Positions 1-64,000 of a stretch of DNA of 64,000 nt are shown here, piece after piece (positions within the stretch are counted from its first letter, which is position 1; each line of letters begins with the position of its first letter). The stretch covers positions 1 through 64,000 of the forward strand of contig NZ_CP068393.1 in assembly GCF_018128945.1 (NCBI RefSeq), read 5' to 3'. The position numbers and the translations under genes were made by a program. The notes beneath the pieces are model-generated. The model made no database searches. It saw nothing but the letters and a program-made list of their open reading frames with translations, and was not told where the DNA came from. The stretch comes from Aristaeella hokkaidonensis (GTDB taxonomy: Bacteria > Bacillota > Clostridia > Christensenellales > Aristaeellaceae).

Positions 1-1185
1 ATGAATTTCGTGTTTATTTCTCCGCATTTTCCCCATACCTACTGGCAGTTCTGCGACCGGCTCCGCCGGAACGGAATCAATGTGCTGGGCATCGGGGACG
101 CGTCCTATGACAGCCTGGAAGCGCCGCTGAAAGCTTCCCTGACAGAGTATTACCGGGTAAACAGCCTGGAAGATTACGACCAGGTTTACCGGGCAACGGC
201 TTTTTTTGCCTTCAAGTACGGAAAGATTGACTGGATCGAGTCCATGAATGAATACTGGCTGGAGCAGGACGCCCGGCTCCGGACAGATTTCAATGTGACT
301 ACCGGAATCCGGGAGGACCGGATCGGCTTCATCAAGGAAAAGAGCCTGATGAAGAAACTGTACCTGGAAGCCGGGATTCCCACGGCCCGGCAGCACGTGG
401 TGACAGACCGGGAAGCCGGCAAGGCTTTTATCGCGGAAGTTGGCTATCCGGTCATTGTCAAGCCGGACGTGGGCGTGGGTGCGACTCACACCTGGAAGCT
501 GGAGAACGACACGGATCTGGAAGCGTTTTATAATAACTTGCCTGCTGCACCTTATGTGATGGAGGAGTTCATTCAGGGAGAAATCTGTTCCTATGATGCG
601 ATCCTGGATTCCCGGTGCGAGCCGCTTTTTGAGAGTATGACCGTATGGCCGCCGGTGATGGATATCGTGAACAAAGACCTGGACCTGATGTACTACACCT
701 GCCCGGAAGTACCGGAGAAACTGCGGAAACTGGGAAGGAAAACAGTGAAAGCCTTTGGAGTGGACCGGCGGTTTGTGCATCTGGAATTCTTCCGCCTGAC
801 AAAAGCCCGTAAGGGATTGGGCAGGGTCGGGGACTTCGCAGCACTGGAGGTTAATATGCGGCCGGCCGGCGGATACACACCGGACATGATGGACTTTGCC
901 CATTCCACGGACGTATATCAGATCTATGCGGATATGGTAGCCTATGATGAGCGGAGAATTCCGGAATCCGGAAAGCATTTCTACTGTGTATATGCCAGCC
1001 GCAAGGACGGACACACTTATGCCCGCACCCATGAGGAAATTATGGAAAAATACGGCGCCCGGATGATGATGCAGGAGGAAATGCCCCCGATGAACTGGCC
1101 CCAGATGGGACGGTATATGTATACTGCCCGGCTGGAAACCTTTGAGGAAGCGCAGGAGTTTATCCAATTTGTGCAGGGAGCCTGA
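1..1185 (+). CDS. ATP-grasp domain carboxylate-amine ligase-like protein
   Basis: The 394-residue product resembles ATP-grasp ligases of the carbamoyl-phosphate-synthase large-chain/biotin-carboxylase type, which activate a carboxylate as acyl phosphate for attack by an amine or thiol. The pre-ATP-grasp domain covers about residues 1-105. The nucleotide-binding region follows, with a lysine-containing strand (VIVKPDVGVGATHTW, near 150), the MEEFIQGE hinge (near 187) and a late metal-binding strand (ALEVNMRPAGGY, near 280). The ATG is the first base of the window, so upstream signals cannot be seen, but the N-terminus looks natural. The gene is single and ends in a strong terminator. The substrate is unknown; family confidence is high and function confidence low. 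Confidence 0.8.
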   Translation: MNFVFISPHFPHTYWQFCDRLRRNGINVLGIGDASYDSLEAPLKASLTEYYRVNSLEDYDQVYRATAFFAFKYGKIDWIESMNEYWLEQDARLRTDFNVTTGIREDRIGFIKEKSLMKKLYLEAGIPTARQHVVTDREAGKAFIAEVGYPVIVKPDVGVGATHTWKLENDTDLEAFYNNLPAAPYVMEEFIQGEICSYDAILDSRCEPLFESMTVWPPVMDIVNKDLDLMYYTCPEVPEKLRKLGRKTVKAFGVDRRFVHLEFFRLTKARKGLGRVGDFAALEVNMRPAGGYTPDMMDFAHSTDVYQIYADMVAYDERRIPESGKHFYCVYASRKDGHTYARTHEEIMEKYGARMMMQEEMPPMNWPQMGRYMYTARLETFEEAQEFIQFVQGA

Positions 1186-1203
1186 ATCACAGACAGCAGA
1201 TGA

Positions 1204-1240
1204 ACCGGCATGGCCTGGAAACGGCCATGCCGGTTTTTTT
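1204..1240 (+). terminator. Intrinsic terminator after the ATP-grasp gene
   Basis: A perfect 12-bp stem (1204-1215 with 1223-1234), a 7-nt loop and a run of seven T form a canonical Rho-independent terminator 19 bp after the stop codon. Confidence 0.9.
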
Positions 1241-1268
1241 ATAAATCCGGATGAATGACCATAACGTG

Positions 1269-1289
1269 GTTATAGATCGAATCTATAAC
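1269..1289. promoter_or_regulatory. Inverted repeat upstream of metY
   Basis: A perfect 9-bp inverted repeat (GTTATAGAT, CGA spacer, ATCTATAAC) lies about 20 bp before the possible metY -35 element. It is AT-rich and has no U-tract, so an operator is more likely than a terminator. The regulator is unknown. Confidence 0.4.
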
Positions 1290-1308
1290 TGCCTATTGAT
1301 CTCCGGTA

Positions 1309-1338
1309 TTGGACAAAAACCTATTCATACAGTAGATT
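1309..1338 (+). promoter_or_regulatory. Possible metY promoter
   Basis: TTGGAC (1309-1314) and TAGATT (1333-1338) are separated by 18 bp, placing the transcript start near 1345, just ahead of the leader ORF. The -10 match is weak, so this is tentative. Confidence 0.35.
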
Positions 1339-1370
1339 AATGCCAACGCAAACGAAAGGAGGTTCCGGCC

Positions 1371-1424
1371 ATGCGATGTCGATGTAATCTGAATGCCGTG
1401 CTGCTGAGCCGGAATCGAATGTGA
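1371..1424 (+). CDS. Candidate Cys-codon leader peptide (17 aa) of metY
   Basis: A short ORF, MRCRCNLNAVLLSRNRM, begins 8 nt after a near-perfect Shine-Dalgarno AAAGGAGG (1355-1362), which is hard to explain unless it is translated. Two of its first five codons are UGU (Cys), each after an Arg codon. It lies 103 bp upstream of a sulfur-assimilation gene that consumes sulfide. Known leader peptides of amino-acid operons sense the charged tRNA of their product by ribosome stalling, so a cysteine-responsive role is a reasonable inference. No GC-rich terminator is visible between it and metY; control could act through mRNA structure or translation. A repeat (1430-1453) lies in the gap. Confidence 0.55.
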   Translation: MRCRCNLNAVLLSRNRM

Positions 1425-1429
1425 TAATC

Positions 1430-1453
1430 AATTCAGAATTAAGAATTCAGAAT
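1430..1453. repeat. AATTCAGAATT-type intergenic repeat
   Basis: Tandem, self-complementary units of (A)ATTCAGAATT. The same motif recurs at 20113-20144 and 63011-63026, always between genes. Confidence 0.6.
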
Positions 1454-1527
1454 GATTGGTTACAAAAAGGTGTATGTTTCCACAACAGGGTTCATGATCA
1501 TAAAAGAAATTAAAGGAGAAAAAAACA

Positions 1528-2832
1528 ATGTCTGATATTAAGAATTCCGCCAACTGGTCTTTCGAAACAAAGCAGCTTCACATCGGTCAGGAACAGGCTG
1601 ATCCGGCAACCGACGCCCGTGCGGTTCCGATCTATGCCACTGCCGCCTATGTTTTCCATAATGCCCAGCACGCGGCCGATCGCTTCGGCCTGCGGGACGC
1701 CGGCAATATCTACGGCCGGCTGACAAACCCCACCCAGAGTGTGTTTGAGGAGCGCATCGCCGCCCTGGAGAACGGCTCCGCCGCCCTGGCGGTTGCTTCC
1801 GGCGCCGCGGCCATTACCTATACCCTCCAGGCACTGGCCAAGGCCGGGGAGCACATTGTGGCCTCCAAGACCATCTATGGCGGAACCTTCAACCTGCTGG
1901 AGCACACCCTGCCCCTGACTTCCGGCATTACCACCACGTTTGTGGATCCGGATGAGGAAGGCGCCTTTGAAGCGGCGATTCAGCCGAACACCAAGGCGCT
2001 CTACGTGGAGACCCTGGGCAACCCCAACAGCAATATCGCCGATATTGAAAAGCTGGCGAAGATTGCCCATGCCCATGGACTTCCGCTGGTGGTGGACTCC
2101 ACCTTCGCAACACCCTACCTGGTCCGTCCGCTGGACTGGGGCGCGGATATCGTGGTGCACAGCGCGACGAAGTTCATCGGCGGTCACGGCACAGCCATCG
2201 GCGGTGTGATCGTTGAAGGCGGCAAGTTCAACTGGAAGGAAAGCGGCAAGTATCCGTGGATCAGCGACGCCAATCCGAGCTATCACGGCGTCAGCTTCTA
2301 TGACGTGGTCGGCCCCGCTGCCTTCGTGACCTACATCCGTGCCATCCTGCTCCGGGATACCGGCTCCACGCTGTCTCCCTTCCATGCCTTCCTGTTCCTG
2401 CAGGGCCTGGAGACCCTGTCCCTGCGCGTGGAACGTCATGTGGAGAATACCCTGAAGATTGTTGATTACCTCAGCAAGCATCCGCAGGTGGAAGCGGTTC
2501 ATCATCCGTCCCTGGAAAGCGAACCCAGCCACGCACTGTATAAGAAGTACTTCCCGAACGGCGGCGGCAGCATTTTCACCTTCGAACTGAAGGGCGACAG
2601 CGAAACCGCGAAGAAGTTTATCGACAATCTGGCGATCTTCTCCCTGCTGGCCAATGTGGCTGATGTGAAGAGCCTGGTTATCCATCCCTTCACCACCACC
2701 CACAGCCAGCTGACAGAAGAGGAACTGCTGGATCAGGGCATCAAGCCGAATACGATCCGTCTGTCCATCGGTACAGAGAATGTGAAGGATCTGATTGCAG
2801 CCCTGGATGCCGCGTTTGAAGCAGTCAAATAA
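1528..2832 (+). CDS. metY: O-acetylhomoserine sulfhydrylase (Cys/Met metabolism PLP enzyme)
   Basis: This 434-residue enzyme belongs to the Cys/Met metabolism PLP family and would form homocysteine from O-acetylhomoserine and sulfide in the cytoplasm. The fold-type I signatures are visible: a glycine-rich cofactor region (SGAAAITYTLQA, near 91), VVDSTFATPY (near 189) and the PLP lysine in HSATKFIGGHGT at about K215. The length of about 430 residues fits the sulfhydrylases rather than the shorter cystathionine lyases and synthases. The start is preceded by AAAGGAG. The Cys-codon leader upstream supports a sulfur role. Related O-succinylhomoserine or cysteine-forming activity cannot be excluded. 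Confidence 0.9.
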   Translation: MSDIKNSANWSFETKQLHIGQEQADPATDARAVPIYATAAYVFHNAQHAADRFGLRDAGNIYGRLTNPTQSVFEERIAALENGSAALAVASGAAAITYTLQALAKAGEHIVASKTIYGGTFNLLEHTLPLTSGITTTFVDPDEEGAFEAAIQPNTKALYVETLGNPNSNIADIEKLAKIAHAHGLPLVVDSTFATPYLVRPLDWGADIVVHSATKFIGGHGTAIGGVIVEGGKFNWKESGKYPWISDANPSYHGVSFYDVVGPAAFVTYIRAILLRDTGSTLSPFHAFLFLQGLETLSLRVERHVENTLKIVDYLSKHPQVEAVHHPSLESEPSHALYKKYFPNGGGSIFTFELKGDSETAKKFIDNLAIFSLLANVADVKSLVIHPFTTTHSQLTEEELLDQGIKPNTIRLSIGTENVKDLIAALDAAFEAVK

Positions 2833-2850
2833 CCAAATGAATAATGACTG

Positions 2851-2877
2851 AGGGGTGCGGAAAATACCCGCATCCCT
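2851..2877 (+). terminator. Hairpin after metY (partial terminator)
   Basis: A 10-bp stem with one G-U pair (2851-2860 with 2868-2877) is followed by TCGTCGTTT, a weak U-tract. It may attenuate readthrough from metY into the symporter gene. Confidence 0.45.
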
Positions 2878-2907
2878 TCGTCGTTTATGTGTAAGGAGAC
2901 AGAGCAT

Positions 2908-4137
2908 ATGGCGAAAACGTTCCAGACTAACAAAAAAGCAATCCGGCTCAGCCTTGCCATCCTCGCCGGACTGATTCTAGGCGCACTCTTTGGACTGGTG
3001 ATGCCGGATTGGGCAGAACCGGTAACAAGTTTCATCAGCACAGTTTACCTTCATGGACTGACTATGATGATTTATCCGCTGGTTTTCTGCTCCCTCATCG
3101 TGGGTATCAAGGGAATCGGCAGCGTATCAGCAACCGGCAAAGTGGGCGGACAGGCGTTACTGTATTTTATCGGTACTACGCTGTTCGCCAGCCTTCTGGG
3201 TCTTTTTCTGCCTAAGGCGCTGAATATCGGCGCAGGAGTGGCGGTGGAAATGGCGGAGGCGGAGGTACAGGCCGCGGAGTTTACCAGCGTTCTGGACACA
3301 CTCAAAAACCTGATTCCTGCCAATCCTTTTGCGTCTTTTGCCAACGGAAACATGCTTCAGGTGCTGGCTTTTGCGATTATCATCGGCATTACCTGCCTGG
3401 TACTTGGCCCGAAAGCAGAGCCTTTTGTAAAACTGTGTGAAGCTGTGGACCAGATTTCCGTGAAGATTATTTCTGCTGTGATGTATACGACGCCCCTGGG
3501 TGTGTTCTGCTCACTGGCGGGTACTGTTCATGTGAACGGACTGCAGACAATTCTGTCGCTGGCCGCAGTGCTTGGCGCACTGTATCTTGTGATGCTTCTG
3601 TATATTGTGATTGTGTACGGCCTGGTTCTGGTGAAGGGAATCGGAAAATTCAGTCTTCGCCGTTTCTTCGTTACGGCGCTTCCGGCAGCGCTGAATGCTT
3701 TCGGGACAGCGTCTTCTTCCGCAACGCTGCCGATCAGCAAACGCTGCGCAGATGAAATGGACGTGCCGAACGAGATCTCCTCCCTGGCTTTGCCGCTGGG
3801 CGCAACGATTAATATGGACGCTGTGTCCATTGTGATGTCTTTCATGATCGTGTTTTTTGCCAACGCAACCGGAACAGATCTTCCATACGGACTGCTTGCA
3901 GTGGTGCTGCTGAGCAATACACTGCTGAGCATCGGTGCGCCGGGCGTGCCGAACAGCGCCATTGCTTCCTTTGCCGCACTGGCGGCCATTGCAGGGCTGC
4001 CGGCCGGTATCATGGGGATGTATGTGAGCGTCAATATTCTTGTGGACGCCGGCGCAACCTGCTGCAATGTGCTGGGTGACATCGCCAGCGCGGTTGCAAT
4101 GAAACGAACCTGCAGACTGCCGGGCTCGGAAAACTGA
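2908..4137 (+). CDS. Dicarboxylate/amino acid:cation symporter (DAACS family)
   Basis: A hydrophobic protein of about 409 residues of the glutamate/aspartate/serine symporter family (SLC1-like; GltP, SstT), importing an acidic or small neutral amino acid with Na+ or H+. Family signatures are the serine-rich re-entrant loop TASSSATLP and the PLGATINMD motif that coordinates substrate and cation. AAGGAG at 2893-2898 with 9-nt spacing selects the ATG at 2908 over an in-frame ATG at 2887. It lies 75 bp after metY on the same strand, so serine or aspartate uptake feeding sulfur amino-acid synthesis is possible but unproven. Substrate specificity cannot be read from the sequence. Confidence 0.88.
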   Translation: MAKTFQTNKKAIRLSLAILAGLILGALFGLVMPDWAEPVTSFISTVYLHGLTMMIYPLVFCSLIVGIKGIGSVSATGKVGGQALLYFIGTTLFASLLGLFLPKALNIGAGVAVEMAEAEVQAAEFTSVLDTLKNLIPANPFASFANGNMLQVLAFAIIIGITCLVLGPKAEPFVKLCEAVDQISVKIISAVMYTTPLGVFCSLAGTVHVNGLQTILSLAAVLGALYLVMLLYIVIVYGLVLVKGIGKFSLRRFFVTALPAALNAFGTASSSATLPISKRCADEMDVPNEISSLALPLGATINMDAVSIVMSFMIVFFANATGTDLPYGLLAVVLLSNTLLSIGAPGVPNSAIASFAALAAIAGLPAGIMGMYVSVNILVDAGATCCNVLGDIASAVAMKRTCRLPGSEN

Positions 4138-4188
4138 TTTCCTGCTGCTGTAAGCTGTGACTGCTGCAGAAACAGACGGAGGGGAACA

Positions 4189-4407
4189 ATGAAGTCATTG
4201 CTTATTAAGGATACAACCCGTGAAGAACGTATCCGGATTGTCCATGAAGCATTATGGGGTGCCTGCGGCATTGACTGTGAATTCTGTTCCGGATGCGATA
4301 ACCGCGGCGGAGGCAGGATCGAGAGCATTTATCAGCCCTACATAGACGGGATCAAAGAAATTCGGGAGATCAACGCGGAATACAGCGCTCCTTTTGTCAG
4401 AGGATAG
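4189..4407 (+). CDS. Small Cys-cluster protein (72 aa), function unknown
   Basis: A 72-residue protein starts 8 nt after GGAGGGG. It has a charged N-terminus (LLIKDTTREERIRIV), a cysteine cluster C-x3-C-x2-C-x2-C (residues about 27-37) followed by a Gly-rich turn, and a helical tail. The cluster could bind zinc or an Fe-S centre, or be modified; that is inference. I do not recognise the family with confidence. It follows the symporter by 51 bp and converges on the DinB-like gene with a 1-bp gap. Confidence 0.65.
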   Translation: MKSLLIKDTTREERIRIVHEALWGACGIDCEFCSGCDNRGGGRIESIYQPYIDGIKEIREINAEYSAPFVRG

Positions 4408-4408
4408 A

Positions 4409-4936
4409 TCAGGGCTTGACCTGTCCTTTCCTGTAGCGGCCGAAGAAGATGCCGTCATCCACATACTTGTCTGCTTCCGAAACCCACATGGGGAATTTGC
4501 CGGTGGCAACGGCTGTCTGGCCGTTCAGCATGCCGGTGTGAAAAGATAAATGCCTGTACTGCCGCAGCACCAGCTCCATGCGGGTGAAGCGGCAGTTTTC
4601 CGGCTTTTCATACAGCATTTCATCCGTCAGGGAGTCCAGGTAGCAGTAGGTTTTTTCCTCAATCTGATCCAGGTAGGCGAGCAGCTGTTCATCGGTCAGG
4701 ATCACACTGGTGGGATTATCCGGGTTGTCCATTCCTTCCTCATGGAAGGCCGGTTCATCATATACGGACGGATTGAAGAACCACTTGTCCGCAGAATGAA
4801 GGGCATGATAAACCCAGCGCCAGCAGGGTGCACCGCAGCAGAGCGCATTCCGGTCATAGGCTTTGATGGACGTCCGGATGTTCAGGAAATTCGGCTTTAC
4901 AGTATCTTTGATAATCATACATAAGGTGTTGTTCAT
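4409..4936 (-). CDS. DinB-like putative metal-dependent enzyme
   Basis: A 175-residue protein resembling the DinB/YfiT four-helix superfamily: a helical N-terminus, the DEQLLAYLDQIEEKTYCYLDSL helix region and a conserved late histidine (YRHLSFHTGMLNG) typical of the metal-binding triad. Related members act as thiol transferases or are uncharacterised stress proteins. GGAGG (4943-4947) selects the ATG at 4936 rather than a longer form beginning at 4987. The gene is divergent from the LysR gene, so the palindrome between them may control both. Confidence 0.65.
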   Translation of the reverse strand: MNNTLCMIIKDTVKPNFLNIRTSIKAYDRNALCCGAPCWRWVYHALHSADKWFFNPSVYDEPAFHEEGMDNPDNPTSVILTDEQLLAYLDQIEEKTYCYLDSLTDEMLYEKPENCRFTRMELVLRQYRHLSFHTGMLNGQTAVATGKFPMWVSEADKYVDDGIFFGRYRKGQVKP

Positions 4937-5000
4937 GGTTTTTCCTCCAATCCCAGGATTGATTTTCCTGTCTTCGTCTGCTATCATAACATCGAATCAA

Positions 5001-5029
5001 TCATTTGAAAAATTGAAATAATCAAATGA
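5001..5029. promoter_or_regulatory. Palindromic site in the DinB/LysR divergent promoter region
   Basis: TCATTTGA (5001-5008) and TCAAATGA (5022-5029) form a perfect 8-bp inverted repeat with a 13-bp spacer in the AT-rich gap. LysR regulators commonly bind interrupted dyads in their own divergent promoters, so this is the best operator candidate. Confidence 0.5.
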
Positions 5030-5060
5030 AATGATTATAAAAATCGATTGGAGAATATCC

Positions 5061-5945
5061 ATGACCATTACGCAACTGGGAACCTTCCTGAAGATCGCGG
5101 AGACGGGGAACTTCACGACAGCGGCGAATTTGCTTGGATACGCCCAGTCGACGGTGACCACGCAGATCAAACAGCTGGAAGCGGAACTGAACTGCCTGCT
5201 GTTTGAACGGCTGGGAAAGTCGATTGCGCTGACGCCGGAAGGGGAACGGCTTCAGGAGTATGCAGAAAAAATGCTCCAGATGGAACGGGAGATCCTGCTG
5301 GAGGTACCGGCGGTCCGGGAACCTGTCGGCGTGATCAAGCTGGGAGTGTCCGAAAGCCTGTGTTATAACCGGCTTCCGCAATCCCTGATGGCGTACCGGC
5401 AGAAATATCCGGGAGTTGATATCCGGATTCAGTTTATTGATCATGAGACGTTTCCGGAGCAGCTGAAAAAAGGAGCCCTGGATCTGGTCTATACGCTGAA
5501 TCCCCTGATGGAACAGCCGGAACTGACAATCCTGCACAAAAAGCGGGAACAGCTGGGGTTTTACGCAGCACCGGGATATCTGCAGACCGGAAAGAAGATC
5601 ACAGAGAAGGATCTGGCAGGGATTCCGTTGCTGCTGACCTCCCACCACTGCAGCTTCCGCCGGATGCTGCTGGATGATCTGGCACAGGCGTCCGTGACAC
5701 CTCGGATCGCACTGGAAACAAGCAGTAAGGAGATCCTGAAACAGTTTGCGATCAATGAAATGGGAGTGGCTTTTATGCCGGAAATGGCCGCTGAGGAAGA
5801 AATAAAGAAAAAACGACTGGTGAAGCTGAACTGGCAGGGAAATGACTTCCCGATTTATGCGCAAATATACATCCATAAGGACAAGCATATCAGCAAGGCG
5901 CTTGCTGAACTGGTGAATATGATTTCAGAAGGAGCTTATTGCTGA
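5061..5945 (+). CDS. LysR family transcriptional regulator
   Basis: The 294-residue product has the LysR layout. An N-terminal winged helix-turn-helix (TITQLGTFLKIAETGNF, with AQSTVTTQIKQLE as recognition region, residues about 1-60) is followed by a periplasmic-binding-protein-like effector domain (about 90-290). GGAG with 7-nt spacing selects the ATG at 5061; an earlier ATG at 5031 lacks a ribosome binding site. It sits 19 bp before the PhzF-like gene, suggesting co-transcription, and is divergent from the DinB-like gene. The effector is unknown. Confidence 0.9.
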   Translation: MTITQLGTFLKIAETGNFTTAANLLGYAQSTVTTQIKQLEAELNCLLFERLGKSIALTPEGERLQEYAEKMLQMEREILLEVPAVREPVGVIKLGVSESLCYNRLPQSLMAYRQKYPGVDIRIQFIDHETFPEQLKKGALDLVYTLNPLMEQPELTILHKKREQLGFYAAPGYLQTGKKITEKDLAGIPLLLTSHHCSFRRMLLDDLAQASVTPRIALETSSKEILKQFAINEMGVAFMPEMAAEEEIKKKRLVKLNWQGNDFPIYAQIYIHKDKHISKALAELVNMISEGAYC

Positions 5946-5964
5946 TATACGGAGGATAATATTT

Positions 5965-6867
5965 TTGAAAAAATATAAGATATACCAGGTCGATTCGTTC
6001 ACCAGGACCTGTTTTCATGGAAATCCTGCCGGAGTTGTTCCGGACGCTGACGGCCTTTCAGAAGAACAGATGCAGAGAATCGCACGGGAAATGAATAACT
6101 CGGAAACGGCGTTTATTTTTCCGTCAAATTCTCCTGATTATGACGTCGAAGTCCGCTTTTTTACGCCGACAACAGAAGTTCCCATCTGCGGGCACGCAAC
6201 CGTCGCAGCGCATTATGTTTACGCACTGGAAAAGAACTTTGGAAACAGGCGCGTCCGGCAAAAAACAAAAGCCGGCATCCTGCCGGTCGATATTGTCAAA
6301 AAGGACGATGACTATTCAATCGTTATGACACAGGGGACTCCGGTTGTATCTGAGGATCTGGGCGGGGAGGTAAGAAACCGGATCGCAGATGCCCTGGGGA
6401 TTTCCACTGATGATACCTGCAGAGAGTATCCGGTGGCCATTTCCTCAACGGGACATTCCAAAGTCATGGTTCCCATCTGTTCAAATCAGCTGCTTCACAG
6501 CCTGAAACCTGACCTGCAGAAACTGACGGAAATCAGTTCGGTGATCGGATGTAATGGTTATTATGTTTTCACATTGAACCCCGGAGAAGACGTACTTGTT
6601 CACGGAAGAATGTTTGCCCCGGCGATAGGGATTGCAGAAGATCCCGTAACCGGAAACGCAAACGGGCCTTTGGGAGCGTACCTTGTATATTATAATATCC
6701 TGCAAAATCCGCAGGAAAAGTATTTTGACTTCAGTATCATGCAGGGAGAGGCAATCCAAAGGGACGGAACAATGCGGGTTCATGTTGAGAAGGAAAACGG
6801 CAAACCAGTTCTGGTTCAGATTACCGGGGACGCAGTTGTCGCTTTCTCTGCGGAAATCACAATCTGA
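5965..6867 (+). CDS. PhzF family isomerase/epimerase-like protein
   Basis: A 300-residue member of the PhzF (phenazine biosynthesis-like, diaminopimelate-epimerase fold) family. Visible features are YQVDSFT at the N-terminus, the GNPAGVV motif, the conserved glutamate in NNSETAF (near residue 47), CGHATVAAHYV (near 75) and the second-lobe DPVTGNANGPLGAYL (near 228). Most PhzF homologues outside phenazine producers have no known substrate. The start is TTG, chosen for GGAGG at 5951-5955 with 9-nt spacing. It is probably controlled by the upstream LysR gene. Confidence 0.88.
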   Translation: MKKYKIYQVDSFTRTCFHGNPAGVVPDADGLSEEQMQRIAREMNNSETAFIFPSNSPDYDVEVRFFTPTTEVPICGHATVAAHYVYALEKNFGNRRVRQKTKAGILPVDIVKKDDDYSIVMTQGTPVVSEDLGGEVRNRIADALGISTDDTCREYPVAISSTGHSKVMVPICSNQLLHSLKPDLQKLTEISSVIGCNGYYVFTLNPGEDVLVHGRMFAPAIGIAEDPVTGNANGPLGAYLVYYNILQNPQEKYFDFSIMQGEAIQRDGTMRVHVEKENGKPVLVQITGDAVVAFSAEITI

Positions 6868-6895
6868 TTTCCGGAGGGCTATTCTTCATAAAGAA

Positions 6896-6924
6896 CACCT
6901 GCAGGCAATGGATGCCTGCAGGTG
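6896..6924. terminator. Hairpin between convergent genes
   Basis: A perfect 12-bp stem (6896-6907 with 6913-6924) and 5-nt loop sit between the PhzF gene and the convergent S51 gene. The U-tracts are poor on both sides; it probably ends transcription from both. Confidence 0.65.
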
Positions 6925-6933
6925 CTTGGGTTT

Positions 6934-6967
6934 GAAGTGAAAAGTGAAGAGTGAATAGTGAAGAGTT
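6934..6967. repeat. GTGAAGAGT-type intergenic repeat
   Basis: Short degenerate direct repeats of (A)GTGAAGAGTGAA. Related stretches occur at 10371-10438, 11034-11059 and 12079-12160, all intergenic. Confidence 0.6.
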
Positions 6968-6977
6968 GAGGTAAACC

Positions 6978-7646
6978 TCAGCAGAACCTTTCATATTCTT
7001 TTCCGTTGATGAATTCATAGTAGGGACGGGGGCCGATGAACCGGATTCCCCCGTCTGTTACGCAGATCGTGTCTTCCTCCGGGATGGCATATGCCGGCTT
7101 GGCTTTAGAAAGCTCCAGCAGGTACCTCCGGCTCAGCTCCGTCCGGACCGGTTCCCGGCTGGTGTAATGGCACAGCAGGGAATAGCCGCCCAGCATATTG
7201 AATCCGGTATGGTCCACCAGGCCGACTTCATTGTCGTCATCGGTGTTGCAGGAATCCAGGTCTTTGCCAAAGATAATGGCACCTGCGGATCCGCCATATA
7301 CGATGCCGTTTTCTTCCATCAGATATTTCCGGATCTTTTCAAAGGCACCGCTTGTTTTCAGGTCGTTCAGAAGCTTATAGGTGTTTCCGCCGCCGATATA
7401 TAAACAGGCATAATCTTTGAAGTTTCTGCTCATCAATTCTTCGAGCGTAGTAACCATCTCAATGCCGGCCTTATCCACGTCGGACAATTCACCTGTCATA
7501 AATTCCAGGCAGCCGCGGTAGGTCGGATCGGGCCAGGCAAAGGGGAGGTACAGGATTTTCCTGCTGTGATCAATGATGCTGTTCAGCAGCTGTCTTGCCG
7601 AGGCGACAGCCTGTCCGTCTCCGCCGCCGTTGAGAATCAGAGTCAT
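6978..7646 (-). CDS. Peptidase S51 / type 1 glutamine amidotransferase-like protein
   Basis: The 222-residue product resembles the S51 (dipeptidase E, cyanophycinase) superfamily. LYIGGGNTYKLL is the glycine-rich strand-turn, YGGSAGAIIFG is the nucleophile elbow carrying the catalytic serine (near residue 120), and a histidine-containing segment follows. The N-terminus MTLILNGGGDG is typical of this family. GGAGG (7654-7658) selects the ATG at 7646 over an upstream ATG that falls inside the palindrome. Likely an intracellular serine peptidase or amidohydrolase of unknown substrate. A 37-bp palindrome directly upstream suggests tight repression. Confidence 0.8.
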   Translation of the reverse strand: MTLILNGGGDGQAVASARQLLNSIIDHSRKILYLPFAWPDPTYRGCLEFMTGELSDVDKAGIEMVTTLEELMSRNFKDYACLYIGGGNTYKLLNDLKTSGAFEKIRKYLMEENGIVYGGSAGAIIFGKDLDSCNTDDDNEVGLVDHTGFNMLGGYSLLCHYTSREPVRTELSRRYLLELSKAKPAYAIPEEDTICVTDGGIRFIGPRPYYEFINGKEYERFC

Positions 7647-7662
7647 GATATGTACCTCCATT

Positions 7663-7699
7663 AACATTTGGTTGATTATATCATAATCAACCAAATGTT
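7663..7699. promoter_or_regulatory. 17-bp perfect inverted repeat upstream of the S51 gene
   Basis: AACATTTGGTTGATTAT (7663-7679) is followed after ATC by its exact reverse complement (7683-7699). It starts 16 bp before the start codon, beside the ribosome binding site. The inner TTGATTATATCATAATCAA core resembles MarR/TetR-type operators; as RNA it would be a long hairpin near the start codon. No matching regulator is adjacent. Confidence 0.7.
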
Positions 7700-7780
7700 T
7701 AATGAATACTGAAAATTTAAAACTTAAGACTTAAAAATGGTGGAAAAAATCGCTTCAGTGATGACTGAAGCGATTTTCAT
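7700..7780. repeat. Composite terminator repeat, copy 1
   Basis: AATGAATACTGAAAA and CTTAAGACTTAAAA lead into AATGGTGGAAAAA and then a 12-bp stem (7748-7759 with 7764-7775). The same order of blocks recurs at 10952 and 24664. On the minus strand the stem is followed by six T, so it serves as the terminator of the iscS-iscU operon. Confidence 0.7.
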
Positions 7781-7801
7781 TATTTGGATTATGTTGATGA
7801 A

Positions 7802-8188
7802 TTACTGATTGCCGGCGTTTTTGCGGTTTTCGTAATCTTCCAGAGCGGACTTGATGGCTTCCTCGGCCAGGACGGAACAGTGGATCTTGTGGGCGGGAAG
7901 GCCGTCCAGCGCTTCCGTGACCGCTTTGTTGGTGAGGGTTCTGACTTCGGACAGGGGCTTACCCTTGATCATCTCCGTAGCCATGGAGCTGGAGGCAATG
8001 GCGCTGCCGCAGCCGAAGGTTTCGAACTTTACATCTTCAACGATATCATCCTTGATTTTCAGGTACATCTTCATGATGTCCCCGCATTTTGCGTTACCGA
8101 CTTCACCGATAGCGTTGGCATCCTCAATGACGCCGACATTCCGGGGATGAAGGAAATGATCCATAACTTTTTCACTGTACAGTGCCAT
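7802..8188 (-). CDS. iscU: Iron-sulfur cluster assembly scaffold IscU/NifU
   Basis: This 128-residue IscU-type scaffold assembles Fe-S clusters from sulfur delivered by IscS. The three ligand cysteines are present at about C35 (NAKCGD), C60 (FGCGSA) and C104 (KIHCS), with the N-terminal MALYSEKVMDHF helix region typical of NifU-N/IscU proteins. It lies 17 bp downstream of iscS with a good GGAGG site and shares its promoter. No HscA/HscB/ferredoxin genes are nearby, which is normal for the minimal clostridial ISC set. Confidence 0.95.
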   Translation of the reverse strand: MALYSEKVMDHFLHPRNVGVIEDANAIGEVGNAKCGDIMKMYLKIKDDIVEDVKFETFGCGSAIASSSMATEMIKGKPLSEVRTLTNKAVTEALDGLPAHKIHCSVLAEEAIKSALEDYENRKNAGNQ

Positions 8189-8205
8189 ATGCTTATCCTC
8201 CTGAA

Positions 8206-9393
8206 TTACAGAATAAAGGGTGTTTTGCCGCTCTGCAGGTCCCGCCAGACAGGTGAGAAACCACGAAGGTAGGAGACGACATCTTTGACGGCGGAAATGA
8301 TGTATTCCACGTCCTCCGGTGTGTTTTCCCGACCAAGCGTCAGACGCAGGGACCCGTGGGCCACATCATGGACCCGGCCGATGGCGAGAAGCACATGGCT
8401 GGGATCCAGGGAACCGGAAGTGCAGGCACTGCCGGAAGAAGCGCTGATGCCCTTTTCATCCAGCAGGAGCAGGAGAGATTCGCCTTCGATGCCCTCAAAG
8501 CAGAAGCTGACGTTTCCGGGAAGCCGCTTTTCTGCGTCCCCGTTCAGGGCAGAATGAGGGATCTCTTTCAGGCCGGCGATCAGCCGGTCCCGGAGTCCTG
8601 TAAGGCGGATCGCTTCCGCATCCCGTTCGGCAACCGTTTCCTTGAGGGCGGCAGCCATACCTACAATGCCGGGCAGGTTTTCCGTGCCGGCGCGCTTGCC
8701 TTTTTCCTGGGCGCCGCCGTTGATCAGCGGGAGAAGCGGGACGCCCTTGCGTGCATAGAGGAAACCAACGCCCTTCGGCCCGTGGAATTTATGAGAGGAG
8801 GCGGAAAGATAGTCGATATTTTCCGCCTGCACGTCAATGGAAAGCGGGCCGACGGCCTGAACGGCATCCGTATGGAAGAGCACCTGGTGTGCCCGGCAGA
8901 CGGCGCCGATTTCCCGGATTGGCTGAATGGTGCCGATCTCGTTGTTGGCGTACATGACGGTAACAAGGCAGGTTTCCGGACGGAGGGCGGCCTCGACTTC
9001 CTCCGGACGGATCACACCGTTTTCATGCACATCCAGCAGGGTGACTTCAAACCCTTCCGTTTTCAGCTGCTCCAGGGTATGGAGCACGGCGTGATGTTCA
9101 AAGGCGGTGGAAATGATGTGGTTCTTTCCTTTTTTCTTTCCCGCAAGGGCGGCGGAACGGATCGCCTGATTATCGGCTTCGCTGCCGCCGGAGGTGAAAT
9201 AGATTTCCCGGGACTCCGCGTGGATCACGGATGCAATATCCTCCCGGGCCTGTTCCAGTACTTCTTTAGCTTGCTGACCGATACGGTACAGGCTGGAGGG
9301 ATTTCCGTAATACTCCCGCATACAACGGGTCATAGCTTCAATGGCCGCCTCACTCATGGCGGTGGTCGCGGCGTGATCCGCGTAAATGCTCAT
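8206..9393 (-). CDS. iscS: Cysteine desulfurase IscS/NifS
   Basis: A 395-residue PLP-dependent cysteine desulfurase that supplies persulfide sulfur to IscU. YADHAATT opens the protein, the PLP lysine is at about K202 in SSHKFHGPKG, and the mobile-loop catalytic cysteine is about C324 in SSGSACTSG. AAGGAG precedes the start. It is the first gene of the iscS-iscU operon, driven by a consensus promoter overlapping a candidate Rrf2 operator. Some clostridial NifS paralogues serve tRNA thiolation; adjacency to iscU supports the cluster-assembly role. Confidence 0.95.
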   Translation of the reverse strand: MSIYADHAATTAMSEAAIEAMTRCMREYYGNPSSLYRIGQQAKEVLEQAREDIASVIHAESREIYFTSGGSEADNQAIRSAALAGKKKGKNHIISTAFEHHAVLHTLEQLKTEGFEVTLLDVHENGVIRPEEVEAALRPETCLVTVMYANNEIGTIQPIREIGAVCRAHQVLFHTDAVQAVGPLSIDVQAENIDYLSASSHKFHGPKGVGFLYARKGVPLLPLINGGAQEKGKRAGTENLPGIVGMAAALKETVAERDAEAIRLTGLRDRLIAGLKEIPHSALNGDAEKRLPGNVSFCFEGIEGESLLLLLDEKGISASSGSACTSGSLDPSHVLLAIGRVHDVAHGSLRLTLGRENTPEDVEYIISAVKDVVSYLRGFSPVWRDLQSGKTPFIL

Positions 9394-9437
9394 TCAGGCA
9401 ACTCCTTTAGTCATCATAGTGGGTGAATCCACAGGAG

Positions 9438-9470
9438 ATTATATTTCCTTTAACCTACTATGTCAATAGG
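9438..9470 (-). promoter_or_regulatory. iscS promoter with overlapping candidate Rrf2 operator
   Basis: On the minus strand, TTGACA (9466-9461) and TATAAT (9443-9438) are separated by exactly 17 bp: a full consensus sigma-A promoter. CCTA-N9-TAGG (9454-9470) overlaps the -35. A CCTA-N8-TAGG partner lies over the rrf2 promoter, so both may be bound by the Rrf2 protein. Confidence 0.8.
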
Positions 9471-9528
9471 AGAATAGAAGGAAAAAGATAATTCTTCTTT
9501 TGACATCGGACAATACGCGGAGCAGCGA

Positions 9529-10290
9529 TTAATCGGCTGTGCTAAAGTATTCCCTGACGATTTTGTATGATGTGTCCAGGAAGTCTTCTATCCGGCTGTG
9601 TTTGTTATAACACTCCATTATACGATCCATAATGCTTACACCGGTGAGCTTATCTTTTTCATAAAACAGCGGATAGGCTTTGTTTTCATACAGGGTATGA
9701 TGCTTTACCCGTTCATCGTTCAGTGTGGGATCCACAATGATTTCTTCAAGATACCAGAGCGGATCCGGCCAAACAGGTTCCGCACATTGGCTGCCATGCA
9801 TTTCCTTCCATTTTTGAAAGAAAATCATATGGTTTATTTCATGAACTGCTCCGGAAAAAACACGTTCTTCATCCTGATATGAAACATAAAAGCACATTTC
9901 TTCCGTACTTCTGGGGTAAAACGGCAGATATCCTACGAAACAGTGAATCTGCGGATGGGAAGCTTTCCACTCATAATGGAACAGTTTGCATTCGGCCTCT
10001 ATAAAATCACGGATAAAACTGTCAAAGACATCCTGAAAATGCTGTATCCGGATTTCAATTTCCGGTCTGTGGTTCCAAAGGCGTTCCCGAACTGCCCGTC
10101 GGACGATCTCATCCCGCACCTTTTCGTCTTCGACACTACGGATGTCTTTGAGCTCGGGATAAAGGAGAATGGTTTTGTCATAGAACGGACGGGTCGTGTT
10201 TCCCGCTTTTTCTTTACTCAGATAATTCTGAATGAATCGGGCATTTGTCTCCGGATCAATCATTGAGACTTTCACTTCAGGAATGAACAT
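9529..10290 (-). CDS. Uncharacterised protein with HExxH zinc-peptidase motif
   Basis: A 253-residue protein of unknown family. A central HEINH motif (in GAVHEINHMIFF, near residue 150) matches the zincin HExxH signature, and a downstream EEIIVD about 33 residues later could supply the third ligand as in gluzincins. There is no signal peptide, so it is probably cytoplasmic. The start is supported by CGGAGG. It lies between the iscS operon and the divergent rrf2 gene, with no clear functional link. Metalloprotease activity is inferred from the motif only. Confidence 0.7.
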   Translation of the reverse strand: MFIPEVKVSMIDPETNARFIQNYLSKEKAGNTTRPFYDKTILLYPELKDIRSVEDEKVRDEIVRRAVRERLWNHRPEIEIRIQHFQDVFDSFIRDFIEAECKLFHYEWKASHPQIHCFVGYLPFYPRSTEEMCFYVSYQDEERVFSGAVHEINHMIFFQKWKEMHGSQCAEPVWPDPLWYLEEIIVDPTLNDERVKHHTLYENKAYPLFYEKDKLTGVSIMDRIMECYNKHSRIEDFLDTSYKIVREYFSTAD

Positions 10291-10370
10291 TGTAACCTCC
10301 GTCAGAGTCCATCTATTGAACAGCTTGTTGAATTATATCACAGAGAAGGGGAGTTTTAATATTCAGATGC

Positions 10371-10438
10371 CAGTGATGAGTGAAGAGTGAAGAGATGCCG
10401 CTGCGGCGGCAGTGAAAAGTGATGAGTGAAGGGTGAAG
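10371..10438. repeat. GTGAAGAGT-type repeat with embedded hairpin
   Basis: GTGA(A/T)GAGTG units flank a small hairpin (TGCCGC...GCGGCA, near 10396-10411). An almost identical hairpin-plus-linker arrangement is found at 12101-12120. Confidence 0.6.
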
Positions 10439-10459
10439 ATTCGCCCTTGGGGCGAATCT
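10437..10459. promoter_or_regulatory. Hairpin abutting the rrf2 -35
   Basis: A perfect 10-bp stem (10437-10446 with 10450-10459), loop TTG, ends on the first base of the rrf2 -35. It may insulate the promoter from upstream transcription or be another unit of the repeat family. Confidence 0.45.
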
Positions 10460-10490
10460 TGACAACCCACTTACCCTACGGTAAAATAGG
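10459..10490 (+). promoter_or_regulatory. rrf2 promoter with candidate operator
   Basis: TTGACA (10459-10464), a 17-bp spacer and TAAAAT (10482-10487) form a strong promoter. CCTA-N8-TAGG (10475-10490) covers the -10 and matches the site at the iscS promoter, consistent with autoregulation. Confidence 0.75.
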
Positions 10491-10517
10491 CAATAAAACT
10501 TTTCGGGGGGATTATCT

Positions 10518-10916
10518 ATGATTTCCACAAAGGGCCGTTATGCACTCAGGGTGATGCTTGACCTGGCAGAGCACGATAAAGGTCAGCCTGTACCGCTGAA
10601 GGATATTGCGGAGAGGCAGGGGATCTCCAAGAAATATCTGGAGATCATCGTGAAGGACCTGGTGGACGGAAAGCTCGTAAAGGGCGCCAGCGGCAAAGGC
10701 GGCGGCTATGTGCTGCTGCGGAAGCCGGACGAATACTCTGTCGGAGAGATTGTGGAACGGATGGAGGGAACCCTTGCGCCGGTGGCTTGCCTGCAGAAGG
10801 ATGCGGAGGTATGTCCGAAGGTGGCAAGCTGTGCGACACTGCCCCTGTGGCAGGAACTGGATCAGCTGGTACATGATTTCCTGTATCAGAAGAAGCTGAC
10901 GGACCTTATAAAGTAA
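10518..10916 (+). CDS. Rrf2 family regulator (IscR-like)
   Basis: A 132-residue Rrf2-family winged-helix regulator. The N-terminus MISTKGRYALRVMLDLA is diagnostic, and the HTH and wing (KDIAERQGISKKYLE, KGGGYVL) occupy residues about 25-70. Three cysteines (C91, C99, C105; C-x7-C-x5-C) match the [2Fe-2S]-ligating cluster of IscR rather than the cysteine-free CymR. It therefore probably senses Fe-S status and represses iscS-iscU, supported by a shared dyad at both promoters. It stands about 1.1 kb upstream of iscS, divergently oriented, with one unrelated gene between. Confidence 0.88.
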   Translation: MISTKGRYALRVMLDLAEHDKGQPVPLKDIAERQGISKKYLEIIVKDLVDGKLVKGASGKGGGYVLLRKPDEYSVGEIVERMEGTLAPVACLQKDAEVCPKVASCATLPLWQELDQLVHDFLYQKKLTDLIK

Positions 10917-10919
10917 TGG

Positions 10920-10949
10920 AAAAGACAGCTTCTGGTGAAGCTGTCTTTT
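10920..10949 (+). terminator. rrf2 terminator
   Basis: A perfect 13-bp stem (10920-10932 with 10937-10949), loop TGGT, ends in CTTTT. It lies 4 bp after the stop codon. Confidence 0.85.
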
Positions 10950-10951
10950 CC

Positions 10952-11019
10952 TAATGAATACTTAAGACTGAATAATGAAAAATGGCAGAAAAAACGCTTC
11001 CGGAACCGGAAGCGTTTTT
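10952..11019. repeat. Composite terminator repeat, copy 2
   Basis: TAATGAATACTTAAGACTG, then AATGGCAGAAAAA and a 14-bp stem (10990-11003 with 11006-11019) with A and T tracts on both sides. It is a bidirectional terminator between rrf2 and purC, built like the copies at 7700 and 24664. Confidence 0.7.
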
Positions 11020-11033
11020 GAGTATTCAGATAC

Positions 11034-11059
11034 CAGTGAAGAGTGTAGAGTGTAGAGTT
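11034..11059. repeat. GTGAAGAGT-type repeat
   Basis: CAGTGAAGAGTG followed by TAGAGTG units, just before the purC stop codon. The preceding TATTCAGATACCAGTGA is nearly identical to the block before the repeat at 10371. Confidence 0.55.
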
Positions 11060-11071
11060 CGTTTAACAGAA

Positions 11072-11782
11072 TCAGGCTTCTGTTAAACGACGCATAATCT
11101 CCTGATAGGCTTCCTCGACACCGCCCATGTCGCGGCGGAAGCGGTCTTTGTCCAGCTTTTCGTTGGTCTTGCTGTCCCAGAGACGGCAGGTGTCGGGACT
11201 GATTTCATCGGCCAGGACGATGGTGCCGTCGGACAGGCGGCCGAACTCCAGTTTGAAGTCCACCAGGGTCACGCCAACGTGCTTCCAGATGGCTTTCAGC
11301 TCTTCATTGACCGCGAAAGCGTACTTTTTGATGGTCTCAATCTCTTCCTTGGTGGCGAGCTTGAGAGCCAGCGCATGATATTCATTGATCAGGGGATCGC
11401 CCAAATCATCATTCTTATAGGAGAATTCGATGGTCGGCGCGTCGAAGACGATGCCTTCCTCTACGCCGTAGCGCTTGGAGAAGGAGCCGGCGGAGATGTT
11501 ACGGATGATCACTTCCAGCGGAACGATGGAAACTTTCTTAACGAGGGTTTCCCGCTCACTGAGTTCCTTTACGAAATGGGTAGGAATGCCTTTCTTCTCG
11601 AGCCGCTGCATCAGCAGATTGCTCATGTGGTTGTTGATGACACCCTTGCCCTGAATGGTGCCCTTTTTCAGACCGTTGAAAGCAGTCGCATCGTCCTTGT
11701 AATCGACGATCAGCAGTTCGGGATCATCCGTGCTGAATACCTTCTTGGCCTTTCCTTCATAAAGCTGTTCACCCTTGATCAT
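11072..11782 (-). CDS. purC: SAICAR synthase (PurC)
   Basis: The 236-residue enzyme joins aspartate to CAIR with ATP in purine biosynthesis. The family features are clear: [10 protein letters not shown] near the N-terminus, the phosphate-binding [12 protein letters not shown] region (near 37), the signature [17 protein letters not shown] (near 90) and VDFKLEFG with [10 protein letters not shown] (near 175-200). The length equals that of typical bacterial PurC. GGAGGG precedes the start. It stands alone, away from other pur genes, with its own promoter. Confidence 0.96.
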
Positions 11783-11816
11783 GCCTGCGCCCTCCTGCGT
11801 GATTTTTTACGGGAGC

Positions 11817-11844
11817 ATTATACTGCACAGGGGAATAATGTCAA
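11817..11844 (-). promoter_or_regulatory. purC promoter
   Basis: On the minus strand, TTGACA (11844-11839) and TATAAT (11822-11817) are separated by 16 bp, giving a leader of about 30 nt. That is too short for a purine or ZTP riboswitch. Confidence 0.8.
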
Positions 11845-11970
11845 GGGCTCGGACGGTTCCTTCTTTGTATCGTAGAGCAATCTGCAGGATACTCTCCCAA
11901 TGATAGAACCCGGGCGGGAAATTGACTGTACGGAACGGTACAGATGGGCGGAAAGAGACCATTTGCCACC
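11845..11970. other. Non-coding gap upstream of glmS
   Basis: No convincing ORF. It holds a small hairpin (CTGTAC...GTACAG, 11928-11945) and several short complementary patches. It does not match glmS ribozyme, ZTP, purine or T-box consensus elements as I know them. It could be part of an uncharacterised RNA. Confidence 0.4.
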
Positions 11971-11999
11971 TTGACAGGAGAGCCTTTCAGTGATAGCAT
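11971..11999 (+). promoter_or_regulatory. Promoter of a very short transcript upstream of glmS
   Basis: TTGACA (11971-11976), a 17-bp spacer and TAGCAT (11994-11999). The predicted start is only a few bases before the terminator at 12007, so termination there would give an RNA of about 50 nt; readthrough would reach glmS. Confidence 0.55.
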
Positions 12000-12006
12000 A
12001 CGGACA

Positions 12007-12053
12007 GCAGGGCAAGGGCGTCAGGCAGACGTTGTGCCCTGCGCTCTTTTTTT
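12007..12053 (+). terminator. Terminator directly after the promoter at 11971
   Basis: An outer 8-bp stem (12007-12014 with 12035-12042) and inner 4-bp stem are followed by a run of seven T from 12047. It could be an attenuator of glmS or the body of a small RNA. Confidence 0.6.
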
Positions 12054-12078
12054 GTTTGTTTCGGAGCTCTGGGGTTAC

Positions 12079-12175
12079 GGTGAAGAGTGTAGAGTGAAAA
12101 GATGCCGCTAAAGCGGCAGTGCAGAGAGACCAGTGAAGAGTGAAGAGTGTAGAGTTGCCGCTTTTATGGCGGTGA
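12079..12175. repeat. GTGAAGAGT-type repeat with two hairpins
   Basis: GTGAAGAGTGTAGAGTG blocks alternate with hairpins whose arms are TGCCGC/GCGGCA (near 12102-12119) and TGCCGC/GGCGGT (near 12154-12173). It fills the glmS leader. Confidence 0.6.
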
Positions 12176-12203
12176 TGGGCAGTGAAAAGGAGAGAAAAGC
12201 GGC

Positions 12204-14072
12204 ATGTGCGGAATAGTGGGTTATACGGGACATGTTCAGGCGGCACCGATCCTGCTGGATGGACTGGCAAGACTGGAATACCGGGGCTATGACTCGGCCG
12301 GACTGGCTGTACGTGACGGAACGGCGCCGGCGGAAGTTGTAAAAGCCACCGGCAAGCTGTATCACCTGGCCGATAAAACAGACCAGGGGCGCGCACTGCC
12401 CGGCAACTGCGGTATCGGCCATACGCGGTGGGCAACCCACGGAGACCCCAGCATGGTGAACGCGCATCCGCATGTGAGCGGCAACTGCACAGGTTCCGGA
12501 TGCGGACCGGTGGAGAGCGACGTGGTGGGCGTACATAACGGCATCATTGAAAACTTCACGGAACTGAAGGAAAAACTGCTGCGTCATGATTATGCTTTCT
12601 ACAGTGACACCGACACTGAAGTGGCAGTAAAACTGGTGGATTACTACTATAAAAAATATAAGATCGGTCCGGTGGACGCCATTACCCGGGCTATGGTCCG
12701 GATCCGGGGCAGTTATGCCCTGGCGCTCATGTTCAAGGATTATCCGGATGAGATCTTTGTGGCCCGGAAGGATTCCCCGCTGGTAATCGGCACGGCAGAC
12801 GGCGCTTCCTATCTTGCATCGGACGTACCAGCGATCCTGAAATACACACGGAACGTATATTACATTGATAATTTGCAGGTCGGACGGATCAGTGCCGGCA
12901 GTGTGAAATTCTATGACCTGAACGGAGACGAGATTCAGCTGCCGCTGACCGAGATCACCTGGGATGCCGCAGCGGCGGAAAAGGATGGATATGAGCATTT
13001 CATGCTCAAGGAAATCCATGAGCAGCCCAAGGCGGTCAGGGATACGCTGAACAGCCTGGTGAAGGACGGAAAGATTACCCTGGAAGAGACCGGCCTGACT
13101 GACGATATGCTCCGGCAGGTCAGCCGGGTGGATATCGTGGCCTGTGGCTCCGCATGGCATGTGGGTATGGCTTCACAGTACGTCATCGAGGATCTGGTGA
13201 AAGTTCCTGTGCGGGTGGAGCTGGCCTCCGAATACCGGTACCGCAGCATTCCCGTGGCACCGGATACGCTGGTGATTGTCATTTCCCAGAGCGGTGAAAC
13301 CGCGGACAGCCTGGCGGCTTTGCGTGTGGCCAAGGAACGGGGAGCCATGACGCTGGCAGTGGTCAATGTGATCGGATCCACCATTGCGCGGGAGGCAGAT
13401 CATACGCTGTATACGCTGGCCGGGCCGGAAATCGCCGTGGCAACCACCAAGGCTTACAGCGCCCAGCTGATTGCCATGGACGTGCTGGCGGTGAAGATGG
13501 CGGCGGTTAAAGAGCAGATTACGGAAGAGCAGGTAGCCGGGTTCCTGGAAGCGCTGAATGCGATTCCGGAGCAGATCGGCCGGGTGCTGGAAGAAAAGCA
13601 GCGGCTGCAGTGGTTCTCCTCCAAGATCGCAAATACGCATGATATTTTCTTCATCGGCCGCGGGCTGGACTACGCGATCAGCCTGGAAGGCAGCCTGAAG
13701 ATGAAAGAGATCAGCTATATTCATTCCGAGGCTTATGCGGCAGGCGAGCTGAAACATGGAACGATCAGCCTGATTGAACAGAACACCCTGGTGATCGGCG
13801 TGCTGACACAGGGCAGCCTGTTTGAAAAGACACTGTCGAATATGCTGGAGTGCAAGAGCCGCGGCGCATACCTGATGGGTGTGACCACGAATGGCAATTT
13901 CTCCGTGGAGGACTCCGTGAACTTTACGGTTTATGTACCGAAGACGGACGAACACTTTATCGCGTCGCTGGCCATTGTTCCCCTGCAGCTGCTGGGTTAC
14001 TACACCAGCGTGAACAGGGGCCTGGACGTGGATAAGCCGAGGAACCTGGCAAAGAGCGTCACGGTTGAATGA
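12204..14072 (+). CDS. glmS: Glutamine-fructose-6-phosphate aminotransferase
   Basis: This 622-residue enzyme makes glucosamine-6-phosphate from fructose-6-phosphate and glutamine, the first step of UDP-GlcNAc and peptidoglycan synthesis. The N-terminal class II glutaminase begins MCGIVGYTG with catalytic Cys2 and has the ARLEYRGYDSAGLA and GIGHTRWATHG motifs. Two SIS sugar-isomerase domains follow (VACGSAWHVG and ISQSGETADSLAAL in the first; FFIGRGLDYAISLEGSLKMKEISYIHSEA in the second). It ends KPRNLAKSVTVE as expected. AAGGAG is about 11 nt upstream. No glmS ribozyme consensus is seen in the leader. Confidence 0.97.
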   Translation: MCGIVGYTGHVQAAPILLDGLARLEYRGYDSAGLAVRDGTAPAEVVKATGKLYHLADKTDQGRALPGNCGIGHTRWATHGDPSMVNAHPHVSGNCTGSGCGPVESDVVGVHNGIIENFTELKEKLLRHDYAFYSDTDTEVAVKLVDYYYKKYKIGPVDAITRAMVRIRGSYALALMFKDYPDEIFVARKDSPLVIGTADGASYLASDVPAILKYTRNVYYIDNLQVGRISAGSVKFYDLNGDEIQLPLTEITWDAAAAEKDGYEHFMLKEIHEQPKAVRDTLNSLVKDGKITLEETGLTDDMLRQVSRVDIVACGSAWHVGMASQYVIEDLVKVPVRVELASEYRYRSIPVAPDTLVIVISQSGETADSLAALRVAKERGAMTLAVVNVIGSTIAREADHTLYTLAGPEIAVATTKAYSAQLIAMDVLAVKMAAVKEQITEEQVAGFLEALNAIPEQIGRVLEEKQRLQWFSSKIANTHDIFFIGRGLDYAISLEGSLKMKEISYIHSEAYAAGELKHGTISLIEQNTLVIGVLTQGSLFEKTLSNMLECKSRGAYLMGVTTNGNFSVEDSVNFTVYVPKTDEHFIASLAIVPLQLLGYYTSVNRGLDVDKPRNLAKSVTVE

Positions 14073-14086
14073 TAAAGAATGAAATC

Positions 14087-14184
14087 AATCCGCTTTGCGG
14101 ATTTGTGAAATATTGAGCCGCAGTGCGGCACAATGTGAAATGCTGCTTCGCAACATGAAATATTCGCCTTATGGCGAATGTTTT
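14087..14184. repeat. Hairpin array with TGAAATAT linkers
   Basis: Four successive small hairpins: AATCCGC/GCGGATT (14087-14103), GCCGC/GCGGC (14117-14129), an imperfect TGC/GCA hairpin, and ATTCGCC/GGCGAAT (14162-14179). They are joined by TGTGAAAT or ATGAAATAT. Stems differ in sequence but each pairs with itself. The last is followed by GTTTTA and may terminate glmS. Confidence 0.65.
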
Positions 14185-14256
14185 AGTTGGTTATAAAACA
14201 GATATATTCCCGAATGGGATTATGGACAGGGACAGAATAGTGCAGAGGTGGAAAGT

Positions 14257-15855
14257 ATGACGAAGTATATTTTTGTTACCGGCGGTGTGGTTTCTGGTCT
14301 GGGCAAAGGCATTACGGCAGCTTCCCTGGGACGGCTGCTGAAGGCAAGAGGGATAAAAGTTGCGGCCCAGAAGCTGGATCCGTATATCAATACGGACCCC
14401 GGAACCATGAGTCCTTATCAGCATGGTGAAGTGTACGTGACCGAAGACGGTGCGGAAACCGATCTGGACCTGGGCCATTATGAGCGGTTCATTGATGAGG
14501 ATCTGAACAAGTACTCCAACCTGACCACCGGCAAAGTATACGCAAACGTCATCCAGAAGGAGCGGCAGGGAGGATACCTTGGCTCCACAGTGCAGACGAT
14601 TCCCCATATTACTGATGAAATCAAACGGTTTATTTACCGGGTCGGTGAAAAGACCGACGCAGACGTCGTTATTACTGAGATCGGCGGTACAATCGGCGAT
14701 ATTGAAAGCCAGCCCTTCCTTGAGGCGATCCGAGAGGTTGGCCTGGAAGTGGGCCGGGACAACGCATGTTATATCCATGTGACGCTGGTGCCCTACCTGA
14801 AGGCCAGCGGAGAGCATAAGTCCAAGCCCACCCAGCACAGCGTGAAGGAACTGCAGGGCATGGGTATCAGCCCCAACGTCATCGTGCTGCGGGCGGATGA
14901 GAAGATCACGGACGAAACGATCTTCACCAAGATTGCCCACTTCTGCAACGTGAAAGATGACTGCGTGATTGAAAACACCACGCTGCCGACGCTGTATGCG
15001 GCTCCGTTGATGCTTGAAAAGGCCGGCCTGGCTGCCGTGGTCTGCCGTGAGCTGGGTCTGAAGAGCCCGGCACCGGACCTGAAGGACTGGGAAGACCTGG
15101 TGGAACGGATCGGCCATCAGACCCGGAAGGTGAAAATCGGCCTGGTGGGCAAATACGTGCAGCTGCACGACGCTTATCTGTCTGTGGCAGAAGCCCTGCG
15201 CCATGCCGGATATGCCCAGGACGTGAAGGTTGAAATTGACTGGATTGACTCTGAACGGCTGACAGAAGAAACTGCCGAGGAAATCCTGAGCCCGCTGCAG
15301 GGCATCATTGTGCCCGGCGGCTTTGGAGGACGCGGTATTGAAGGGATGATCCTGGCAGCCCGCTGGGCCCGGGAACACCATGTGCCGTATTTCGGCATCT
15401 GCCTGGGTATGCAGGTGGCGGTCATCGAATTCGCACGGAACGCAGCCGGAATGGAAGGCGCAAACTCCCGTGAGTTTGACGAGAACGCTCCGTACCGGGT
15501 GATTGACTTCATGCCGGGACAGAATGACGAAATTGACAAGGGCGGCACCCTGCGTCTGGGCAGGTATCCCTGCATGCTGGAAGAAGGCACTGTAATCGCA
15601 AAGTGCTATGGAGAAACCCGGATCGGTGAACGCCACCGCCACCGTTATGAATTCGCGAATGAGTACCGTGAAGCGCTGCAGAACGCCGGCCTTTGCCTCT
15701 CCGGCCTTTCTCCGGACGGACGGCTGGTGGAGACCGTGGAGATTTCCGATGAGGACTTCTTCGTGGGTGTTCAGTTCCATCCGGAATTCAAGAGCCGGCC
15801 GAACAAGCCGCACCCGCTGTTCATGGGATTCATCGGGGCCGCAAGCAAACGCTGA
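14257..15855 (+). CDS. pyrG: CTP synthase
   Basis: The 532-residue enzyme aminates UTP to CTP with ATP and glutamine. The synthase domain opens [29 protein letters not shown], with the P-loop and then [20 protein letters not shown] and [11 protein letters not shown]. The class I glutaminase domain carries the nucleophile at about C382 in GICLGMQ and the late [15 protein letters not shown] selects the ATG at 14257 over an in-frame GTG at 14248. The upstream gap is a hairpin array rather than the reiterative-transcription leader known from Bacillus pyrG. Confidence 0.97.
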
Positions 15856-15864
15856 ACGGAAATG

Positions 15865-15975
15865 AAATATATTCACGTTGCGAATTTATGAAATATTCGA
15901 CTTTGTCGAATGTGAAATGTTCGGCTGACGCCGAACATGAAATATTGGGCAGCTGTGCACAGCACAGCTGCCCAA
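15865..15975. repeat. Hairpin array with TGAAATAT linkers, ending in a long stem
   Basis: Hairpins ATTC-CG/CGAAT, ATTCGAC/GTCGAAT and GTTCGGC/GCCGAAC are separated by ATGAAATAT or TGTGAAATG. They end in a perfect 14-bp stem (15945-15958 with 15962-15975). Same family as 14087 and 24754. Confidence 0.65.
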
Positions 15976-15991
15976 TGTGATAAATACAGAA

Positions 15992-16020
15992 AATCTCTCC
16001 GGAAGGGAAGATCCTTTTTT
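15992..16020 (+). terminator. pyrG terminator
   Basis: ATCTCTCC, loop GGAA, GGGAAGAT with one mismatch, followed by CCTTTTTT: an intrinsic terminator about 140 bp after pyrG. Confidence 0.65.
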
Positions 16021-16073
16021 ATGCTGGTAAGGCTTTATGCAGGATATGCCGAATAAAAAGCAAACATTTGCAA

Positions 16074-16115
16074 GTTGCACATAGTTTTGCAAATAAGAGT
16101 TGCGCATAATATAAA
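16074..16115 (+). promoter_or_regulatory. Diguanylate cyclase promoter with direct repeats
   Basis: TTGCAA (16087-16092), a 17-bp spacer and TATAAA (16110-16115). GTTGC(A/G)CATA occurs twice, at 16074-16083 and 16099-16108, flanking the -35, which suggests a regulator site. Confidence 0.55.
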
Positions 16116-16171
16116 AAGAGTGCATAATAAGAAAACAAAAACAGGGGAATAAGGAAATAAGGCAGGCCGAC

Positions 16172-17251
16172 ATGGAGTTTTTTCTGAATTTTCTGCACCA
16201 GAAGGTACCCCAGGACAGCAAGGATATTCCGCTATACTACCGCCGGGCCCTGACAACCAGTGAAGTTTTGCTGGTGGTGTATTTTGTCATATGCTTTTTT
16301 CTGTTCCCGATCATCAATGACGGACGGTGGGAATGGATCCCGCTGATCTTTGCCATCCTGTCTGTATGCTGCCTGTGGATGCTGAAACATGGCGGCGCAC
16401 GCATCAACCTGATTAAATACACTGTTGTAAGTATCGGCTGGGTCTGCTGGAATGTGAGATATTTCGGCTGGAACAGCGGTGTACAGCATATGATGACCCT
16501 GATACTGGTTTTCGTCTTTTTCAATGTTTATGACAAACCAATCAATAAGCTCCTGTGGTTTCTGTCCATCCTGCTGATCCGCGTGGGTTTATTCTATGTG
16601 ACCCAGCTGTTTCCGGCATTGTATAACATGGGCACAAAAGCCAATACGATTTACCAGACGCTGAATACAATCGCATTCTTCCTGATGCTGGCATGTGCCT
16701 GTATTATTTTCAGCACCAGCATCCAGGAGACTGAACGCCAGCTGCGGCTGAGGAACCAGATCCTGTATAAGGAAGCCGGCACCGATTCCCTGACAGGACT
16801 GCCGAACCGGCGACTGATGATTGAGCAGATCGAGCAGTACTGCGTGGAAAACAGGAACCAGACCTTCTGCGTGGCAATCGCTGACCTTGACTACTTCAAA
16901 CAAGTGAATGACACCTATGGTCATAAATGCGGAGACTATGTGCTGATGCGGCTGACCAAGCTGTTTACGGAACATGCGATGGAACGGTACAGTGCATGCC
17001 GGTGGGGCGGAGAGGAATTCTGCTTTTTCCTGCCGGGAATGAACCTGGATGAAGCAGGCGCGGTGATGAATGACCTGTGTTTCCAGGTGGAAAAGATGAA
17101 ACTGCAGTATAACGGGAACGAGTTTTCGATTACGCTGACGATCGGCGTGGAAGAATATGATTTTGCCTCTCCGCTGGACACGCTGCTGAATGCGGCCGAC
17201 GAGAAGCTGTATATGGGGAAAAACGCAGGACGGAACAGGGTCGTAGTTTAA
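16172..17251 (+). CDS. Membrane diguanylate cyclase (GGDEF domain)
   Basis: The 359-residue product has a hydrophobic N-terminal half with about six membrane segments (residues about 28-185), a short coiled linker (QETERQLRLRNQILYKEAG) and a GGDEF domain (about 205-359). DSLTGLPNRR opens the domain and the active-site variant GGEEF is at residues 279-283, competent for making c-di-GMP from GTP. No RxxD product-inhibition site is obvious just before it. The membrane part probably senses an unknown signal. It is monocistronic. Confidence 0.9.
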   Translation: MEFFLNFLHQKVPQDSKDIPLYYRRALTTSEVLLVVYFVICFFLFPIINDGRWEWIPLIFAILSVCCLWMLKHGGARINLIKYTVVSIGWVCWNVRYFGWNSGVQHMMTLILVFVFFNVYDKPINKLLWFLSILLIRVGLFYVTQLFPALYNMGTKANTIYQTLNTIAFFLMLACACIIFSTSIQETERQLRLRNQILYKEAGTDSLTGLPNRRLMIEQIEQYCVENRNQTFCVAIADLDYFKQVNDTYGHKCGDYVLMRLTKLFTEHAMERYSACRWGGEEFCFFLPGMNLDEAGAVMNDLCFQVEKMKLQYNGNEFSITLTIGVEEYDFASPLDTLLNAADEKLYMGKNAGRNRVVV

Positions 17252-17274
17252 TTCGGGAATCCGAATTAAACTAC
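17243..17274. repeat. Perfect inverted repeat over the diguanylate cyclase stop codon
   Basis: A 14-bp stem (17243-17256 with 17261-17274) with loop GAAT has the TAA stop inside its left arm, so the last codons are copied in inverted orientation just after the gene. It lacks a U-tract. Confidence 0.6.
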
Positions 17275-17310
17275 AATGAACAATGAATAATGAACAATGA
17301 ACAATTATAA
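17275..17310. repeat. AATGAACAATGAA-type repeat
   Basis: Tandem AATGAACAATGAATAATGAAC units. Similar stretches are at 59789-59815 and 62982-63012. Confidence 0.6.
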
Positions 17311-17318
17311 TGATACGC

Positions 17319-17346
17319 GTTCGCCGCTGTGCGGCGAACATTTTTT
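17319..17346 (+). terminator. Terminator after the diguanylate cyclase
   Basis: A perfect 9-bp stem (17319-17327 with 17331-17339), loop TGT, then A and six T. Confidence 0.85.
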
Positions 17347-17362
17347 CTGGATTATATTACGA

Positions 17363-17392
17363 TTAACATTTTACCGGGAAAGGTGGTATAAT
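17363..17392 (+). promoter_or_regulatory. Promoter of the CDF transporter
   Basis: TTAACA (17363-17368), an 18-bp spacer and TATAAT (17387-17392), about 55 bp before the start codon. Confidence 0.6.
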
Positions 17393-17447
17393 ATGCTTCA
17401 ATTAAGGAAACACATAATGAATACATGAAATCGGGAAGATGATAGAT

Positions 17448-18341
17448 ATGGCTGAGAAAAAAGCTGAGGAGTTCCAGACCGCGGCTACCCGGGTTTCACT
17501 GGTGAGCATGATCACAAACGTGATCCTGACGCTGCTGAAGCTGGCCGCCGGTCTGCTTGCGCATTCAGGCGCAATGATCAGCGACGCGGTACACTCCGCC
17601 TCCGATATTTTCAGCGGACTGATTGTGCTGCTTGGCGTGAAGATTTCCACCAAAGAACCGGATGAGCAGCATCCATACGGGCATGAACGTTATGAGTGCG
17701 TGGCCGCCCTGCTTCTGTCCGGAATCCTGGCTGTTGTGGGCGGGGCTATCGGCATCGGTGCGGTAAAGGATATCATCAGCGGAAAAACCGCGGAGATTCC
17801 CGGACTGCTGGCTCTGATTGCGGCGGTGGTTTCCATTGCGGTCAAGGAGAGCCTGTTCTGGTATACCCGGGGCTATGCAAAAAAATACCGTTCCACAGCG
17901 CTGCACGCGGAAGCGTGGCATCAGCGAAGTGACGCACTGAGCTCTATCGGCGCCTTGATCGGTATCGCGGGCGCACGGATGGGTGTGCCGGTGATGGAAC
18001 CCATTGCCAGCCTGATTATCGCGCTGTTTATCCTGCGGGTAGCCATCCGGATTTTTAAAGAAGCCATTGACCAGATGGTGGATCACTCCTGCAATGAAGA
18101 GGCGGAGGAGGCTTTCCGAACCACAGCACTGGAACAGCCCGGGGTGATGGGAGTGGAACTGCTGCGGACGCGGATGTTCGGGAACCGGGTTTATGTGGAT
18201 CTGGAAATCGCAGCCGATCCGAACCTGACGCTGGCGGCAGCTCATGAAATCGCGGAGGACGTGCATGATGCCATTGAAAAGACTTTTCCGGAAGTCAAAC
18301 ATATTATGGTACACGTGAATCCTGCGAAAAAACATGACTGA
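17448..18341 (+). CDS. Cation diffusion facilitator (CDF) metal exporter
   Basis: The 297-residue product is a CDF-family transporter, probably exporting Zn2+, Mn2+ or Fe2+ from the cytoplasm by proton antiport. It has about six membrane helices (residues about 15-205) and a cytoplasmic ferredoxin-like C-terminal domain. Metal-site signatures are SDAVHSASDIFSG in helix 2 and the WHQRSDALSSIG motif in helix 5, with HPYGHERYE between. GGGAAG with 9-nt spacing favours the ATG at 17448 over 17439. It is followed by a terminator, so it is monocistronic. Confidence 0.9.
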   Translation: MAEKKAEEFQTAATRVSLVSMITNVILTLLKLAAGLLAHSGAMISDAVHSASDIFSGLIVLLGVKISTKEPDEQHPYGHERYECVAALLLSGILAVVGGAIGIGAVKDIISGKTAEIPGLLALIAAVVSIAVKESLFWYTRGYAKKYRSTALHAEAWHQRSDALSSIGALIGIAGARMGVPVMEPIASLIIALFILRVAIRIFKEAIDQMVDHSCNEEAEEAFRTTALEQPGVMGVELLRTRMFGNRVYVDLEIAADPNLTLAAAHEIAEDVHDAIEKTFPEVKHIMVHVNPAKKHD

Positions 18342-18350
18342 AACTGATTT

Positions 18351-18386
18351 CCTGCGGCTTCTCCATTGAAAGGGCCGCGGGTTTTC
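18351..18386 (+). terminator. Terminator after the CDF gene
   Basis: An 8-bp GC-rich stem with one G-U pair (18351-18358 with 18374-18381) is followed by TTTTCT. Confidence 0.65.
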
Positions 18387-18438
18387 TGTACAATAACGCG
18401 GAAGAGGTTTGCACTGTAAAAGAAAGGGTGATTGAAAT

Positions 18439-19365
18439 ATGAAAAAGATCCTTGCAATGATGATGGCACTGGTGCTCACAATGAGTCTGTGCGCGTTTTC
18501 CGCCGCGGAAGGCGCGGATATTTCCGGCCTGACGGTGACGACTCCCGGCGGTGCTCCGGCGCTGGCCCTGGCGGCGATGGCAGCAGAGAATCCCGGACAG
18601 TACACAACGGTGGCAGCGGACACGATTGCCGCGGCTTTCGCCGGCAAGGAGGCAGATTTTATTATCGCTCCGCTGAACGCCGGCGCAAAGCTGTACAAGG
18701 CAGGTAAATCCACCTATAAACTGGCGGCAGTGGTAAGCTGGGGTAACCTGTTTATCGCCGCCCAGAAGGAAGAACTGAAAGCGGAGGACCTGAACGGCGC
18801 GAACCTGACGCTGTTCGGTGAAAATACGATCAACGCTTCCGTGGTACTGTATGCCCTGAAAGAAAACGGCATTGAACCGGCAGAAGTGACCTACCTGGCC
18901 GGTGCATCCGACACCCAGAGCCTGCTGCTGAGCGATGCGGAGGCGATTGTGGTGACGGCGGAACCCGCTCTGACTGCGGCGAAAATGAAGAATGACAAGA
19001 TCAGCGCGATCAGCGTGAACGAACTGCTGCAGCAGGCTTCCGGCATGGAAGGTTATACGCAGGCTGCGCTGTTTGTGAAAGCGGAAACTGCTGAAAGCAA
19101 TCCGGAGGCAGTGGCTGCATTCCTGGCACAGGCTGAAGAAGCCTGCGGAAAGTGCACGACGGACGTAGCCGCAGTAGCGGAAGCTGCTGTTGCACTTGAG
19201 ATCCTGCCGAACGCCAAGGTGGCGGCGGCCGCCATTCCCGGATGTGCCATCCGTTTTGTGAAGGCTGCGGAAGCCAAAGAACAGGTTGAAAAGACTGCGC
19301 AGATTGACCTGAGCCAGTTCGGCGGAGAGGTTCCCGCTGATGACTTCTATTATGGAGCGGAATAA
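18439..19365 (+). CDS. ABC transporter substrate-binding protein (NitT/TauT type)
   Basis: A 308-residue exported binding protein: a signal peptide (MKKILAMMMALVLTMSLCAFSAAEG, cleavage near 23) and a two-lobed periplasmic-binding fold. GGAPALALAAMAAENPGQY opens lobe one, as in SsuA/NMT1-like proteins for nitrate, sulfonates, taurine or thiamine precursors. The cysteine in the signal region is not in a good lipobox. It overlaps the permease gene by 26 bp. The ligand is unknown. Confidence 0.8.
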   Translation: MKKILAMMMALVLTMSLCAFSAAEGADISGLTVTTPGGAPALALAAMAAENPGQYTTVAADTIAAAFAGKEADFIIAPLNAGAKLYKAGKSTYKLAAVVSWGNLFIAAQKEELKAEDLNGANLTLFGENTINASVVLYALKENGIEPAEVTYLAGASDTQSLLLSDAEAIVVTAEPALTAAKMKNDKISAISVNELLQQASGMEGYTQAALFVKAETAESNPEAVAAFLAQAEEACGKCTTDVAAVAEAAVALEILPNAKVAAAAIPGCAIRFVKAAEAKEQVEKTAQIDLSQFGGEVPADDFYYGAE

Positions 19366-20104
19366 GAAAGGCCTGAATACCCTGGCATTCGGCCTGGGCA
19401 TTCTGCTGGTCGGAGGAATGATCCAGGCCGCGGGCTGGCTGAAGGGTGATAAGCTGGTTTTTCCGGGCGTGGGAGAAATCCTGCAGGCGTTTGTCCGGAT
19501 GCTCGGAGAGGAACGAACCTGGAAACAGATCGGCACCACGCTGATCCATCTGGCGGAAGCTCTGGCCGCTGCCGCGGTGATCGGTACAGCGCTGGGCCTG
19601 GCCCAGGGAAAGAGTTCTTTTGTCCGGGCTTTGCTGAAACCGTTGATGACCCTGCTGCGGTCCATTCCGATGATCGTGATGACGGTGATCATCATGGTGC
19701 TGACGAAGTATGACCGGGTGCCGCTGATTGCGTCAGCCCTGATGCTGATTCCCCTGATCAGCGAGGCTACGGCGGAAGGACTGCGCCGGATTGAGCCGGA
19801 ACTGATGGACGTTTACCGGATGAACAGCGGGTTTACCCTCCGGGTACTGTTTTCGGTTTATCTGCCGCTGATGGCAGGCTACCTGAAGCAGGCCTATATC
19901 AACGCGGTAGGGATGGGCATCAAGCTGGCGGTGACAACGGAGTACCTGGTCCAGGCCAGGGATTCCCTTGGCAAGGCTGTGTACAGCAGCGCGTACTTCA
20001 ATGAGTACGCTGAGATTTATGCTTACGCACTGATTATGATTTTACTGGCGGTGCTGGTAAGCGCGGTGCCGGAGGCAATCAAACGGATCATCCGAAAAGG
20101 ATGA
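19340..20104 (+). CDS. ABC transporter permease (NitT/TauT type)
   Basis: The 254-residue permease has about six membrane helices and the BPD_transp_1 coupling region (EGLRRIEPELMDVYRMNSG, near residue 150, corresponding to the EAA loop). It starts inside the binding-protein gene (ATG at 19340 about 10 nt after GGAGAGG). No ATPase gene follows within the operon; the next gene is convergent. The ATPase must be encoded elsewhere or shared, unlike the usual three-gene NitT/TauT cassette. Confidence 0.85.
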   Translation: MTSIMERNKKGLNTLAFGLGILLVGGMIQAAGWLKGDKLVFPGVGEILQAFVRMLGEERTWKQIGTTLIHLAEALAAAAVIGTALGLAQGKSSFVRALLKPLMTLLRSIPMIVMTVIIMVLTKYDRVPLIASALMLIPLISEATAEGLRRIEPELMDVYRMNSGFTLRVLFSVYLPLMAGYLKQAYINAVGMGIKLAVTTEYLVQARDSLGKAVYSSAYFNEYAEIYAYALIMILLAVLVSAVPEAIKRIIRKG

Positions 20105-20112
20105 AGCTTTGC

Positions 20113-20144
20113 AATTCAGAATTCAGAATTAAGAATTCAGAATT
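20113..20144. repeat. AATTCAGAATT-type repeat
   Basis: Three tandem AATTCAGAATT(AAG) units between convergent genes; same family as 1430 and 63011. Confidence 0.65.
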
Positions 20145-20152
20145 AATACTAA

Positions 20153-20181
20153 AACGAGTCATCCACGATGGATGACTCGTT
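20153..20181 (-). terminator. Terminator of the aminotransferase gene
   Basis: A perfect 12-bp stem (20153-20164 with 20170-20181). On the minus strand it is followed by TTAGTATT; on the plus strand by GCTTTAT. Probably bidirectional. Confidence 0.7.
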
Positions 20182-20201
20182 GCTTTATAGATTGCGGATT
20201 G

Positions 20202-21497
20202 TTACTGTGCGGTGCGATCGGCCAGGATCTTCTTGGCGCTGGCGATGCGGACGCACAGGGTGAAGGTTTCCATGGCGGACTTCAGCTCGTTCAGGGTCGG
20301 GTAAGTGGGTGCGATACGGATGTTGGAATCGTTGGGGTCCTTTCCGTAGGGCCAGGTGGCGCCGGCGGGGGTCATGATGACGCCCGCTTTCTTCATGAGG
20401 GCGACGATTTCCTTGGCACAGCCGGGCAGGGAATCAAACAGGATAAAGTATCCGCCGCGGGGCTTGGTCCAGGTGCCGATTCCCAGACCCTCCAGGTTTT
20501 CCTCGAGGGTGTTTTCAACCATCTCGAACTTCGGCCGGATGATGGCGGCATGCTTGCGCATGTGTTCCACCATGCCGTGGATATCACCGAAGAAACGAAC
20601 GTGGCGCAGCTGGTTCACCTTGTCATGACCGATGGTCTGGAACTTCAGTGTGTTCACGAAATCGACCATATTGTTCGGGCTGGTGGCGACGGCGGCAATA
20701 CCGCTGCCGGGGAAGGTGATCTTGGAAGTGGAGGCAAACTTATAAACCAGGTCCGGATTGCCGGCACGCTTGCACTCCGCCAGGATCTCGATCAGGTAGT
20801 CCTGCCGGTCATCATAGAGATGATGCATGCCATAGGCGTTATCCCAGAAGATCCGGAAGTCCGGAGCGGCAGGCTTCAGCCGGGCGAAGCGGCGGACCGT
20901 TTCATCCGAATAGGAGATACCGGAAGGATTGGAGTACTTCGGTACGCACCAGATGCCTTTGATGGTTTCATCCTCGCTGACCAGCTTTTCCACAATGTCC
21001 ATATCCGGACCGGTGGGAGTCATGGGAACGGGAATCATCTTGATGCCGAAATACTGCGTGATTGCAAAATGACGGTCATAGCCGGGCACGGGGCAGAGGA
21101 ACTTCACCTCCGGCAGCTTGCACCAGGGGGTGTTGCCCATGACACCGTGGGTCCAGACACGGGAAATGGTATCAAACATCACGTTCAGGGAGGAGTTCCC
21201 GTAGATGATGATATCTTTGGGATTGTTCTCCATCATGTCGCCCAGAAGCTCACGGGCTTCCTCAATACCGGTCAGCTGACCGTAGTTCCGGCAGTCTGTG
21301 CCGTCTTCACAGGTCAGATCAGAGGAGGAATCCAGAACATCCATCATGTGCATGGAAAGATCCAGCTGATCAATGCAGGGAATACCCCGGCTCATGTTCA
21401 GCTGCATGTCCATGGCCTGGACCTTTTTATACTCTTTTCTCAGAGTGTCCAGTTCCTGGGTCAGTTCCTCCGTAGTCATCTCCAGATAAGGCTTCAT
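20202..21497 (-). CDS. Class I/II PLP-dependent aminotransferase (aspartate aminotransferase Ic-like)
   Basis: The 431-residue fold-type I aminotransferase resembles the divergent subgroup Ic aspartate aminotransferases. Features are NYGQLTGIEEARELLG (near 77), the cofactor-proximal FWDNAYGMHHL (near 223), the PLP lysine region FASTSKITFPGSG (near 255) and a C-terminal substrate-binding stretch DSNIRIAPTYPT. GGAAGG with 9-nt spacing selects the ATG at 21497 over 21506. It stands alone. Substrate is inferred as aspartate or a related amino acid, not proven. Confidence 0.85.
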   Translation of the reverse strand: MKPYLEMTTEELTQELDTLRKEYKKVQAMDMQLNMSRGIPCIDQLDLSMHMMDVLDSSSDLTCEDGTDCRNYGQLTGIEEARELLGDMMENNPKDIIIYGNSSLNVMFDTISRVWTHGVMGNTPWCKLPEVKFLCPVPGYDRHFAITQYFGIKMIPVPMTPTGPDMDIVEKLVSEDETIKGIWCVPKYSNPSGISYSDETVRRFARLKPAAPDFRIFWDNAYGMHHLYDDRQDYLIEILAECKRAGNPDLVYKFASTSKITFPGSGIAAVATSPNNMVDFVNTLKFQTIGHDKVNQLRHVRFFGDIHGMVEHMRKHAAIIRPKFEMVENTLEENLEGLGIGTWTKPRGGYFILFDSLPGCAKEIVALMKKAGVIMTPAGATWPYGKDPNDSNIRIAPTYPTLNELKSAMETFTLCVRIASAKKILADRTAQ

Positions 21498-21609
21498 GAC
21501 GAGCATCCTTCCTTCGGAAAAAGATCAAAAGATACGTTATCACAAACACCCGGCGTTTTCAAGCGCCGGGATGTTTTTCTGATGGCTTCTCTGCAAAGGG
21601 TTCAGGGCG

Positions 21610-22524
21610 TCAGTTCCCCAGGATCCGGAGGAAGTTGAAAAGACCCAGATACCAGATGTCAAAGTTGTGATCTCCGGGGCATTCCTGCCAGTGCCAGTTG
21701 GCTTCTGTCAGCTGATCGGTATATTTCGGCAGCTCTTTGGCGGCAGAGGAGGCAGAAGCATAGGCGATGCTGTCCCCGGTTCCGCAGATGTTATAGAAAT
21801 AACGGATGGGATAGCTGTCAAACTTTTTGATCTCTGCGGCAACTTTGGATGCCGGATAGCTGGTGGGCGCGGCAGAGAAAGCGCCGAAAGCGGAGAACAG
21901 ATCCATGCATTCGCACATGCCGATATTGATTGTCTGCATACCGCCCATTGAAAGGCCGGCCATGTACCTGTGATCACGGGATGCGCTCAGGTCATCCAGT
22001 CCGGCGCCATAGGTGGCATAGTGGGCATCCATCCAGGGCAGCAGGTCGTTGCGGATTTCCTGACCGAAGGAATAGAAGGCCTGCATGTTGCTCCAGTCTG
22101 TATTGCCGCAGTCTTCGGTGGAACGACCATTGGGCATGACGATGATCAGCGGTTTGATTTCCCCGTTGGCAATCAGGTTGTCCACGGCACATTTGCCGGG
22201 GCAGTTGAGGCTCAGGAATCCCCATTCCTTTTCGGTTCCTCCGACGCCGTGGCAGAGGACAAGCAGGTCATACTGCTGATCCTCTGAATAACCGGCAGGC
22301 AGATAGACCAGCGCGGGCTTCATAATGTCTTTCTGATCTCCATAATAATCCTTCGAGGGATACTCAATCTTCCGGACTGTGCCGCCTTCCTTCAGGATTT
22401 TCTTGTATTCAAGGGGAAGCCTGTCCGGGAGATCCGGAAGACTGGAAGCGGATTCAGCAAGGGCTGATACAGAACAGCAAACCAGGCAGACGATCAGCAT
22501 CAGGATGATGAACAGTTTTAGCAT
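21610..22524 (-). CDS. Secreted esterase (feruloyl/acetyl esterase-like, alpha/beta hydrolase)
   Basis: A 304-residue exported serine esterase of the esterase-D/CE1-like group. After a signal peptide (residues about 1-24) come an oxyanion-side strand LLVLCHGVGGTEKEWG, PLIIVMPNGRST, the nucleophile elbow GLSMGGMQT and a late GDHNFDIW histidine. Such domains commonly release ferulate or acetate from plant xylan. AAGGAGGG is placed 5 nt before the ATG at 22524, so the longer form is rejected. The cysteine-rich end of the signal (LVCCSVSA) could be a lipobox variant; surface anchoring is possible. Confidence 0.8.
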   Translation of the reverse strand: MLKLFIILMLIVCLVCCSVSALAESASSLPDLPDRLPLEYKKILKEGGTVRKIEYPSKDYYGDQKDIMKPALVYLPAGYSEDQQYDLLVLCHGVGGTEKEWGFLSLNCPGKCAVDNLIANGEIKPLIIVMPNGRSTEDCGNTDWSNMQAFYSFGQEIRNDLLPWMDAHYATYGAGLDDLSASRDHRYMAGLSMGGMQTINIGMCECMDLFSAFGAFSAAPTSYPASKVAAEIKKFDSYPIRYFYNICGTGDSIAYASASSAAKELPKYTDQLTEANWHWQECPGDHNFDIWYLGLFNFLRILGN

Positions 22525-22627
22525 AAGAACCCTCCTTATACACAATGATCAGGTCGGTTTTATGATATGTCACCTGCACCTGGAAGACAATAGATAAAAA
22601 TTGCTGTGTTTTTGTCAACGAGAATTA

Positions 22628-22647
22628 ACATTCCGGAATCGGAATGT
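22628..22647. promoter_or_regulatory. Inverted repeat upstream of the XRE-AbrB operon
   Basis: ACATTCC-GGAATC-GGAATGT, perfect 7-bp arms, 13 bp upstream of the -35: candidate operator for the encoded regulator. Confidence 0.5.
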
Positions 22648-22660
22648 CAGCGCTGGATGG

Positions 22661-22689
22661 TTGACCAGCATTATATCCGGGCGTATCAT
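22661..22689 (+). promoter_or_regulatory. Promoter of the XRE-AbrB/ABC operon
   Basis: TTGACC (22661-22666), a 17-bp spacer and TATCAT (22684-22689), 23 bp before the start codon. Confidence 0.7.
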
Positions 22690-22712
22690 TTTGTTCGAAA
22701 GGTGGGAAATGT

Positions 22713-23129
22713 ATGATCGGGAAGAATCTTCAGAAACTGCGGAAAATGATGAACCTGACCCAGGAAACGCTGGCGGAAAAAGTCGGCGTCGCCCGCCAGA
22801 CCATTGCCAAATGGGAAACAGAGGAGAGTACGCCGGATCTGGAAATGTCCGGAAGGCTGGCGTCCGTGCTGGAGGTTTCCCTGGACGATCTGGTCAACGC
22901 TCCGGAGGATGAACTGGACAGTCGTCCCGGCATGCGCGGGAAACACATGTTCGGTGTGGTGACAGTGGGTGACAAGGGACAGATTGTGATCCCGGTCCGG
23001 GCAAGGCGCGTATTCAATATCAACCCCGGAGACCAGCTGATGGTACTGGGGGATGAGAACAGCGGCATCGCACTGGTGAACGCAGAGTTCTTTATGGCTG
23101 TTGCGGAGGAAATTAAGAATGGATTATGA
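22713..23129 (+). CDS. XRE-AbrB two-domain transcriptional regulator
   Basis: The 138-residue protein joins an N-terminal XRE helix-turn-helix (KNLQKLRKMMNLTQETLAEKVGVARQTIAKWE, residues about 4-60) to a C-terminal SpoVT-AbrB swapped-hairpin domain (GVVTVGDKGQIVIPVRARRVFNINPGDQ, about 81-115). Both modules bind DNA, so a dimer would have two DNA-contacting elements. The gene overlaps the following ABC ATPase by 11 bp, so it is probably the autoregulator of this exporter operon, acting at the dyad at 22628. Transporters of this layout are often efflux or peptide-defence systems. Confidence 0.88.
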   Translation: MIGKNLQKLRKMMNLTQETLAEKVGVARQTIAKWETEESTPDLEMSGRLASVLEVSLDDLVNAPEDELDSRPGMRGKHMFGVVTVGDKGQIVIPVRARRVFNINPGDQLMVLGDENSGIALVNAEFFMAVAEEIKNGL

Positions 23130-23973
23130 AATGAAAACGCCCCTGGCGGTTCAGGGACTGTGCAAAAACTACCCGGCTTTTCAGCTGAGAGATGTGTCCT
23201 TCAGCCTGGTGCCGGGAACCATCACCGGCTTTATCGGCCGGAACGGCGCCGGCAAAACGACCACAATCAATTCCATGCTGTCGTTTGTACGCCCGGATGC
23301 CGGAGAGATCTCCTTTTTCGGACTGGATTATCCGGAACACGACCGGGAGATCAAGGAAAGGATCGGCTTCGTTTCTGCCGGCATGACCTACTATACCCGG
23401 AAAAAGCTGAAGGCGATTACCGCGGTGACCAGGACATTCTATCCCGGATGGGATGATACTGCATACCGGAAGTGGATGAGTGTTTTCGGACTGGATGAGG
23501 AGAAAACTCCGGCGGAACTGTCCAACGGCATGAAGATTAAATATGCGCTGGCCCTGGCCCTCAGCCACGGGGCGGAGCTGCTGATCCTGGACGAACCGAC
23601 CAGCGGCCTGGATCCTGTGAGCCGGGAGGAACTGGTGGAGGTTTTCCTGAAACTGAAGGATGAGGGAAAGACGGTTTTCTTTTCCACCCATATTACGTCC
23701 GACCTGGAGAAATGCGCGGACAGGATTTTGTTCCTTCAGCAGGGAGAACTGAAAGCGGATGACACGCTGGAAGGCTTCCGGGACGCCTGGCGGATCGCGG
23801 AGTGCGGGACGGATATTCCCCCGGCAATGCAGGAAGCGGCCTGCGGACGCTGCCGGATCCGGGACGGGTATACGGTGCTCATCCGGAAAGACAACGCGGC
23901 TGCTTTTGAAACCCGGGAGGCAACCCTGGAAGAAATCATGATTCATCTGGAAAAGGAGGCGGAAGAGGCATGA
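23119..23973 (+). CDS. ABC transporter ATP-binding protein
   Basis: The 284-residue ATPase has Walker A GRNGAGKTT (near residue 40), a degenerate signature LSNGMKIK, Walker B LLILDEPTSGLD and an H-loop histidine in FFSTHITSDLE. The C-terminal tail lacks an extra domain. GGAGG with 9-nt spacing selects the ATG at 23119. It pairs with the downstream ABC-2-type membrane protein, probably an exporter of a peptide, lipid or drug. Confidence 0.9.
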   Translation: MDYEMKTPLAVQGLCKNYPAFQLRDVSFSLVPGTITGFIGRNGAGKTTTINSMLSFVRPDAGEISFFGLDYPEHDREIKERIGFVSAGMTYYTRKKLKAITAVTRTFYPGWDDTAYRKWMSVFGLDEEKTPAELSNGMKIKYALALALSHGAELLILDEPTSGLDPVSREELVEVFLKLKDEGKTVFFSTHITSDLEKCADRILFLQQGELKADDTLEGFRDAWRIAECGTDIPPAMQEAACGRCRIRDGYTVLIRKDNAAAFETREATLEEIMIHLEKEAEEA

Positions 23974-24620
23974 AACTGCTGATGAAGGAATGGAAACTGT
24001 GCATACATCCCACAGCCTACATCATGCTGATGTGCGCCGCGCTGATCCTGGTTCCGGGCTATCCCTACGGCGTGAGCTGTTTCTATATGGGACTGGCGAT
24101 TTTCTTTGTCTGCCTGACGGCCAGGGAAAACCATGACGCGACTTATACGCTTATGCTGCCGGTCTCCCGCGGGGATGCAGTAAAGGGAAGAATTCTTTTC
24201 TGCACCCTTCTGGAAGTGATCGATCTGGCGGTTATGGGCCTGTTTATCCTGATCAAATACGCCATCGGGAATACACCGAACCCGGCCGGAATGGATGCGG
24301 GACTGGCACTGATCGGCAGTGGAATGATCATCTTTGCGATCTTCAATATGATCTTTTTCCCGGTATACTACAAGGATATCAATAAGCCGGGGAAGGCATT
24401 CGGCTTTGCGGCCGTGGCAGTATTCCTTTGGATTATCATTGAGACTGTTTCGACCTATGCGGTACCGTTCTTCCGGGATGTGCTGGATCAGCCTGATCCG
24501 CGCAATATGAGCGACAAGGCGCTGTTTGCGCTGGCAGGTCTGGCCCTGTTCGTGGCAGGAACGGCGAAGAGCGTGCAGATGAGCACGAAGAAGTTTGAAG
24601 AAGTGGACCTGAAGCTCTAA
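23970..24620 (+). CDS. ABC-2 type membrane permease
   Basis: A 216-residue integral membrane protein with about six hydrophobic segments, starting with the cytoplasmic MKLLMKEWKL helix typical of ABC-2 permeases of the ABC2_membrane_5 type. ENHDATYTLMLPVSRGDAVKGRI is the conserved cytoplasmic loop that couples to the ATPase. The start overlaps the ATPase stop codon (ATGA). With only one permease gene, the working unit is probably a homodimer. Confidence 0.82.
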   Translation: MKLLMKEWKLCIHPTAYIMLMCAALILVPGYPYGVSCFYMGLAIFFVCLTARENHDATYTLMLPVSRGDAVKGRILFCTLLEVIDLAVMGLFILIKYAIGNTPNPAGMDAGLALIGSGMIIFAIFNMIFFPVYYKDINKPGKAFGFAAVAVFLWIIIETVSTYAVPFFRDVLDQPDPRNMSDKALFALAGLALFVAGTAKSVQMSTKKFEEVDLKL

Positions 24621-24623
24621 GAG

Positions 24624-24653
24624 AGGTAGGAAGTAGGAGGTAGGAGGTAGGAG
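24624..24653. repeat. GTAGGAG tandem repeat
   Basis: Four imperfect GTAGGAG units directly after the permease stop codon, followed by seven T. Simple repeat of unknown meaning. Confidence 0.55.
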
Positions 24654-24663
24654 CTTTTTTTCC

Positions 24664-24740
24664 TAATGAATACTGAAAACTTAAGACTTAAAACTTAAGA
24701 ATGGTGGAGGAACCCGCTTCCGAAGGGAAGCGGTTTCTTC
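24664..24740. repeat. Composite terminator repeat, copy 3
   Basis: TAATGAATACTGAAAA, two CTTAAGACTTAAAA blocks and AATGGTGGAGGAA, then a 9- to 10-bp CGCTTCC/GGAAGCG stem (24711-24735) and TTTC. It matches the block order at 7700 and 10952. Confidence 0.7.
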
Positions 24741-24753
24741 GATGAAGAATTGT

Positions 24754-24864
24754 CTTTTGCTGCGCAAAAGAATGATATGTTGCTGCGCAACATGATATAT
24801 CGGCTTCATGCCGATATGATAGGTTCGACTGCGTCGAACATGATATGTTCGTCTGACGACGAAC
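24754..24864. repeat. Five-hairpin array with ATGATAT linkers
   Basis: Five perfect hairpins: CTTTTGC/GCAAAAG (24754-24770), GTTGC/GCAAC (24779-24791), ATCGGC/GCCGAT (24799-24815), GTTCGAC/GTCGAAC (24823-24839) and GTTCGTC/GACGAAC (24847-24864). Each is separated by (C)ATGATAT or ATGATAG. No coding potential. Arms differ but always pair, showing selection or copying of hairpin form. Confidence 0.7.
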
Positions 24865-24995
24865 GTTGTAGTTACTCTTCTGCCTTGGCTGAACGTAAGG
24901 GGGGCCGTAAGTGTTGAAGGATAAAATAGACTTTTCCCTTATACAACACAGTGACTCAGTGGGAAAAATATGCTATCGATCTTAATGACTGTTTG
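24865..24995. other. Non-coding stretch before YitT
   Basis: No ORF. TTTTCCC (24933-24939) and GGGAAAA (24960-24966) can pair, enclosing about 20 nt. With the terminator at 24996 this could be the end of a small RNA, but no clear promoter is visible. Confidence 0.3.
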
Positions 24996-25021
24996 TGCGG
25001 CAGAGAAATCTGCCGCATTTT
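24996..25021 (+). terminator. Hairpin with GAAA tetraloop before YitT
   Basis: A perfect 9-bp stem (24996-25004 with 25009-25017), GAAA loop, then TTTTCG. Ends whatever is transcribed through 24870-24995. Confidence 0.65.
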
Positions 25022-25109
25022 CGTGCTTTATGATTGGGGCAGGAACATGGTATAATAATCGTTAATGAGGAAAAAGAAGATCTTTTTCCCGGAGACGAGG
25101 AGAAGCAAA

Positions 25110-25970
25110 ATGTCCAAGGAACAGAAGGTAACCCTGAAGGAATGGATCTATATCACAGTCGGTATCCTGATCATGACGGTCGGTATCTATTTCTTCAAAT
25201 TCCCGAATCATTTCTCCACCGGCGGTGTGACGGGTATTGCCATTGTTCTGGGACACTACGTTCCGTCCATTACTCCCGGTACACTGGTGACGATCATCAA
25301 TATTGCCCTGCTGGCCCTGGGATTTGCGGTTTTCGGAAAGTCCTTCGGAGTCAGGACAGTATATGCCTCCCTGCTGATGTCCGGCACATTACAGCTGCTG
25401 GAAATTGTCTGCCCGATGAGCGCTCCGATGACGTCCCAGCCCCTGGTGGAACTGCTTTTTGCCGTGGGACTTCCGGCGGTGGGTTCGGCAATCCTGTTTA
25501 ACCTGGATGCTTCCTCCGGCGGAACGGATATCATCGCGATGATCCTGAAGAAGCATACGGCGCTGAACATCGGTATTGCCCTGCTGTGCAGCGACATCAT
25601 CATCACAGTGTCTGCCTGCTTTGCCTTCGGCATGGAGACGGGACTGTTCTCCATCCTGGGACTGATTATCAAATCACTGTTCATGGACCTGGTGACAGAC
25701 AACCTGAAAACCAAGAAGTGCTTCCAGATCATCACTTCCCATCCTGAACCCATTGAACAGTTTATTACCGCAGAGCTTCACCGCGGCGCAACCCGGCTGC
25801 ACGGGGAGGGCTCCTATACCCATGAGGGAAAGACCGTGCTGCTGACCGTAGTGTCCAGGCATGAGGCGGTGCTGCTGCGGAACTATATTCACAAGCAGGA
25901 TCCGGCGGCCTTTATGATTATCACTTCCAGCACGGAGATTATTGGCAAGGGCTTCCGCGGGGTGAATTAA
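25110..25970 (+). CDS. YitT family membrane protein (DUF161 + DUF2179)
   Basis: The 286-residue product has five to six membrane helices (residues about 12-185; YFFKFPNHFSTGGVTGIA and SSGGTDIIAMILKK are family-typical) and a C-terminal soluble DUF2179 domain (about 195-286, TRLHGEGSYTHEGKTVLLTVV). The family is widespread in Firmicutes and of unknown transport role. GAGGAG with 7-nt spacing selects the ATG at 25110; an upstream ATG at 25065 has no ribosome binding site. Confidence 0.88.
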   Translation: MSKEQKVTLKEWIYITVGILIMTVGIYFFKFPNHFSTGGVTGIAIVLGHYVPSITPGTLVTIINIALLALGFAVFGKSFGVRTVYASLLMSGTLQLLEIVCPMSAPMTSQPLVELLFAVGLPAVGSAILFNLDASSGGTDIIAMILKKHTALNIGIALLCSDIIITVSACFAFGMETGLFSILGLIIKSLFMDLVTDNLKTKKCFQIITSHPEPIEQFITAELHRGATRLHGEGSYTHEGKTVLLTVVSRHEAVLLRNYIHKQDPAAFMIITSSTEIIGKGFRGVN

Positions 25971-25998
25971 AAAACGTATATCCGGAGGGGAAATTCAC

Positions 25999-26835
25999 AT
26001 GATTCATTTCGGTATGCTGACCCTGATCGAGAACCACACGCTGCAGGACAATATTGACCTGTGCGAAAGCCTCGGCCTGCGTTTTATTGAACTGAACATG
26101 AATTTCCCGGAGTATCAGACGGATGAACTGCAGAAGACGGATGAACTGATCCGGGCCGCGGAAAAGGCCGGGATCTACTTTACCATTCACCTGGATGAAA
26201 ACCTGAATATTGCGGATTTCAACCGGCTGGTTTCTGACGCGTATCTGGAAACCGTCCGGCAGTCTGTTGCGGTGTCCCAAAAGCTGATGGCATTACGGGA
26301 TCGTTATGATCCGGAAAGAAGGCCGCTGACACTGAATATGCATATGAATCCCGGAATCTACATCACCCTTCCGGACAGGAAGGTGCAGATGTATGAGCGG
26401 GATTTTGAAACATACATGAAATCCTTTGCTGCGTTCCGTTCACTGTGTGAGGAATGGATCGGCGAGGCTGATATCCGTATTGCTGTTGAAAATACGGACG
26501 GATTCCGCAGCTATGAGAAGGAAGCCATCCGGTATCTGCTGGAAAGCCCGGTTTTCGGACTGACCTGGGATATCGGCCATTCCAAAGCCATTCATGAGAC
26601 AGACGTTCCGTTTATCACGGAACATCAGGACAGGCTGATCCATTTCCATATCCATGACGCAACGGAGACACCGGCGAAGAACCATCTGGCGCTGGGAGAC
26701 GGGGAACTGGACCTGATGGCAAGACTTCAGCTGGCCGCTCAGCGGAACGCACGGTGCGTCCTGGAAACGAAGACGATTGAAGCACTGAAGAAATCTGTGG
26801 CCTGGCTGAAGGAACATCAGCTGTGGAATACATAA
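25999..26835 (+). CDS. Sugar phosphate isomerase/epimerase (AP-endonuclease 2 TIM barrel)
   Basis: A 278-residue xylose-isomerase-like TIM barrel. Metal-ligand positions are suggested by the glutamate in RFIELNMNFPE, the histidines in YFTIHLDENL and LNMHMNPG, the glutamate in IAVENTDG, WDIGHSK, HFHIHDA and a terminal glutamate CVLETK. Family members isomerise or epimerise sugars, inositols or their phosphates. It is followed 17 bp later by the GH2 gene, so the two probably work on the same glycan-derived sugar. Exact substrate unknown. Confidence 0.82.
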   Translation: MIHFGMLTLIENHTLQDNIDLCESLGLRFIELNMNFPEYQTDELQKTDELIRAAEKAGIYFTIHLDENLNIADFNRLVSDAYLETVRQSVAVSQKLMALRDRYDPERRPLTLNMHMNPGIYITLPDRKVQMYERDFETYMKSFAAFRSLCEEWIGEADIRIAVENTDGFRSYEKEAIRYLLESPVFGLTWDIGHSKAIHETDVPFITEHQDRLIHFHIHDATETPAKNHLALGDGELDLMARLQLAAQRNARCVLETKTIEALKKSVAWLKEHQLWNT

Positions 26836-26852
26836 AAAGCCGGAGGATTCCA

Positions 26853-28529
26853 ATGCAGAGGCTATTTACATCAGCCGGAGAAACGCTGTCCGGTACTCCC
26901 TGGAATACGTACCCACGTCCGCAGCTGGTACGGAAAGACTGGCTGTGCCTGAACGGAAAATGGCATTTCACCTGCGGCGGGACGGAAACAGAAATCAATG
27001 TTCCCTTCTGCCCTGAAAGTTTGCTCTCGGGCGTCAACATAAAAATGGAATACGGCCGGGAGATGGTATATTCCAGATGCTTCACCGTGCCGGAGGAATG
27101 GGAAGGGAAACGGATCCTGCTTCACTTCGGGGCTGTCAGCCGGAAAGCAACGGTCAGGATTAACGGGAAGGAAGCGGTTTCCCATGAAGAGAGCTATCTT
27201 CCTTTCTCCGCGGATATCACAGACCTGATCTGCGAAGGAGAAAACGAAATATCTGTCACTGCCGTCAACGATCTGTCCCATCAGCATCCCTGGGGAAAAC
27301 AGAAAGAAAAGCGGGGCGGCATGTGGTATACCCCGGTGTCCGGTATCTGGCAGACAGTCTGGATTGAACCGGTTCCGGAACGGTATATCCACACCCTGAC
27401 GATTCATACGGGCAGGGATTACGCGGAAATCACTGTGAACGGCGCCGATGACGGAGCTGTTGAGATGAACGGCGTCTGCTATCCCCTGGTCCGTGGTATG
27501 GTCCGGATCGATGTGAAAGATCCAAACTGCTGGTGCCCGGAAAACCCGTACCTGTACCGGTTTACCGTGACCGCTGGCGAGGATCGGGCGGAATCATATT
27601 TTGCCCTGAGGACACTGACAGTGGAACGCATCAGCGGAATCCCGCGGCTTTGCCTGAACGGGGAACCGTATTTTTTCCACGGCCTGCTGGACCAGGGATA
27701 CTGGAGCGACGGCCTGTATACGCCGGCGGCTTCCTCCTGTTATGAATCGGATATCCTGGCCATGAAGGCGCTGGGGTTCAACATGCTGCGTAAACACATC
27801 AAAATTGAACCGGAGCAGTTCTACTATGACTGTGACCGGCTGGGCATGATTGTTTTCCAGGATATGGTGAACTGCGGAGAGTATCATTTCCTTCGCGATA
27901 CCATCCTGCCGACGGCTGGATGGAAGCCCCTGAATGACGCCCGCCTGAACCGGGACCAGGCTGCAAGGGAAAACTTCCTGAAGACCATGGATGAGACGGT
28001 CCGGCTGCTGGGCAATCATCCATGCATCTGCCTGTGGACCATCTTCAACGAAGGATGGGGTCAGTTCCGGGCAGATGACGCTTTCCGCCGGCTGAAAGCG
28101 CTGGACGGCACACGGTTTGTTGACAGCACTTCAGGCTGGTTTGCCCGGAAACTGAGCGACGTGGAAAGCCTCCATATCTATTTCAAAAAGCTTCGGACCG
28201 GAAAACAGGACCGGCCGCAGTTTCTGTCAGAATTCGGCGGATGGTCCCTCAAGATTCCGGAGCACAGCTTTAACCTGGAAAAGACCTACGGATACAAGAA
28301 GTACGAGAATCGGGAGACGTTCGTACGCGACCTGAAGGCACTGTACCTGGAAGAGGTGCTTCCCATGATTTCCCGGGGACTGTGCGCCGGGGTATATACC
28401 CAGGTTTCGGACGTTGAGGATGAAACCAACGGGCTTCTGACCTTTGACCGGAAGGAAGCCAAAGTGACCCCGGAGGAGTTCCGGGATGTTTCCGACAGGC
28501 TCTGTAAGGCAATCAAAGAACAGGCATGA
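26853..28529 (+). CDS. Glycoside hydrolase family 2 (beta-galactosidase/glucuronidase-like)
   Basis: The 558-residue intracellular GH2 enzyme (no signal peptide) has an N-terminal jelly-roll (about 30-180), an Ig-like domain (about 185-265) and a catalytic barrel (about 270-558). The acid/base glutamate is about E400 in TIFNEGWGQF and the nucleophile about E460 in LSEFGG; HIKIEPEQFYYDCDRLG is typical. The NxK motif that marks beta-glucuronidases is not seen, so galactoside or another substrate is more likely. GGAGG with 6-nt spacing selects the ATG at 26853. It is co-directional with a TIM-barrel isomerase and an MFS transporter, suggesting oligosaccharide uptake and breakdown. Confidence 0.88.
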   Translation: MQRLFTSAGETLSGTPWNTYPRPQLVRKDWLCLNGKWHFTCGGTETEINVPFCPESLLSGVNIKMEYGREMVYSRCFTVPEEWEGKRILLHFGAVSRKATVRINGKEAVSHEESYLPFSADITDLICEGENEISVTAVNDLSHQHPWGKQKEKRGGMWYTPVSGIWQTVWIEPVPERYIHTLTIHTGRDYAEITVNGADDGAVEMNGVCYPLVRGMVRIDVKDPNCWCPENPYLYRFTVTAGEDRAESYFALRTLTVERISGIPRLCLNGEPYFFHGLLDQGYWSDGLYTPAASSCYESDILAMKALGFNMLRKHIKIEPEQFYYDCDRLGMIVFQDMVNCGEYHFLRDTILPTAGWKPLNDARLNRDQAARENFLKTMDETVRLLGNHPCICLWTIFNEGWGQFRADDAFRRLKALDGTRFVDSTSGWFARKLSDVESLHIYFKKLRTGKQDRPQFLSEFGGWSLKIPEHSFNLEKTYGYKKYENRETFVRDLKALYLEEVLPMISRGLCAGVYTQVSDVEDETNGLLTFDRKEAKVTPEEFRDVSDRLCKAIKEQA

Positions 28530-28557
28530 AAACAGACAGGCAGCAGAGGTGTTTCTT

Positions 28558-29907
28558 ATGATGAAGAACCGTAAATTCCAGATTGCCCTGATTATATTCT
28601 CCCTTACCGGCCAGATTGCCTGGGTCGTGGAGAATATGTATTTCAACGTGTTCATCTATAAGATGTTCCGGGCTTCCGCGTCGGATATTGCCCTGATGGT
28701 TACTGCCAGCGCGATCGCGGCGACGCTGACCACCATCCTGATGGGCGCCCTGTCCGACCGGATCGGGAAACGAAAAATCTTTATGTGTGCCGGATACATT
28801 GCCTGGGGTATCTCCATTATCTCGTTTGCCCTGATCCGGACAGACGTAATTTCCTCCCTGTTCGGCATGGTGACCGGTGCGGCAACCGTCGGAATCACGC
28901 TGACCATTATCATGGACTGCGTGATGACCTTCTTCGGATCCACGGCGAATGACGCCGCCTACAATGCCTGGCTGACAGACTCCACAGACGCCACCAACCG
29001 CGGGGCGGCCGAAGGCATCAACTCCATGATGCCCCTGATCTCCATTCTTGTGGTGTTTGGCGGATTCATGGGCTTTGACCTGGATCAGGCTTCCAGCTGG
29101 ACTGCCATATACTGCATTATCGGCGGGCTGGTCCTGCTGATCGGAATCCTGGGTTTCTTCCTGGTGGATGAAGCCCCGGTCAGGAATCCGGACAGCCTGG
29201 GCTACTTTGCCACAATCCTGTACGGGTTTCGCCCGGCGGTGATCCGGAAAAATGCCGTGCTGTATTTTTCCATGGCGGCCTTCATTATTTTCAACATCTC
29301 CATTCAGATTTACATGCCCTACCTGATTATCTACTATGAGCAGACGCTGGGTATGGCGGACTACGTGCTGATTATGGCGCCGGCTATTATCCTGGCCGCG
29401 GCTGTGACCTTCTTCTTCGGCAGGCTGATTGACCGTTTTGGATTCCGAAAGACAGTCCTTCCGGCTCTGTTCCTGCTGGCGCTGGGTTTTGTCCTGCTGT
29501 GGCTGGTGCCTTCTGTGATTCAGGCCGAGGGTATGGCGATGAAAATACCGGTGTTTATCGGCTCCTTCCTGATGATGTCCGGCTACCTGAGCGGCATGGC
29601 CGCATACGGCACACAGCTGCGCAACTATACCCCTGAACACATGGCAGGCCGTTTCCAGGGACTTCGGATCCTTTCGCAGGTGCTGATTCCCGGCATCATC
29701 GGTCCGCAGATCGGCGCATGGGTACTCCGGGACGCGCCGACCATTTCCAACAGCGATGGAACAACCTCTTTCCTGCCAAGTGCGGATATCTTCCTGACGG
29801 CGCTGATTGTCCTGCTTATTCTGATTGCGGTACTGTCCGCCTGGCTGCTTCATAACAAAAACGGTGTGGAAGGCTCTGCATCAATGGAACTCCGGGGGGA
29901 CAGATGA
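28558..29907 (+). CDS. MFS transporter
   Basis: A 449-residue major facilitator protein with twelve predicted helices. Motif A, GALSDRIGKRKIF, lies between helices 2 and 3 and a second copy, GRLIDRFGFRKT, follows the central loop. AGAGGTG selects the ATG at 28558; 28561 is equally possible. It lies 28 bp after the GH2 gene and overlaps the next ABC gene by 4 bp. It probably imports the glycoside used by the GH2 enzyme, an inference from neighbourhood only. Confidence 0.85.
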   Translation: MMKNRKFQIALIIFSLTGQIAWVVENMYFNVFIYKMFRASASDIALMVTASAIAATLTTILMGALSDRIGKRKIFMCAGYIAWGISIISFALIRTDVISSLFGMVTGAATVGITLTIIMDCVMTFFGSTANDAAYNAWLTDSTDATNRGAAEGINSMMPLISILVVFGGFMGFDLDQASSWTAIYCIIGGLVLLIGILGFFLVDEAPVRNPDSLGYFATILYGFRPAVIRKNAVLYFSMAAFIIFNISIQIYMPYLIIYYEQTLGMADYVLIMAPAIILAAAVTFFFGRLIDRFGFRKTVLPALFLLALGFVLLWLVPSVIQAEGMAMKIPVFIGSFLMMSGYLSGMAAYGTQLRNYTPEHMAGRFQGLRILSQVLIPGIIGPQIGAWVLRDAPTISNSDGTTSFLPSADIFLTALIVLLILIAVLSAWLLHNKNGVEGSASMELRGDR

Positions 29908-31670
29908 AGTTTCTTTGGAAGTATCTGAAAAAGTATCAATGGATGATCCTGATCGGTATGGGACTGAAGCTGGCCGGAACGCTGACCGAGCTTCTGATTC
30001 CCTATGTGATGGAACATCTGCTGGACCATGTGGTGCCGCAAAAGGAGACGGCGCCGGTTTTGCTGTGGGGCGGGGCGATGATCCTGCTGGCCTGTGTGGT
30101 TCGGTTCCTGAATGTGACGGCAAACAAGAAAGCGGTGTGGATTGCCAAGGAAAGTATTTTTACCATCCGGCGGGACTTGTTCCATTCAGCACTGAACCTG
30201 TCCGGAGGGCAAACAGATGAGATTGGCCTGCCTTCCCTGATTTCCAGGATGACCTCTGACACGTACAATGTGCAGAATTTTATCCGGGCTGCCCAGACGC
30301 TGGGTATCCGGGCGCCGATCATGCTGATCGGAGGTATCGTCATTACGCTGACTATGGATACAGGCCTGGCGCTGATTCTGTGCATCATGGCGCCGATTAT
30401 GATCGGCCTGGTGGTGTTTATCTCTTTCAAGGGCATTCCGCTGTATGATATGGTGCAGCGGGGGATGGACGATATTGTGCGCATCATGCGGGAAAACATC
30501 TCCGGAATCCGGGTGGTGAAGGCGCTTTCCAAGGAACCCTTTGAGATGCGGCGCTTTGGAGAGGCAAATGATACGACTTCCCGGCGGGATATCAAGGCAA
30601 GTATCATTATGGCACTGCCGGGCCCGGTGGTAACGCTGTTCCTGAATATCGGCCTGACACTGATTGTTTTTATCGGCGCAAAACGGGTGAACGCGGGCGT
30701 GACCCAGCCCGGTGTGATCCTGGCCTTCCTGACATACTTCAATATGATCCTGATGGGCGTAATGGGCCTGAACCGCGTGTTCCTGATGCTCTCCAAGGCT
30801 AATGCTTCCGCGGCCCGTATCGCTGAGGCAACAGAGCAGCAGGAAGACCTGGCTGTACTGCCGGCAGAGAAAGGCGCCGCAACGGAGCGGGAGGGTCACA
30901 TTGTTTTTGATCATGTAACCTTCAGTTATGCGGGGAACGGGGAGAACGCAGCGCAGAACTCTGCGGCTTTTGCGGGATCTTCCAGGCAGCAGTGCCTGAA
31001 GGACGTGGATTTCACGATCCGGAAGGGTGGATCCCTGGGCATTATCGGCGCCACGGGAAGCGGAAAAACCACGATCATCAACCTGCTGATGCGTTTTTAC
31101 GATCCCGGGGAAGGGCATGTGTTCATTGACGGACAGGACGTTCGTACGATGGACCGGGATGCCCTGCGCCGCCGGTTCGGCACGGTGTTCCAGAATGATA
31201 CGATCTTTGCCTCCAGCATCCGGGAGAATGTGGTATTCGGCCGGAACGTGGATGAGGAGCGGCTGCAGGAAGCCCTGGGAGATGCCATGGCAGCTGATTT
31301 TGTCAACCGGTATGAGGACGGGGCTGACCACATGGCAGCAATTCACGGCGGCAATTTCTCCGGCGGACAGAAGCAGCGGCTGCTGATTGCCCGGGCCGTG
31401 GCGGCGAAACCGGATATCCTGATCCTGGACGATTCCTCCTCCGCACTGGATTACCGGACGGATGCCGAATTGCGAAAAGCCATCAGCAGCCGGTACACCG
31501 GAACGACACTGATCGTCATTGCGCAGCGGGTTTCTTCCATCATGAACCTGGATGAAATCATTGTGCTGGATGAAGGAGAAATGATCGGCAAGGGAACGCA
31601 TGAGGAACTGATGCGTGAATGCCCGGTTTACCGGGAGATCCAGCAAACCCAGATGGGGGAGGTGGAATAA
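29904..31670 (+). CDS. Heterodimeric ABC exporter half A (degenerate ATP site)
   Basis: A 588-residue half-transporter: six-helix type I exporter domain (residues about 10-300) and nucleotide-binding domain (about 330-588). Walker A is GATGSGKTT and the signature FSGGQKQR is intact. Walker B ends LILDD, with Asp replacing the catalytic Glu, and the H-loop histidine is Gln (VIAQRVSS). This is the usual pattern for the non-catalytic half of heterodimeric exporters such as BmrC/BmrD. The start overlaps the MFS stop. A short insertion (ENAAQNSAAFAGSSRQQ) lies just before the P-loop region. Confidence 0.9.
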   Translation: MKFLWKYLKKYQWMILIGMGLKLAGTLTELLIPYVMEHLLDHVVPQKETAPVLLWGGAMILLACVVRFLNVTANKKAVWIAKESIFTIRRDLFHSALNLSGGQTDEIGLPSLISRMTSDTYNVQNFIRAAQTLGIRAPIMLIGGIVITLTMDTGLALILCIMAPIMIGLVVFISFKGIPLYDMVQRGMDDIVRIMRENISGIRVVKALSKEPFEMRRFGEANDTTSRRDIKASIIMALPGPVVTLFLNIGLTLIVFIGAKRVNAGVTQPGVILAFLTYFNMILMGVMGLNRVFLMLSKANASAARIAEATEQQEDLAVLPAEKGAATEREGHIVFDHVTFSYAGNGENAAQNSAAFAGSSRQQCLKDVDFTIRKGGSLGIIGATGSGKTTIINLLMRFYDPGEGHVFIDGQDVRTMDRDALRRRFGTVFQNDTIFASSIRENVVFGRNVDEERLQEALGDAMAADFVNRYEDGADHMAAIHGGNFSGGQKQRLLIARAVAAKPDILILDDSSSALDYRTDAELRKAISSRYTGTTLIVIAQRVSSIMNLDEIIVLDEGEMIGKGTHEELMRECPVYREIQQTQMGEVE

Positions 31671-33439
31671 TGGCCAACAGAGATTCCATTATGACCAAAC
31701 CCAAGGACTCAAAGGGAGCCTTTATGCGCCTGCTGTCCTACCTGGGCGCGTTCAAAGCACTGATCCTGCTGGTGGCGGTGCTGTGTCTGATCAGCAATGT
31801 ACTGAGCCTGTGGGGACCGACGCTGGCCGGATCCGCGATTAATGAGGCGGCGGCAGGAATAAACAAGGTGAACTTCGAAAAGGTCGCCTACTATGCGGTC
31901 CGGATGCTGGCAGTATACGTGAGCTCTTCCCTGATCACCATCCTGATTCATATGATTATGGTGAATGTTTCCAAACGTGTGGGCCGGAAGATGCGGCAGG
32001 ATGTGTTTGACAAGCTGATGCGGCTGCCGGTGGGCTTTTTTGACCGGAACCAGGCGGGAGATATCATCAGCCGGGTATCCTATGACGTGGACGTAATCAG
32101 CACCTGTATGGCCACGGATGTGGTGGCAATCCTGACCAGTGTGGTGACGGTAGCCGGCGCGCTGATCATGATGGTCCGGATATCCCCGGTACTGAGCCTG
32201 GTGACGCTGGTAACGGTGCCTGCTTCCATCGTGTTCACCGCCCACATGCGAAAGAAGACCCAGCCCCGGTTTGTGAAACGGTCCAGGTCCTACGGAGCGA
32301 TGAACGGATTTGTGGAAGAGCAGCTGTCCGGGCAGAAGACCATCCAGGCCTATGCCTATGAGGACCAGATTGACGATAAATATGAGGATATCAACCACCA
32401 GGCCGCGGAAGCGTATTATGACGCGGATTCCCTGGCGGCAACCATCGGTCCGACGATCGGCTTTATCAACAATATCGGCCTGAGCCTGATCACCCTGCTG
32501 GGATCGGTGCTGTATATGAACGGGGCCATCGGGTTGGGAAACATCTCTTCTTTTGTGCTGTATTCCCGGAAATTTTCCGGTCCGATCAACGAAGTAGCGA
32601 ACATCATCAACGAACTCTTCTCCGCACTGGCGGCGGCGGAACGGGTATTCGGCCTGCTGGATCAGCCGGAAGAACTGAAGGATGCAGAGGGTGCCCGGAC
32701 GCTGACGGACGTGGAAGGCAACGTGGCGCTGAATAAGGTGTCCTTTGGTTATGACCCGGACCGGACCATTATCCACGATCTTTCCATGCGGGCGGATGCA
32801 GGAAAGCTGACGGCTATCGTAGGCCCTACCGGCGCCGGCAAAACAACGATCATCAACCTGTTGATGCGTTTTTACGACGTGGACAGCGGCAGCGTGACCG
32901 TGGACGGACAGGACGTAAGGGAGCTGACCCGGAGAAGCCTGCGGTCTGCTTATGCCATGGTGCTGCAGGACACCTGGGTGTTCCGGGGCACGATCTTTGA
33001 CAATATAGCCTACGGCAAGGAAAACGCCACGATGGATGAGGTGGTGGCCGCGGCGAAGGCCGCCCATATCCATCCGTTTATCATGCGGCTGCCGGAAGGA
33101 TACCAGACAGTAATCAGCGAGGACGGCGGCAACATTTCGAAGGGACAGAAGCAGCTGCTGACGATCGCCCGGGCAATGCTGTATACCTCCAATATGCTGA
33201 TCCTGGATGAGGCAACCTCCAACGTGGATACTTCCACAGAACGGGAGATCCAGCGGGCTATGCGAAAGCTGATGACAGGGCGGACGTGCTTTGTAATCGC
33301 CCACCGGCTATCCACAATCCGGAACGCTGACAATATCCTGGTAGTAAACCAGGGAGACGTTGTGGAGCAAGGGACGCACGACGAACTGATGCAGGCGCGG
33401 GGGTTCTACTATCGTCTGTACCGTGCGCAGTTTGAATAA
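31670..33439 (+). CDS. Heterodimeric ABC exporter half B (catalytic)
   Basis: The 589-residue partner has six membrane helices and a complete catalytic NBD: Walker A GPTGAGKTT, Walker B MLILDEATSNVD with the catalytic Glu, and H-loop VIAHRLSTI. Its signature motif is altered (ISKGQKQL for LSGGQ). With half A the two make one active and one degenerate site. The ATG overlaps the half A stop (TAATG), preceded by GGGGGAGG, so translation is coupled. Substrate is probably a drug, lipid or peptide. Confidence 0.9.
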   Translation: MANRDSIMTKPKDSKGAFMRLLSYLGAFKALILLVAVLCLISNVLSLWGPTLAGSAINEAAAGINKVNFEKVAYYAVRMLAVYVSSSLITILIHMIMVNVSKRVGRKMRQDVFDKLMRLPVGFFDRNQAGDIISRVSYDVDVISTCMATDVVAILTSVVTVAGALIMMVRISPVLSLVTLVTVPASIVFTAHMRKKTQPRFVKRSRSYGAMNGFVEEQLSGQKTIQAYAYEDQIDDKYEDINHQAAEAYYDADSLAATIGPTIGFINNIGLSLITLLGSVLYMNGAIGLGNISSFVLYSRKFSGPINEVANIINELFSALAAAERVFGLLDQPEELKDAEGARTLTDVEGNVALNKVSFGYDPDRTIIHDLSMRADAGKLTAIVGPTGAGKTTIINLLMRFYDVDSGSVTVDGQDVRELTRRSLRSAYAMVLQDTWVFRGTIFDNIAYGKENATMDEVVAAAKAAHIHPFIMRLPEGYQTVISEDGGNISKGQKQLLTIARAMLYTSNMLILDEATSNVDTSTEREIQRAMRKLMTGRTCFVIAHRLSTIRNADNILVVNQGDVVEQGTHDELMQARGFYYRLYRAQFE

Positions 33440-33446
33440 AAAATGC

Positions 33447-33475
33447 TTGACATGTGTCTTTTGGTAAGTTATAGT
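33447..33475 (+). promoter_or_regulatory. Consensus promoter of the leader/rsgA unit
   Basis: TTGACA (33447-33452), exactly 17 bp, TATAGT (33470-33475). It begins 8 bp after the ABC stop codon and predicts a transcript start near 33482. Confidence 0.85.
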
Positions 33476-33508
33476 GATCACAATTAAAAAAGAAAGGAGG
33501 TTCTTCGC

Positions 33509-33613
33509 ATGGTTAACTTCATGAATGTAAAACGGTTTACAGCCACCGTTAAAACTGTAAAACACATCCGTAATGGCAATACATCTGACCATACGAAGAA
33601 CCAACCGGAATAA
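33509..33613 (+). CDS. Leader ORF, 34 aa
   Basis: A 34-codon ORF begins 8 nt after a near-perfect AAAGGAGG. The peptide is basic (MVNFMNVKRFTATVKTVKHI and onward) with no recognised motif. It fills the structured leader between promoter and terminator, and its two ends pair with each other as RNA. It is best read as a regulatory leader peptide, though a short functional peptide is possible. Confidence 0.55.
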   Translation: MVNFMNVKRFTATVKTVKHIRNGNTSDHTKNQPE

Positions 33614-33641
33614 CTTCCGGCGCCTGTTTTCATATGATCGG

Positions 33642-33672
33642 CCGCTTGTCCATAACGGATAAGCGGTTTTTT
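33642..33672 (+). terminator. Attenuator-like terminator before rsgA
   Basis: A 10-bp stem with one G-U pair (33642-33651 with 33657-33666), loop ATAAC, then six T. It sits between the leader ORF and the downstream tiny ORFs and rsgA, with no other clear promoter after it, so expression of rsgA should need readthrough. Confidence 0.8.
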
Positions 33673-33705
33673 GCTGCGTAAAAAAGAATACAGGGGGTGG
33701 TCGGG

Positions 33706-33840
33706 ATGATCTATATAACGTACGGAGATATCCCGGAAGACAATCAGGAAACAAGCAATGAAACTGCATGTACCGGTACCTTTGGAGAGATGGGCTTCAG
33801 GTGCTGTGAACAGGACAGAACAAACGAAGAAAGGAGATAA
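33706..33840 (+). CDS. Small ORF, 44 aa, unknown
   Basis: A 44-codon acidic ORF with a GGGGGTGG site 6 nt upstream. It contains three cysteines, including a CC pair (FRCCEQD). The stop is 6 bp before the next ORF start and its end supplies that ORF's Shine-Dalgarno (AAAGGAG). No homologue recognised. Confidence 0.45.
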   Translation: MIYITYGDIPEDNQETSNETACTGTFGEMGFRCCEQDRTNEERR

Positions 33841-33846
33841 AAGACA

Positions 33847-34137
33847 ATGGTTTTTGACAGGAATACAGTTTTTGCACTGACAGAAAAAAGCAAAAAAGGA
33901 CAGGAACCGGAGCAGATGAGCCGGTATACTGCCAACGTTACAGAAAAAGCAGAAGAGACTCGCGGGAGGGGGTATCTGAATACCCGAAGGAAGCCGCGCC
34001 GCAAAAGGAAGGAATATTTATGGAAAAGAATATACAGATACATGAAATGCTGCCCGGGAATCTGTACGCCGGCAATCTCTGGCAGAAGGAAATGGTGGAA
34101 AACACAATACTCCGGCGTGATGAGCCTTACTATATGA
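33847..34137 (+). CDS. Small basic ORF, up to 96 aa, unknown
   Basis: The start follows AAAGGAG by 10 nt. The first about 58 residues look plausible and become strongly basic (RRKPRRKRK). The remainder overlaps the next ORF in another frame and may be out-of-frame readthrough, so the ancestral gene may have been shorter. No family recognised. Confidence 0.4.
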   Translation: MVFDRNTVFALTEKSKKGQEPEQMSRYTANVTEKAEETRGRGYLNTRRKPRRKRKEYLWKRIYRYMKCCPGICTPAISGRRKWWKTQYSGVMSLTI

Positions 34138-34280
34138 CCGTTTCCGGTGAGACTTTCTACACCGGAAATGAGGGAGAACCCGTGGAAAAGAAGATCCGCA
34201 GGGGCTTTTTCAGCCGGATTTTCCGGCGGGAAACCAAACAAAAGGAGAGGATAAGCGTTTGGAAGAAAAGTATCGCGTAA
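34020..34280 (+). CDS. Small ORF, 86 aa, unknown
   Basis: The start follows AAGGAAGG by 7 nt. The protein has an acidic aromatic middle (RRDEPYYMTVSGETFYTG) and a basic tail. It overlaps the preceding ORF by 118 bp and the rsgA start by 22 bp, consistent with a translationally coupled chain of tiny ORFs. Function unknown. Confidence 0.5.
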   Translation: MEKNIQIHEMLPGNLYAGNLWQKEMVENTILRRDEPYYMTVSGETFYTGNEGEPVEKKIRRGFFSRIFRRETKQKERISVWKKSIA

Positions 34281-35251
34281 TCCTGGTCCACAGGGACCGA
34301 TACCTGGTCAGGAACGGGGCAAAAGAGCTTTACTGCGTGCTGACCGGGAGCCTGCGATACCGTGATGAATATCCGGTTGCGGGCGATTATGTGGAAATTA
34401 CGGAGAATCCGTTCGGCGACAGCCTGATCCGGGCGATCCTGCCCCGGCGGACGGTGTTTTACCGTCCGGACCGGGGCGGGCACGCTGACGGATTCGCAAA
34501 AACCATTCAGGTGCAGCCGCTGATCGCCAATATGGATTATGTGTTTATTATCACATCCCTGAACCAGGATTTCAGCCTGAACCGGATCGCACGATATGCT
34601 TCCATGATAACGGCCGGAGGCGCTGTGCCGGTGGCCGTGCTGACCAAGGCAGACCAGTGTGCGGACGTTGAAGAAAAGGAACGGGAAACCGCCGCGCTGA
34701 GCGGGCAGATGGAGGCGGTGGCGGTAAGTTCCTATACAGGCTTTGGACTGGAACGGCTGCAGAAGTATTTTATCCCAGGAACGACGATTGCCCTGCTGGG
34801 TTCTTCCGGCGCGGGGAAATCCACCCTGATCAATACGCTGGCCGGGGAGGAGGTTATGCGCACCGGGGAGATCCGGGAGGCTGACTCCAAGGGAAGGCAT
34901 ACGACCACACACCGGGAAATCATCGAAATCAACGGAGTGAGCTTTATAGACACCCCCGGACTGCGGGAACTGGGGATGGTTGCGGCAGAGGAAGGCATCA
35001 GCGGTACATTCACTGATATAGCCGAACTGATCAGCCAGTGTGCTTTCTCAGACTGTACCCACCGCAGCGAACCAGGATGCGCTGTTCGTAATGCGTTGGC
35101 GGACGGCACGCTTTCTCCCGAACGCTGGGAACTGTACAATCGCCTTGAACAGGAAAACAGCTGGAGCAAGATCAAAAAGAATGAAAAGATGATGAATATT
35201 GCCATGGATAAGCGAAAACAACGGAAACACAGCGAATGGAAGGAGAGATGA
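34259..35251 (+). CDS. rsgA: Ribosome small-subunit GTPase RsgA (paralogue-type)
   Basis: The 330-residue circularly permuted GTPase has an N-terminal OB fold (about 1-80), then G4-like VLTKAD, G1 GSSGAGKSTL and G3 DTPGLRELG, and a C-terminal zinc knuckle C-x4-C-x-H-x5-C (CAFSDCTHRSEPGC) followed by a basic helix. RsgA assists 30S maturation and binds h44. TTG start chosen for AAAGGAG with about 10-nt spacing. It is not next to the usual prpC/prkC/rpe genes but follows a leader/terminator and precedes a kinase-like gene, so it may be an accessory copy tied to antibiotic or translation stress. Confidence 0.9.
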   Translation: MEEKYRVILVHRDRYLVRNGAKELYCVLTGSLRYRDEYPVAGDYVEITENPFGDSLIRAILPRRTVFYRPDRGGHADGFAKTIQVQPLIANMDYVFIITSLNQDFSLNRIARYASMITAGGAVPVAVLTKADQCADVEEKERETAALSGQMEAVAVSSYTGFGLERLQKYFIPGTTIALLGSSGAGKSTLINTLAGEEVMRTGEIREADSKGRHTTTHREIIEINGVSFIDTPGLRELGMVAAEEGISGTFTDIAELISQCAFSDCTHRSEPGCAVRNALADGTLSPERWELYNRLEQENSWSKIKKNEKMMNIAMDKRKQRKHSEWKER

Positions 35252-35254
35252 TTA

Positions 35255-36250
35255 TTGAAGAGCATTGAAGAACAAGCGGTCATTTTATACGCACTGGAGA
35301 ACTGTGAAATCAAACCATTCCCCGGACATCCGGGTGGACGGAACCGTATCCTGATCTGCTGCCGGAACGGGGAAAAGAAATATATACTCCGCATATCGGA
35401 ATTGGGCGACCGGACCGGAGAGGATTACCTGGCAGAAACGGAATTCGTCCACTACCTGGCCCGGAACGGGGCACCGGTGGCGGATGTGATACCATCTGTT
35501 CACGGCAGGATGGTTGAATGCGTTGAGAAGGATGGACAGAAGATCTATCTCAGCCTGTTTGCCTACGCAAAAGGAATGCTGCTGTGTGACAATGGCTACC
35601 GTTACCGGGAGGGAGCACCTCTTGAAGAATACTTCTATAACACCGGCAAGGCGCTCGGTGTGATCCACAGGTTGTCCAGGGAGTTCAAACCGGTGCACCG
35701 GCGCCCGGAATTCTTTGATAAATACAACCGGGATTATATTGACCGCCTGATTCCGGATTCCTATGCGGAACTGAAGGATGCCATTAACAGACGGCTGGAT
35801 GAATACGGGAAACTGCCCATGGACGCGGGGAACTACGGGCTGATTCATTTCGATTTCTGCGACGGGAATTACCATGTGGACATGAATACCGGCGATATTA
35901 CTGTGTTCGATTTTGACAACTGTATTTACTGCTGGTATATGTTCGACCTGGCTCACGTCTGGACTCACGGCGTCGGCTGGTTCCGGAATGAGCCGGATCC
36001 GAAGAAACGCATGGCATATATGAAATGGTACTTTGATACAGTGCTTGAGGGCTACAGAAGCGAAACGGACGTATCCGAGGAGATGCTGGAGAAGCTTCCC
36101 CTGTTCATTGACATGACGCTGATCGAATTCATTGTTGATGAGTTTGAATGCTGCGAACGGGAAGGGGAAGAACCGGAGGAGGAAGACATCGGGGAGACAG
36201 CGGAATGCCTGATCCACGATATTCCTTATGCGGGTTTCGGGGAAGAATAA
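35255..36250 (+). CDS. Phosphotransferase of the APH/choline kinase superfamily
   Basis: A 331-residue kinase-fold protein. The Brenner motif IHFDFCDGNYH (near residue 199) and the metal-binding VFDFDNC (near 221) are clear. The N-lobe with KKYILRIS carries the ATP-binding lysine. The length and acidic C-terminus resemble homoserine-kinase/SrkA-like members rather than known resistance enzymes. TTG start with AGGAGAG, 3 bp after rsgA, so co-transcribed. Substrate unknown; small-molecule or protein phosphorylation are both possible. Confidence 0.8.
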   Translation: MKSIEEQAVILYALENCEIKPFPGHPGGRNRILICCRNGEKKYILRISELGDRTGEDYLAETEFVHYLARNGAPVADVIPSVHGRMVECVEKDGQKIYLSLFAYAKGMLLCDNGYRYREGAPLEEYFYNTGKALGVIHRLSREFKPVHRRPEFFDKYNRDYIDRLIPDSYAELKDAINRRLDEYGKLPMDAGNYGLIHFDFCDGNYHVDMNTGDITVFDFDNCIYCWYMFDLAHVWTHGVGWFRNEPDPKKRMAYMKWYFDTVLEGYRSETDVSEEMLEKLPLFIDMTLIEFIVDEFECCEREGEEPEEEDIGETAECLIHDIPYAGFGEE

Positions 36251-36270
36251 CGCATGAAAGTGTGTACAAA

Positions 36271-36303
36271 GCAAATGAGCACCGCAGTGCGGTGCTCATT
36301 TGC
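36271..36303. terminator. Bidirectional hairpin between kinase and racemase genes
   Basis: A perfect 15-bp stem (36271-36285 with 36289-36303) and loop AGT between convergent genes. Confidence 0.75.
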
Positions 36304-36314
36304 GTATTGTGAGA

Positions 36315-37007
36315 TTAATCCTTCAAGGCAAGTTCAGCGGCCCTGACCGCATGAATTTCGGTTGTGTCAAAAATCCTGAGCGCGGAGGATTCCTGCTGAA
36401 CCAGCAGGCCGATTTCCGTACAGCCGAGAATGACGGCTTCCGCTCCTTTCTCCTTCAGGGCGGCAATGATACGGCTGAATTCGGCCCGGGAATCTTCCCT
36501 GATCTTGCCCAGGCACAGTTCTTTATAGATTACGTTGTTGACGATTTCCACGTCTTTTTCGTCCGGAATCAGTACGTCAAAGCCCCTGGCAATCAGCCTG
36601 GACTTATAGAAGTCCTGGGTCATCGTATACTTTGTTCCGAGCAGGGCAACCCTGCGGATGTTTGCCGCCTCCAGCTTATCGGCTGTCGCATCCGCAATAT
36701 GGATAACGGGAACAGAGATTCCGGCCTGGATCTGATCAGCTACCTTATGCATGGTGTTGGTGCAGATAACAATAAAGTCCGCTCCGGCAGCTTCCAGCTT
36801 TTTCGCCGCGTCTCCCAGAATACCGGCGCTTTTGTCCCACTGGCCGGTGGCCTGGCATTCCTCAATCTCGGCAAATTCAACGCTGTAGAGAATGATCCTG
36901 GCAGAGTGCAGGCCGCCGAGTGTTTCCTTGACCTTTTCATTAATGATTCTGTAGTAGGGAATGGTGCTTTCCCAGCTCATCCCGCCGATTAATCCGATTG
37001 TTTTCAT
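36315..37007 (-). CDS. Aspartate/glutamate racemase family protein
   Basis: A 230-residue cofactor-independent amino-acid racemase. The two catalytic cysteines are in VICTNTMH (near residue 83) and ILGCTEIG (near 194), and GLIGGMSWEST is the N-terminal signature of the aspartate racemase type. It is the last gene of the minus-strand operon beginning at 41253, with its ATG directly abutting the upstream stop (TAAATG). D-aspartate supply for peptidoglycan is possible. Confidence 0.9.
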   Translation of the reverse strand: MKTIGLIGGMSWESTIPYYRIINEKVKETLGGLHSARIILYSVEFAEIEECQATGQWDKSAGILGDAAKKLEAAGADFIVICTNTMHKVADQIQAGISVPVIHIADATADKLEAANIRRVALLGTKYTMTQDFYKSRLIARGFDVLIPDEKDVEIVNNVIYKELCLGKIREDSRAEFSRIIAALKEKGAEAVILGCTEIGLLVQQESSALRIFDTTEIHAVRAAELALKD

Positions 37008-38411
37008 TTATTTTTCCTCTTGCCTGTTTATCAGGGCGAATTCGATTTCATCCAGTCCCTCTGTGATATTGTTCCTGTTTCCCGTTTCCCGGAAGCCTTT
37101 CCGGCAGTACAGCCGTTTCGCGTTCACATTGTTTTCGAGAATCCAGAGTGTGGGCGTGTCCGGACACAGGCTGACGGCATATTCCAGAAGGGCTGTTCCA
37201 TAGCCTTTGTTCTGCCGATCCGGAATGATATACAGGTCTTCAATCAGGCTGCCGGTGAGGCTGACGATTCCGACAGGCTCATCGTCCAGCAGCATATATA
37301 CTTTGCTTCCCTGCCGGATCTTCTCTGCAAGATATTCCAGCTGATGCTCCGGCGTGTGCAGGGCGATAAAGTCCGCGGTACAGAAGGAACGGTGTGAATC
37401 CTGCCAGGAGACAGAATGGATTTCCGCGGCCTGGTAAAGGTTTGACTGATCAACAGGGATAATGATCCTGCCGACTTCAGCAATCCAGTCTGCATACGCT
37501 TTTTCCCAGGTATCCAGGGCATACGGCCTTCTGGAATCCCCGATTGCCCGGGCATACTGTTCGGCGTGCTGAAGGAAGAAGGTCATGTTTTCCCGGGCTG
37601 TGAGAAGTTCCCTGAGGATGACACGGCTCCATATATTGGCTTCCGTGAACTGGGTTGTGGTTTTCAGAAGCTCCTCATACTGCTGTTTGTCGAAAGGAAT
37701 CCGGATCTCTTCAATCTTCACGGTTCCGTTTTCCGCGATGTCGATTACGGTGTAGGGGACGTTGTTCAGGATTCCGTCCAGGGGCAGGCCGCAGGAACCG
37801 GGATTGATGAGCCATGTGTTCCTGTTATGGGCTTTGTAACTCCACTGCACATGGGTATGACCGAAAAGATAAATACCTTCTTCCAGTTCGGACAGCCGGT
37901 CCCGGAATCCGGTATCCTGATCCCAGAAACTACGGATATCGCACGAAAGGGATTCCGGTGTGACAGCGGAGCAGGCATATTTTTCCGCCAGGACGACAGG
38001 TCCGCATGTCCCGGATTCACAGCTGCCGATCCAGCCGGAAGAAGCATGTGAAACATGGATGCGGACACCATTGCGGATGAATTCCAGCGTGTACGGCAGA
38101 TCCATCAGATACCGGAGGTTATCGGGACTGATATTCCGGAAACACCAGTAAGAAATCTGCATCTGGCCGTCAGTCCAGCTGCACTGGTCTTTTCCAATCA
38201 GGTTTTCCAGGTAGCTTTCTTCATTTCCACGGATGATATGTTTGTTTTTAATCCGCCGGATTGTGGTGATGCAGTCATCCGGGAATGGACCGCTCAGACA
38301 GTAATCGCCGGCAAAAATATATTCCGAGACCCCCTGCTTTTCCGCATCCGCAAGCACAGCCTTGAGTGCGGGCAGGTTTCCGTGAATATCCGATATGACA
38401 GCAATTTTCAT
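37008..38411 (-). CDS. Metallophosphoesterase-GNAT acetyltransferase fusion
   Basis: The 467-residue protein joins two enzymes. Residues about 1-240 are a calcineurin-like phosphoesterase (ISDIHGNLPAL, AGDYCLSG, RGNEESY, YLFGHTHVQW, NPGSCG), similar to YfcE/MJ0936-type phosphodiesterases. After a helical linker, residues about 315-460 form a GNAT domain (IEDLYIIPDRQNKGYGTALLEYAV with the acetyl-CoA loop, then LWILENNVNAKRLYCRKGF). The start overlaps the upstream stop (ATGA). The fusion is uncommon; linked dephosphorylation and acetylation of one small molecule is an inference. Confidence 0.85.
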   Translation of the reverse strand: MKIAVISDIHGNLPALKAVLADAEKQGVSEYIFAGDYCLSGPFPDDCITTIRRIKNKHIIRGNEESYLENLIGKDQCSWTDGQMQISYWCFRNISPDNLRYLMDLPYTLEFIRNGVRIHVSHASSGWIGSCESGTCGPVVLAEKYACSAVTPESLSCDIRSFWDQDTGFRDRLSELEEGIYLFGHTHVQWSYKAHNRNTWLINPGSCGLPLDGILNNVPYTVIDIAENGTVKIEEIRIPFDKQQYEELLKTTTQFTEANIWSRVILRELLTARENMTFFLQHAEQYARAIGDSRRPYALDTWEKAYADWIAEVGRIIIPVDQSNLYQAAEIHSVSWQDSHRSFCTADFIALHTPEHQLEYLAEKIRQGSKVYMLLDDEPVGIVSLTGSLIEDLYIIPDRQNKGYGTALLEYAVSLCPDTPTLWILENNVNAKRLYCRKGFRETGNRNNITEGLDEIEFALINRQEEK

Positions 38412-38803
38412 TTTTCCGGTTCTCCCGGATCAGCATTCCGGATTGGTTTGCCGATCTTCATCTTCCTGCGCCAGTCGGGCGCTTCACCATCATCCGCCCA
38501 ATATTCATCCATTTCAACGATTTTCCCATTTTCAATCCGGAGGAAGCTCACAACGTGAAAGGACATACTCCTGTCAAGGGGATAAACCCGGCCGGCCAGG
38601 ATGACGGTGTTTCCGGATTCCTCAACGCGTTCGATTTCCCCGGTCCAGTCATTCGGATAATCACAATTGACCCGGACGTATTCCGCTACTGTGAACTGCT
38701 CGTTGGAACAATGCCAGCGGATAACGGCATCCTCCCTAAACCAGGAAGGCAGACGTTCCCGGTTCTGAGAAAGAACATCCAGCCAGAAAGCTTTGTAATC
38801 CAT
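38408..38803 (-). CDS. SnoaL/NTF2-like small protein
   Basis: A 131-residue protein with a SnoaL-like cone fold pattern: an N-terminal helix (YKAFWLDVLSQNRERLPSWF), DAVIRWH, and the late strands VVSFLRIENGKIVEMDEYWADDG. Such proteins are small isomerases, hydrolases or binding proteins. GGAGAG selects the ATG at 38803; a longer start at 38821 overlaps the upstream stop (ATGA) and remains possible. It lies in the middle of a six-gene operon. Confidence 0.72.
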   Translation of the reverse strand: MDYKAFWLDVLSQNRERLPSWFREDAVIRWHCSNEQFTVAEYVRVNCDYPNDWTGEIERVEESGNTVILAGRVYPLDRSMSFHVVSFLRIENGKIVEMDEYWADDGEAPDWRRKMKIGKPIRNADPGEPEK

Positions 38804-38817
38804 GTTTTTCTCTCCGA

Positions 38818-39327
38818 TCATACCTGCTTTGTATCGATCCAGATCAGCAACCGCTCATCTGTCTGCTCTGTAATCACACCGCCGTTGGCCAGCGCGACAG
38901 CCTGGGAAGGCTTGTTGTCCAGGCGGATGGTAACCAGGACTTTATCGATTCCCCTGTTATAAGCTTCGCCGATCAGCAGACGCAGAAGCTCTTTGCCGTA
39001 GCCTTTGCCGCGATACTGCGGCGCGATGCCGTAGCCGATATGGCCGCCGGCCTTCCGCAGGGCATCGGTCAGGCAATGCCGCAGTTTGCCAAAGCCGACA
39101 GGAACCCCGTCCGCATACAGCCAGTAGGTGGTAGAGGGAACTTTCCAGCCGTCAACGATGCCGTCCAGTTCAGGCTCCTGTGCTTTTTTGACAAGCCAGC
39201 TTTTATATTCTTCATAGGACAGCCCGTTAACGTTGTTCTGGAAGCCGTTCTCATCCAGGGGAATATCCTGCAGCATCTGATATACATCCATTCCGTCATT
39301 GACGGACAGTTTCCTGAGTTCCAGCAT
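38818..39327 (-). CDS. GNAT family N-acetyltransferase
   Basis: A 169-residue GNAT protein. The acetyl-CoA pyrophosphate loop is QYRGKGYGKELLRLL (near residue 110), followed by VLVTIRLDNKPSQAVALANGG. It is similar in several blocks to the GNAT half of the next upstream gene (DENG near 30, GHIG, RGKGYG, NGG), suggesting tandem duplication. The ATG at 39327 is preferred over a GTG at 39336. Substrate unknown. Confidence 0.85.
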   Translation of the reverse strand: MLELRKLSVNDGMDVYQMLQDIPLDENGFQNNVNGLSYEEYKSWLVKKAQEPELDGIVDGWKVPSTTYWLYADGVPVGFGKLRHCLTDALRKAGGHIGYGIAPQYRGKGYGKELLRLLIGEAYNRGIDKVLVTIRLDNKPSQAVALANGGVITEQTDERLLIWIDTKQV

Positions 39328-39345
39328 GATAGTCACACTCCTTTT

Positions 39346-40446
39346 TCAGGCCGGCCTGAAACTGTCTTTCTCCACGGCATCATACAGGTCACGCTGCATT
39401 TTGCCTTCGAAGTAGGCCTTCAGCTCCAGATTCCGGTCCCATTTTCCCTGATCATACATTCCGTAACGCCGCTTGACATCGGACATCCGATCCACCACAT
39501 CCATGACGCCTTCCGCACCGGAAATGGCGTCGCACAGCTGGATCAGGCGGTCATAATCGTCAGGGATGATTTCCGCCAGCTTTGAGCGGATCAGGGCAGT
39601 TTCTCCCTCCGAGGTGTCGATTTTTCCGATGTAGCCTTCAAACTTCATTTCATTGAAGGAATGGGTCAGACAGATCCTGGCGGCATCCGGGTAGTCCAGG
39701 CTCATCATGTAGGTATAGCCGTCGGAAACATGCCCCAGGTGCCGGACACCGAACTTCCGGCCGATATCATGGAGCAGGCCCAGTACATACGCCTTATCCG
39801 GACAAAGACCGGCATAAAGGGCGATCTTTTCCGCACAGTGGGCAGCGGTCCGGCTGTGATTGCCCCAAGGCCCAGGGTTGCACTGTTCTGCTTCCGCCAG
39901 AAGCTTTTCCGCCTCCATCCGATCCGGATACCTGCCCTTGCCGGGATTGGCGATCCGGACATAATAATGCTCTTTGTCTTCAGCTACAACGCGTCCGCCG
40001 TTTTTAAGCATAATCCGCAGGGACGCGGGATTGTTCAGGAGAACGCGCAGGTAAATTTCTTCTTCCGGAACGATGCGGCGGGCCTCCTCCAGCGTCAGGC
40101 GCAGGCCTTCTGTTCCGTATCCTTTGCCGCGGAAAGGCTTTGCGATGAACTGGCCGATATGACCGGCGCCTGTCCGCAGGGATTCGCACAGGTAATGGCG
40201 GATCCGGAACTGGCCGACGATGGTATCGTCATCCCAGAGAAAGAAGAAGGTTTCCGGCACGTAGCCTTCCGGAAGTCCTTTGCCTTCAGAAAAGGCAAGC
40301 ATTTCCGGCAGAGCCTTTTTTTCAAAATCCTCCCGGGAGACATCGTGCCAGGCATTGGTTAAGCCGTTTTCATCCTCGGGCATATCTTTCACGAACAGCC
40401 ATTCTTTTTCAAGATCTTCCGTGCAGGCTTTTTTCAGGTAAATCAT
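39346..40446 (-). CDS. GNAT-HD phosphohydrolase fusion
   Basis: A 366-residue two-domain protein. Residues about 1-170 form a GNAT acetyltransferase (GQFIAKPFRGKGYGTEGLRLTLEEA). Residues about 185-330 form an HD-domain phosphohydrolase (GNHSRTAAHCAEKIALYAGL, then GLLHDIGRKFG with the HD pair, and a late LIQLCDAISG aspartate). HD proteins of this type cleave nucleotides or other phosphate esters. The start has GGGAG. It sits 15 bp after the methyltransferase gene in one operon. Confidence 0.85.
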   Translation of the reverse strand: MIYLKKACTEDLEKEWLFVKDMPEDENGLTNAWHDVSREDFEKKALPEMLAFSEGKGLPEGYVPETFFFLWDDDTIVGQFRIRHYLCESLRTGAGHIGQFIAKPFRGKGYGTEGLRLTLEEARRIVPEEEIYLRVLLNNPASLRIMLKNGGRVVAEDKEHYYVRIANPGKGRYPDRMEAEKLLAEAEQCNPGPWGNHSRTAAHCAEKIALYAGLCPDKAYVLGLLHDIGRKFGVRHLGHVSDGYTYMMSLDYPDAARICLTHSFNEMKFEGYIGKIDTSEGETALIRSKLAEIIPDDYDRLIQLCDAISGAEGVMDVVDRMSDVKRRYGMYDQGKWDRNLELKAYFEGKMQRDLYDAVEKDSFRPA

Positions 40447-40461
40447 ATGCTGCTCCCTGGT

Positions 40462-41253
40462 TTATTCTTTGGGTGATTGTGCGATGAACATGCCGTATTC
40501 CTTGGGAACACGCAGTACACCGTCTGTCATATGGGCTGTCAGGACGGAACGAACCGTTTCCCGCGGGAGGCTCCGCAGGTCTGACATGCCGGAGAGGGAA
40601 TAGATGTAGTCCACCATATCCTCCACATTGGTGACGGCAAGGGAGTCTTCATACAGATCCTGCCGGATGTCCGCAAAGAAGGGACTCAGCTTTTCCTGCC
40701 CGTTTTGCAGGGTGAAAGCGGCATTGACGCCGGTTTCAACAGGCCGGTTACTGAACAGGCTGCCGATGTATTCCATCATGCCATGTTCACCGAAGGTGGC
40801 GCAGAAGAAAGTACCGCCCTCTTTCAGCACCCGGCTGACTTCCCGGAGCCCTTTGGGAAGATCCGGCACATGATAGAGCATCATGTTGGCGATGACTGCA
40901 TCGAAGGTGTGATCCGGGTACGGAATATCCTGGATATCGATGACCCGGTATTCAATTGCGGTTTCATCCCGCAGGGTTTCCTTTGCCTGCTCCAGCATTC
41001 CTTCCGAGAAATCCGAAAGGATCAGCCGGGAACAGCGGCTGATCAGCTCTCCCTGTCCTTTCCACATATCACCTGTTCCGCAGCCGAGTTCCAGCACGGA
41101 AGCGTTTTCCGGAAACTGATAGTGGGAAGAAATCCAGCTGCCGAACCCCTGCTTGTTGGTGGAATATTTGCTGTGTATCGAAATCCTGGTATTCAGCTTT
41201 TCCGAGGTACCGTACTGTTTGGCCAGGACACTGGAATTAACGAGCTGATTCAA
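40462..41253 (-). CDS. Class I SAM-dependent methyltransferase
   Basis: A 263-residue methyltransferase. Motif I is VLELGCGTGD (near residue 54), motif II LILSDFSEGML, motif post-II DIQDIPYPDHTFDAVIANMMLYHV and motif III LKEGGTFFCATFG. The fold resembles the Methyltransf_11/25 group acting on small molecules. GGAGG precedes the ATG. First gene of the minus-strand operon extending to 36315. Confidence 0.88.
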   Translation of the reverse strand: MNQLVNSSVLAKQYGTSEKLNTRISIHSKYSTNKQGFGSWISSHYQFPENASVLELGCGTGDMWKGQGELISRCSRLILSDFSEGMLEQAKETLRDETAIEYRVIDIQDIPYPDHTFDAVIANMMLYHVPDLPKGLREVSRVLKEGGTFFCATFGEHGMMEYIGSLFSNRPVETGVNAAFTLQNGQEKLSPFFADIRQDLYEDSLAVTNVEDMVDYIYSLSGMSDLRSLPRETVRSVLTAHMTDGVLRVPKEYGMFIAQSPKE

Positions 41254-41677
41254 TGTTTTGATCCTCCGTGAAGTGATGGCGCCGTCAGGAGAACGGTGCT
41301 ATTACCGGAGAGTATACCATACAATCTACCAGCCAATCCAGAGCAATTAAATACCCTGATCGGGAAGTTTGAATATGGAAAGATCAATCCTACTGCCATT
41401 ACATTCAGAATCCGGCATGAAAGAATTCATAAGTACGAGCAAATCCGCAGATGACAGAGAGATGAAAATCCGCAAAAGTGTTCCGAAGGCGTGGAATTAT
41501 CCAGGAAATCCATCAGGCTTTCCAGACCTGCAGTATGATAAAAACGCATACTATCATTACTGCTGGTGGCTTCAAATGGTGATTGCCCTGATGTATTATG
41601 GGCTCATTACTAACCGGTTCCTTTTCAAGGCGGGACTTCACAAGTATAATGATGATATCAAGGAAAGGATGATTCAA
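41254..41677 (+). other. Intergenic stretch with an in-frame extension of the next GNAT
   Basis: From about 41369 the reading frame of the downstream GNAT gene is open with no stop for 309 bp, and the translated text looks protein-like (WNYPGNPSGFPDLQYDK, then AYYHYCWWLQMVIALMYYGL). ATGs at 41369 and 41375 have only a weak GGGAAG. It may be a remnant of another gene fused in frame, or a true N-terminal extension. No promoter was identified. Confidence 0.4.
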
Positions 41678-42160
41678 ATGATTCGGAAGGTTGAACGAGC
41701 AGATATTCCCGAATGTGTCCGGGTGATCCGGGACAGTTTCCGGACGGTTGCGGATGAATTCGGTTTTACAAAGGAGAATGCTCCCCGGTTTACGGCTTTT
41801 GCCATGACAGAGGAATGGCTGCTGTGGCAAATGGAAGGGGAGCACCGGCTGATGTTCGCTGACGAGGAAGACGGCGTTATCCGCGGCTATTACTCCCTGC
41901 AGCTGCTTGATTCCGGTGAGTGTGAACTGAATAACCTGTCGGTCCTTCCGGAATACAGGCATCAGGGAATCGGCGGCAGGATGCTGAAACATGCAATGGA
42001 TACGGCCAGAGAACACCAGCGCAAGGTCATCAATCTAGGTATTGTGGAAGAGAACACCGTGCTGCGGCAATGGTATGAACGCAACGGCGCGGTTCATACG
42101 GGCACGGAGAAATATGATTTCTTTCCCTTTACCTGCGGATATATGAAGATCAGCCTGTAA
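41678..42160 (+). CDS. GNAT family N-acetyltransferase
   Basis: A 160-residue GNAT domain. MIRKVERADIPECVRVIRDSF opens the fold and LSVLPEYRHQGIGGRMLKHAM is the acetyl-CoA loop, followed by LGIVEENTVLRQWYERNG. AAGGAAAGG with about 9-nt spacing favours the ATG at 41678 (41669 is the alternative), giving the usual length for the family. The frame continues upstream to 41369. First of a plus-strand run that includes alkD and resistance-like genes. Confidence 0.82.
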   Translation: MIRKVERADIPECVRVIRDSFRTVADEFGFTKENAPRFTAFAMTEEWLLWQMEGEHRLMFADEEDGVIRGYYSLQLLDSGECELNNLSVLPEYRHQGIGGRMLKHAMDTAREHQRKVINLGIVEENTVLRQWYERNGAVHTGTEKYDFFPFTCGYMKISL

Positions 42161-42188
42161 ACAGGAGTAAGGGCAGAAAGGAATCAAA

Positions 42189-42881
42189 ATGATTATCCAG
42201 GACATCCGGGAAGAACTGGTTCGCCTGCAGGATCTCAAATACCGGGAGATGCAGGTTCAGATTATCCCATCGGTCAAACCGGAATCCATTATCGGTGTAC
42301 GGACGCCGGAACTGCGGAAGATGGCGAAGGAACTTGCACAGTCGCAGGAGGTCAGCGTATTCCTGGAAGATCTGCCGCACATGTATTTTGAGGAGAACCA
42401 GCTGCACGCGTTCATCATTTCCGGCATGAAGGATTATGCGGAGTGCCTCAGTGTGCTGAACCGGTTTCTGCCCTATGTGGATAACTGGGCAACCTGCGAC
42501 CAGATGTCGCCGCGTGTGTTCAAAAAACACCGGCAGGAACTGACGGAAAGTATCCGGGAGTGGATTTGCTCGGCAGACCCATATACGATCCGGTTCGGGA
42601 TCGGAATGCTGATGGAACACTACCTGGAAGAGGACTTTAAGCCGGAGTATCCGAAGATGGTGGCTGCTGTCAGGTCGGAAGAATACTACGTCAACATGAT
42701 GATTGCCTGGTACTTTGCCACTGCGCTGGCCAAGCAGTATGGGGCAGTGCTTCCGTTTATCACGGAGCACAGGCTGGATGACTGGACACACAACAAGGCA
42801 ATCCAGAAATCCATTGAAAGCTACCGGATTACACCGGAACAGAAGGAGTACCTGAAATCATTGAAAATCAGGAGAAAGTAA
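42189..42881 (+). CDS. alkD: DNA alkylation repair protein (AlkD family)
   Basis: A 230-residue all-helical HEAT-like protein of the AlkD DNA glycosylase family, which removes bulky and cationic alkylated bases without base flipping. Typical features are VRTPELRKMAKEL, YVDNWATCDQMSP with the catalytic-site Trp/Asp, the RFGIGMLMEHYL helix and NKAIQKSIESYRI near the end. It has AGAAAGGA upstream and is 2 bp from the following fusion gene. Confidence 0.9.
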   Translation: MIIQDIREELVRLQDLKYREMQVQIIPSVKPESIIGVRTPELRKMAKELAQSQEVSVFLEDLPHMYFEENQLHAFIISGMKDYAECLSVLNRFLPYVDNWATCDQMSPRVFKKHRQELTESIREWICSADPYTIRFGIGMLMEHYLEEDFKPEYPKMVAAVRSEEYYVNMMIAWYFATALAKQYGAVLPFITEHRLDDWTHNKAIQKSIESYRITPEQKEYLKSLKIRRK

Positions 42882-42883
42882 AA

Positions 42884-44164
42884 ATGATCAGACTGGAAGA
42901 AATCAACGGAAAGAATGTCTGGGACATTCTGAAGCTGAAGGTCGGCGAAAGCCAGAAGAACTTTGTGGCAGCGAACGACGTCAGCATTATTGAAGCCTAT
43001 ATAGCGATGACGCATCACGGGAAGGCTTTCCCCTTCGGGATCTATGACGAAGACATCCCTGTGGGTTTCTGCATGATTGGTTTCGGAGCGGATGACGACT
43101 GGGAGGATGCGCCGGCTGTGGCCAAAGATAATTACAACCTGTGGCGGTTCATGATTGATGAACGGTATCAGGGAAAGGGCTACGGCAAGGCGGCCATGAA
43201 ACTGATTATGGATTATATCGACAGCGAACCCTGCGGCCCGGCAGAATACTGCTGGCTGTCCTATGAGCCGGAAAACGAAAGAGCAAAAGCGCTGTACGCG
43301 GCCTTCGGCTTCCGGGAAACGGGAGAGTTTGACGGTGATGAAGCGATTGCCGTTCTGAAGCTGCAGCGCGGTGATCCCAAGGATGAAATCATTGAAAAGT
43401 TTGTAAGCCGTTCCGCGGAAACCCTGAAGGAAAAGCTGGCGGGCGTCTACCTGCATGGGTCCGCTGCTATGGGCTGCTATCAGCCGAAGAAGAGCGACCT
43501 GGACTTTATGGTGGTTGTCAATGAAAACCTGACAGACGCCGAGAAGCGGGAATACATGGATATGGTGATTGAGCTGGACGCGGAGGTCCCGGCCAAGGGA
43601 ATTGAAATGAGCGTCGTTACAAAAGACGTCTGCGATCCCTTTGTTTATCCAACACCTTTCATCCTGCATTATTCCAGGAGGCATACGGAATGGTACCGGA
43701 CGAATCCGGAAGATTATATCCGGAAAATGAACGGCACGGACAAGGACCTGGCCGCGCACTTTACCGTGATCCGGGGCAGGGGAATCTGCCTGTGCGGCCT
43801 GCCGGTGGATGAAGTTTTCGGCGAGGTGCCGGAAAAGGATTACCTGGATTCCATCTGGGACGACGTGTCCGGAGCAGGGGAAGAAATCACAGACAATCCC
43901 ATGTACCTGATCCTGAACCTGACCCGGGTCCTTGGGTATCTGAAGGAAAAAGAAGTACTGTCCAAGCAGGAAGGCGGAACCTGGGGACTGAAGAACCTGC
44001 CGGGGAAATATCATCCGCTGATCCTGGCGGCCCTGGATGAATATGAGAACGGGGCAGAGGTCAGGTATGACGCTGAACTGGCCCGGGATTACGCAGCCTA
44101 TATGCTGAGACAGATCACGCGCGGACAGATTAAAGGGATGCACGGAGTTTGCAAGCGACTGTGA
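42884..44164 (+). CDS. GNAT-nucleotidyltransferase (AadA-like) fusion
   Basis: The 426-residue protein has an N-terminal diamine-acetyltransferase-like GNAT domain (residues about 1-160; FMIDERYQGKGYGKAAMKLIM). Its C-terminal nucleotidyltransferase (about 165-426) resembles the ANT(9)/AadA streptomycin-spectinomycin adenylyltransferases: LHGSAAMGCYQPKKSDLDFMVVV has the GS-x9-D-x-D catalytic motif, and LNLTRVLGYLKE is the helical substrate domain. The last about 11 residues appear to be out-of-frame reading of an embedded AAC(6')-like remnant, so the original C-terminus was replaced. Resistance activity is an inference. Confidence 0.85.
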   Translation: MIRLEEINGKNVWDILKLKVGESQKNFVAANDVSIIEAYIAMTHHGKAFPFGIYDEDIPVGFCMIGFGADDDWEDAPAVAKDNYNLWRFMIDERYQGKGYGKAAMKLIMDYIDSEPCGPAEYCWLSYEPENERAKALYAAFGFRETGEFDGDEAIAVLKLQRGDPKDEIIEKFVSRSAETLKEKLAGVYLHGSAAMGCYQPKKSDLDFMVVVNENLTDAEKREYMDMVIELDAEVPAKGIEMSVVTKDVCDPFVYPTPFILHYSRRHTEWYRTNPEDYIRKMNGTDKDLAAHFTVIRGRGICLCGLPVDEVFGEVPEKDYLDSIWDDVSGAGEEITDNPMYLILNLTRVLGYLKEKEVLSKQEGGTWGLKNLPGKYHPLILAALDEYENGAEVRYDAELARDYAAYMLRQITRGQIKGMHGVCKRL

Positions 44165-44252
44165 GCTGACCAATATTGTGAGCCAGAACTTTCACAGAGC
44201 TGTTGGGTTTGAGGAGGCGAACCGACTTGTCGCATATGTCAGAAAGATTTAA
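44133..44252 (+). pseudogene. 3' remnant of an AAC(6')-like aminoglycoside acetyltransferase
   Basis: In the +1 frame relative to the upstream gene, 39 codons read KGCTEFASDCELTN, then SQNFHRAVGFEEANR and VAYVRKI to a stop at 44250-44252. This matches the conserved end of the AAC(6') GNAT family (EFASD, S-x2-FH-x3-GF-x-E-x2-R). The 5' part of the gene is missing, and the upstream frame is closed by a stop just before it. It overlaps the end of the nucleotidyltransferase gene and the start of the APH gene, and marks a deletion joint. Confidence 0.65.
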
Positions 44253-45033
44253 CCGGATGCCGGAGTCGATTGCGGCAATCCTGGGCAATGCTGCCGGACA
44301 GGCGGACGGACTTGGAAAATCCGCCGCGGAAGTGTACCTGTTTGATGAATATGTGCTGAAGGTCCGGCCGGCAGACGGCTGGGATACAGTGGACACGCAG
44401 ATCCTCCGCTGGCTGAAGGGGAAACTGCCGGTTCCGGAAGTGGCCGCACAGGAAGTGCGGGACGGACGGGACTGGCTGCTGATGACCCGGATGAACGGAA
44501 AAATGCTGTGTGATCCCTCCGTAATGACAAAGCCCACCCTGCTGCTGGACTGCATGGCGGAGGCACTGCATATGCTGTGGAGCGTACCCATACAGGATTG
44601 TCCTTTTGAACGGTCAGTGGAAGATAATTTAGCCCGCGCTGAAAAGACGATCCTGGCGGGGCGCTTTGATCCTTCTGACTGTGAACCGGAAACCTTCGGA
44701 CCGGGCGGGTTTGAGAATCCCAAATCGCTGCTGGACTGGCTGAAAAGCCATCGGCCGAAAAAGGATGACGTGCTGACCCACGGCGATTTCTGCCTGCCGA
44801 ACCTGTTTACGGACGAAAAACGTTTTACCGGCTTTATTGACCTGGGAAGCGCGGGAATATGCGACCGATGGATGGACCTGGCCCTGGGATGGCGGAGCCT
44901 GAAGCATAACAGCGACGGCCACTACGGGAAAACCTATCCGAAGGTCAATCCGGATGACCTGTTCCGGGCGGCGGGAGTTCCGAAGGATGAGGAGAAATTG
45001 CGGTATTATATCCTGCTGGATGAACTGAACTGA
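44227..45033 (+). CDS. Aminoglycoside 3'-phosphotransferase-like kinase (APH(3') family)
   Basis: A 268-residue kinase with the APH(3') layout: N-lobe with VLKVRPADGW (ATP-binding lysine), VLTHGDFCLPN with catalytic D187 (H185-x-D), and GFIDLGSAGICDRW with metal-binding D205. The C-terminal KLRYYILLDELN closely resembles the end of APH(3')-III. Length matches the 264-residue family. TTG at 44227 is chosen for AGGAGG with 9-nt spacing; the ATG at 44236 is the alternative. Phosphorylation of kanamycin-type drugs is plausible; intrinsic chromosomal variants may have other substrates. Confidence 0.85.
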   Translation: MSHMSERFNRMPESIAAILGNAAGQADGLGKSAAEVYLFDEYVLKVRPADGWDTVDTQILRWLKGKLPVPEVAAQEVRDGRDWLLMTRMNGKMLCDPSVMTKPTLLLDCMAEALHMLWSVPIQDCPFERSVEDNLARAEKTILAGRFDPSDCEPETFGPGGFENPKSLLDWLKSHRPKKDDVLTHGDFCLPNLFTDEKRFTGFIDLGSAGICDRWMDLALGWRSLKHNSDGHYGKTYPKVNPDDLFRAAGVPKDEEKLRYYILLDELN

Positions 45034-45181
45034 CAAGATTTGTGTCAGAAACACTTACAGAAAAAGACGGTATATCCCTGCCTGCTGTGCTGTCGTACAA
45101 TTCTTCCTGAACATGGAGAGAGCGTCAGCACAGTATGCTTCCGGCATCCTGCAGGAAGCGTGCTGAATGAAAGGAGAAACT

Positions 45182-45928
45182 ATGGGATACCGAAACGCAA
45201 GGGAGATTTTTCCGGAAGGTCTCCTGAGGCAGATTCAGCGTTATGTTTCCGGTGAGACCATTTATATCCCGTCCGGAAACGAAAGAAAGGCCTGGGGTGA
45301 AACCTCCGGATACCAGCGCTATATCCGGGAAAGGAACGAAAGCATCCGCAGGGATTTTGCTGAAGGGGAATCCATTGAGAACCTGATGGACAAGTACGCG
45401 CTCTCCTACGATTCCATTAAACGAATTGTGTACAACAGGAAGGAGACCGCTATGCTGAAATACAGCGCAACGCTGTCCTCCGCCAAAGCTTATGCTGAAG
45501 CGGGAAAACTGGACGTGTGGATTCATCTGTATCTGAATGAAGAAGGACGCAATATTCCTTTTTCCGACGGACTGAAATTGTTTGACCGGTACTATATCAG
45601 CCCGGCACTGTTCCCGATCAGCCTGTTCAAAAGGTGCACGGGACCTGAACCGGAAATGAAATACCAGATCCATCCGGAATGGTGGGCACATCAGATTGCC
45701 GAACTGGAAAAAAACATTCAGAAGGATGACGACATGCCTCCGCTCATTGTCCATTATGTGGACGGCGAATTTGAACTGAACGATGGAAATCACCGCCATA
45801 AGGCCTATGAAAACCTGGGAATCAAAGACGCCTGGGTAATCATCTGGATCACGGAAAAAGAAGAACTGGACGACTTCATGGACAAATACGGTGACTATGT
45901 CAAAGACTGCAGGATCATACAAAGGTAA
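45182..45928 (+). CDS. CD3324-like HTH and ParB-like domain fusion
   Basis: A 248-residue protein. Residues about 1-90 match the CD3324/Mor-like helix-turn-helix family (YRNAREIFPEGLLRQIQRY, YIPSGNERKAWGE, ALSYDSIKRIVY). The C-terminal half contains a ParB/sulfiredoxin-like segment (LIVHYVDGEFELNDGNHRHKAYENLG), where the GNHRHKA resembles the GxxR motif of ParB-N/DndB-type nucleases or CTP/ATP-binding domains. AAGGAG selects the ATG at 45182. It is followed by a strong terminator. Function unknown: a DNA-binding regulator with an effector domain is one reading. Confidence 0.72.
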   Translation: MGYRNAREIFPEGLLRQIQRYVSGETIYIPSGNERKAWGETSGYQRYIRERNESIRRDFAEGESIENLMDKYALSYDSIKRIVYNRKETAMLKYSATLSSAKAYAEAGKLDVWIHLYLNEEGRNIPFSDGLKLFDRYYISPALFPISLFKRCTGPEPEMKYQIHPEWWAHQIAELEKNIQKDDDMPPLIVHYVDGEFELNDGNHRHKAYENLGIKDAWVIIWITEKEELDDFMDKYGDYVKDCRIIQR

Positions 45929-45962
45929 AAAGATATCCGCCGGAGATCCCGTTTGTTAATTT

Positions 45963-45998
45963 AGATCCGAACCCTATTACAGGGTTCGGATCTTTTTT
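45963..45998 (+). terminator. Strong terminator after the CD3324/ParB fusion
   Basis: A perfect 13-bp stem (45963-45975 with 45981-45993), loop ATTAC, followed by a run of T. Confidence 0.92.
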
Positions 45999-46128
45999 AA
46001 AAACTTAAGTTTAATTTCTGAACTTGATGAAATCATAGGAAGATTATCATCCGGGATGTCTTTCCAACAGCTGTCCCGACAAAACGGAATTTGTCACTGT
46101 TTTTAGCATTGCGCTGCCTTGTATATGA

Positions 46129-46788
46129 TCAATATTCGTAGGATTGATTTGCTTTCCTAAGTGCAGCTACATAATCGCACCCTTTTTCTTTCACATCTTC
46201 CGGATTTATCGGATAATGGACATTGTAAAGAACCCCTTTATCTCCGAACATATCTTCCATATAATCCTTCTCTATATGCCCGCCTACGACTTCAAGGCAA
46301 ATCATAACATGATCATCACCCGGTACAATTTCTTTCTCCCACATATATTGGCACTCAAGGTTCATGAAACATTCAGCGACCATCGGCGCTTCTATCCATG
46401 AAGCTTTCTCCACAGTAAGCCCTGATGAAGTTATCTCATTCGTCTCGAACTGATTGTTCTGTATCGTCTGCATGCAGGTTTTGTATAAATCAGAAGAAAT
46501 GAAATTCAGCACTGCAACCTTCTTTTCATTCAGGCTTTGGTAAAGATGTCCACACTTATTCACGCTGCATAGAATCACGTAATACCCGCCACCATGATTC
46601 GCACTCGTAAACCCTGCCCATGACTGCATCGTAGCATTTGGCTGTCCATTAGATTTATATGTTGTGACAAGAAACATCGGTGTCGGTATTCCCATAATAA
46701 ATTCTTTCCAATCAAACCCGAAGTTTTTTGCAAATTCTCCGTATGTTCCCCTCATAGATTCAGGCATTTCTTTGTATTGGTATTTCAT
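46129..46788 (-). CDS. Flavin reductase-like (FMN-binding split-barrel) protein
   Basis: A 219-residue member of the flavin-reductase-like split-barrel family: MGIPTPMFLVTTYKSNGQPNATMQSW is the FMN-binding start, with NFISSDLYKTCMQT and a long C-terminal region. Members bind FMN and act as flavin or ferric reductases. GGAGGG precedes the ATG. The gene and its flanks are more AT-rich than the rest of the window, suggesting separate acquisition. It stands alone. Confidence 0.8.
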   Translation of the reverse strand: MKYQYKEMPESMRGTYGEFAKNFGFDWKEFIMGIPTPMFLVTTYKSNGQPNATMQSWAGFTSANHGGGYYVILCSVNKCGHLYQSLNEKKVAVLNFISSDLYKTCMQTIQNNQFETNEITSSGLTVEKASWIEAPMVAECFMNLECQYMWEKEIVPGDDHVMICLEVVGGHIEKDYMEDMFGDKGVLYNVHYPINPEDVKEKGCDYVAALRKANQSYEY

Positions 46789-46904
46789 CTTTTTCTTCCC
46801 TCCGTACTAAAACCAACATAAGACTCAACTTCAAATATCCCGACAACCTTCGATTTATCGATGGTCGACTATCTTAAAAATACGTTTTTCGATTTTACTG
46901 ATGA

Positions 46905-47081
46905 TCATTTTATCATTTTGACCATCAGGCAATCATTATCATAGCTGCCCTCCGGATACTTCATTCCATGCGGACGAGTGCCATATATCGCGCCTGCAAA
47001 AATGAATCCGGGTTTGGATTTGAATGGATACGATCCGGTGGGTATTATATTGCAGCAGCTTTTCAGTGTCCCTTTATGCAT
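46905..47081 (-). CDS. Possible 58-aa ORF or gene remnant
   Basis: An open frame of 58 codons with protein-like composition (IPTGSYPFKSKPGFIFAG, YGTRPHGMKYPEGSYDND) lies 8 bp after the MmcQ/DUF3795 stop. It lacks a good ribosome binding site, so it may be the tail of a decayed gene in this AT-rich patch. No family recognised. The rest of 46789-47089 shows nothing else. Confidence 0.3.
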   Translation of the reverse strand: MHKGTLKSCCNIIPTGSYPFKSKPGFIFAGAIYGTRPHGMKYPEGSYDNDCLMVKMIK

Positions 47082-47089
47082 AAACGGAT

Positions 47090-47719
47090 TCAGATCTTTC
47101 TGAGGGCGGAAACACGATCGTTCACGCTTTGCTCAAACTGTTCATCCGTCATGGAAGGATCACGGGTTGCCTGCCATACAGCACAGGGAACCCGGCTGCA
47201 GGAGGCGCAGGTCGCGTAATGATGCTTGTTGACACAGCAGCCATAGATGGGGCAAGGCTTTCCTTCCGGTGCGTGAAACACTTTCCCGCAGGCTTCATTG
47301 CATCCGGTGCAGAGATTGCCGTGCAGGGGACAGGCGGAGCAGTCCGTTCCACAGACGGAAAGTCCCAGGATTTCCCGCTGCTTTGCTTTGGGTAAATCCT
47401 GTAAAACGAGCAGATAGGAACGATCCAGCCAGGTTTTCAACAGATCGTCCGGAATATCCCCGTCGGGTTTGACGGAATTCCAGTGCAGTTTATTGCTGTA
47501 ATATCCGGGAATCACATCCGGATACTGTTTTCGCATCAGTTCTCCTTCAGCCGGATTCAGCTTCAGGTTGATATAGTATGGCCGATCGTCGTGATCAAGC
47601 AGGACGGCGGCAAACATTTTGCTTCCGATATGATACCGGATCCAGTTCCATTCCGCCTGCAGGTCTTTTGTCACACCGCGTTTGGCCATCAGGTATTCGT
47701 CAATCCAGGGATATTTCAC
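47090..47719 (-). CDS. MmcQ/YjbR-DUF3795 fusion protein
   Basis: A 209-residue two-part protein. Residues about 1-115 resemble the MmcQ/YjbR (CyaY-like DNA-binding) fold: WNWIRYHIGSKMFAAVL, NLKLNPAEGELMRKQYPDV, and KLHWNSVKPDGDIPDDLLK. Residues about 122-200 are a Cys-rich DUF3795-type zinc module with about twelve cysteines (CGTDCSACPLHGNLCTGCNEAC and more). A palindrome 45-66 bp upstream suggests control by the WYL regulator. Binding of nucleic acid or metal is inferred. Confidence 0.78.
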   Translation of the reverse strand: MKYPWIDEYLMAKRGVTKDLQAEWNWIRYHIGSKMFAAVLLDHDDRPYYINLKLNPAEGELMRKQYPDVIPGYYSNKLHWNSVKPDGDIPDDLLKTWLDRSYLLVLQDLPKAKQREILGLSVCGTDCSACPLHGNLCTGCNEACGKVFHAPEGKPCPIYGCCVNKHHYATCASCSRVPCAVWQATRDPSMTDEQFEQSVNDRVSALRKI

Positions 47720-47763
47720 AGGGCATACCTCCTTTACTTTTCAAAGGCAGGGTATCACATTAA

Positions 47764-47785
47764 ACATGACATCAATATGTCATGT
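47764..47785. promoter_or_regulatory. Palindrome (WYL-type operator candidate) upstream of the MmcQ fusion
   Basis: ACATGACAT-CAAT-ATGTCATGT, a perfect 9-bp inverted repeat overlapping the WYL gene stop codon. It shares the ACATGACA/TGTCATGT core with the site at 48756. Confidence 0.6.
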
Positions 47786-48685
47786 ATTGTACGTATCATA
47801 AATGTTTTTGCCGATTAGCCGAAGTTCTTCCCGTAATTCCGGGGGCTCCAGCAGTTCTGCTTCTCCCTGAAAGGACAGAATCCAGCTGATCAGATGATTC
47901 CTGTCTGTAAAGCCGGCAGAAAACAGGCAGTCTCCTTCCGGAGTAAGCTTATAACAGCCAGGCCCGTATTCTTCCACCAGCCGCCATTTATATGCGGGAC
48001 TGATTCGGACAGTAACGTGATACCGGTCAGGGAATGCCTGTTCGCTGAGAAGATCCGGAGGTTCCATCTGCCGTGGTATAAATGGTTCACCGATCTGCAG
48101 AGCGTCCATTCGGTCCAGTTTAAACAGACGAGGAGATGCTTTTTCCCTGCACCAGCACCATAAATACCAGCTGGACCACTGGAAAACCAGCAGTGACGGT
48201 TCCACAATCCGATCACTCTCGCCGTTCCGGGACAAATAGTGGAATGAGACCAGGCGATGCTGCTCGATTGCTCCGTGCAGCAATTCAATCTTCTCAGAAA
48301 GGGACGCTTTATGCCAGGAAGCGAGGTCGATCAGGATGTGCTGGTCTCCGGGAAGAAGCCCGGAAGAACCGGGACTGATCTTCTCCATCAGCTGCCGGTA
48401 CTGACCGGTACCACTGACGCTGTCCAGGCTCCTCAGACCAGAGAGAATGGCCTGCATTTCCCGGGAAGTCAGGGCAGTGCGATCCATCCGGAAACCGTCC
48501 ATGATCCGGATGCCGCCACCCACACCCTGCTGCGTGACGATGGGGATGCCGGCCTGGTTCAGCGCCTCAATGTCCCGGTTGATGGTGCGGCGGGATACTT
48601 CAAAACGTTTAGCCAGTTCCGGTGCGGTGGACTGTTCCTGATTCAGGAGAACAGAGAGAATAGCGATCAGACGGTCAAGCTTCAT
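47780..48685 (-). CDS. HTH-11/WYL domain transcriptional regulator (YafY-like)
   Basis: A 301-residue regulator. An N-terminal DeoR/HTH_11 winged helix (KLDRLIAILSVLLNQEQSTAPELAKRFEVSRRTINRDIEAL, residues about 1-55) is followed by a WYL ligand-sensing domain (about 130-210; VEPSLLVFQWSSWYLWCW) and a C-terminal extension. WYL domains bind nucleotides or nucleic-acid fragments and often respond to DNA damage. GAGGTG selects the ATG at 48685. The gene lies between palindromes at 48756 and 47764, so it probably represses itself and the downstream fusion gene. Confidence 0.88.
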   Translation of the reverse strand: MKLDRLIAILSVLLNQEQSTAPELAKRFEVSRRTINRDIEALNQAGIPIVTQQGVGGGIRIMDGFRMDRTALTSREMQAILSGLRSLDSVSGTGQYRQLMEKISPGSSGLLPGDQHILIDLASWHKASLSEKIELLHGAIEQHRLVSFHYLSRNGESDRIVEPSLLVFQWSSWYLWCWCREKASPRLFKLDRMDALQIGEPFIPRQMEPPDLLSEQAFPDRYHVTVRISPAYKWRLVEEYGPGCYKLTPEGDCLFSAGFTDRNHLISWILSFQGEAELLEPPELREELRLIGKNIYDTYNT

Positions 48686-48698
48686 ATGTGGCACCTCA

Positions 48699-48781
48699 AA
48701 CATGACAATAATGTGACGTGTTTATTGTATCATACAGTCAGCAGGATAACAAAAAGAACATGACAACGCTGTGTCATGTTC
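48699..48781 (-). promoter_or_regulatory. WYL gene promoter with flanking operators
   Basis: On the minus strand, TTGTTA (48752-48747), 17 bp, TACAAT (48729-48724). Just upstream is a perfect 10-bp palindrome (GAACATGACA at 48756-48765 with TGTCATGTTC at 48772-48781). Just downstream is a degenerate copy (48699-48722, AACATGACA...TGTGACGTGTT). Confidence 0.65.
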
Positions 48782-48799
48782 CTTGTGAAAGTATGGATA

Positions 48800-49639
48800 T
48801 TACATGCCAGAGCCTGCCGGGGACAGCCTATGGAGAAGCCATCTGGCAACACCGTTTTCCTCGTTGCTTTCAATGATACCTGTCGCAACAGCTTTCAGCT
48901 CATCCACCGCGTTGGAAACGGCGTAGCACTCATCTGAAATTTCGAACATGGGAAGATCGTTTACAGCATCCCCAAAGGAAACCACCCGGGTGCATCCCCA
49001 CATTTCCTTCAACCTGCGGATCGCGTTGGCTTTGGAGGCTTTGGCAGGCATAATTTCACACCAGTATTCCGGACGGTATAGCTCCTGCTGGATGGTGCAG
49101 CGATACCGGCTGTCATTGAAAAAAACATCATAAACCGGCTGCAGCTCTTCCTTTTTACCGATACAGGTAAAATAGAACATTTCCCCCTCATACAACGCAT
49201 CTTTTCCGGCGACGGGGCGGAACCGCGGGTCTCTCTGGCGCAGACTCAGGTATCGCCGGATTCCGTCATTCTCATTTTGTGGAATCCAGGAAACCTTTTC
49301 CATACCGTTGACAAAGGAATAGACCAGTGGGCTGATGCCGTGGGTGTTCAATACGTCCCTGACCAGGGCTCTCTCCTCCTCGGTGAATCCTTCACTGGAG
49401 AGGATTTCACCGGTGGAAGGCTGGATGATGAAAGCGCCGTTATAGGCGATGACAGGGATGTTGGTGGAGAGGCCTTCTGTGACCTTCGACGCAGAGATCA
49501 GGGACCTGGCGGTTGCGTAGGTAAAGAGCATACCGTTTTCCACCAGGTTGTTGATTGTGCTGATGCTGAAGGGACTGACGCGATCCTGCCGGTTCAACAG
49601 GGTGCCGTCCAGGTCGGTAACATAAAGGGTTTTATCCAT
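48800..49639 (-). CDS. HAD hydrolase, Cof type
   Basis: A 279-residue HAD phosphatase with a C2 cap. Motif I is YVTDLDGTLLN (nucleophile Asp near 9), motif II TYATAR, motif III lysine in KASKANAIRRLKE and motif IV SFGDAVNDLPMFE. These enzymes dephosphorylate sugar phosphates, FMN or PLP. It overlaps the upstream DUF3795 gene by 8 bp; operon with YcaQ-like and RidA genes. Confidence 0.9.
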   Translation of the reverse strand: MDKTLYVTDLDGTLLNRQDRVSPFSISTINNLVENGMLFTYATARSLISASKVTEGLSTNIPVIAYNGAFIIQPSTGEILSSEGFTEEERALVRDVLNTHGISPLVYSFVNGMEKVSWIPQNENDGIRRYLSLRQRDPRFRPVAGKDALYEGEMFYFTCIGKKEELQPVYDVFFNDSRYRCTIQQELYRPEYWCEIMPAKASKANAIRRLKEMWGCTRVVSFGDAVNDLPMFEISDECYAVSNAVDELKAVATGIIESNEENGVARWLLHRLSPAGSGM

Positions 49640-49922
49640 GATGCTCCTTCAGGTATTCGTCACGCAGGGCGGACAAATGTTTAACGATATCCGGATTCCA
49701 GTGTATCAGCGACGGGAGTTTCCCGCAAGGAAACTCAGCGCATAAACCGCAGAACTGAACTCCATGATCCCGGGCACAGGCATGAACTTTGCAGCGGCCG
49801 GATTCGGCCCATTCGGGTACCCGGCCGTCTGATTCGATGCAGCCGGGACATCTGCCGTCTGCTTTTTTCACACAGCCGGTGCAGCATTCGCCGCAGGCTG
49901 TGATCAGGGTAAAATCGGTCAT
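49632..49922 (-). CDS. DUF3795 Cys-rich protein
   Basis: A 96-residue protein with about ten cysteines in pairs (CGECCTGC, CPGC, CKVHAC, FCGLC, FPCG), the pattern of the DUF3795 family, probably binding zinc. The HACARDHGVQFCGLC block resembles the C-terminal half of the 47090 fusion. AAGGAG precedes the ATG. Function unknown. Confidence 0.82.
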   Translation of the reverse strand: MTDFTLITACGECCTGCVKKADGRCPGCIESDGRVPEWAESGRCKVHACARDHGVQFCGLCAEFPCGKLPSLIHWNPDIVKHLSALRDEYLKEHHG

Positions 49923-49936
49923 GATTGGTCTCCTTG

Positions 49937-51130
49937 TTATGGTTGAGCATAACTGCAGTCATTCAGCCTGGCCAGGCGTTGCGCAGCCTTATCAATTTTG
50001 CCGGAAAGCGGTTTGGTTTTCCGGACACCTGGCTCCAGCCAGACGTTCTGCACTGTAAGGGTGTTTGTTTTCCGGTCAGCTTTGGGTTCAATACGCCCGA
50101 CGAAACGATCCCCGTATACAATGGGAAGTACATAATAGCCGTATTTGCGTTTGACAGCCGGGGTGTAGATTTCCCAGGAATACTGATAGTCCCAGACGGC
50201 TTCGATCAGCTTCCGGTCCCAGAGCATGGGATCCAGGGGAGCAAGAAACTCCAGCCTGGCTTTGGTGTCCGCCTGACCATCGATTACAGACTCCAGCAAG
50301 GGAAGGTCTTCAGAAAGCAGGTACAGCGGGAAACGGATGCCTTCCACCTGAAGGGGAACGATGCTGCCGCTTTTTTCCAGACGGGCAAAGGCGGCGTTCC
50401 GCTGTTCCGTGGTCATGTTGATTCCCAGCCAGGCGGTGGAATTCCGGTTCCAGAGCAGACCGACAGCACCGATCCTGCGCCGGATACGCCAGTCCGTCAG
50501 GGAGGCTTCATCCGGGAAGGGATTCGGAGCGTTCAGCAAGGCGGCGGGAAGATACTTTTCCGCCAGGTCATAATACTTCCGTGAACCGGATTTATGATGG
50601 ATGAGCAGGGTTCCGTCCGTATAAAGCTGCTCCAGCACAGAACGGGCAGCCAGGGATTCTTTTTCCCAATGCCCGCTCCAGTGCATGGAGGAATGCCAGA
50701 AGATGGTTCCCTCAATAGGCAGCGTATCGCTGCTGACAGGACCATGCTTCCGGATATAGTTGACGGCTTCTTTTTCCAGCTCGGGAATGCCGGGGAACTG
50801 CCGGCCGTGGGCGGTGCTCCTTTCCCTGTAGCCGGAGAAGAAGGGCCAGTCCTCGCAGGGCCAGATGGAAAGCTCTTTATCTGAATAATCCACCAGCAGG
50901 CGGTCCCGGTAAAGAAGGTCGTGCAGCATCTTCTTCCGGAAGCCTTTGACGCGAGACTGAAGGGTCAGCTCCGCGTTCCTGCCGCAGACGTCCACGGGAT
51001 CAAACTGAATACAGCCGGCCTGGCGGACATACTGATAAGCTCCGTCCTTGCGGATGAAACGGTAGTCTCCCAACAAACCCTGCTTCAGCAGGATGAACTG
51101 CCGGGCCTGGGGCAGCGTAACGGTCAGCAT
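49937..51130 (-). CDS. YcaQ/AlkX-like winged-helix DNA glycosylase family protein
   Basis: A 397-residue protein of the HTH_42/YcaQ family. YcaQ (AlkX) of E. coli and AlkZ of Streptomyces unhook interstrand DNA crosslinks. Seen here are LPQARQFILLKQGLLG, QFDPVDVCGRNAELTLQSRV, and the distal SWEIYTPAVKRKYGYYVLPI and FVGRIEPKADRK blocks. It shares an operon with RidA, DUF3795 and HAD genes, and the window also has AlkD, hinting at a DNA-damage theme. Confidence 0.85.
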   Translation of the reverse strand: MLTVTLPQARQFILLKQGLLGDYRFIRKDGAYQYVRQAGCIQFDPVDVCGRNAELTLQSRVKGFRKKMLHDLLYRDRLLVDYSDKELSIWPCEDWPFFSGYRERSTAHGRQFPGIPELEKEAVNYIRKHGPVSSDTLPIEGTIFWHSSMHWSGHWEKESLAARSVLEQLYTDGTLLIHHKSGSRKYYDLAEKYLPAALLNAPNPFPDEASLTDWRIRRRIGAVGLLWNRNSTAWLGINMTTEQRNAAFARLEKSGSIVPLQVEGIRFPLYLLSEDLPLLESVIDGQADTKARLEFLAPLDPMLWDRKLIEAVWDYQYSWEIYTPAVKRKYGYYVLPIVYGDRFVGRIEPKADRKTNTLTVQNVWLEPGVRKTKPLSGKIDKAAQRLARLNDCSYAQP

Positions 51131-51153
51131 CTGGTACTCCTTCCGCGGATGCG

Positions 51154-51519
51154 TCAGCCGCAGTATGCGACGGCATCCGCCTGGAAATGAAGACCGCTGC
51201 TTCCGCCGACGTGGGCAAACTCGGTCTGGATGGACTTGCGGGAGGGATACTTGCCCTTGAACCGCTCTTTAATCACTTTTTCCATGACGGGGATGTTATA
51301 TACATCCCGGAACAGGCAGTCCATGTGGACCACATTTTCCAGCGTAAGGCCGAAAAGGGCGAGACGCTCTTCCATCTGGTCAAAGGCACCGTTGATTTGT
51401 TCTTCAATTGTGCCGCCGATATTGCCTACGCAATAGCTTAAAAAGCAGTAATCTCCTGCCTTGATAATCCCGGAATGGGCCCATTCTTCACTGATGTCTT
51501 TCCTGATGATTTCGCTCAT
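51154..51519 (-). CDS. RidA/YjgF family protein
   Basis: A 121-residue RidA-type protein, related to enamine/imine deaminases that detoxify reactive PLP-enzyme intermediates. YCVGNIGGTIEEQINGAFDQMEERL and DCLFRDVYNIPVMEKV are family-typical. The canonical arginine of the active site (usually in the R-x-x-V segment near 105) is not clearly conserved, so it may be a non-deaminating subfamily. First gene of the minus-strand run to 48800. Confidence 0.85.
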   Translation of the reverse strand: MSEIIRKDISEEWAHSGIIKAGDYCFLSYCVGNIGGTIEEQINGAFDQMEERLALFGLTLENVVHMDCLFRDVYNIPVMEKVIKERFKGKYPSRKSIQTEFAHVGGSSGLHFQADAVAYCG

Positions 51520-51563
51520 GATTATTCTCCTTGACAGACAGTATTAACGACGCGCTTCGTTCA

Positions 51564-51577
51564 GATAAAATTTTATC
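51564..51577. promoter_or_regulatory. Palindrome upstream of the RidA gene
   Basis: GATAAAATTTTATC, a perfect 14-bp palindrome 45-58 bp before the start codon, in the likely promoter region. Regulator unknown. Confidence 0.4.
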
Positions 51578-51632
51578 ATGAGCACTCCCGAATTGTAAGG
51601 CGAACAAAAATATTTTATGGAGAAAACCGGAC

Positions 51633-51667
51633 AAAAAAACTGCCGGGGAAGCTGAGCTCCCGGCAGT
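51633..51667 (-). terminator. Terminator of the DUF2975/XRE operon
   Basis: ACTGCCGGG (51639-51647) pairs with CCCGGCAGT (51659-51667). On the minus strand the stem is followed by a run of seven T. Confidence 0.85.
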
Positions 51668-51684
51668 GAATATCGACAGGTTAT

Positions 51685-51909
51685 TTATTTGTCATCGGAG
51701 GGCTTCCGGTACTCAAACAGATCACCCGGCTGGCAGTCCAGGACTTCACAGAGCTTGGCCATGGTTGATACCTTGACGGCTTTTGCCTTGCCGGTTTTCA
51801 GGATGGACATGTTGGCCAGCGTGATGCCCACGCGGTCGGCAAGCTCCGATACGCTCATTTTGCGCTTGGCCAGCATCACGTCGATATTGAAGATGATTTC
51901 GCCTTCCAT
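51685..51909 (-). CDS. Small XRE regulator (YozG-like)
   Basis: A 74-residue one-domain Cro/CI-type helix-turn-helix protein (NIDVMLAKRKMSVSELADRVGITLANMSILKTGKAKAV, then LCEVLDCQPGDLFEYR). It is the constant partner of DUF2975 membrane proteins in Firmicutes and probably regulates the pair. It lies 12 bp after the DUF2975 gene. Confidence 0.9.
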   Translation of the reverse strand: MEGEIIFNIDVMLAKRKMSVSELADRVGITLANMSILKTGKAKAVKVSTMAKLCEVLDCQPGDLFEYRKPSDDK

Positions 51910-51921
51910 GCTGTATCCTCC

Positions 51922-52401
51922 TTATACCGTCAGGTCGCTCTGCTCCTGAAGATCAGCAGCCTTCCGGACCAGATGGGAGAGGCAGGCAGCCGCGACTGTG
52001 ACCGAAAAGCCCACAAAGCAGATCAGCAGGGAAATCAGAAAGATTCCCGGATGGTTCATGCTCATGAAAAAGAAAACGACATTCCCCAGGAAGAAGAACA
52101 GGATATCCCCGGCCACCAGCCAGGCAATTCCCTGCAGGAGGGCGGCATTCGATGAGGAGAAAGACCGGTTCTCTCCGATGTTGACCGCGATTTTCCAGGC
52201 CAGCACAAGGATGGCATAACAGGGAATGGCCGTGATCCAGAGGAAGATCATCCACGGCCAGTGCCAGGACGCAAATTCAGGATAGCTGTCCTGCATCCAG
52301 GATCCGCAGTCGGGCAGGATACCGAAATAAACGATCAACCCGCAGAGCCCGATGATGATAATGATGGCTTTCAGCCAGGAAGAAAGCTTTTGCTGATTCA
52401 T
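51922..52401 (-). CDS. DUF2975 membrane protein
   Basis: A 159-residue protein with four hydrophobic segments (about 10-30, 48-70, 92-114, 119-142), the DUF2975 pattern. The conserved NIGENRSFSSSNAALLQGIAW loop precedes helix 3. The pair with a YozG-like XRE protein resembles two-gene systems where the membrane protein may sense a signal and tether the regulator. Function unknown. Confidence 0.88.
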   Translation of the reverse strand: MNQQKLSSWLKAIIIIIGLCGLIVYFGILPDCGSWMQDSYPEFASWHWPWMIFLWITAIPCYAILVLAWKIAVNIGENRSFSSSNAALLQGIAWLVAGDILFFFLGNVVFFFMSMNHPGIFLISLLICFVGFSVTVAAACLSHLVRKAADLQEQSDLTV

Positions 52402-52433
52402 TTCCGATGCCTCCGGTTTCTTTGCTCGGGAGT

Positions 52434-52486
52434 ATCATATATCGAAAATGATCGAAAGTCAACAATAAATTATCGCAACACGATAA
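52434..52486 (-). promoter_or_regulatory. DUF2975/XRE promoter and candidate operators
   Basis: On the minus strand, TTGACT (52462-52457), 17 bp, TATGAT (52439-52434). ATCGAAA occurs twice (52441-52447, 52451-52457) within the spacer. TTATCG-CAACA-CGATAA (52470-52486), a perfect 6-bp dyad, lies just upstream. They suit the encoded XRE regulator. Confidence 0.65.
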
Positions 52487-52494
52487 AAAACGAA

Positions 52495-52830
52495 TCAGGC
52501 TTTCAGAAAATCATCCCGCTTGGGCGTGAATACATCCAGCAGCACACCTTTTTCCAGACAGACGGTTCCATGGATCAGTCCGGAAGGAACCACAATGGAA
52601 TCTCCGGGATTCAGGACCACGGATTCATCCTCCACGCTGTAGCGGAAGGAGCCGGAAAGGACGTAGCTCAGCTGCGTATGGGGATGGGTATGCGGAGCTC
52701 CCTCCGAGCCGGTTTCGAAACTGACCTCCACGGCCATCAGCGGATCATCATATGCCAGGACGCTTCGTTCCACTCCGCCTCCCAGGGGATTCATTGTGAT
52801 ATCACTGCGATGCCGGACGATGCCTTTCAT
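52495..52830 (-). CDS. Cupin domain protein
   Basis: A 111-residue single-domain cupin. Motif 1, GAPHTHPHTQLSYVLSGSFRY, holds the metal histidines, and motif 2, PGDSIVVPSGLIHG, the last histidine. Small cupins of this kind include KdgF, which linearises the unsaturated uronate from pectin and alginate breakdown. The neighbouring uronate locus makes that attractive, though unproven. AAAAGGAG selects the ATG at 52830. It lies in an operon with the AraC and YcxB-like genes. Confidence 0.85.
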   Translation of the reverse strand: MKGIVRHRSDITMNPLGGGVERSVLAYDDPLMAVEVSFETGSEGAPHTHPHTQLSYVLSGSFRYSVEDESVVLNPGDSIVVPSGLIHGTVCLEKGVLLDVFTPKRDDFLKA

Positions 52831-52853
52831 TTCCTTTTCACTCCTTTTTTGAT

Positions 52854-53390
52854 TTATCCTTTGCATTTTTCCCTGCCCAGGTGATCACGGATGAACTCCC
52901 AGACGTCATAATCCGGAGCATCCGCCTGCTTTGACGGCAGGAGGAAAGCTTTGGCGGGCGTCACATACAGGTAGATGCAGCCTTTTTTCCGGAAAGCTTT
53001 GTATATGGAATCCCAGGAGACTTCCTGCGGCTCCTCCGCTTTCTGGTCGTTCACGATCCGGATACCTTCATCCCGCATGGTTACGGTGTAGACGGGCCGG
53101 GCGGGTTTCAGCTTTGCCCTGGCGGCCTGCATATTGACCTGGCTGAGGAAGGTGCCGATATAGACAAGGGGAAGTCCGATGCCGACAACCAGCAGTACGG
53201 CAGCGATCAGCCCGGACTGTTCCTTCCGGGTAAGGAGGGCGATGACAGCAAATGCAATCAGGATCAGGGAGAATACAGCGGGCCGGATCCATTTTTTCCG
53301 CAGGGCAAACATATCAAAACGCGCAAAGCGCTTGAAGGTTTTTTCATCCAGCTTTACCGCGACCGTAATATCCGTAAATTTCAGTTCCAT
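52854..53390 (-). CDS. YcxB-like membrane protein
   Basis: A 178-residue protein with two hydrophobic helices (about 35-85) and a C-terminal PH-like YcxB domain (YTVTMRDEGIRIVNDQKAEEPQEVSWDSIYKAFRKKGCIYLY, then LLPSKQ). Function of the family is unknown. It starts 3 bp after the AraC gene stop, in the same operon. Confidence 0.75.
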   Translation of the reverse strand: MELKFTDITVAVKLDEKTFKRFARFDMFALRKKWIRPAVFSLILIAFAVIALLTRKEQSGLIAAVLLVVGIGLPLVYIGTFLSQVNMQAARAKLKPARPVYTVTMRDEGIRIVNDQKAEEPQEVSWDSIYKAFRKKGCIYLYVTPAKAFLLPSKQADAPDYDVWEFIRDHLGREKCKG

Positions 53391-53393
53391 TCT

Positions 53394-54296
53394 TTATTCC
53401 TCGCTTTCCTGTTCTGACTGCTGCCTGCGGCTGGCTTTGGAACGACCGACCAGATCACCGGGAGACATACCGTAATACTGACGAAACGCACGGAAAAAGG
53501 CGCTGTAATCCGAAAAACCGCTTGAGTATCCCGCATGCTGAATGCTGTAGCCCTGGCGGATTAGTTCCCGGGCATTTTCCAGGCGCTTCCGGCGGATGTA
53601 GTCTCCAGGCGTCATGCCGATGATCCGCTTGAACTGACGGGTCATGGTGTTTTTATCCAGGAAGAAACGCTGCGCCAGATCACTGACGCTCAGGGATTCC
53701 CGGTAGTGGGCGTTGATGTATTCATGCACCTTCATGATTTCCCCGTACCGCGTTCCCGGATCCTCCTGCGGTTTTGTCCGCTGATTCAGCACGCGGCTGA
53801 TATGGATCAGCAGCTGGGAGAGGATCAGGTGGCACAGATACTGGCTGTCCGCGTCCGCCCGGTTTTTTTCATACAGCAGGGAATACAACAGGTTCAGAAT
53901 GACGTGATAGGTCTTTTCCTCCGGTACGATGAGATGCTCGTCCTGGAGGTTGGAACCCATGGCGCCCAGGGTCTTGGGCAGGAAGATGGACAGGGAAGAG
54001 ATGAACTCCGGATTGAGCCAGAGAACGATCCGTTCAATATCCCGGGGAGGCCCCTGCAGCTCCGGCCAGTGCGTTTCTCCCGGAGGAACAAGGATCAGGG
54101 TTCCGGGATGGAGTTCATACTGATTGTCTTCCACATGGTAAGTATAGCTGTCTGACAGCAGACAGTAAAGCTCGTAAAAATCATGCCGGTGCGGCGGCAC
54201 ACCAAAGGTGGCGGCATCGCAGTAATGATAAACCTCGATGTCGTTTCTGCTCATATCTTGCAATATATTGAAGGCGGAGATATAGGCACCATCCAT
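53394..54296 (-). CDS. AraC family transcriptional regulator
   Basis: A 300-residue AraC regulator. The N-terminal cupin-like sensor (PPHRHDFYELYCLLSDSYTYHVEDNQYELHPGTLILVPPGETHW, residues about 30-85) binds a sugar-type effector, and the C-terminal two-HTH domain (about 200-295; SLSVSDLAQRFFLDKNTMTRQFKRIIG and GFSDYSAFFRAFRQYYGMSPGD) binds DNA. The start at 54296 gives the normal length; the open frame extends upstream without support. It is divergent from the TRAP/uronate operon and is probably its activator. Confidence 0.9.
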   Translation of the reverse strand: MDGAYISAFNILQDMSRNDIEVYHYCDAATFGVPPHRHDFYELYCLLSDSYTYHVEDNQYELHPGTLILVPPGETHWPELQGPPRDIERIVLWLNPEFISSLSIFLPKTLGAMGSNLQDEHLIVPEEKTYHVILNLLYSLLYEKNRADADSQYLCHLILSQLLIHISRVLNQRTKPQEDPGTRYGEIMKVHEYINAHYRESLSVSDLAQRFFLDKNTMTRQFKRIIGMTPGDYIRRKRLENARELIRQGYSIQHAGYSSGFSDYSAFFRAFRQYYGMSPGDLVGRSKASRRQQSEQESEE

Positions 54297-54330
54297 GATT
54301 TCCACTTCTTTCAACAATGTTTCTACCAGC

Positions 54331-54358
54331 ATTATACATAAAATGATGTTTTTTGCAA
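54331..54358 (-). promoter_or_regulatory. AraC gene promoter
   Basis: On the minus strand, TTGCAA (54358-54353), 16 bp, TATAAT (54336-54331). It lies in the AT-rich 160-bp gap shared with dctP; no plus-strand promoter is equally clear. Confidence 0.6.
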
Positions 54359-54459
54359 TATAATGTGTATTTTCCACCATGTACAATATGGAAATAATAT
54401 GATTAAATATTGCCATCAGAAGGATGAGATCATCCGAAATTGAATAAGGAGGCATTCCC

Positions 54460-55473
54460 ATGAAGAAACTGCTTGGTATCCTGCTGGCCCTGGCTCTGCT
54501 GCTGGGCTGCACCGCCGCTTTTGCGGATCCGATTACCCTGACCTATGCTGAAGTGAACCCCGTTCCCGCTACTCTGGAAGAGAACGCTGAGAAGGGCTCT
54601 GTCGTCAGCGACGTGGCCTGGGCTTTCAAGACGAAGCTGGAAGAGCTTTCCGCCGGTGAAATCGTTGTTGATCTCCAGGGCGGCGGCGTTCTGGGCAGCG
54701 AAAAAGACGTCCTGGCCAACATCCTGGGCGGCGACACTTCCGCTGACATCGTCCGTATCTCCGCTTTCGCACTGAATCAGTATGGCGCAAAGAAGAGCGT
54801 GTTCCTGACCCTGCCCTACGTCTTCGGCAGCGAAGAGCACTACTGGAAGTTCGTTAAGAGCGACCTGGCCAAGGAAATGCTGGCTGAAGCCAAAGAAGTT
54901 GGTCAGCCCTGGACCGGCCTGGCCTATGGTGAAGAAGGCTATCGTCACTTCTTCTCCAAGGTTGACATCAAGACCATTGAAGACCTGAAGGGCCTGAAGA
55001 TCCGCGTGTCTGACGACCCGATCATGACCGGCCTGCTGCAGGGCCTGGGCGCCGCTTTCACTCCCGTTTCCTTCGGTGAACTGTACAGCGCGCTTCAGAC
55101 CGGTGTTGTGGACTGCGCTGAACAGCCCATCACCAACTACCTGTCCAACTCCTTCCAGGAAGTTGCTCCCTACATGCTCCGTGACGGCCACACCCTGGGC
55201 ACCATCGAACTGATCGCTACCGATTCCTGCTTCGACAAGCTGAGCGATGAGCAGAAGGCTATGGTTCAGGAAGCTGCCGATTACGCGATGGCTGAATGCG
55301 AGAAGTCCGTTATGGCCCGTCAGGAAGATGCTTACAACAAGCTGATCGAAATGGGCTGCACTGTCAACGAAGTGGAAGACAAGAGCGTCTGGCAGGAAGC
55401 TACCAAGGCTGTTCTGGAAGCGAATATCGCTGGCATGGAAGAAATCTATGAAGCGATCATGGCGCTGCAGTAA
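54460..55473 (+). CDS. dctP: TRAP transporter substrate-binding lipoprotein
   Basis: A 337-residue DctP-type solute receptor. The signal peptide ends in a good lipobox (LLLGC, Cys17), so it is membrane-anchored as expected in a Gram-positive. The substrate carboxylate-binding arginine is in GLKIRVSDDPI (near residue 180), and the GLGAAFTPVSFGELYSALQTGVVD block is diagnostic. Codon use is strongly biased toward GCT, GTT and CTG, a sign of high expression. The downstream genes indicate a hexuronate substrate such as galacturonate or glucuronate. Confidence 0.92.
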   Translation: MKKLLGILLALALLLGCTAAFADPITLTYAEVNPVPATLEENAEKGSVVSDVAWAFKTKLEELSAGEIVVDLQGGGVLGSEKDVLANILGGDTSADIVRISAFALNQYGAKKSVFLTLPYVFGSEEHYWKFVKSDLAKEMLAEAKEVGQPWTGLAYGEEGYRHFFSKVDIKTIEDLKGLKIRVSDDPIMTGLLQGLGAAFTPVSFGELYSALQTGVVDCAEQPITNYLSNSFQEVAPYMLRDGHTLGTIELIATDSCFDKLSDEQKAMVQEAADYAMAECEKSVMARQEDAYNKLIEMGCTVNEVEDKSVWQEATKAVLEANIAGMEEIYEAIMALQ

Positions 55474-55508
55474 TGATCTGAAAAAGACGATTAAACAATG
55501 AACCCGTT

Positions 55509-55538
55509 GGGGGTGCAGGGCCCAACTCCTGCGCCCCC
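55509..55538 (+). promoter_or_regulatory. Stable hairpin between dctP and dctQ
   Basis: An 11-bp GC-rich stem with one G-U pair (55509-55519 with 55528-55538). Without a U-tract it should not fully terminate; it can protect the abundant dctP transcript or limit dctQM expression. Confidence 0.6.
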
Positions 55539-55598
55539 GATTCGTATTTTTGCTGAGAGACACTGTCCGTTCACACATGATACCAAGGAGGCTTCTGA

Positions 55599-56147
55599 AT
55601 GCCAACCATTTTTAAGAAGCTGGAAAAGATCAAGCCCGTCTATGACTGGACTTACAAGATCATGCTGTTTATCTGCAAGCTTCTCCTGATCGGAGATATC
55701 ATCATTACCTCTGTTACTGTAGCCGGCCGCTATTTCCCCTTCTTTACAGCCCCGCACTGGGGTGAAGAAATGGTCCTGACTCTGATGGTCTACATGGCGG
55801 TCCTTTCCGCTACGCTGGCAATCCGCAAGCGCAGCCACATCCGCATGACGGCTTTTGATAAGTACCTGCCAAAGAAAGTGCTGCTCACGCTGGACCTGCT
55901 GGCAGACATTGCGGTGATGGCGCTTGGCGTGGTACTGCTGATCGAAGGGCTGGATGTGATCAAACCCACCGGCAATATTGCAAGATTTGCCAAGTACTCC
56001 TCCCTGCCGAACCTGAGCCAGATCTGGATGTACCTGCCCGTGGCTGTAGCCGGTGTGAGTATGGTTATTTTTGAACTTGAACAGGTATTCCTGCATATAG
56101 AAGAATTCTTTGTACCCCAGACTGAGAAGAAGGAGGTGCAGGCATAA
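55599..56147 (+). CDS. dctQ: TRAP transporter small permease
   Basis: A 182-residue four-helix DctQ subunit. Features are GRYFPFFTAPHWGEEMVLTLMVYMAVLSATLAIRKRSHIRM (the conserved E-E and R-x-H-I segment) and a C-terminal helix. It stabilises the DctM channel. AAGGAGG precedes the ATG, and its stop overlaps the dctM start (TAATG). Confidence 0.93.
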   Translation: MPTIFKKLEKIKPVYDWTYKIMLFICKLLLIGDIIITSVTVAGRYFPFFTAPHWGEEMVLTLMVYMAVLSATLAIRKRSHIRMTAFDKYLPKKVLLTLDLLADIAVMALGVVLLIEGLDVIKPTGNIARFAKYSSLPNLSQIWMYLPVAVAGVSMVIFELEQVFLHIEEFFVPQTEKKEVQA

Positions 56148-57448
56148 TGGATGCTGAAACCTTATCCACGATTATTCTGCTCGGCAGTTTCCTGCTGATG
56201 GTTTTCCTGCGCTTCCCCATTGCGTACTCTGTTGGTATTTCCACGGTACTGTGCCTGATTTCCATGGGCCAGAAACTGAGCGTCCTGCCCATGCAGATGG
56301 TGCGCGGCGTATGGTCCTTCAGCCTGATGGCTGTGCCGTTCTTTATCACAATGGGCGTGCTGATGGGCTCCGGAGGCATTTCGGAGAAGCTGATTGCACT
56401 GGCCAACTCCATTGTCGGATGGATGCGCGGCGGCCTGGCAATGGTGAACATCGTTGCGTCCTACTTTTTCGGCGGCATTTCCGGATCTGCTTCCGCAGAT
56501 ACGGCATCCCTGGGCTCCATCCTGATCCCCATGATGGTGGATGAAGGCTATGACGTGGACTTTTCAACTGCTGTGACCATCACTTCCTCCTGCGAGGGAC
56601 TGCTGGTTCCGCCCAGCCACAATATGGTTATTTACGCCACTACAGCCGGCGGTATCTCGGTCGGCGCGCTGTTTATGGCAGGCTATCTGCCCGGCGCCCT
56701 GCTGGCTATAGCCCTGATGGTGGGATCCTATATTATTTCTGTGAAGCGGAATTATCCCAAGGGGGAGAAATTCTCCATCAAAAACTTCGTCAAACAGCTG
56801 GGCAAGAGCATCTGGGCCCTGCTGGCGGTGCTGATCGTGGTTGTCGGCGTTGTGGGCGGCGTGTTTACCGCTACTGAATCCGCTGCTATCGCGGTCATCT
56901 ACTCATTGTTTGTATCTGTGTTCATTTACAAGGGACTGACCTGGAAAGGCGTCTGGAAGAGCTTTGAGAGCTGTATCGATACGCTGGCCATTGTGCTGAT
57001 CCTGATTGCCATGTCCGGCGCTTTCGGATACTGCCTGACCAACCTGCATGTTCCCGCAAAAGCTGCTGCGCTGATTACCGGCATTTCCAACAGCCCCATT
57101 ATCACTGCACTGCTGCTGAACGTGATCCTGCTGGTACTGGGCATGATCATGGATATGGCGCCGATCATCCTGATTGCAACACCAATCCTGCTGCCTGTGG
57201 CTACGTCTATCGGCCTCAGCCCGATCCAGTTTGGTATCATGGTTGTGCTTAACTGCGGTATCGGCTTGCTGACTCCGCCGGTCGGAGCTGTGCTGTTTAT
57301 CGGTTCCGCCGTGGCAAAACGTCCTATGGAAAAGGTGGTCCGGGCGACCATGCCGTTCTATCTCTGCATGGTTGCCGCGTTGATCCTGATTACCTTCATT
57401 CCGCAGATCAGCCTCTGGCTGCCGCAACTGTTCGGATACAGTGTGTGA
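56147..57448 (+). CDS. dctM: TRAP transporter large permease
   Basis: The 433-residue DctM subunit forms the Na+-coupled transport channel, with about 11-12 membrane helices. Family motifs are LRFPIAYSVGIS, YFFGGISGSASADTASLGSILIPMM and VPPSHNMVIYA. It is coupled to dctQ by overlap. The substrate is probably a hexuronate, given the four catabolic genes downstream. Confidence 0.94.
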   Translation: MDAETLSTIILLGSFLLMVFLRFPIAYSVGISTVLCLISMGQKLSVLPMQMVRGVWSFSLMAVPFFITMGVLMGSGGISEKLIALANSIVGWMRGGLAMVNIVASYFFGGISGSASADTASLGSILIPMMVDEGYDVDFSTAVTITSSCEGLLVPPSHNMVIYATTAGGISVGALFMAGYLPGALLAIALMVGSYIISVKRNYPKGEKFSIKNFVKQLGKSIWALLAVLIVVVGVVGGVFTATESAAIAVIYSLFVSVFIYKGLTWKGVWKSFESCIDTLAIVLILIAMSGAFGYCLTNLHVPAKAAALITGISNSPIITALLLNVILLVLGMIMDMAPIILIATPILLPVATSIGLSPIQFGIMVVLNCGIGLLTPPVGAVLFIGSAVAKRPMEKVVRATMPFYLCMVAALILITFIPQISLWLPQLFGYSV

Positions 57449-57470
57449 TCCGGAAACTGAATGATGAATG

Positions 57471-57496
57471 ATCCCGGGCCTGAAAAGGCCCGGGAT
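57471..57496 (+). promoter_or_regulatory. GAAA-tetraloop hairpin between dctM and the MFS gene
   Basis: An 11-bp perfect stem (57471-57481 with 57486-57496) and a GAAA-type loop without a U-tract: an mRNA processing or stabilising element rather than a full terminator. Confidence 0.6.
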
Positions 57497-57515
57497 GTAT
57501 TCAGGGAGTATGCCG

Positions 57516-58724
57516 ATGTTTTCTTTCCTCCGCCGAATGGATCCTTCCCGCCGCCGGTTGCTGCTGACGTGCTTTTACGCGTTTTTCTGCAGCGGTATGG
57601 TTTCCCTGATGCTCGGATCCGCCATGCCGGATCTCAAACGCAGCTGGGGACTGTCAGATTCCTTCAGCGGGGTGCTGCTGTCCGCTCATTCGATCGGCAA
57701 CATGGTTGCCGGATTTGTTTCGGGTATTGTGCCCTTCTGGCTGGGACGCCGCCGGTCCATTGCTCTTCTGGCCTCCCTGGCTTTCCTGGGGATGACCCTG
57801 ATGGCCGTTACCGGTGCTCCGGGCCTTCTTTTCGCAGCTTTTGTGCTTACGGGTGTTGGACGTGGCTCCGTTACGAATTTCAACAACCACACGGTGAACG
57901 TCCTGACTGACGGCAGCCCCGCGGCAGCCAATATTCTGCATGCGTGCTTTGCCGTCGGTGCCATTACCGCACCGATGGCCTTTCTTCTGCTGAGCCGCAT
58001 TGCAGCCTGGCAGGCCGGACTCTTTTTTGTGGTGCTGTGCGGCGTGGCGGCAGTATTCCTGTTTTTCCGTTCGCAGGTGCCGGATGACCGTCCGGACAGG
58101 AAGCAGAAAGAGGCACGGACAATGGCGTTCCTGAAAGAGCCGGCTTTTCTGGTTTTCGCCGGAATGATGTTCTGCTATATCTGCAGCGAATATGCTATTA
58201 ACGGATGGCTGGTTACCTACCTGCAGCATAAGCAGTCGCTCTTCACTGCCATGGGTGAGGGAGGCATTGCCGCTTACAGCCAGTCCATGGCGACCCTTCT
58301 GTGGGCGGTGATCCTGGCGGGACGGTTGACATGTGCCTGGCTTTCCCGGAAAGTATCCCAGAAGATCCTGATGTTTGTCGCGTCGATCGGAATGGCCGCC
58401 TGTTTCGCCGGAATGCTGTTGGCGTCAGCTGTTCCGGTGGTGACGGGGTGTATTGCGGGCATGGGATTCTGCATGGCCGGGATCTGCCCCATGATCTATT
58501 CCGACGCCGTGCACTATACCAACACCTATCCGCTGGCGACGGGAACCCTGCTGGCCTTTGGAGCGACAGGCGGTATCCTGATGCCTGCCCTGGTTGGATT
58601 CCTTGCGCAAAGCGGCGGATTTGAGATGAGCATGACCGCTATCCTGGTGTCGATTGTTCTTCTGACGGTGTTTTCCGCCGTCAATACCCGAATGAAAACA
58701 AGAAAGGGAGTATCCGAAACATGA
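57516..58724 (+). CDS. MFS transporter in the uronate operon
   Basis: A 402-residue major facilitator with twelve helices and motif A-like [13 protein letters not shown] near residue 75. AGGGAG with 7-nt spacing selects the ATG at 57516. It ends by overlapping uxuA by 4 bp. It is a second transporter in a TRAP operon and could carry oligogalacturonides or a different uronate, or export a by-product. Confidence 0.85.
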
Positions 58725-59794
58725 AAATGACATTTCGCTGGTATGGAAGCCAGTCTGATCCGATTCCGCTGAAGTACATCAAACAGATTCCCGGCATGAC
58801 TGGTCTGATGGGTCTGCTGGAGAAACCCGCCGGTGTGGACTGGCCGGAAGAAGAGTTTATTGCTCTGAAAAAGGAAGTAAACGAAGCGGGACTCGAGATC
58901 GAAGTCATTGAATCAGTGAATGTTCATGAGGACATCAAGACCGGCCTGGGACGGCGGGATGAGTATATCGCCAACTACATTTCCACGATCCGGATGCTGG
59001 CAAAACATGGTGTGAAAGTGATCATCTACAACTTCATGCCTGTTTTCGACTGGCTGCGTACGGACCTGGCCCGGGTGATTCCGGAAGATGGAAGCAACAG
59101 CCTGTATTTTGACGAGAAGGACCTGGGTGAGATGGGCCCGCTGGAAATCGTCCGCAGAACCGCTTCCGGAAGCAAAGGATTCTCCCTGCCCGGCTGGGAA
59201 CCGGAACGGCTGGCCCTGCTGGAGACAACCCTGAAGCAGTATGAAGGGATGACTCCGGACGGACTGAGGAAGAACTTCAAGTATTTCCTGGATGCTGTGA
59301 TTCCGGTGTGCGAGGAAGTGGGTGTGCGGATGGCCTGCCATCCGGATGATCCGGCCTGGCCGATCTTCGGACTGCCGCGGATTACCCACAGCCAGGAGGA
59401 TTTCGACAAGATGGTGAAGCTGCATGACAGCCCCGCCAATACCCTGTGCCTGTGCACCGGTTCTCTCGGATCCAATCCTGACAACGATATTCCGGCAGCG
59501 ATCCGTCACTTCGGAAAGATGGACCGTATCGGCGCCATGCATGTGCGCAACGTCAAATACCTGGGCTACCATCACTTCCGGGAAGCTTCCCATCTGTCCT
59601 CTACCGGCGACCTGGATGTGTATGAAATCATGAAAGCCATCCATGAGACCTGCCCGGATACCTACATCCGGCCGGACCACGGACGTATGATCTGGGATGA
59701 GCAGGGCCGCCCCGGCTACGGCCTGTATGACCGTGCCCTCGGTGTGGCCTACCTGAACGGCCTGTGGGAAGCAATAGAAAAGAATGAAAAATGA
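58721..59794 (+). CDS. uxuA: Mannonate dehydratase
   Basis: The 357-residue UxuA converts D-mannonate to 2-keto-3-deoxygluconate in the glucuronate branch. Signature blocks are [61 protein letters not shown] and [12 protein letters not shown], with the metal-binding histidines and cysteine. The length is typical of Firmicute UxuA, shorter than the E. coli form. It overlaps the MFS gene. Confidence 0.95.
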
Positions 59795-59830
59795 ACAATG
59801 AAAAGTGAAGAATGATAATTGAAAGCAGAA
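59789..59830. repeat. AATGAACAATGAA-type repeat between uxuA and uxuB
   Basis: GAATGAAAAATGAACAATGAAAAGTGAAG and related units cover the end of uxuA and the gap. Same family as 17275. Confidence 0.5.
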
Positions 59831-59846
59831 GGAATGGAGAATTGAT

Positions 59847-61460
59847 ATGAGGGTAAGTCTGGAGAATCTGAAGGATCGGGCCGGCTGGGAGAAGGCCGGG
59901 GTGCGCCTGCCGGCGTTTGATATCAGCGCTATGAAGCAGAAGACGGAAGAAGCACCTATGTGGGTGCACTTCGGCGCGGGAAACATTTTCCGTGCGTTCA
60001 TTGCCGTGCTGCAGCAGCGGCTGCTGGATGCCGGTCTTTCAGACCGGGGTATTATCGCCGCGGATACCTTTGACGTGGACAACATCCGGATGATTTACGG
60101 CGGATATGATAACCTGACACTGAGCGTGACCCTGAACGCGGACGCGACCATCGACAAGGAAATCGTGGCATCCGTTTCGGAAGCGGTGGTTGCCCAGCCC
60201 GGGGAACAGGCGGATTATGCCCGGCTGCTGCGGGCCTTTGCCGCCCCTTCTCTCCAGATGATCAGCTTTACGATTACTGAAAAGGGCTATGCCCTGCGAC
60301 AGATTGACGGAAACTACCAGAAGGTGGTGGAAGAAGACCTGAAGAACGGACCGGAAAAGGCCCGCCATGCCATGACGATTGTAACAGCGCTGCTGTATCA
60401 CCGGTACCAGAACGGGAAGCTTCCGCTGGCAGTGGTGAGCATGGACAACTGCAGCCACAACGGGGAAAAACTGCAGAGCAGTATCCTGGAGGTGGCCAAG
60501 GCCTGGCAGGTGAACGGCTTTGTACCGAAGGACTTTGTGAAGTGGCTTTCGGACGAAAGCCAGGTATCCTTCCCTTGGAGCATGATCGACAAGATTACGC
60601 CCAGGCCCGCTCCTGAGGTTCAGCGGATGCTTGAGGAAGCAGGCATTGAAGCTGTGGCTCCGCTGGAAACGTCCCGGGGGACTTTTGTGGCGCCGTTTGT
60701 GAACGCGGAGAAAGCCCAGTACCTGGTGGTGGAAGACAAGTTCCCCAACGGCCGTCCGCCTCTGGAAAAAGCCGGTGTGTATTTTACAGACCGGGAGACA
60801 GTGAACAAGACGGAACGGATGAAGGTGACCACCTGCCTGAACCCGCTGCATACCGCCCTTGCGGTTTATGGCTGCCTGCTGGGCTATACCCTGATCCGGG
60901 AAGAGATGAAGGACGAGGACCTGGTGAAGCTGATCCGCCGGCTGGGATACCAGGAAGGACTGCCGGTTGTGACGGATCCGGGAATCCTCAGCCCCAAAGC
61001 TTTCATTGACGAAGTGGTGGAGGAACGGCTGCCCAATCCCTTCATGCCTGACGCCCCGCAGCGGATTGCGACAGACACCTCCCAGAAGGTGGGAATCCGC
61101 TTCGGTGAAACCATCAAGAGCTACCTGGCGGAGAACCGTTCCATGGATCAGCTGGTAGCCCTGCCGCTGGCGATTGCGGGCTGGCTCCGGTATCTGCTGG
61201 GTGTGGATGACGCAGGCAATGCCATGCCATTGTCCGGAGATCCGCTGCTGGAGGAGCTGCGGGCCATGCTGTCCGGAATCGAGCTCGGAAAGCCTGAAAC
61301 CTGCGGCGACAAGCTGAAACCGATTCTGTCCAATCCCATGATTTTCGGCAGCGACCTGACCCGGTGCGAACTGGGAGAACGGATTACCGGATACTTCCTG
61401 GAAGAAATCCAGGGTCCCGGCGCTGTACGTGAAACCCTGAAGAAAACACTGACCGACTGA
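59847..61460 (+). CDS. uxuB: D-mannonate oxidoreductase (fructuronate reductase)
   Basis: The 537-residue long-chain dehydrogenase of the mannitol-dehydrogenase family reduces fructuronate to mannonate with NADH, just before UxuA. VHFGAGNIFRAF is the N-terminal dinucleotide-binding motif; TCLNPLHTALAVYGCLLGY and the KVGIRFGETIKSYL C-terminal block are typical. It is separated from uxaB by 30 bp. Activity on tagaturonate cannot be excluded, but uxaB next door covers that. Confidence 0.92.
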   Translation: MRVSLENLKDRAGWEKAGVRLPAFDISAMKQKTEEAPMWVHFGAGNIFRAFIAVLQQRLLDAGLSDRGIIAADTFDVDNIRMIYGGYDNLTLSVTLNADATIDKEIVASVSEAVVAQPGEQADYARLLRAFAAPSLQMISFTITEKGYALRQIDGNYQKVVEEDLKNGPEKARHAMTIVTALLYHRYQNGKLPLAVVSMDNCSHNGEKLQSSILEVAKAWQVNGFVPKDFVKWLSDESQVSFPWSMIDKITPRPAPEVQRMLEEAGIEAVAPLETSRGTFVAPFVNAEKAQYLVVEDKFPNGRPPLEKAGVYFTDRETVNKTERMKVTTCLNPLHTALAVYGCLLGYTLIREEMKDEDLVKLIRRLGYQEGLPVVTDPGILSPKAFIDEVVEERLPNPFMPDAPQRIATDTSQKVGIRFGETIKSYLAENRSMDQLVALPLAIAGWLRYLLGVDDAGNAMPLSGDPLLEELRAMLSGIELGKPETCGDKLKPILSNPMIFGSDLTRCELGERITGYFLEEIQGPGAVRETLKKTLTD

Positions 61461-61490
61461 CAATCTGATTTTATCCTGGAGGAAAAGAAG

Positions 61491-62981
61491 ATGGCACAGT
61501 TGAATTATCAGGTGCTGAAAGAGTCCGGATACGACGGATTTGTGCTGGAACAGGCACCGGAAAAGGTGATGCAGTTCGGCGAGGGGAATTTCCTTCGCGC
61601 CTTTGTGGACAACTTCATCGATATCGCAAATGAGAAAGCCGGGTTTAACGGAAAAGTGGTGCTGGTTCAGCCCATCGCCCAGGGCCTGACAGAGCTGATC
61701 AATCAGCAGGAAGGCCTGTATACCCTGTATCTCCGGGGCAGCGAAAAGGGCGAGAAGGTGGACCAGAAACGGGTCATCTCTGCCGTGAGCCGGTGCATCA
61801 ATCCCTATGAGAACTGGGAGAAGGTGCTGGAAACGGCCCGGAGCGGGGAACTTGAGATCATCGTTTCAAACACCACGGAAGCGGGTATTGTCCACGATAC
61901 GGAGAGTACCTTTGATCAGGTGCCGCCGGTTTCATTCCCGGCCAAGCTGACCAGGGTGTTGTATGAACGGTTTACCGCCGGGCGGAAGGGTATCATCATG
62001 CTCAGCTGTGAACTGATCGACAACAACGGAAAAGAGCTGCTCCGCTGCGTGAACCAGTATATTGACGACTGGAAGCTGAGCGAGGATTTCCGACGCTGGG
62101 TGAATGAGGAGAATATCTTCTGTTCCACGCTGGTGGACCGGATCGTTCCCGGGCGGATCCGCGATCCCAAAGAGGTGGAAAGCCTGAACGCAAAGAACGG
62201 ATACGAGGATCCGCTGACGGACGTGGGTGAGGTTTTCGGAATCTGGGTGATTGAAGGACCGCAGGAACTCGAGGACCGACTCCCGTTCAGGAAGGCCGGT
62301 GTGCCGGTAATCGTGGTACCGGACGTGACTCCCTATAAGAAACGCAAGGTACGAATCCTGAACGGCGCCCATACCGGTTTCGTACCCGGAGCCTATCTGG
62401 CCGGGTTTGACATTGTACGAGACTGCATGCATGATGATACCGTGCGTGGATATATGAACCGGATGCTGTATGAGGAAGTGATTCCGACCCTGCCCCTGGA
62501 CAAAAAGGACCTGGAAGAGTTTGCACAGGCTGTGCAGGACCGGTTCAACAATCCTTTTGTCAATCATGAGCTGATGAGCATCAGCCTGAATTCCACCAGC
62601 AAATGGCGGGCACGGAATATGCCGACATTCCTGGACTATGTAAAGGAAAAGGGAAGCCTGCCGATCTGCCTGACGACCAGTTTCGCAGCATATGCCGCGT
62701 TCTACTCCAACGACGTACAGGCGCTGACGGAGCAGGGCCTGATTTGCCGCCGGCCGAAGGGCAACGAGTACACAGTGAGCGACGACCGGTATGTGCTGGA
62801 GTTTTTCTACAGCCATCGGAACGATTCTCCGGAGGAACTGATCCATGCGGTCATGACCAACACGGAGATGTGGGGAATGGACCTGACCACGGTGGCAGGC
62901 TTCGAAGAAGCCGCGGGCAGGATCCTGAAAACGATCCGGGAAGAAGGCGCACTGAAAGCATTCGGGGAATGCCTGGAATAA
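61491..62981 (+). CDS. uxaB: Tagaturonate reductase (altronate oxidoreductase)
   Basis: The 496-residue UxaB reduces tagaturonate to altronate in the galacturonate branch. KVMQFGEGNFLRAFVDNFID is the cofactor motif, VSNTTEAGI and ILNGAHTGFVPGAYLAGF are diagnostic for UxaB. GGAGG precedes the ATG. Together with uxuB it allows both uronate epimers to be used. Confidence 0.95.
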   Translation: MAQLNYQVLKESGYDGFVLEQAPEKVMQFGEGNFLRAFVDNFIDIANEKAGFNGKVVLVQPIAQGLTELINQQEGLYTLYLRGSEKGEKVDQKRVISAVSRCINPYENWEKVLETARSGELEIIVSNTTEAGIVHDTESTFDQVPPVSFPAKLTRVLYERFTAGRKGIIMLSCELIDNNGKELLRCVNQYIDDWKLSEDFRRWVNEENIFCSTLVDRIVPGRIRDPKEVESLNAKNGYEDPLTDVGEVFGIWVIEGPQELEDRLPFRKAGVPVIVVPDVTPYKKRKVRILNGAHTGFVPGAYLAGFDIVRDCMHDDTVRGYMNRMLYEEVIPTLPLDKKDLEEFAQAVQDRFNNPFVNHELMSISLNSTSKWRARNMPTFLDYVKEKGSLPICLTTSFAAYAAFYSNDVQALTEQGLICRRPKGNEYTVSDDRYVLEFFYSHRNDSPEELIHAVMTNTEMWGMDLTTVAGFEEAAGRILKTIREEGALKAFGECLE

Positions 62982-63026
62982 TGCACAATGTACAATGCAT
63001 AATGCATAATGAAATTCAGAATTCAG
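62982..63026. repeat. ATGCATAATG and AATTCAGAATT repeats between uxaB and uxaA
   Basis: CACAATGTACAATGCATAATG units run into AAATTCAGAATTCAG. Two repeat families meet in a 45-bp intergenic space. Confidence 0.5.
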
Positions 63027-63072
63027 GGCTGTTACTCCCTGATTTATGACGATGCTTTGCATGGAGAAAGAC

Positions 63073-64000
63073 ATGAACGAAATGGTGCGGATTACGCCCC
63101 GGGATATGGTGGCGGTGGCACTGAAACCGCTGAAAGCCGGCGAAACCGTTTCCTGGGGAACCGGTAAGCTCACCCTGAAGGATGACCTGCCGATGGGCCA
63201 TAAAGCGGCCCTGCGGGATATCCGGAAAGGGGAGGCGGTCATCAAGTACGGTTATCCTATCGGAGAAGCCACAGAGGATATTCCGGCAGGTGGGCACGTA
63301 CATGTCCATAACCTGCATACGCTGCTGTCCGGGGAAAAAGAATATGAGTGGCATCCCGTGTATCCCCGGCAAGAAAAAGAAGAGCCGGTTTCCTTCATGG
63401 GGTATCCCCGGAAGAACGGGAAACCGGGCATCCGGAATGAACTGTGGATCCTGCCGACAGTGGGCTGCGTAAATGACGTGGCGAAGGCGCTTGCCCGGGA
63501 GGCGCAGAAACTGGCCGGCGGCGCGGTGGAGGGCGTGTATGCCTTCTCCCATCCATACGGATGCAGCCAGCTGGGAGATGACCAGGACAATACACGGAAA
63601 GTGCTGGCGGCGCTGGCAACACATCCCAATGCCGGCGGCGTGCTGCTGTTGGGACTGGGCTGCGAAAACAGCGGGATTGAACAGATCAAACCTTTCATGA
63701 AGGATTATGATGAAAGCCGGATCCGCTTCCTGGTGAGCCAGGACTGTGAGGATGAGCAGGAAGCGGGCATGAAGCTGCTGGAAGAACTGGCGGAACGGAT
63801 GCGCCGGGATGAGCGGGTTCCCTGTCCGGCAGATCAGCTGACGATCGGCCTCAAGTGCGGCGGATCGGACGGGCTGTCCGGTATCACAGCCAACCCGGCA
63901 ATCGGCGTATTCAGCGACAGGCTGACCGCTATGGGCGGAGCCACGATCCTGACTGAAGTGCCGGAAATGTTTGGCGCTGAGACTATCCTGATGGACCGGT
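63073..64000 (+). CDS. uxaA: Altronate dehydratase (5' part, cut by window end)
   Basis: The first 309 codons of UxaA, which dehydrates D-altronate to 2-keto-3-deoxygluconate. The SAF N-terminal domain (VAVALKPLKAGETV, GHKAALRDIRKGEAVIKYG, GGHVHVHNLHT) is followed by the catalytic domain with RNELWILPTVGCVND, SHPYGCSQLGDD, LGLGCENS and CGGSDGLSGITANP. TEVPEMFGAE lies at the window edge. GGAG with 6-nt spacing selects the ATG at 63073 over upstream in-frame ATGs at 63046, 63052 and 63061. The full protein should be about 495 residues. Confidence 0.95.
   Translation, partial: MNEMVRITPRDMVAVALKPLKAGETVSWGTGKLTLKDDLPMGHKAALRDIRKGEAVIKYGYPIGEATEDIPAGGHVHVHNLHTLLSGEKEYEWHPVYPRQEKEEPVSFMGYPRKNGKPGIRNELWILPTVGCVNDVAKALAREAQKLAGGAVEGVYAFSHPYGCSQLGDDQDNTRKVLAALATHPNAGGVLLLGLGCENSGIEQIKPFMKDYDESRIRFLVSQDCEDEQEAGMKLLEELAERMRRDERVPCPADQLTIGLKCGGSDGLSGITANPAIGVFSDRLTAMGGATILTEVPEMFGAETILMDR

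Follow-up and report, generated by a model that had tools for sequence, protein, structure and literature searches.

The closest described counterparts of the leader reported here are attenuators that work through a short upstream open reading frame (uORF); what we say of them holds for the portions of the cited papers on which we draw. At vmlR of Bacillus subtilis, drugs that stall initiating ribosomes on a uORF lying inside an anti-antiterminator hairpin let an antiterminator form, in competition with an intrinsic terminator (PMC9226507). At hflXr/rli80 of Listeria monocytogenes, an accessory ribosome-associated GTPase is controlled by a uORF attenuator that again combines anti-antiterminator, antiterminator and terminator (PMC6310831). 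The bmrB leader of bmrCD attenuates transcription by way of the ribosome and is induced by ribosome-targeting drugs (PMC4191407), and toiL, the uORF of topAI-yjhQ in E. coli, senses several drug classes (PMC12121999). In the WblC/WhiB7 regulon of Actinobacteria, uORF attenuation stands over acyltransferase-type genes and the ribosome-associated GTPase HflX (PMC7157823).

The leader that concerns us lies in the window—the whole stretch of 64,000 nucleotides of Aristaeella hokkaidonensis DNA that was analysed—and it shares features with each of these systems. Like vmlR, it has a uORF within a putative anti-antiterminator hairpin and a predicted antiterminator set against an intrinsic terminator; like hflXr, it would have the same trio of structures, with an accessory ribosome-associated GTPase behind it; like toiL, it is built around a uORF; like bmrB, it would be an instance of ribosome-mediated attenuation; and, like the WblC/WhiB7 regulon, its family would serve acyltransferase-type genes and a ribosome-associated GTPase. 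The differences are as instructive. The vmlR uORF has three codons (MIN), its target is an ABC-F protein and its Shine-Dalgarno (SD) sequence is sequestered by a hairpin, as far as the cited account describes it (PMC9226507), whereas the uORFs of this family have 27–39 codons, with the uORF's own SD and start codon as the 5' arm of the helix and its end as the 3' arm, and occur in at least seven copies in one genome. The target at hflXr is HflX, not RsgA, and the 14-codon uORF there has an RLR motif (PMC6310831), which the window peptide lacks. The bmrB terminator lies inside the leader ORF and its target is an ABC exporter (PMC4191407); in the window an ABC exporter pair is found upstream of the leader, not behind it. 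In the WblC/WhiB7 system a single transcription factor is attenuated (PMC7157823), whereas here each operon has its own copy of the attenuator. What is new is the probable attenuator family, distributed in cis through the genus and counting an accessory ribosome-assembly GTPase among its targets; the mechanism itself is of a known kind. A search of openly licensed papers, at the level of listings, found no rsgA attenuator and no such leader family, which is not proof of absence.

The features of the locus are as follows, with the basis of each in brackets.

29904..33439, + strand: two ABC exporter genes, immediately ahead of the promoter (ORF list; second gene scanned with Pfam/NCBIfam)
33447..33475, + strand: sigma-70 type promoter, TTGACA-17-TATAGT (consensus scan, 11/12 positions matched)
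33495..33500, + strand: SD of the leader ORF, AGGAGG (read from the sequence)
33499..33512, + strand: 5' arm of helix P1, GGTTCTTCGCATGG, overlapping the SD end and the start codon (sequence, folding, leader alignment)
33509..33613, + strand: leader ORF (uORF) of 34 codons, 34 aa, MVNFMNVKRFTATVKTVKHIRNGNTSDHTKNQPE (ORF list, relatives, frame-preserving gaps)
33566..33576, + strand: upstream arm of the antiterminator, ATCCGTAATGG, within the uORF (pairing and folding computations)
33589..33602, + strand: 3' arm of P1, CCATACGAAGAACC, at the end of the uORF (sequence, folding, leader alignment)
33605..33620, + strand: hairpin whose loop contains the stop codon of the uORF (sequence scan, alignment of 17 leaders)
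33640..33672, + strand: intrinsic terminator, with its apex, 33650–33660, the partner of the antiterminator arm (terminator scan, leader alignment)
33706..33840, + strand: 44-codon remnant of the SAM methyltransferase (ORF list, comparison with relatives)
33847..34280, + strand: overlapping small ORFs, 33847–34137 and 34020–34280, with no Pfam/NCBIfam match (counterparts between methyltransferase and rsgA in A. lactis)
34259..35251, + strand: accessory RsgA-like GTPase, the second RsgA of the genome (PF03193, 3.1e-42; TIGR00157)
35255..36250, + strand: kinase of the APH fold (PF01636, 1.3e-22)

An earlier, sequence-only reading had placed the promoter, the 34-codon ORF, P1, the stop-codon hairpin and the terminator, and on direct inspection all of its coordinates are right. 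The P1 arms pair at 13 of 14 positions, as it had claimed, and none of 40 shuffled uORFs attains the P1 of the window. To these elements we add the pairing of ATCCGTAATGG with the terminator apex, CCATAACGGAT (10/11 paired), the remnant of a methyltransferase gene that separates the leader from rsgA, and the further copies of the element discussed below. For the segment 33482–33672 the computed folding energy is −59.3 kcal/mol; 200 shuffles average −37.8 (sd 4.0), which places the segment at z −5.4, and not one of them is as low. By themselves the promoter scan (three found, 2.4 expected) and the terminator scan (five found, 3.0 expected, sd 1.5) do not exceed expectation; the two calls are credible because they are conserved, and a similar promoter layout can be seen ahead of the full-length leader copies inspected. 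The layout is that of attenuators of the vmlR/hflXr type: a short ORF with its SD lies between promoter and terminator; an intrinsic terminator precedes the first gene (17/17 aligned rows); and, by computation, an antiterminator overlaps the terminator, significantly so over the groups described below and not in every element. From 33672 to the start of rsgA, where a + strand promoter would have made the leader irrelevant, the consensus scan detected none.

Conservation bears on all of this. In an alignment of 17 leaders, window included (the set of 53 elements used for folding omits two of its rows: L003, which hardly differs from L001, and L023, which a contig end truncates), the pairing and the terminator are both retained in 17/17, and 100% of the cells of P1 helix 2 and of the terminator are paired; loss of either in relatives is what the sequence-only reading had said would count against it. 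Each of the three helices contains a compensated pair, and cells changed on both sides number 13, against 5.5 in shuffles (0/500 as high). Pairs with two-sided change (3 versus 2.4 in shuffles) and further pair types (11 versus 11.5) are not exceptional, and 8 of the 11 pairs of P1 helix 2 are invariant. Gaps within the uORF are multiples of three, and single-base gaps appear after its stop codon. Pooled pN/pS of the uORF is 0.63 in the window family, 0.43 in another family and 1.23 in one set of three. Because the gaps keep the frame and pN/pS is 0.63, we infer that the uORF is translated.

One stretch of the peptide, IRxGxVSDHxKxxPE at the C-terminus, is largely conserved in the methyltransferase/rsgA family, and this, with the pN/pS of 0.63, is what might be expected if a conserved nascent peptide sensed a particular drug late in the uORF, as in arrest of the Erm/MsrDL type. 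We think this unlikely. The same stretch contains the antiterminator arm and the 3' arm of P1, so RNA pairing can explain its conservation; the peptides differ from copy to copy; and a stall at the end of the uORF would cover the very arm that the antiterminator requires.

Whether the three pairings exceed chance was asked of 11 single-linkage groups, each represented by one element in the permutation and shuffle tests. P1 arms pair better with their own partners than with permuted ones (−18.7 versus −15.7 kcal/mol; 99/20000 permutations as low), as do uORF ends with their own terminator apices (−15.4 versus −11.3 kcal/mol; 0/20000), and for the 5' arm 9/20000 permutations are as low as its own pairing. 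An earlier test with 12 groups was weaker, the own partner surpassing 90% of others' in 6/12 for P1 and in 8/12 and 7/12 for two definitions of the antiterminator. Across the 11 groups the antiterminator has 12.5 expected pairs; shuffling the uORFs lowers this to 8.0 (Wilcoxon p 0.002) and swapping the terminators to 8.3 (p 0.001). P1 has 12.4 expected pairs, and 6.5 when the uORFs are shuffled (p 0.007). Taken singly, four of the 11 representatives (L084, the window, L134 and L151) have a P1 reached by no more than 1/40 shuffles, and four (the window, L083, L145 and L138) an antiterminator reached by no more than 2/40; P1 is no better than shuffles in L086 (29/40 match) and L149 (19/40), nor is the antiterminator in L137 (18/40). 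The pairings are thus beyond chance when averaged over the family, and not for each element. Nor are the arms always in the same place: the antiterminator arm of the window family occupies a different part of the uORF from the one used by several other groups, and in some copies the 3' arm of P1 is itself the antiterminator arm, as in the L086 leader, where ATATCCGGCAGG pairs either with the SD and start codon or with the terminator apex.

Folding was carried out on 53 elements, among which near-identical rows remain (L124 and L125, for example), as transcripts ending 10 nt before the end of the terminator and in four states: naked, or with a ribosome at the start codon, at codon 6 or at the stop codon. 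(L127, whose uORF runs into the terminator, was left out of these tests, as were L092, L105 and L174; the elements of L118, L120, L122, L127 and L086 were delimited by hand.) Naked RNA of the window forms 14.9 P1 pairs and 2.7 antiterminator pairs; with a ribosome at the start, or at codon 6, the antiterminator has 12.8; with one at the stop it has none, by construction, as the uORF is then masked, and the terminator starts to form. Averaged over the 53 elements, naked RNA has 9.0 P1 and 9.7 antiterminator pairs, and a ribosome at the start brings the antiterminator to 12.8, with at least eight pairs in 52/53. P1 reaches eight pairs in 32/53 naked elements; 39/53 still have at least eight antiterminator-type pairs when naked and 14/53 have fewer. 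In the window family the naked RNA has at least eight P1 pairs in 12/15 and fewer than eight antiterminator-type pairs in 5/15, the window among them. P1 clearly excludes the antiterminator in the window, therefore, and within its family does so in only 5/15.

The complete terminator dominates, on average, in every ribosome state. Since the finished terminator wins thermodynamically, the switch must be kinetic, depending on the order in which its parts emerge. That the finished terminator is the favored fold could also be read as a constitutive leader whose leaky terminator merely lowers basal expression, or as an RNA that binds a protein or ligand and has no use for the ribosome; the window leader has no Rfam match at the gathering threshold (three matches fall below it, E 0.5 to 6), which leaves room for a ligand. 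Pairing with the start codon, gaps that preserve the frame and, across groups, antiterminators that match their own terminators are not expected of such a leader, however, and we regard it as very unlikely.

We favor, and consider probable, the reading of the leader as a transcription attenuator that acts through the ribosome and can adopt three alternative pairings, akin to those of vmlR and hflXr. In the absence of a ribosome, the SD and start codon would pair with the end of the uORF as P1; this would hold the antiterminator arm away from its partner, so that the terminator forms and turns the operon off. Were the uORF translated to its stop codon, the ribosome would lie over the antiterminator arm, and the terminator would again form. 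A ribosome held at the start codon, or within the first six or so codons, would instead have its footprint over the 5' arm of P1; the uORF would then be free to pair with the apex of the emerging terminator, termination would be missed, and the operon would be transcribed. This on-state position, from start codon to about codon six, is deduced from the modeled footprint. We infer, likewise, how fast the parts would form, what would induce the switch and what its products would do: the likely signal would be a ribosome-targeting drug, or another stress that halts initiation or early elongation. The sequence-only reading had ribosomes switching the element by melting the long stem. P1 is better read as an anti-antiterminator, and complete translation alone would not turn the gene on. 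Its broader suggestion, of a uORF attenuator that reports ribosome status as those of ABC-F genes do, is in keeping with the conservation, with indels that preserve the frame and with the three pairings; that antibiotics are what is sensed is a prediction by analogy.

Amino-acid attenuators of the trp/ilv type have the same arrangement of uORF, antiterminator and terminator, but their ribosomes stall at regulatory codons for want of charged tRNA. Some single copies of our family are indeed rich in one residue, such as Tyr in the L086 leader. By inspection, however, no run of a single residue is common to the peptides of the copies, nor does the window uORF have one in its opening codons, at which the stall would have to occur; and the genes examined behind the leaders encode methyltransferases, GNATs and similar proteins, not enzymes of amino-acid biosynthesis. 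An explanation of this kind seems quite unlikely.

What would the attenuator control? The sequence-only reading took rsgA, together with the kinase gene behind it, to be the target. Relatives contain a fuller operon: leader, SAM methyltransferase, accessory RsgA, APH-fold kinase. In A. lactis a class I SAM methyltransferase comes directly after the leader, and in the window the ORF at 33706–33840 resembles the N-terminal extension of this methyltransferase at its start and its C-terminus at its end: it is what an in-frame internal loss left behind. Intact methyltransferases occur in 13 of 45 genus genomes (protein search; 72–100% identical over most of the query), and the leader is directly upstream of all 13, cut at the contig end in L023. 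A target limited to rsgA is accordingly rejected, the methyltransferase coming first wherever it is intact and other copies of the leader heading other operons. The leader is real and conserved and is likely an attenuator, with rsgA one member of the operon and not the sole target.

A DNA search with the leader gave matches in 11 of 41 genomes; in six, one of which is the window genome, the match spans almost all of the query. Six genomes (G001, G023, G008, G018, G049 and G060) keep the leader without an intact methyltransferase and amount to five genome groups, which may not all be independent. The leaders of G001 and G023 are 99–100% identical to the window's; in G049 and G018 the leader stands before rsgA; and in G060 it precedes the APH-fold gene, with remnants of methyltransferase and rsgA. 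Upstream, the second ABC exporter gene also adjoins the leader in L006, L050 and L104.

We also surveyed 27 methyltransferase loci from named records, a set that shares members with the genus genomes and in which many entries are titled as rumen or other ruminant-gut genomes. RsgA was found by tblastn in 11 (in one, L057, as a 36-residue stretch) and an APH-fold gene in seven. A script found the family leader peptide in 12/27; neither the script nor the covariance model described below found a family leader in the other 15, and the methyltransferase therefore also occurs independently of the leader. A role in rRNA methylation was considered, and most of the nearest solved structures and folds listed belong to methyltransferases that act on small molecules or to proteins without an assigned function; RlmA is among them, as a weak match (E 0.00056). 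The PADLOC matches were all weak and covered parts of domains.

A covariance model built from the aligned leaders (R1) matches 26 of 45 genus genomes, with up to six matches per genome, and leaves 19 without; some weak matches are short and look like terminator alone, one such being the sole match of G006. The window genome (3.39 Mb) has at least seven copies, six found by R1 and one by pattern. R1 missed the seventh under stricter filters and gives it 35 bits in a small search, so R1 counts are lower bounds. A wider distribution was also looked for. Among 398 genomes of the phylum R1 matched only the window genome and, weakly and in part, one other (24 bits, G335); among 297 of the order, it matched four Aristaeella genomes and made four weak hits outside the genus, where the 500 bases inspected of each contain a hairpin and no such leader. 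Plasmids yielded no real match, only one short hit at E 0.7.

Forty stretches around R1 matches were fetched and 45 matches inspected in all; six short or partial ones (the second match of L131, and L152–L156) were excluded from the family tests and gene counts, leaving 39 loci. The first ORF of at least 90 aa belongs to a methyltransferase, GNAT or nitroreductase family in 27/39 of these, and one of the first two does in 33/39, with labels assigned by Pfam to representatives and spread through BLAST clusters; the loci include close orthologs and are not 39 independent events. These enzyme operons look like drug-modifying or stress genes. The GNAT background of the window genome is high, with 94 domain matches in its 3.39 Mb, many of them in runs, such as those outside the window at 389–434 kb, 490–493 kb, 1510–1544 kb and 3374–3384 kb. 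In L083, L122, L134 and L136 the leader precedes a conserved small protein of 106–108 aa, which has no Pfam match in the two scanned (L083 and L134).

The RsgA behind the window leader has a GTPase domain and a Cys/His motif near its C-terminus, as an RsgA should, and matches solved RsgA structures (best 6h4d, 6.3e-31). The genome contains two RsgA proteins above the family cut-off, 30% identical to one another; by inspection, both retain the GTPase motifs and the Cys/His motif. The other lies next to genes presumed to encode a PASTA-like repeat protein and a ribulose-phosphate epimerase-like enzyme, which is the setting of the canonical rsgA in Firmicutes. Tentatively, and as a conjecture that may well fail in one part or the other, we propose that Aristaeella possesses a stress regulon without a transcription factor: a self-pairing uORF attenuator responsive to halted initiation, which duplication has placed ahead of at least seven operons in a single genome (those for methyltransferases, GNATs, hydrolases, and RsgA plus APH-fold kinase), with the accessory RsgA a drug-tolerance version of the 30S assembly factor, as HflXr is of HflX. 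If so, rumen bacteria would have a genus-wide, cis-distributed counterpart of the WhiB7 regulon, and a set of uncharacterized enzymes—methyltransferase, GNAT, accessory RsgA and APH-fold kinase—would be made when initiation of translation fails. Since the start site of each uORF itself forms the sensor arm and the peptide varies from copy to copy, natural variants within the family could also be used to test how far uORF sensing depends on the peptide and how far on ribosome position.

Two other leaders were noticed along the way. At five of the 15 methyltransferase loci that lack the family leader, four from Lachnospiraceae (L070, L072, L074 and L075) and one, L071, from an uncultured bacterium, inspection shows a short leader ORF of another kind (e.g. 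MRNMAVTVNGRVCKR), no more than a few hundred bases ahead of the start of the methyltransferase at 4001; in several, a GGGAGGG/CCCTCC pairing spans the stop codon, and this is possibly an independent translation-responsive leader. In the window itself, a Gut-1 RNA (RF01706, 54.1 bits) lies at 14077–14166 on the + strand, between ORFs 12204–14072 and 14248–15855, which we presume from their sequences to be glmS-like and CTP-synthase-like, respectively.
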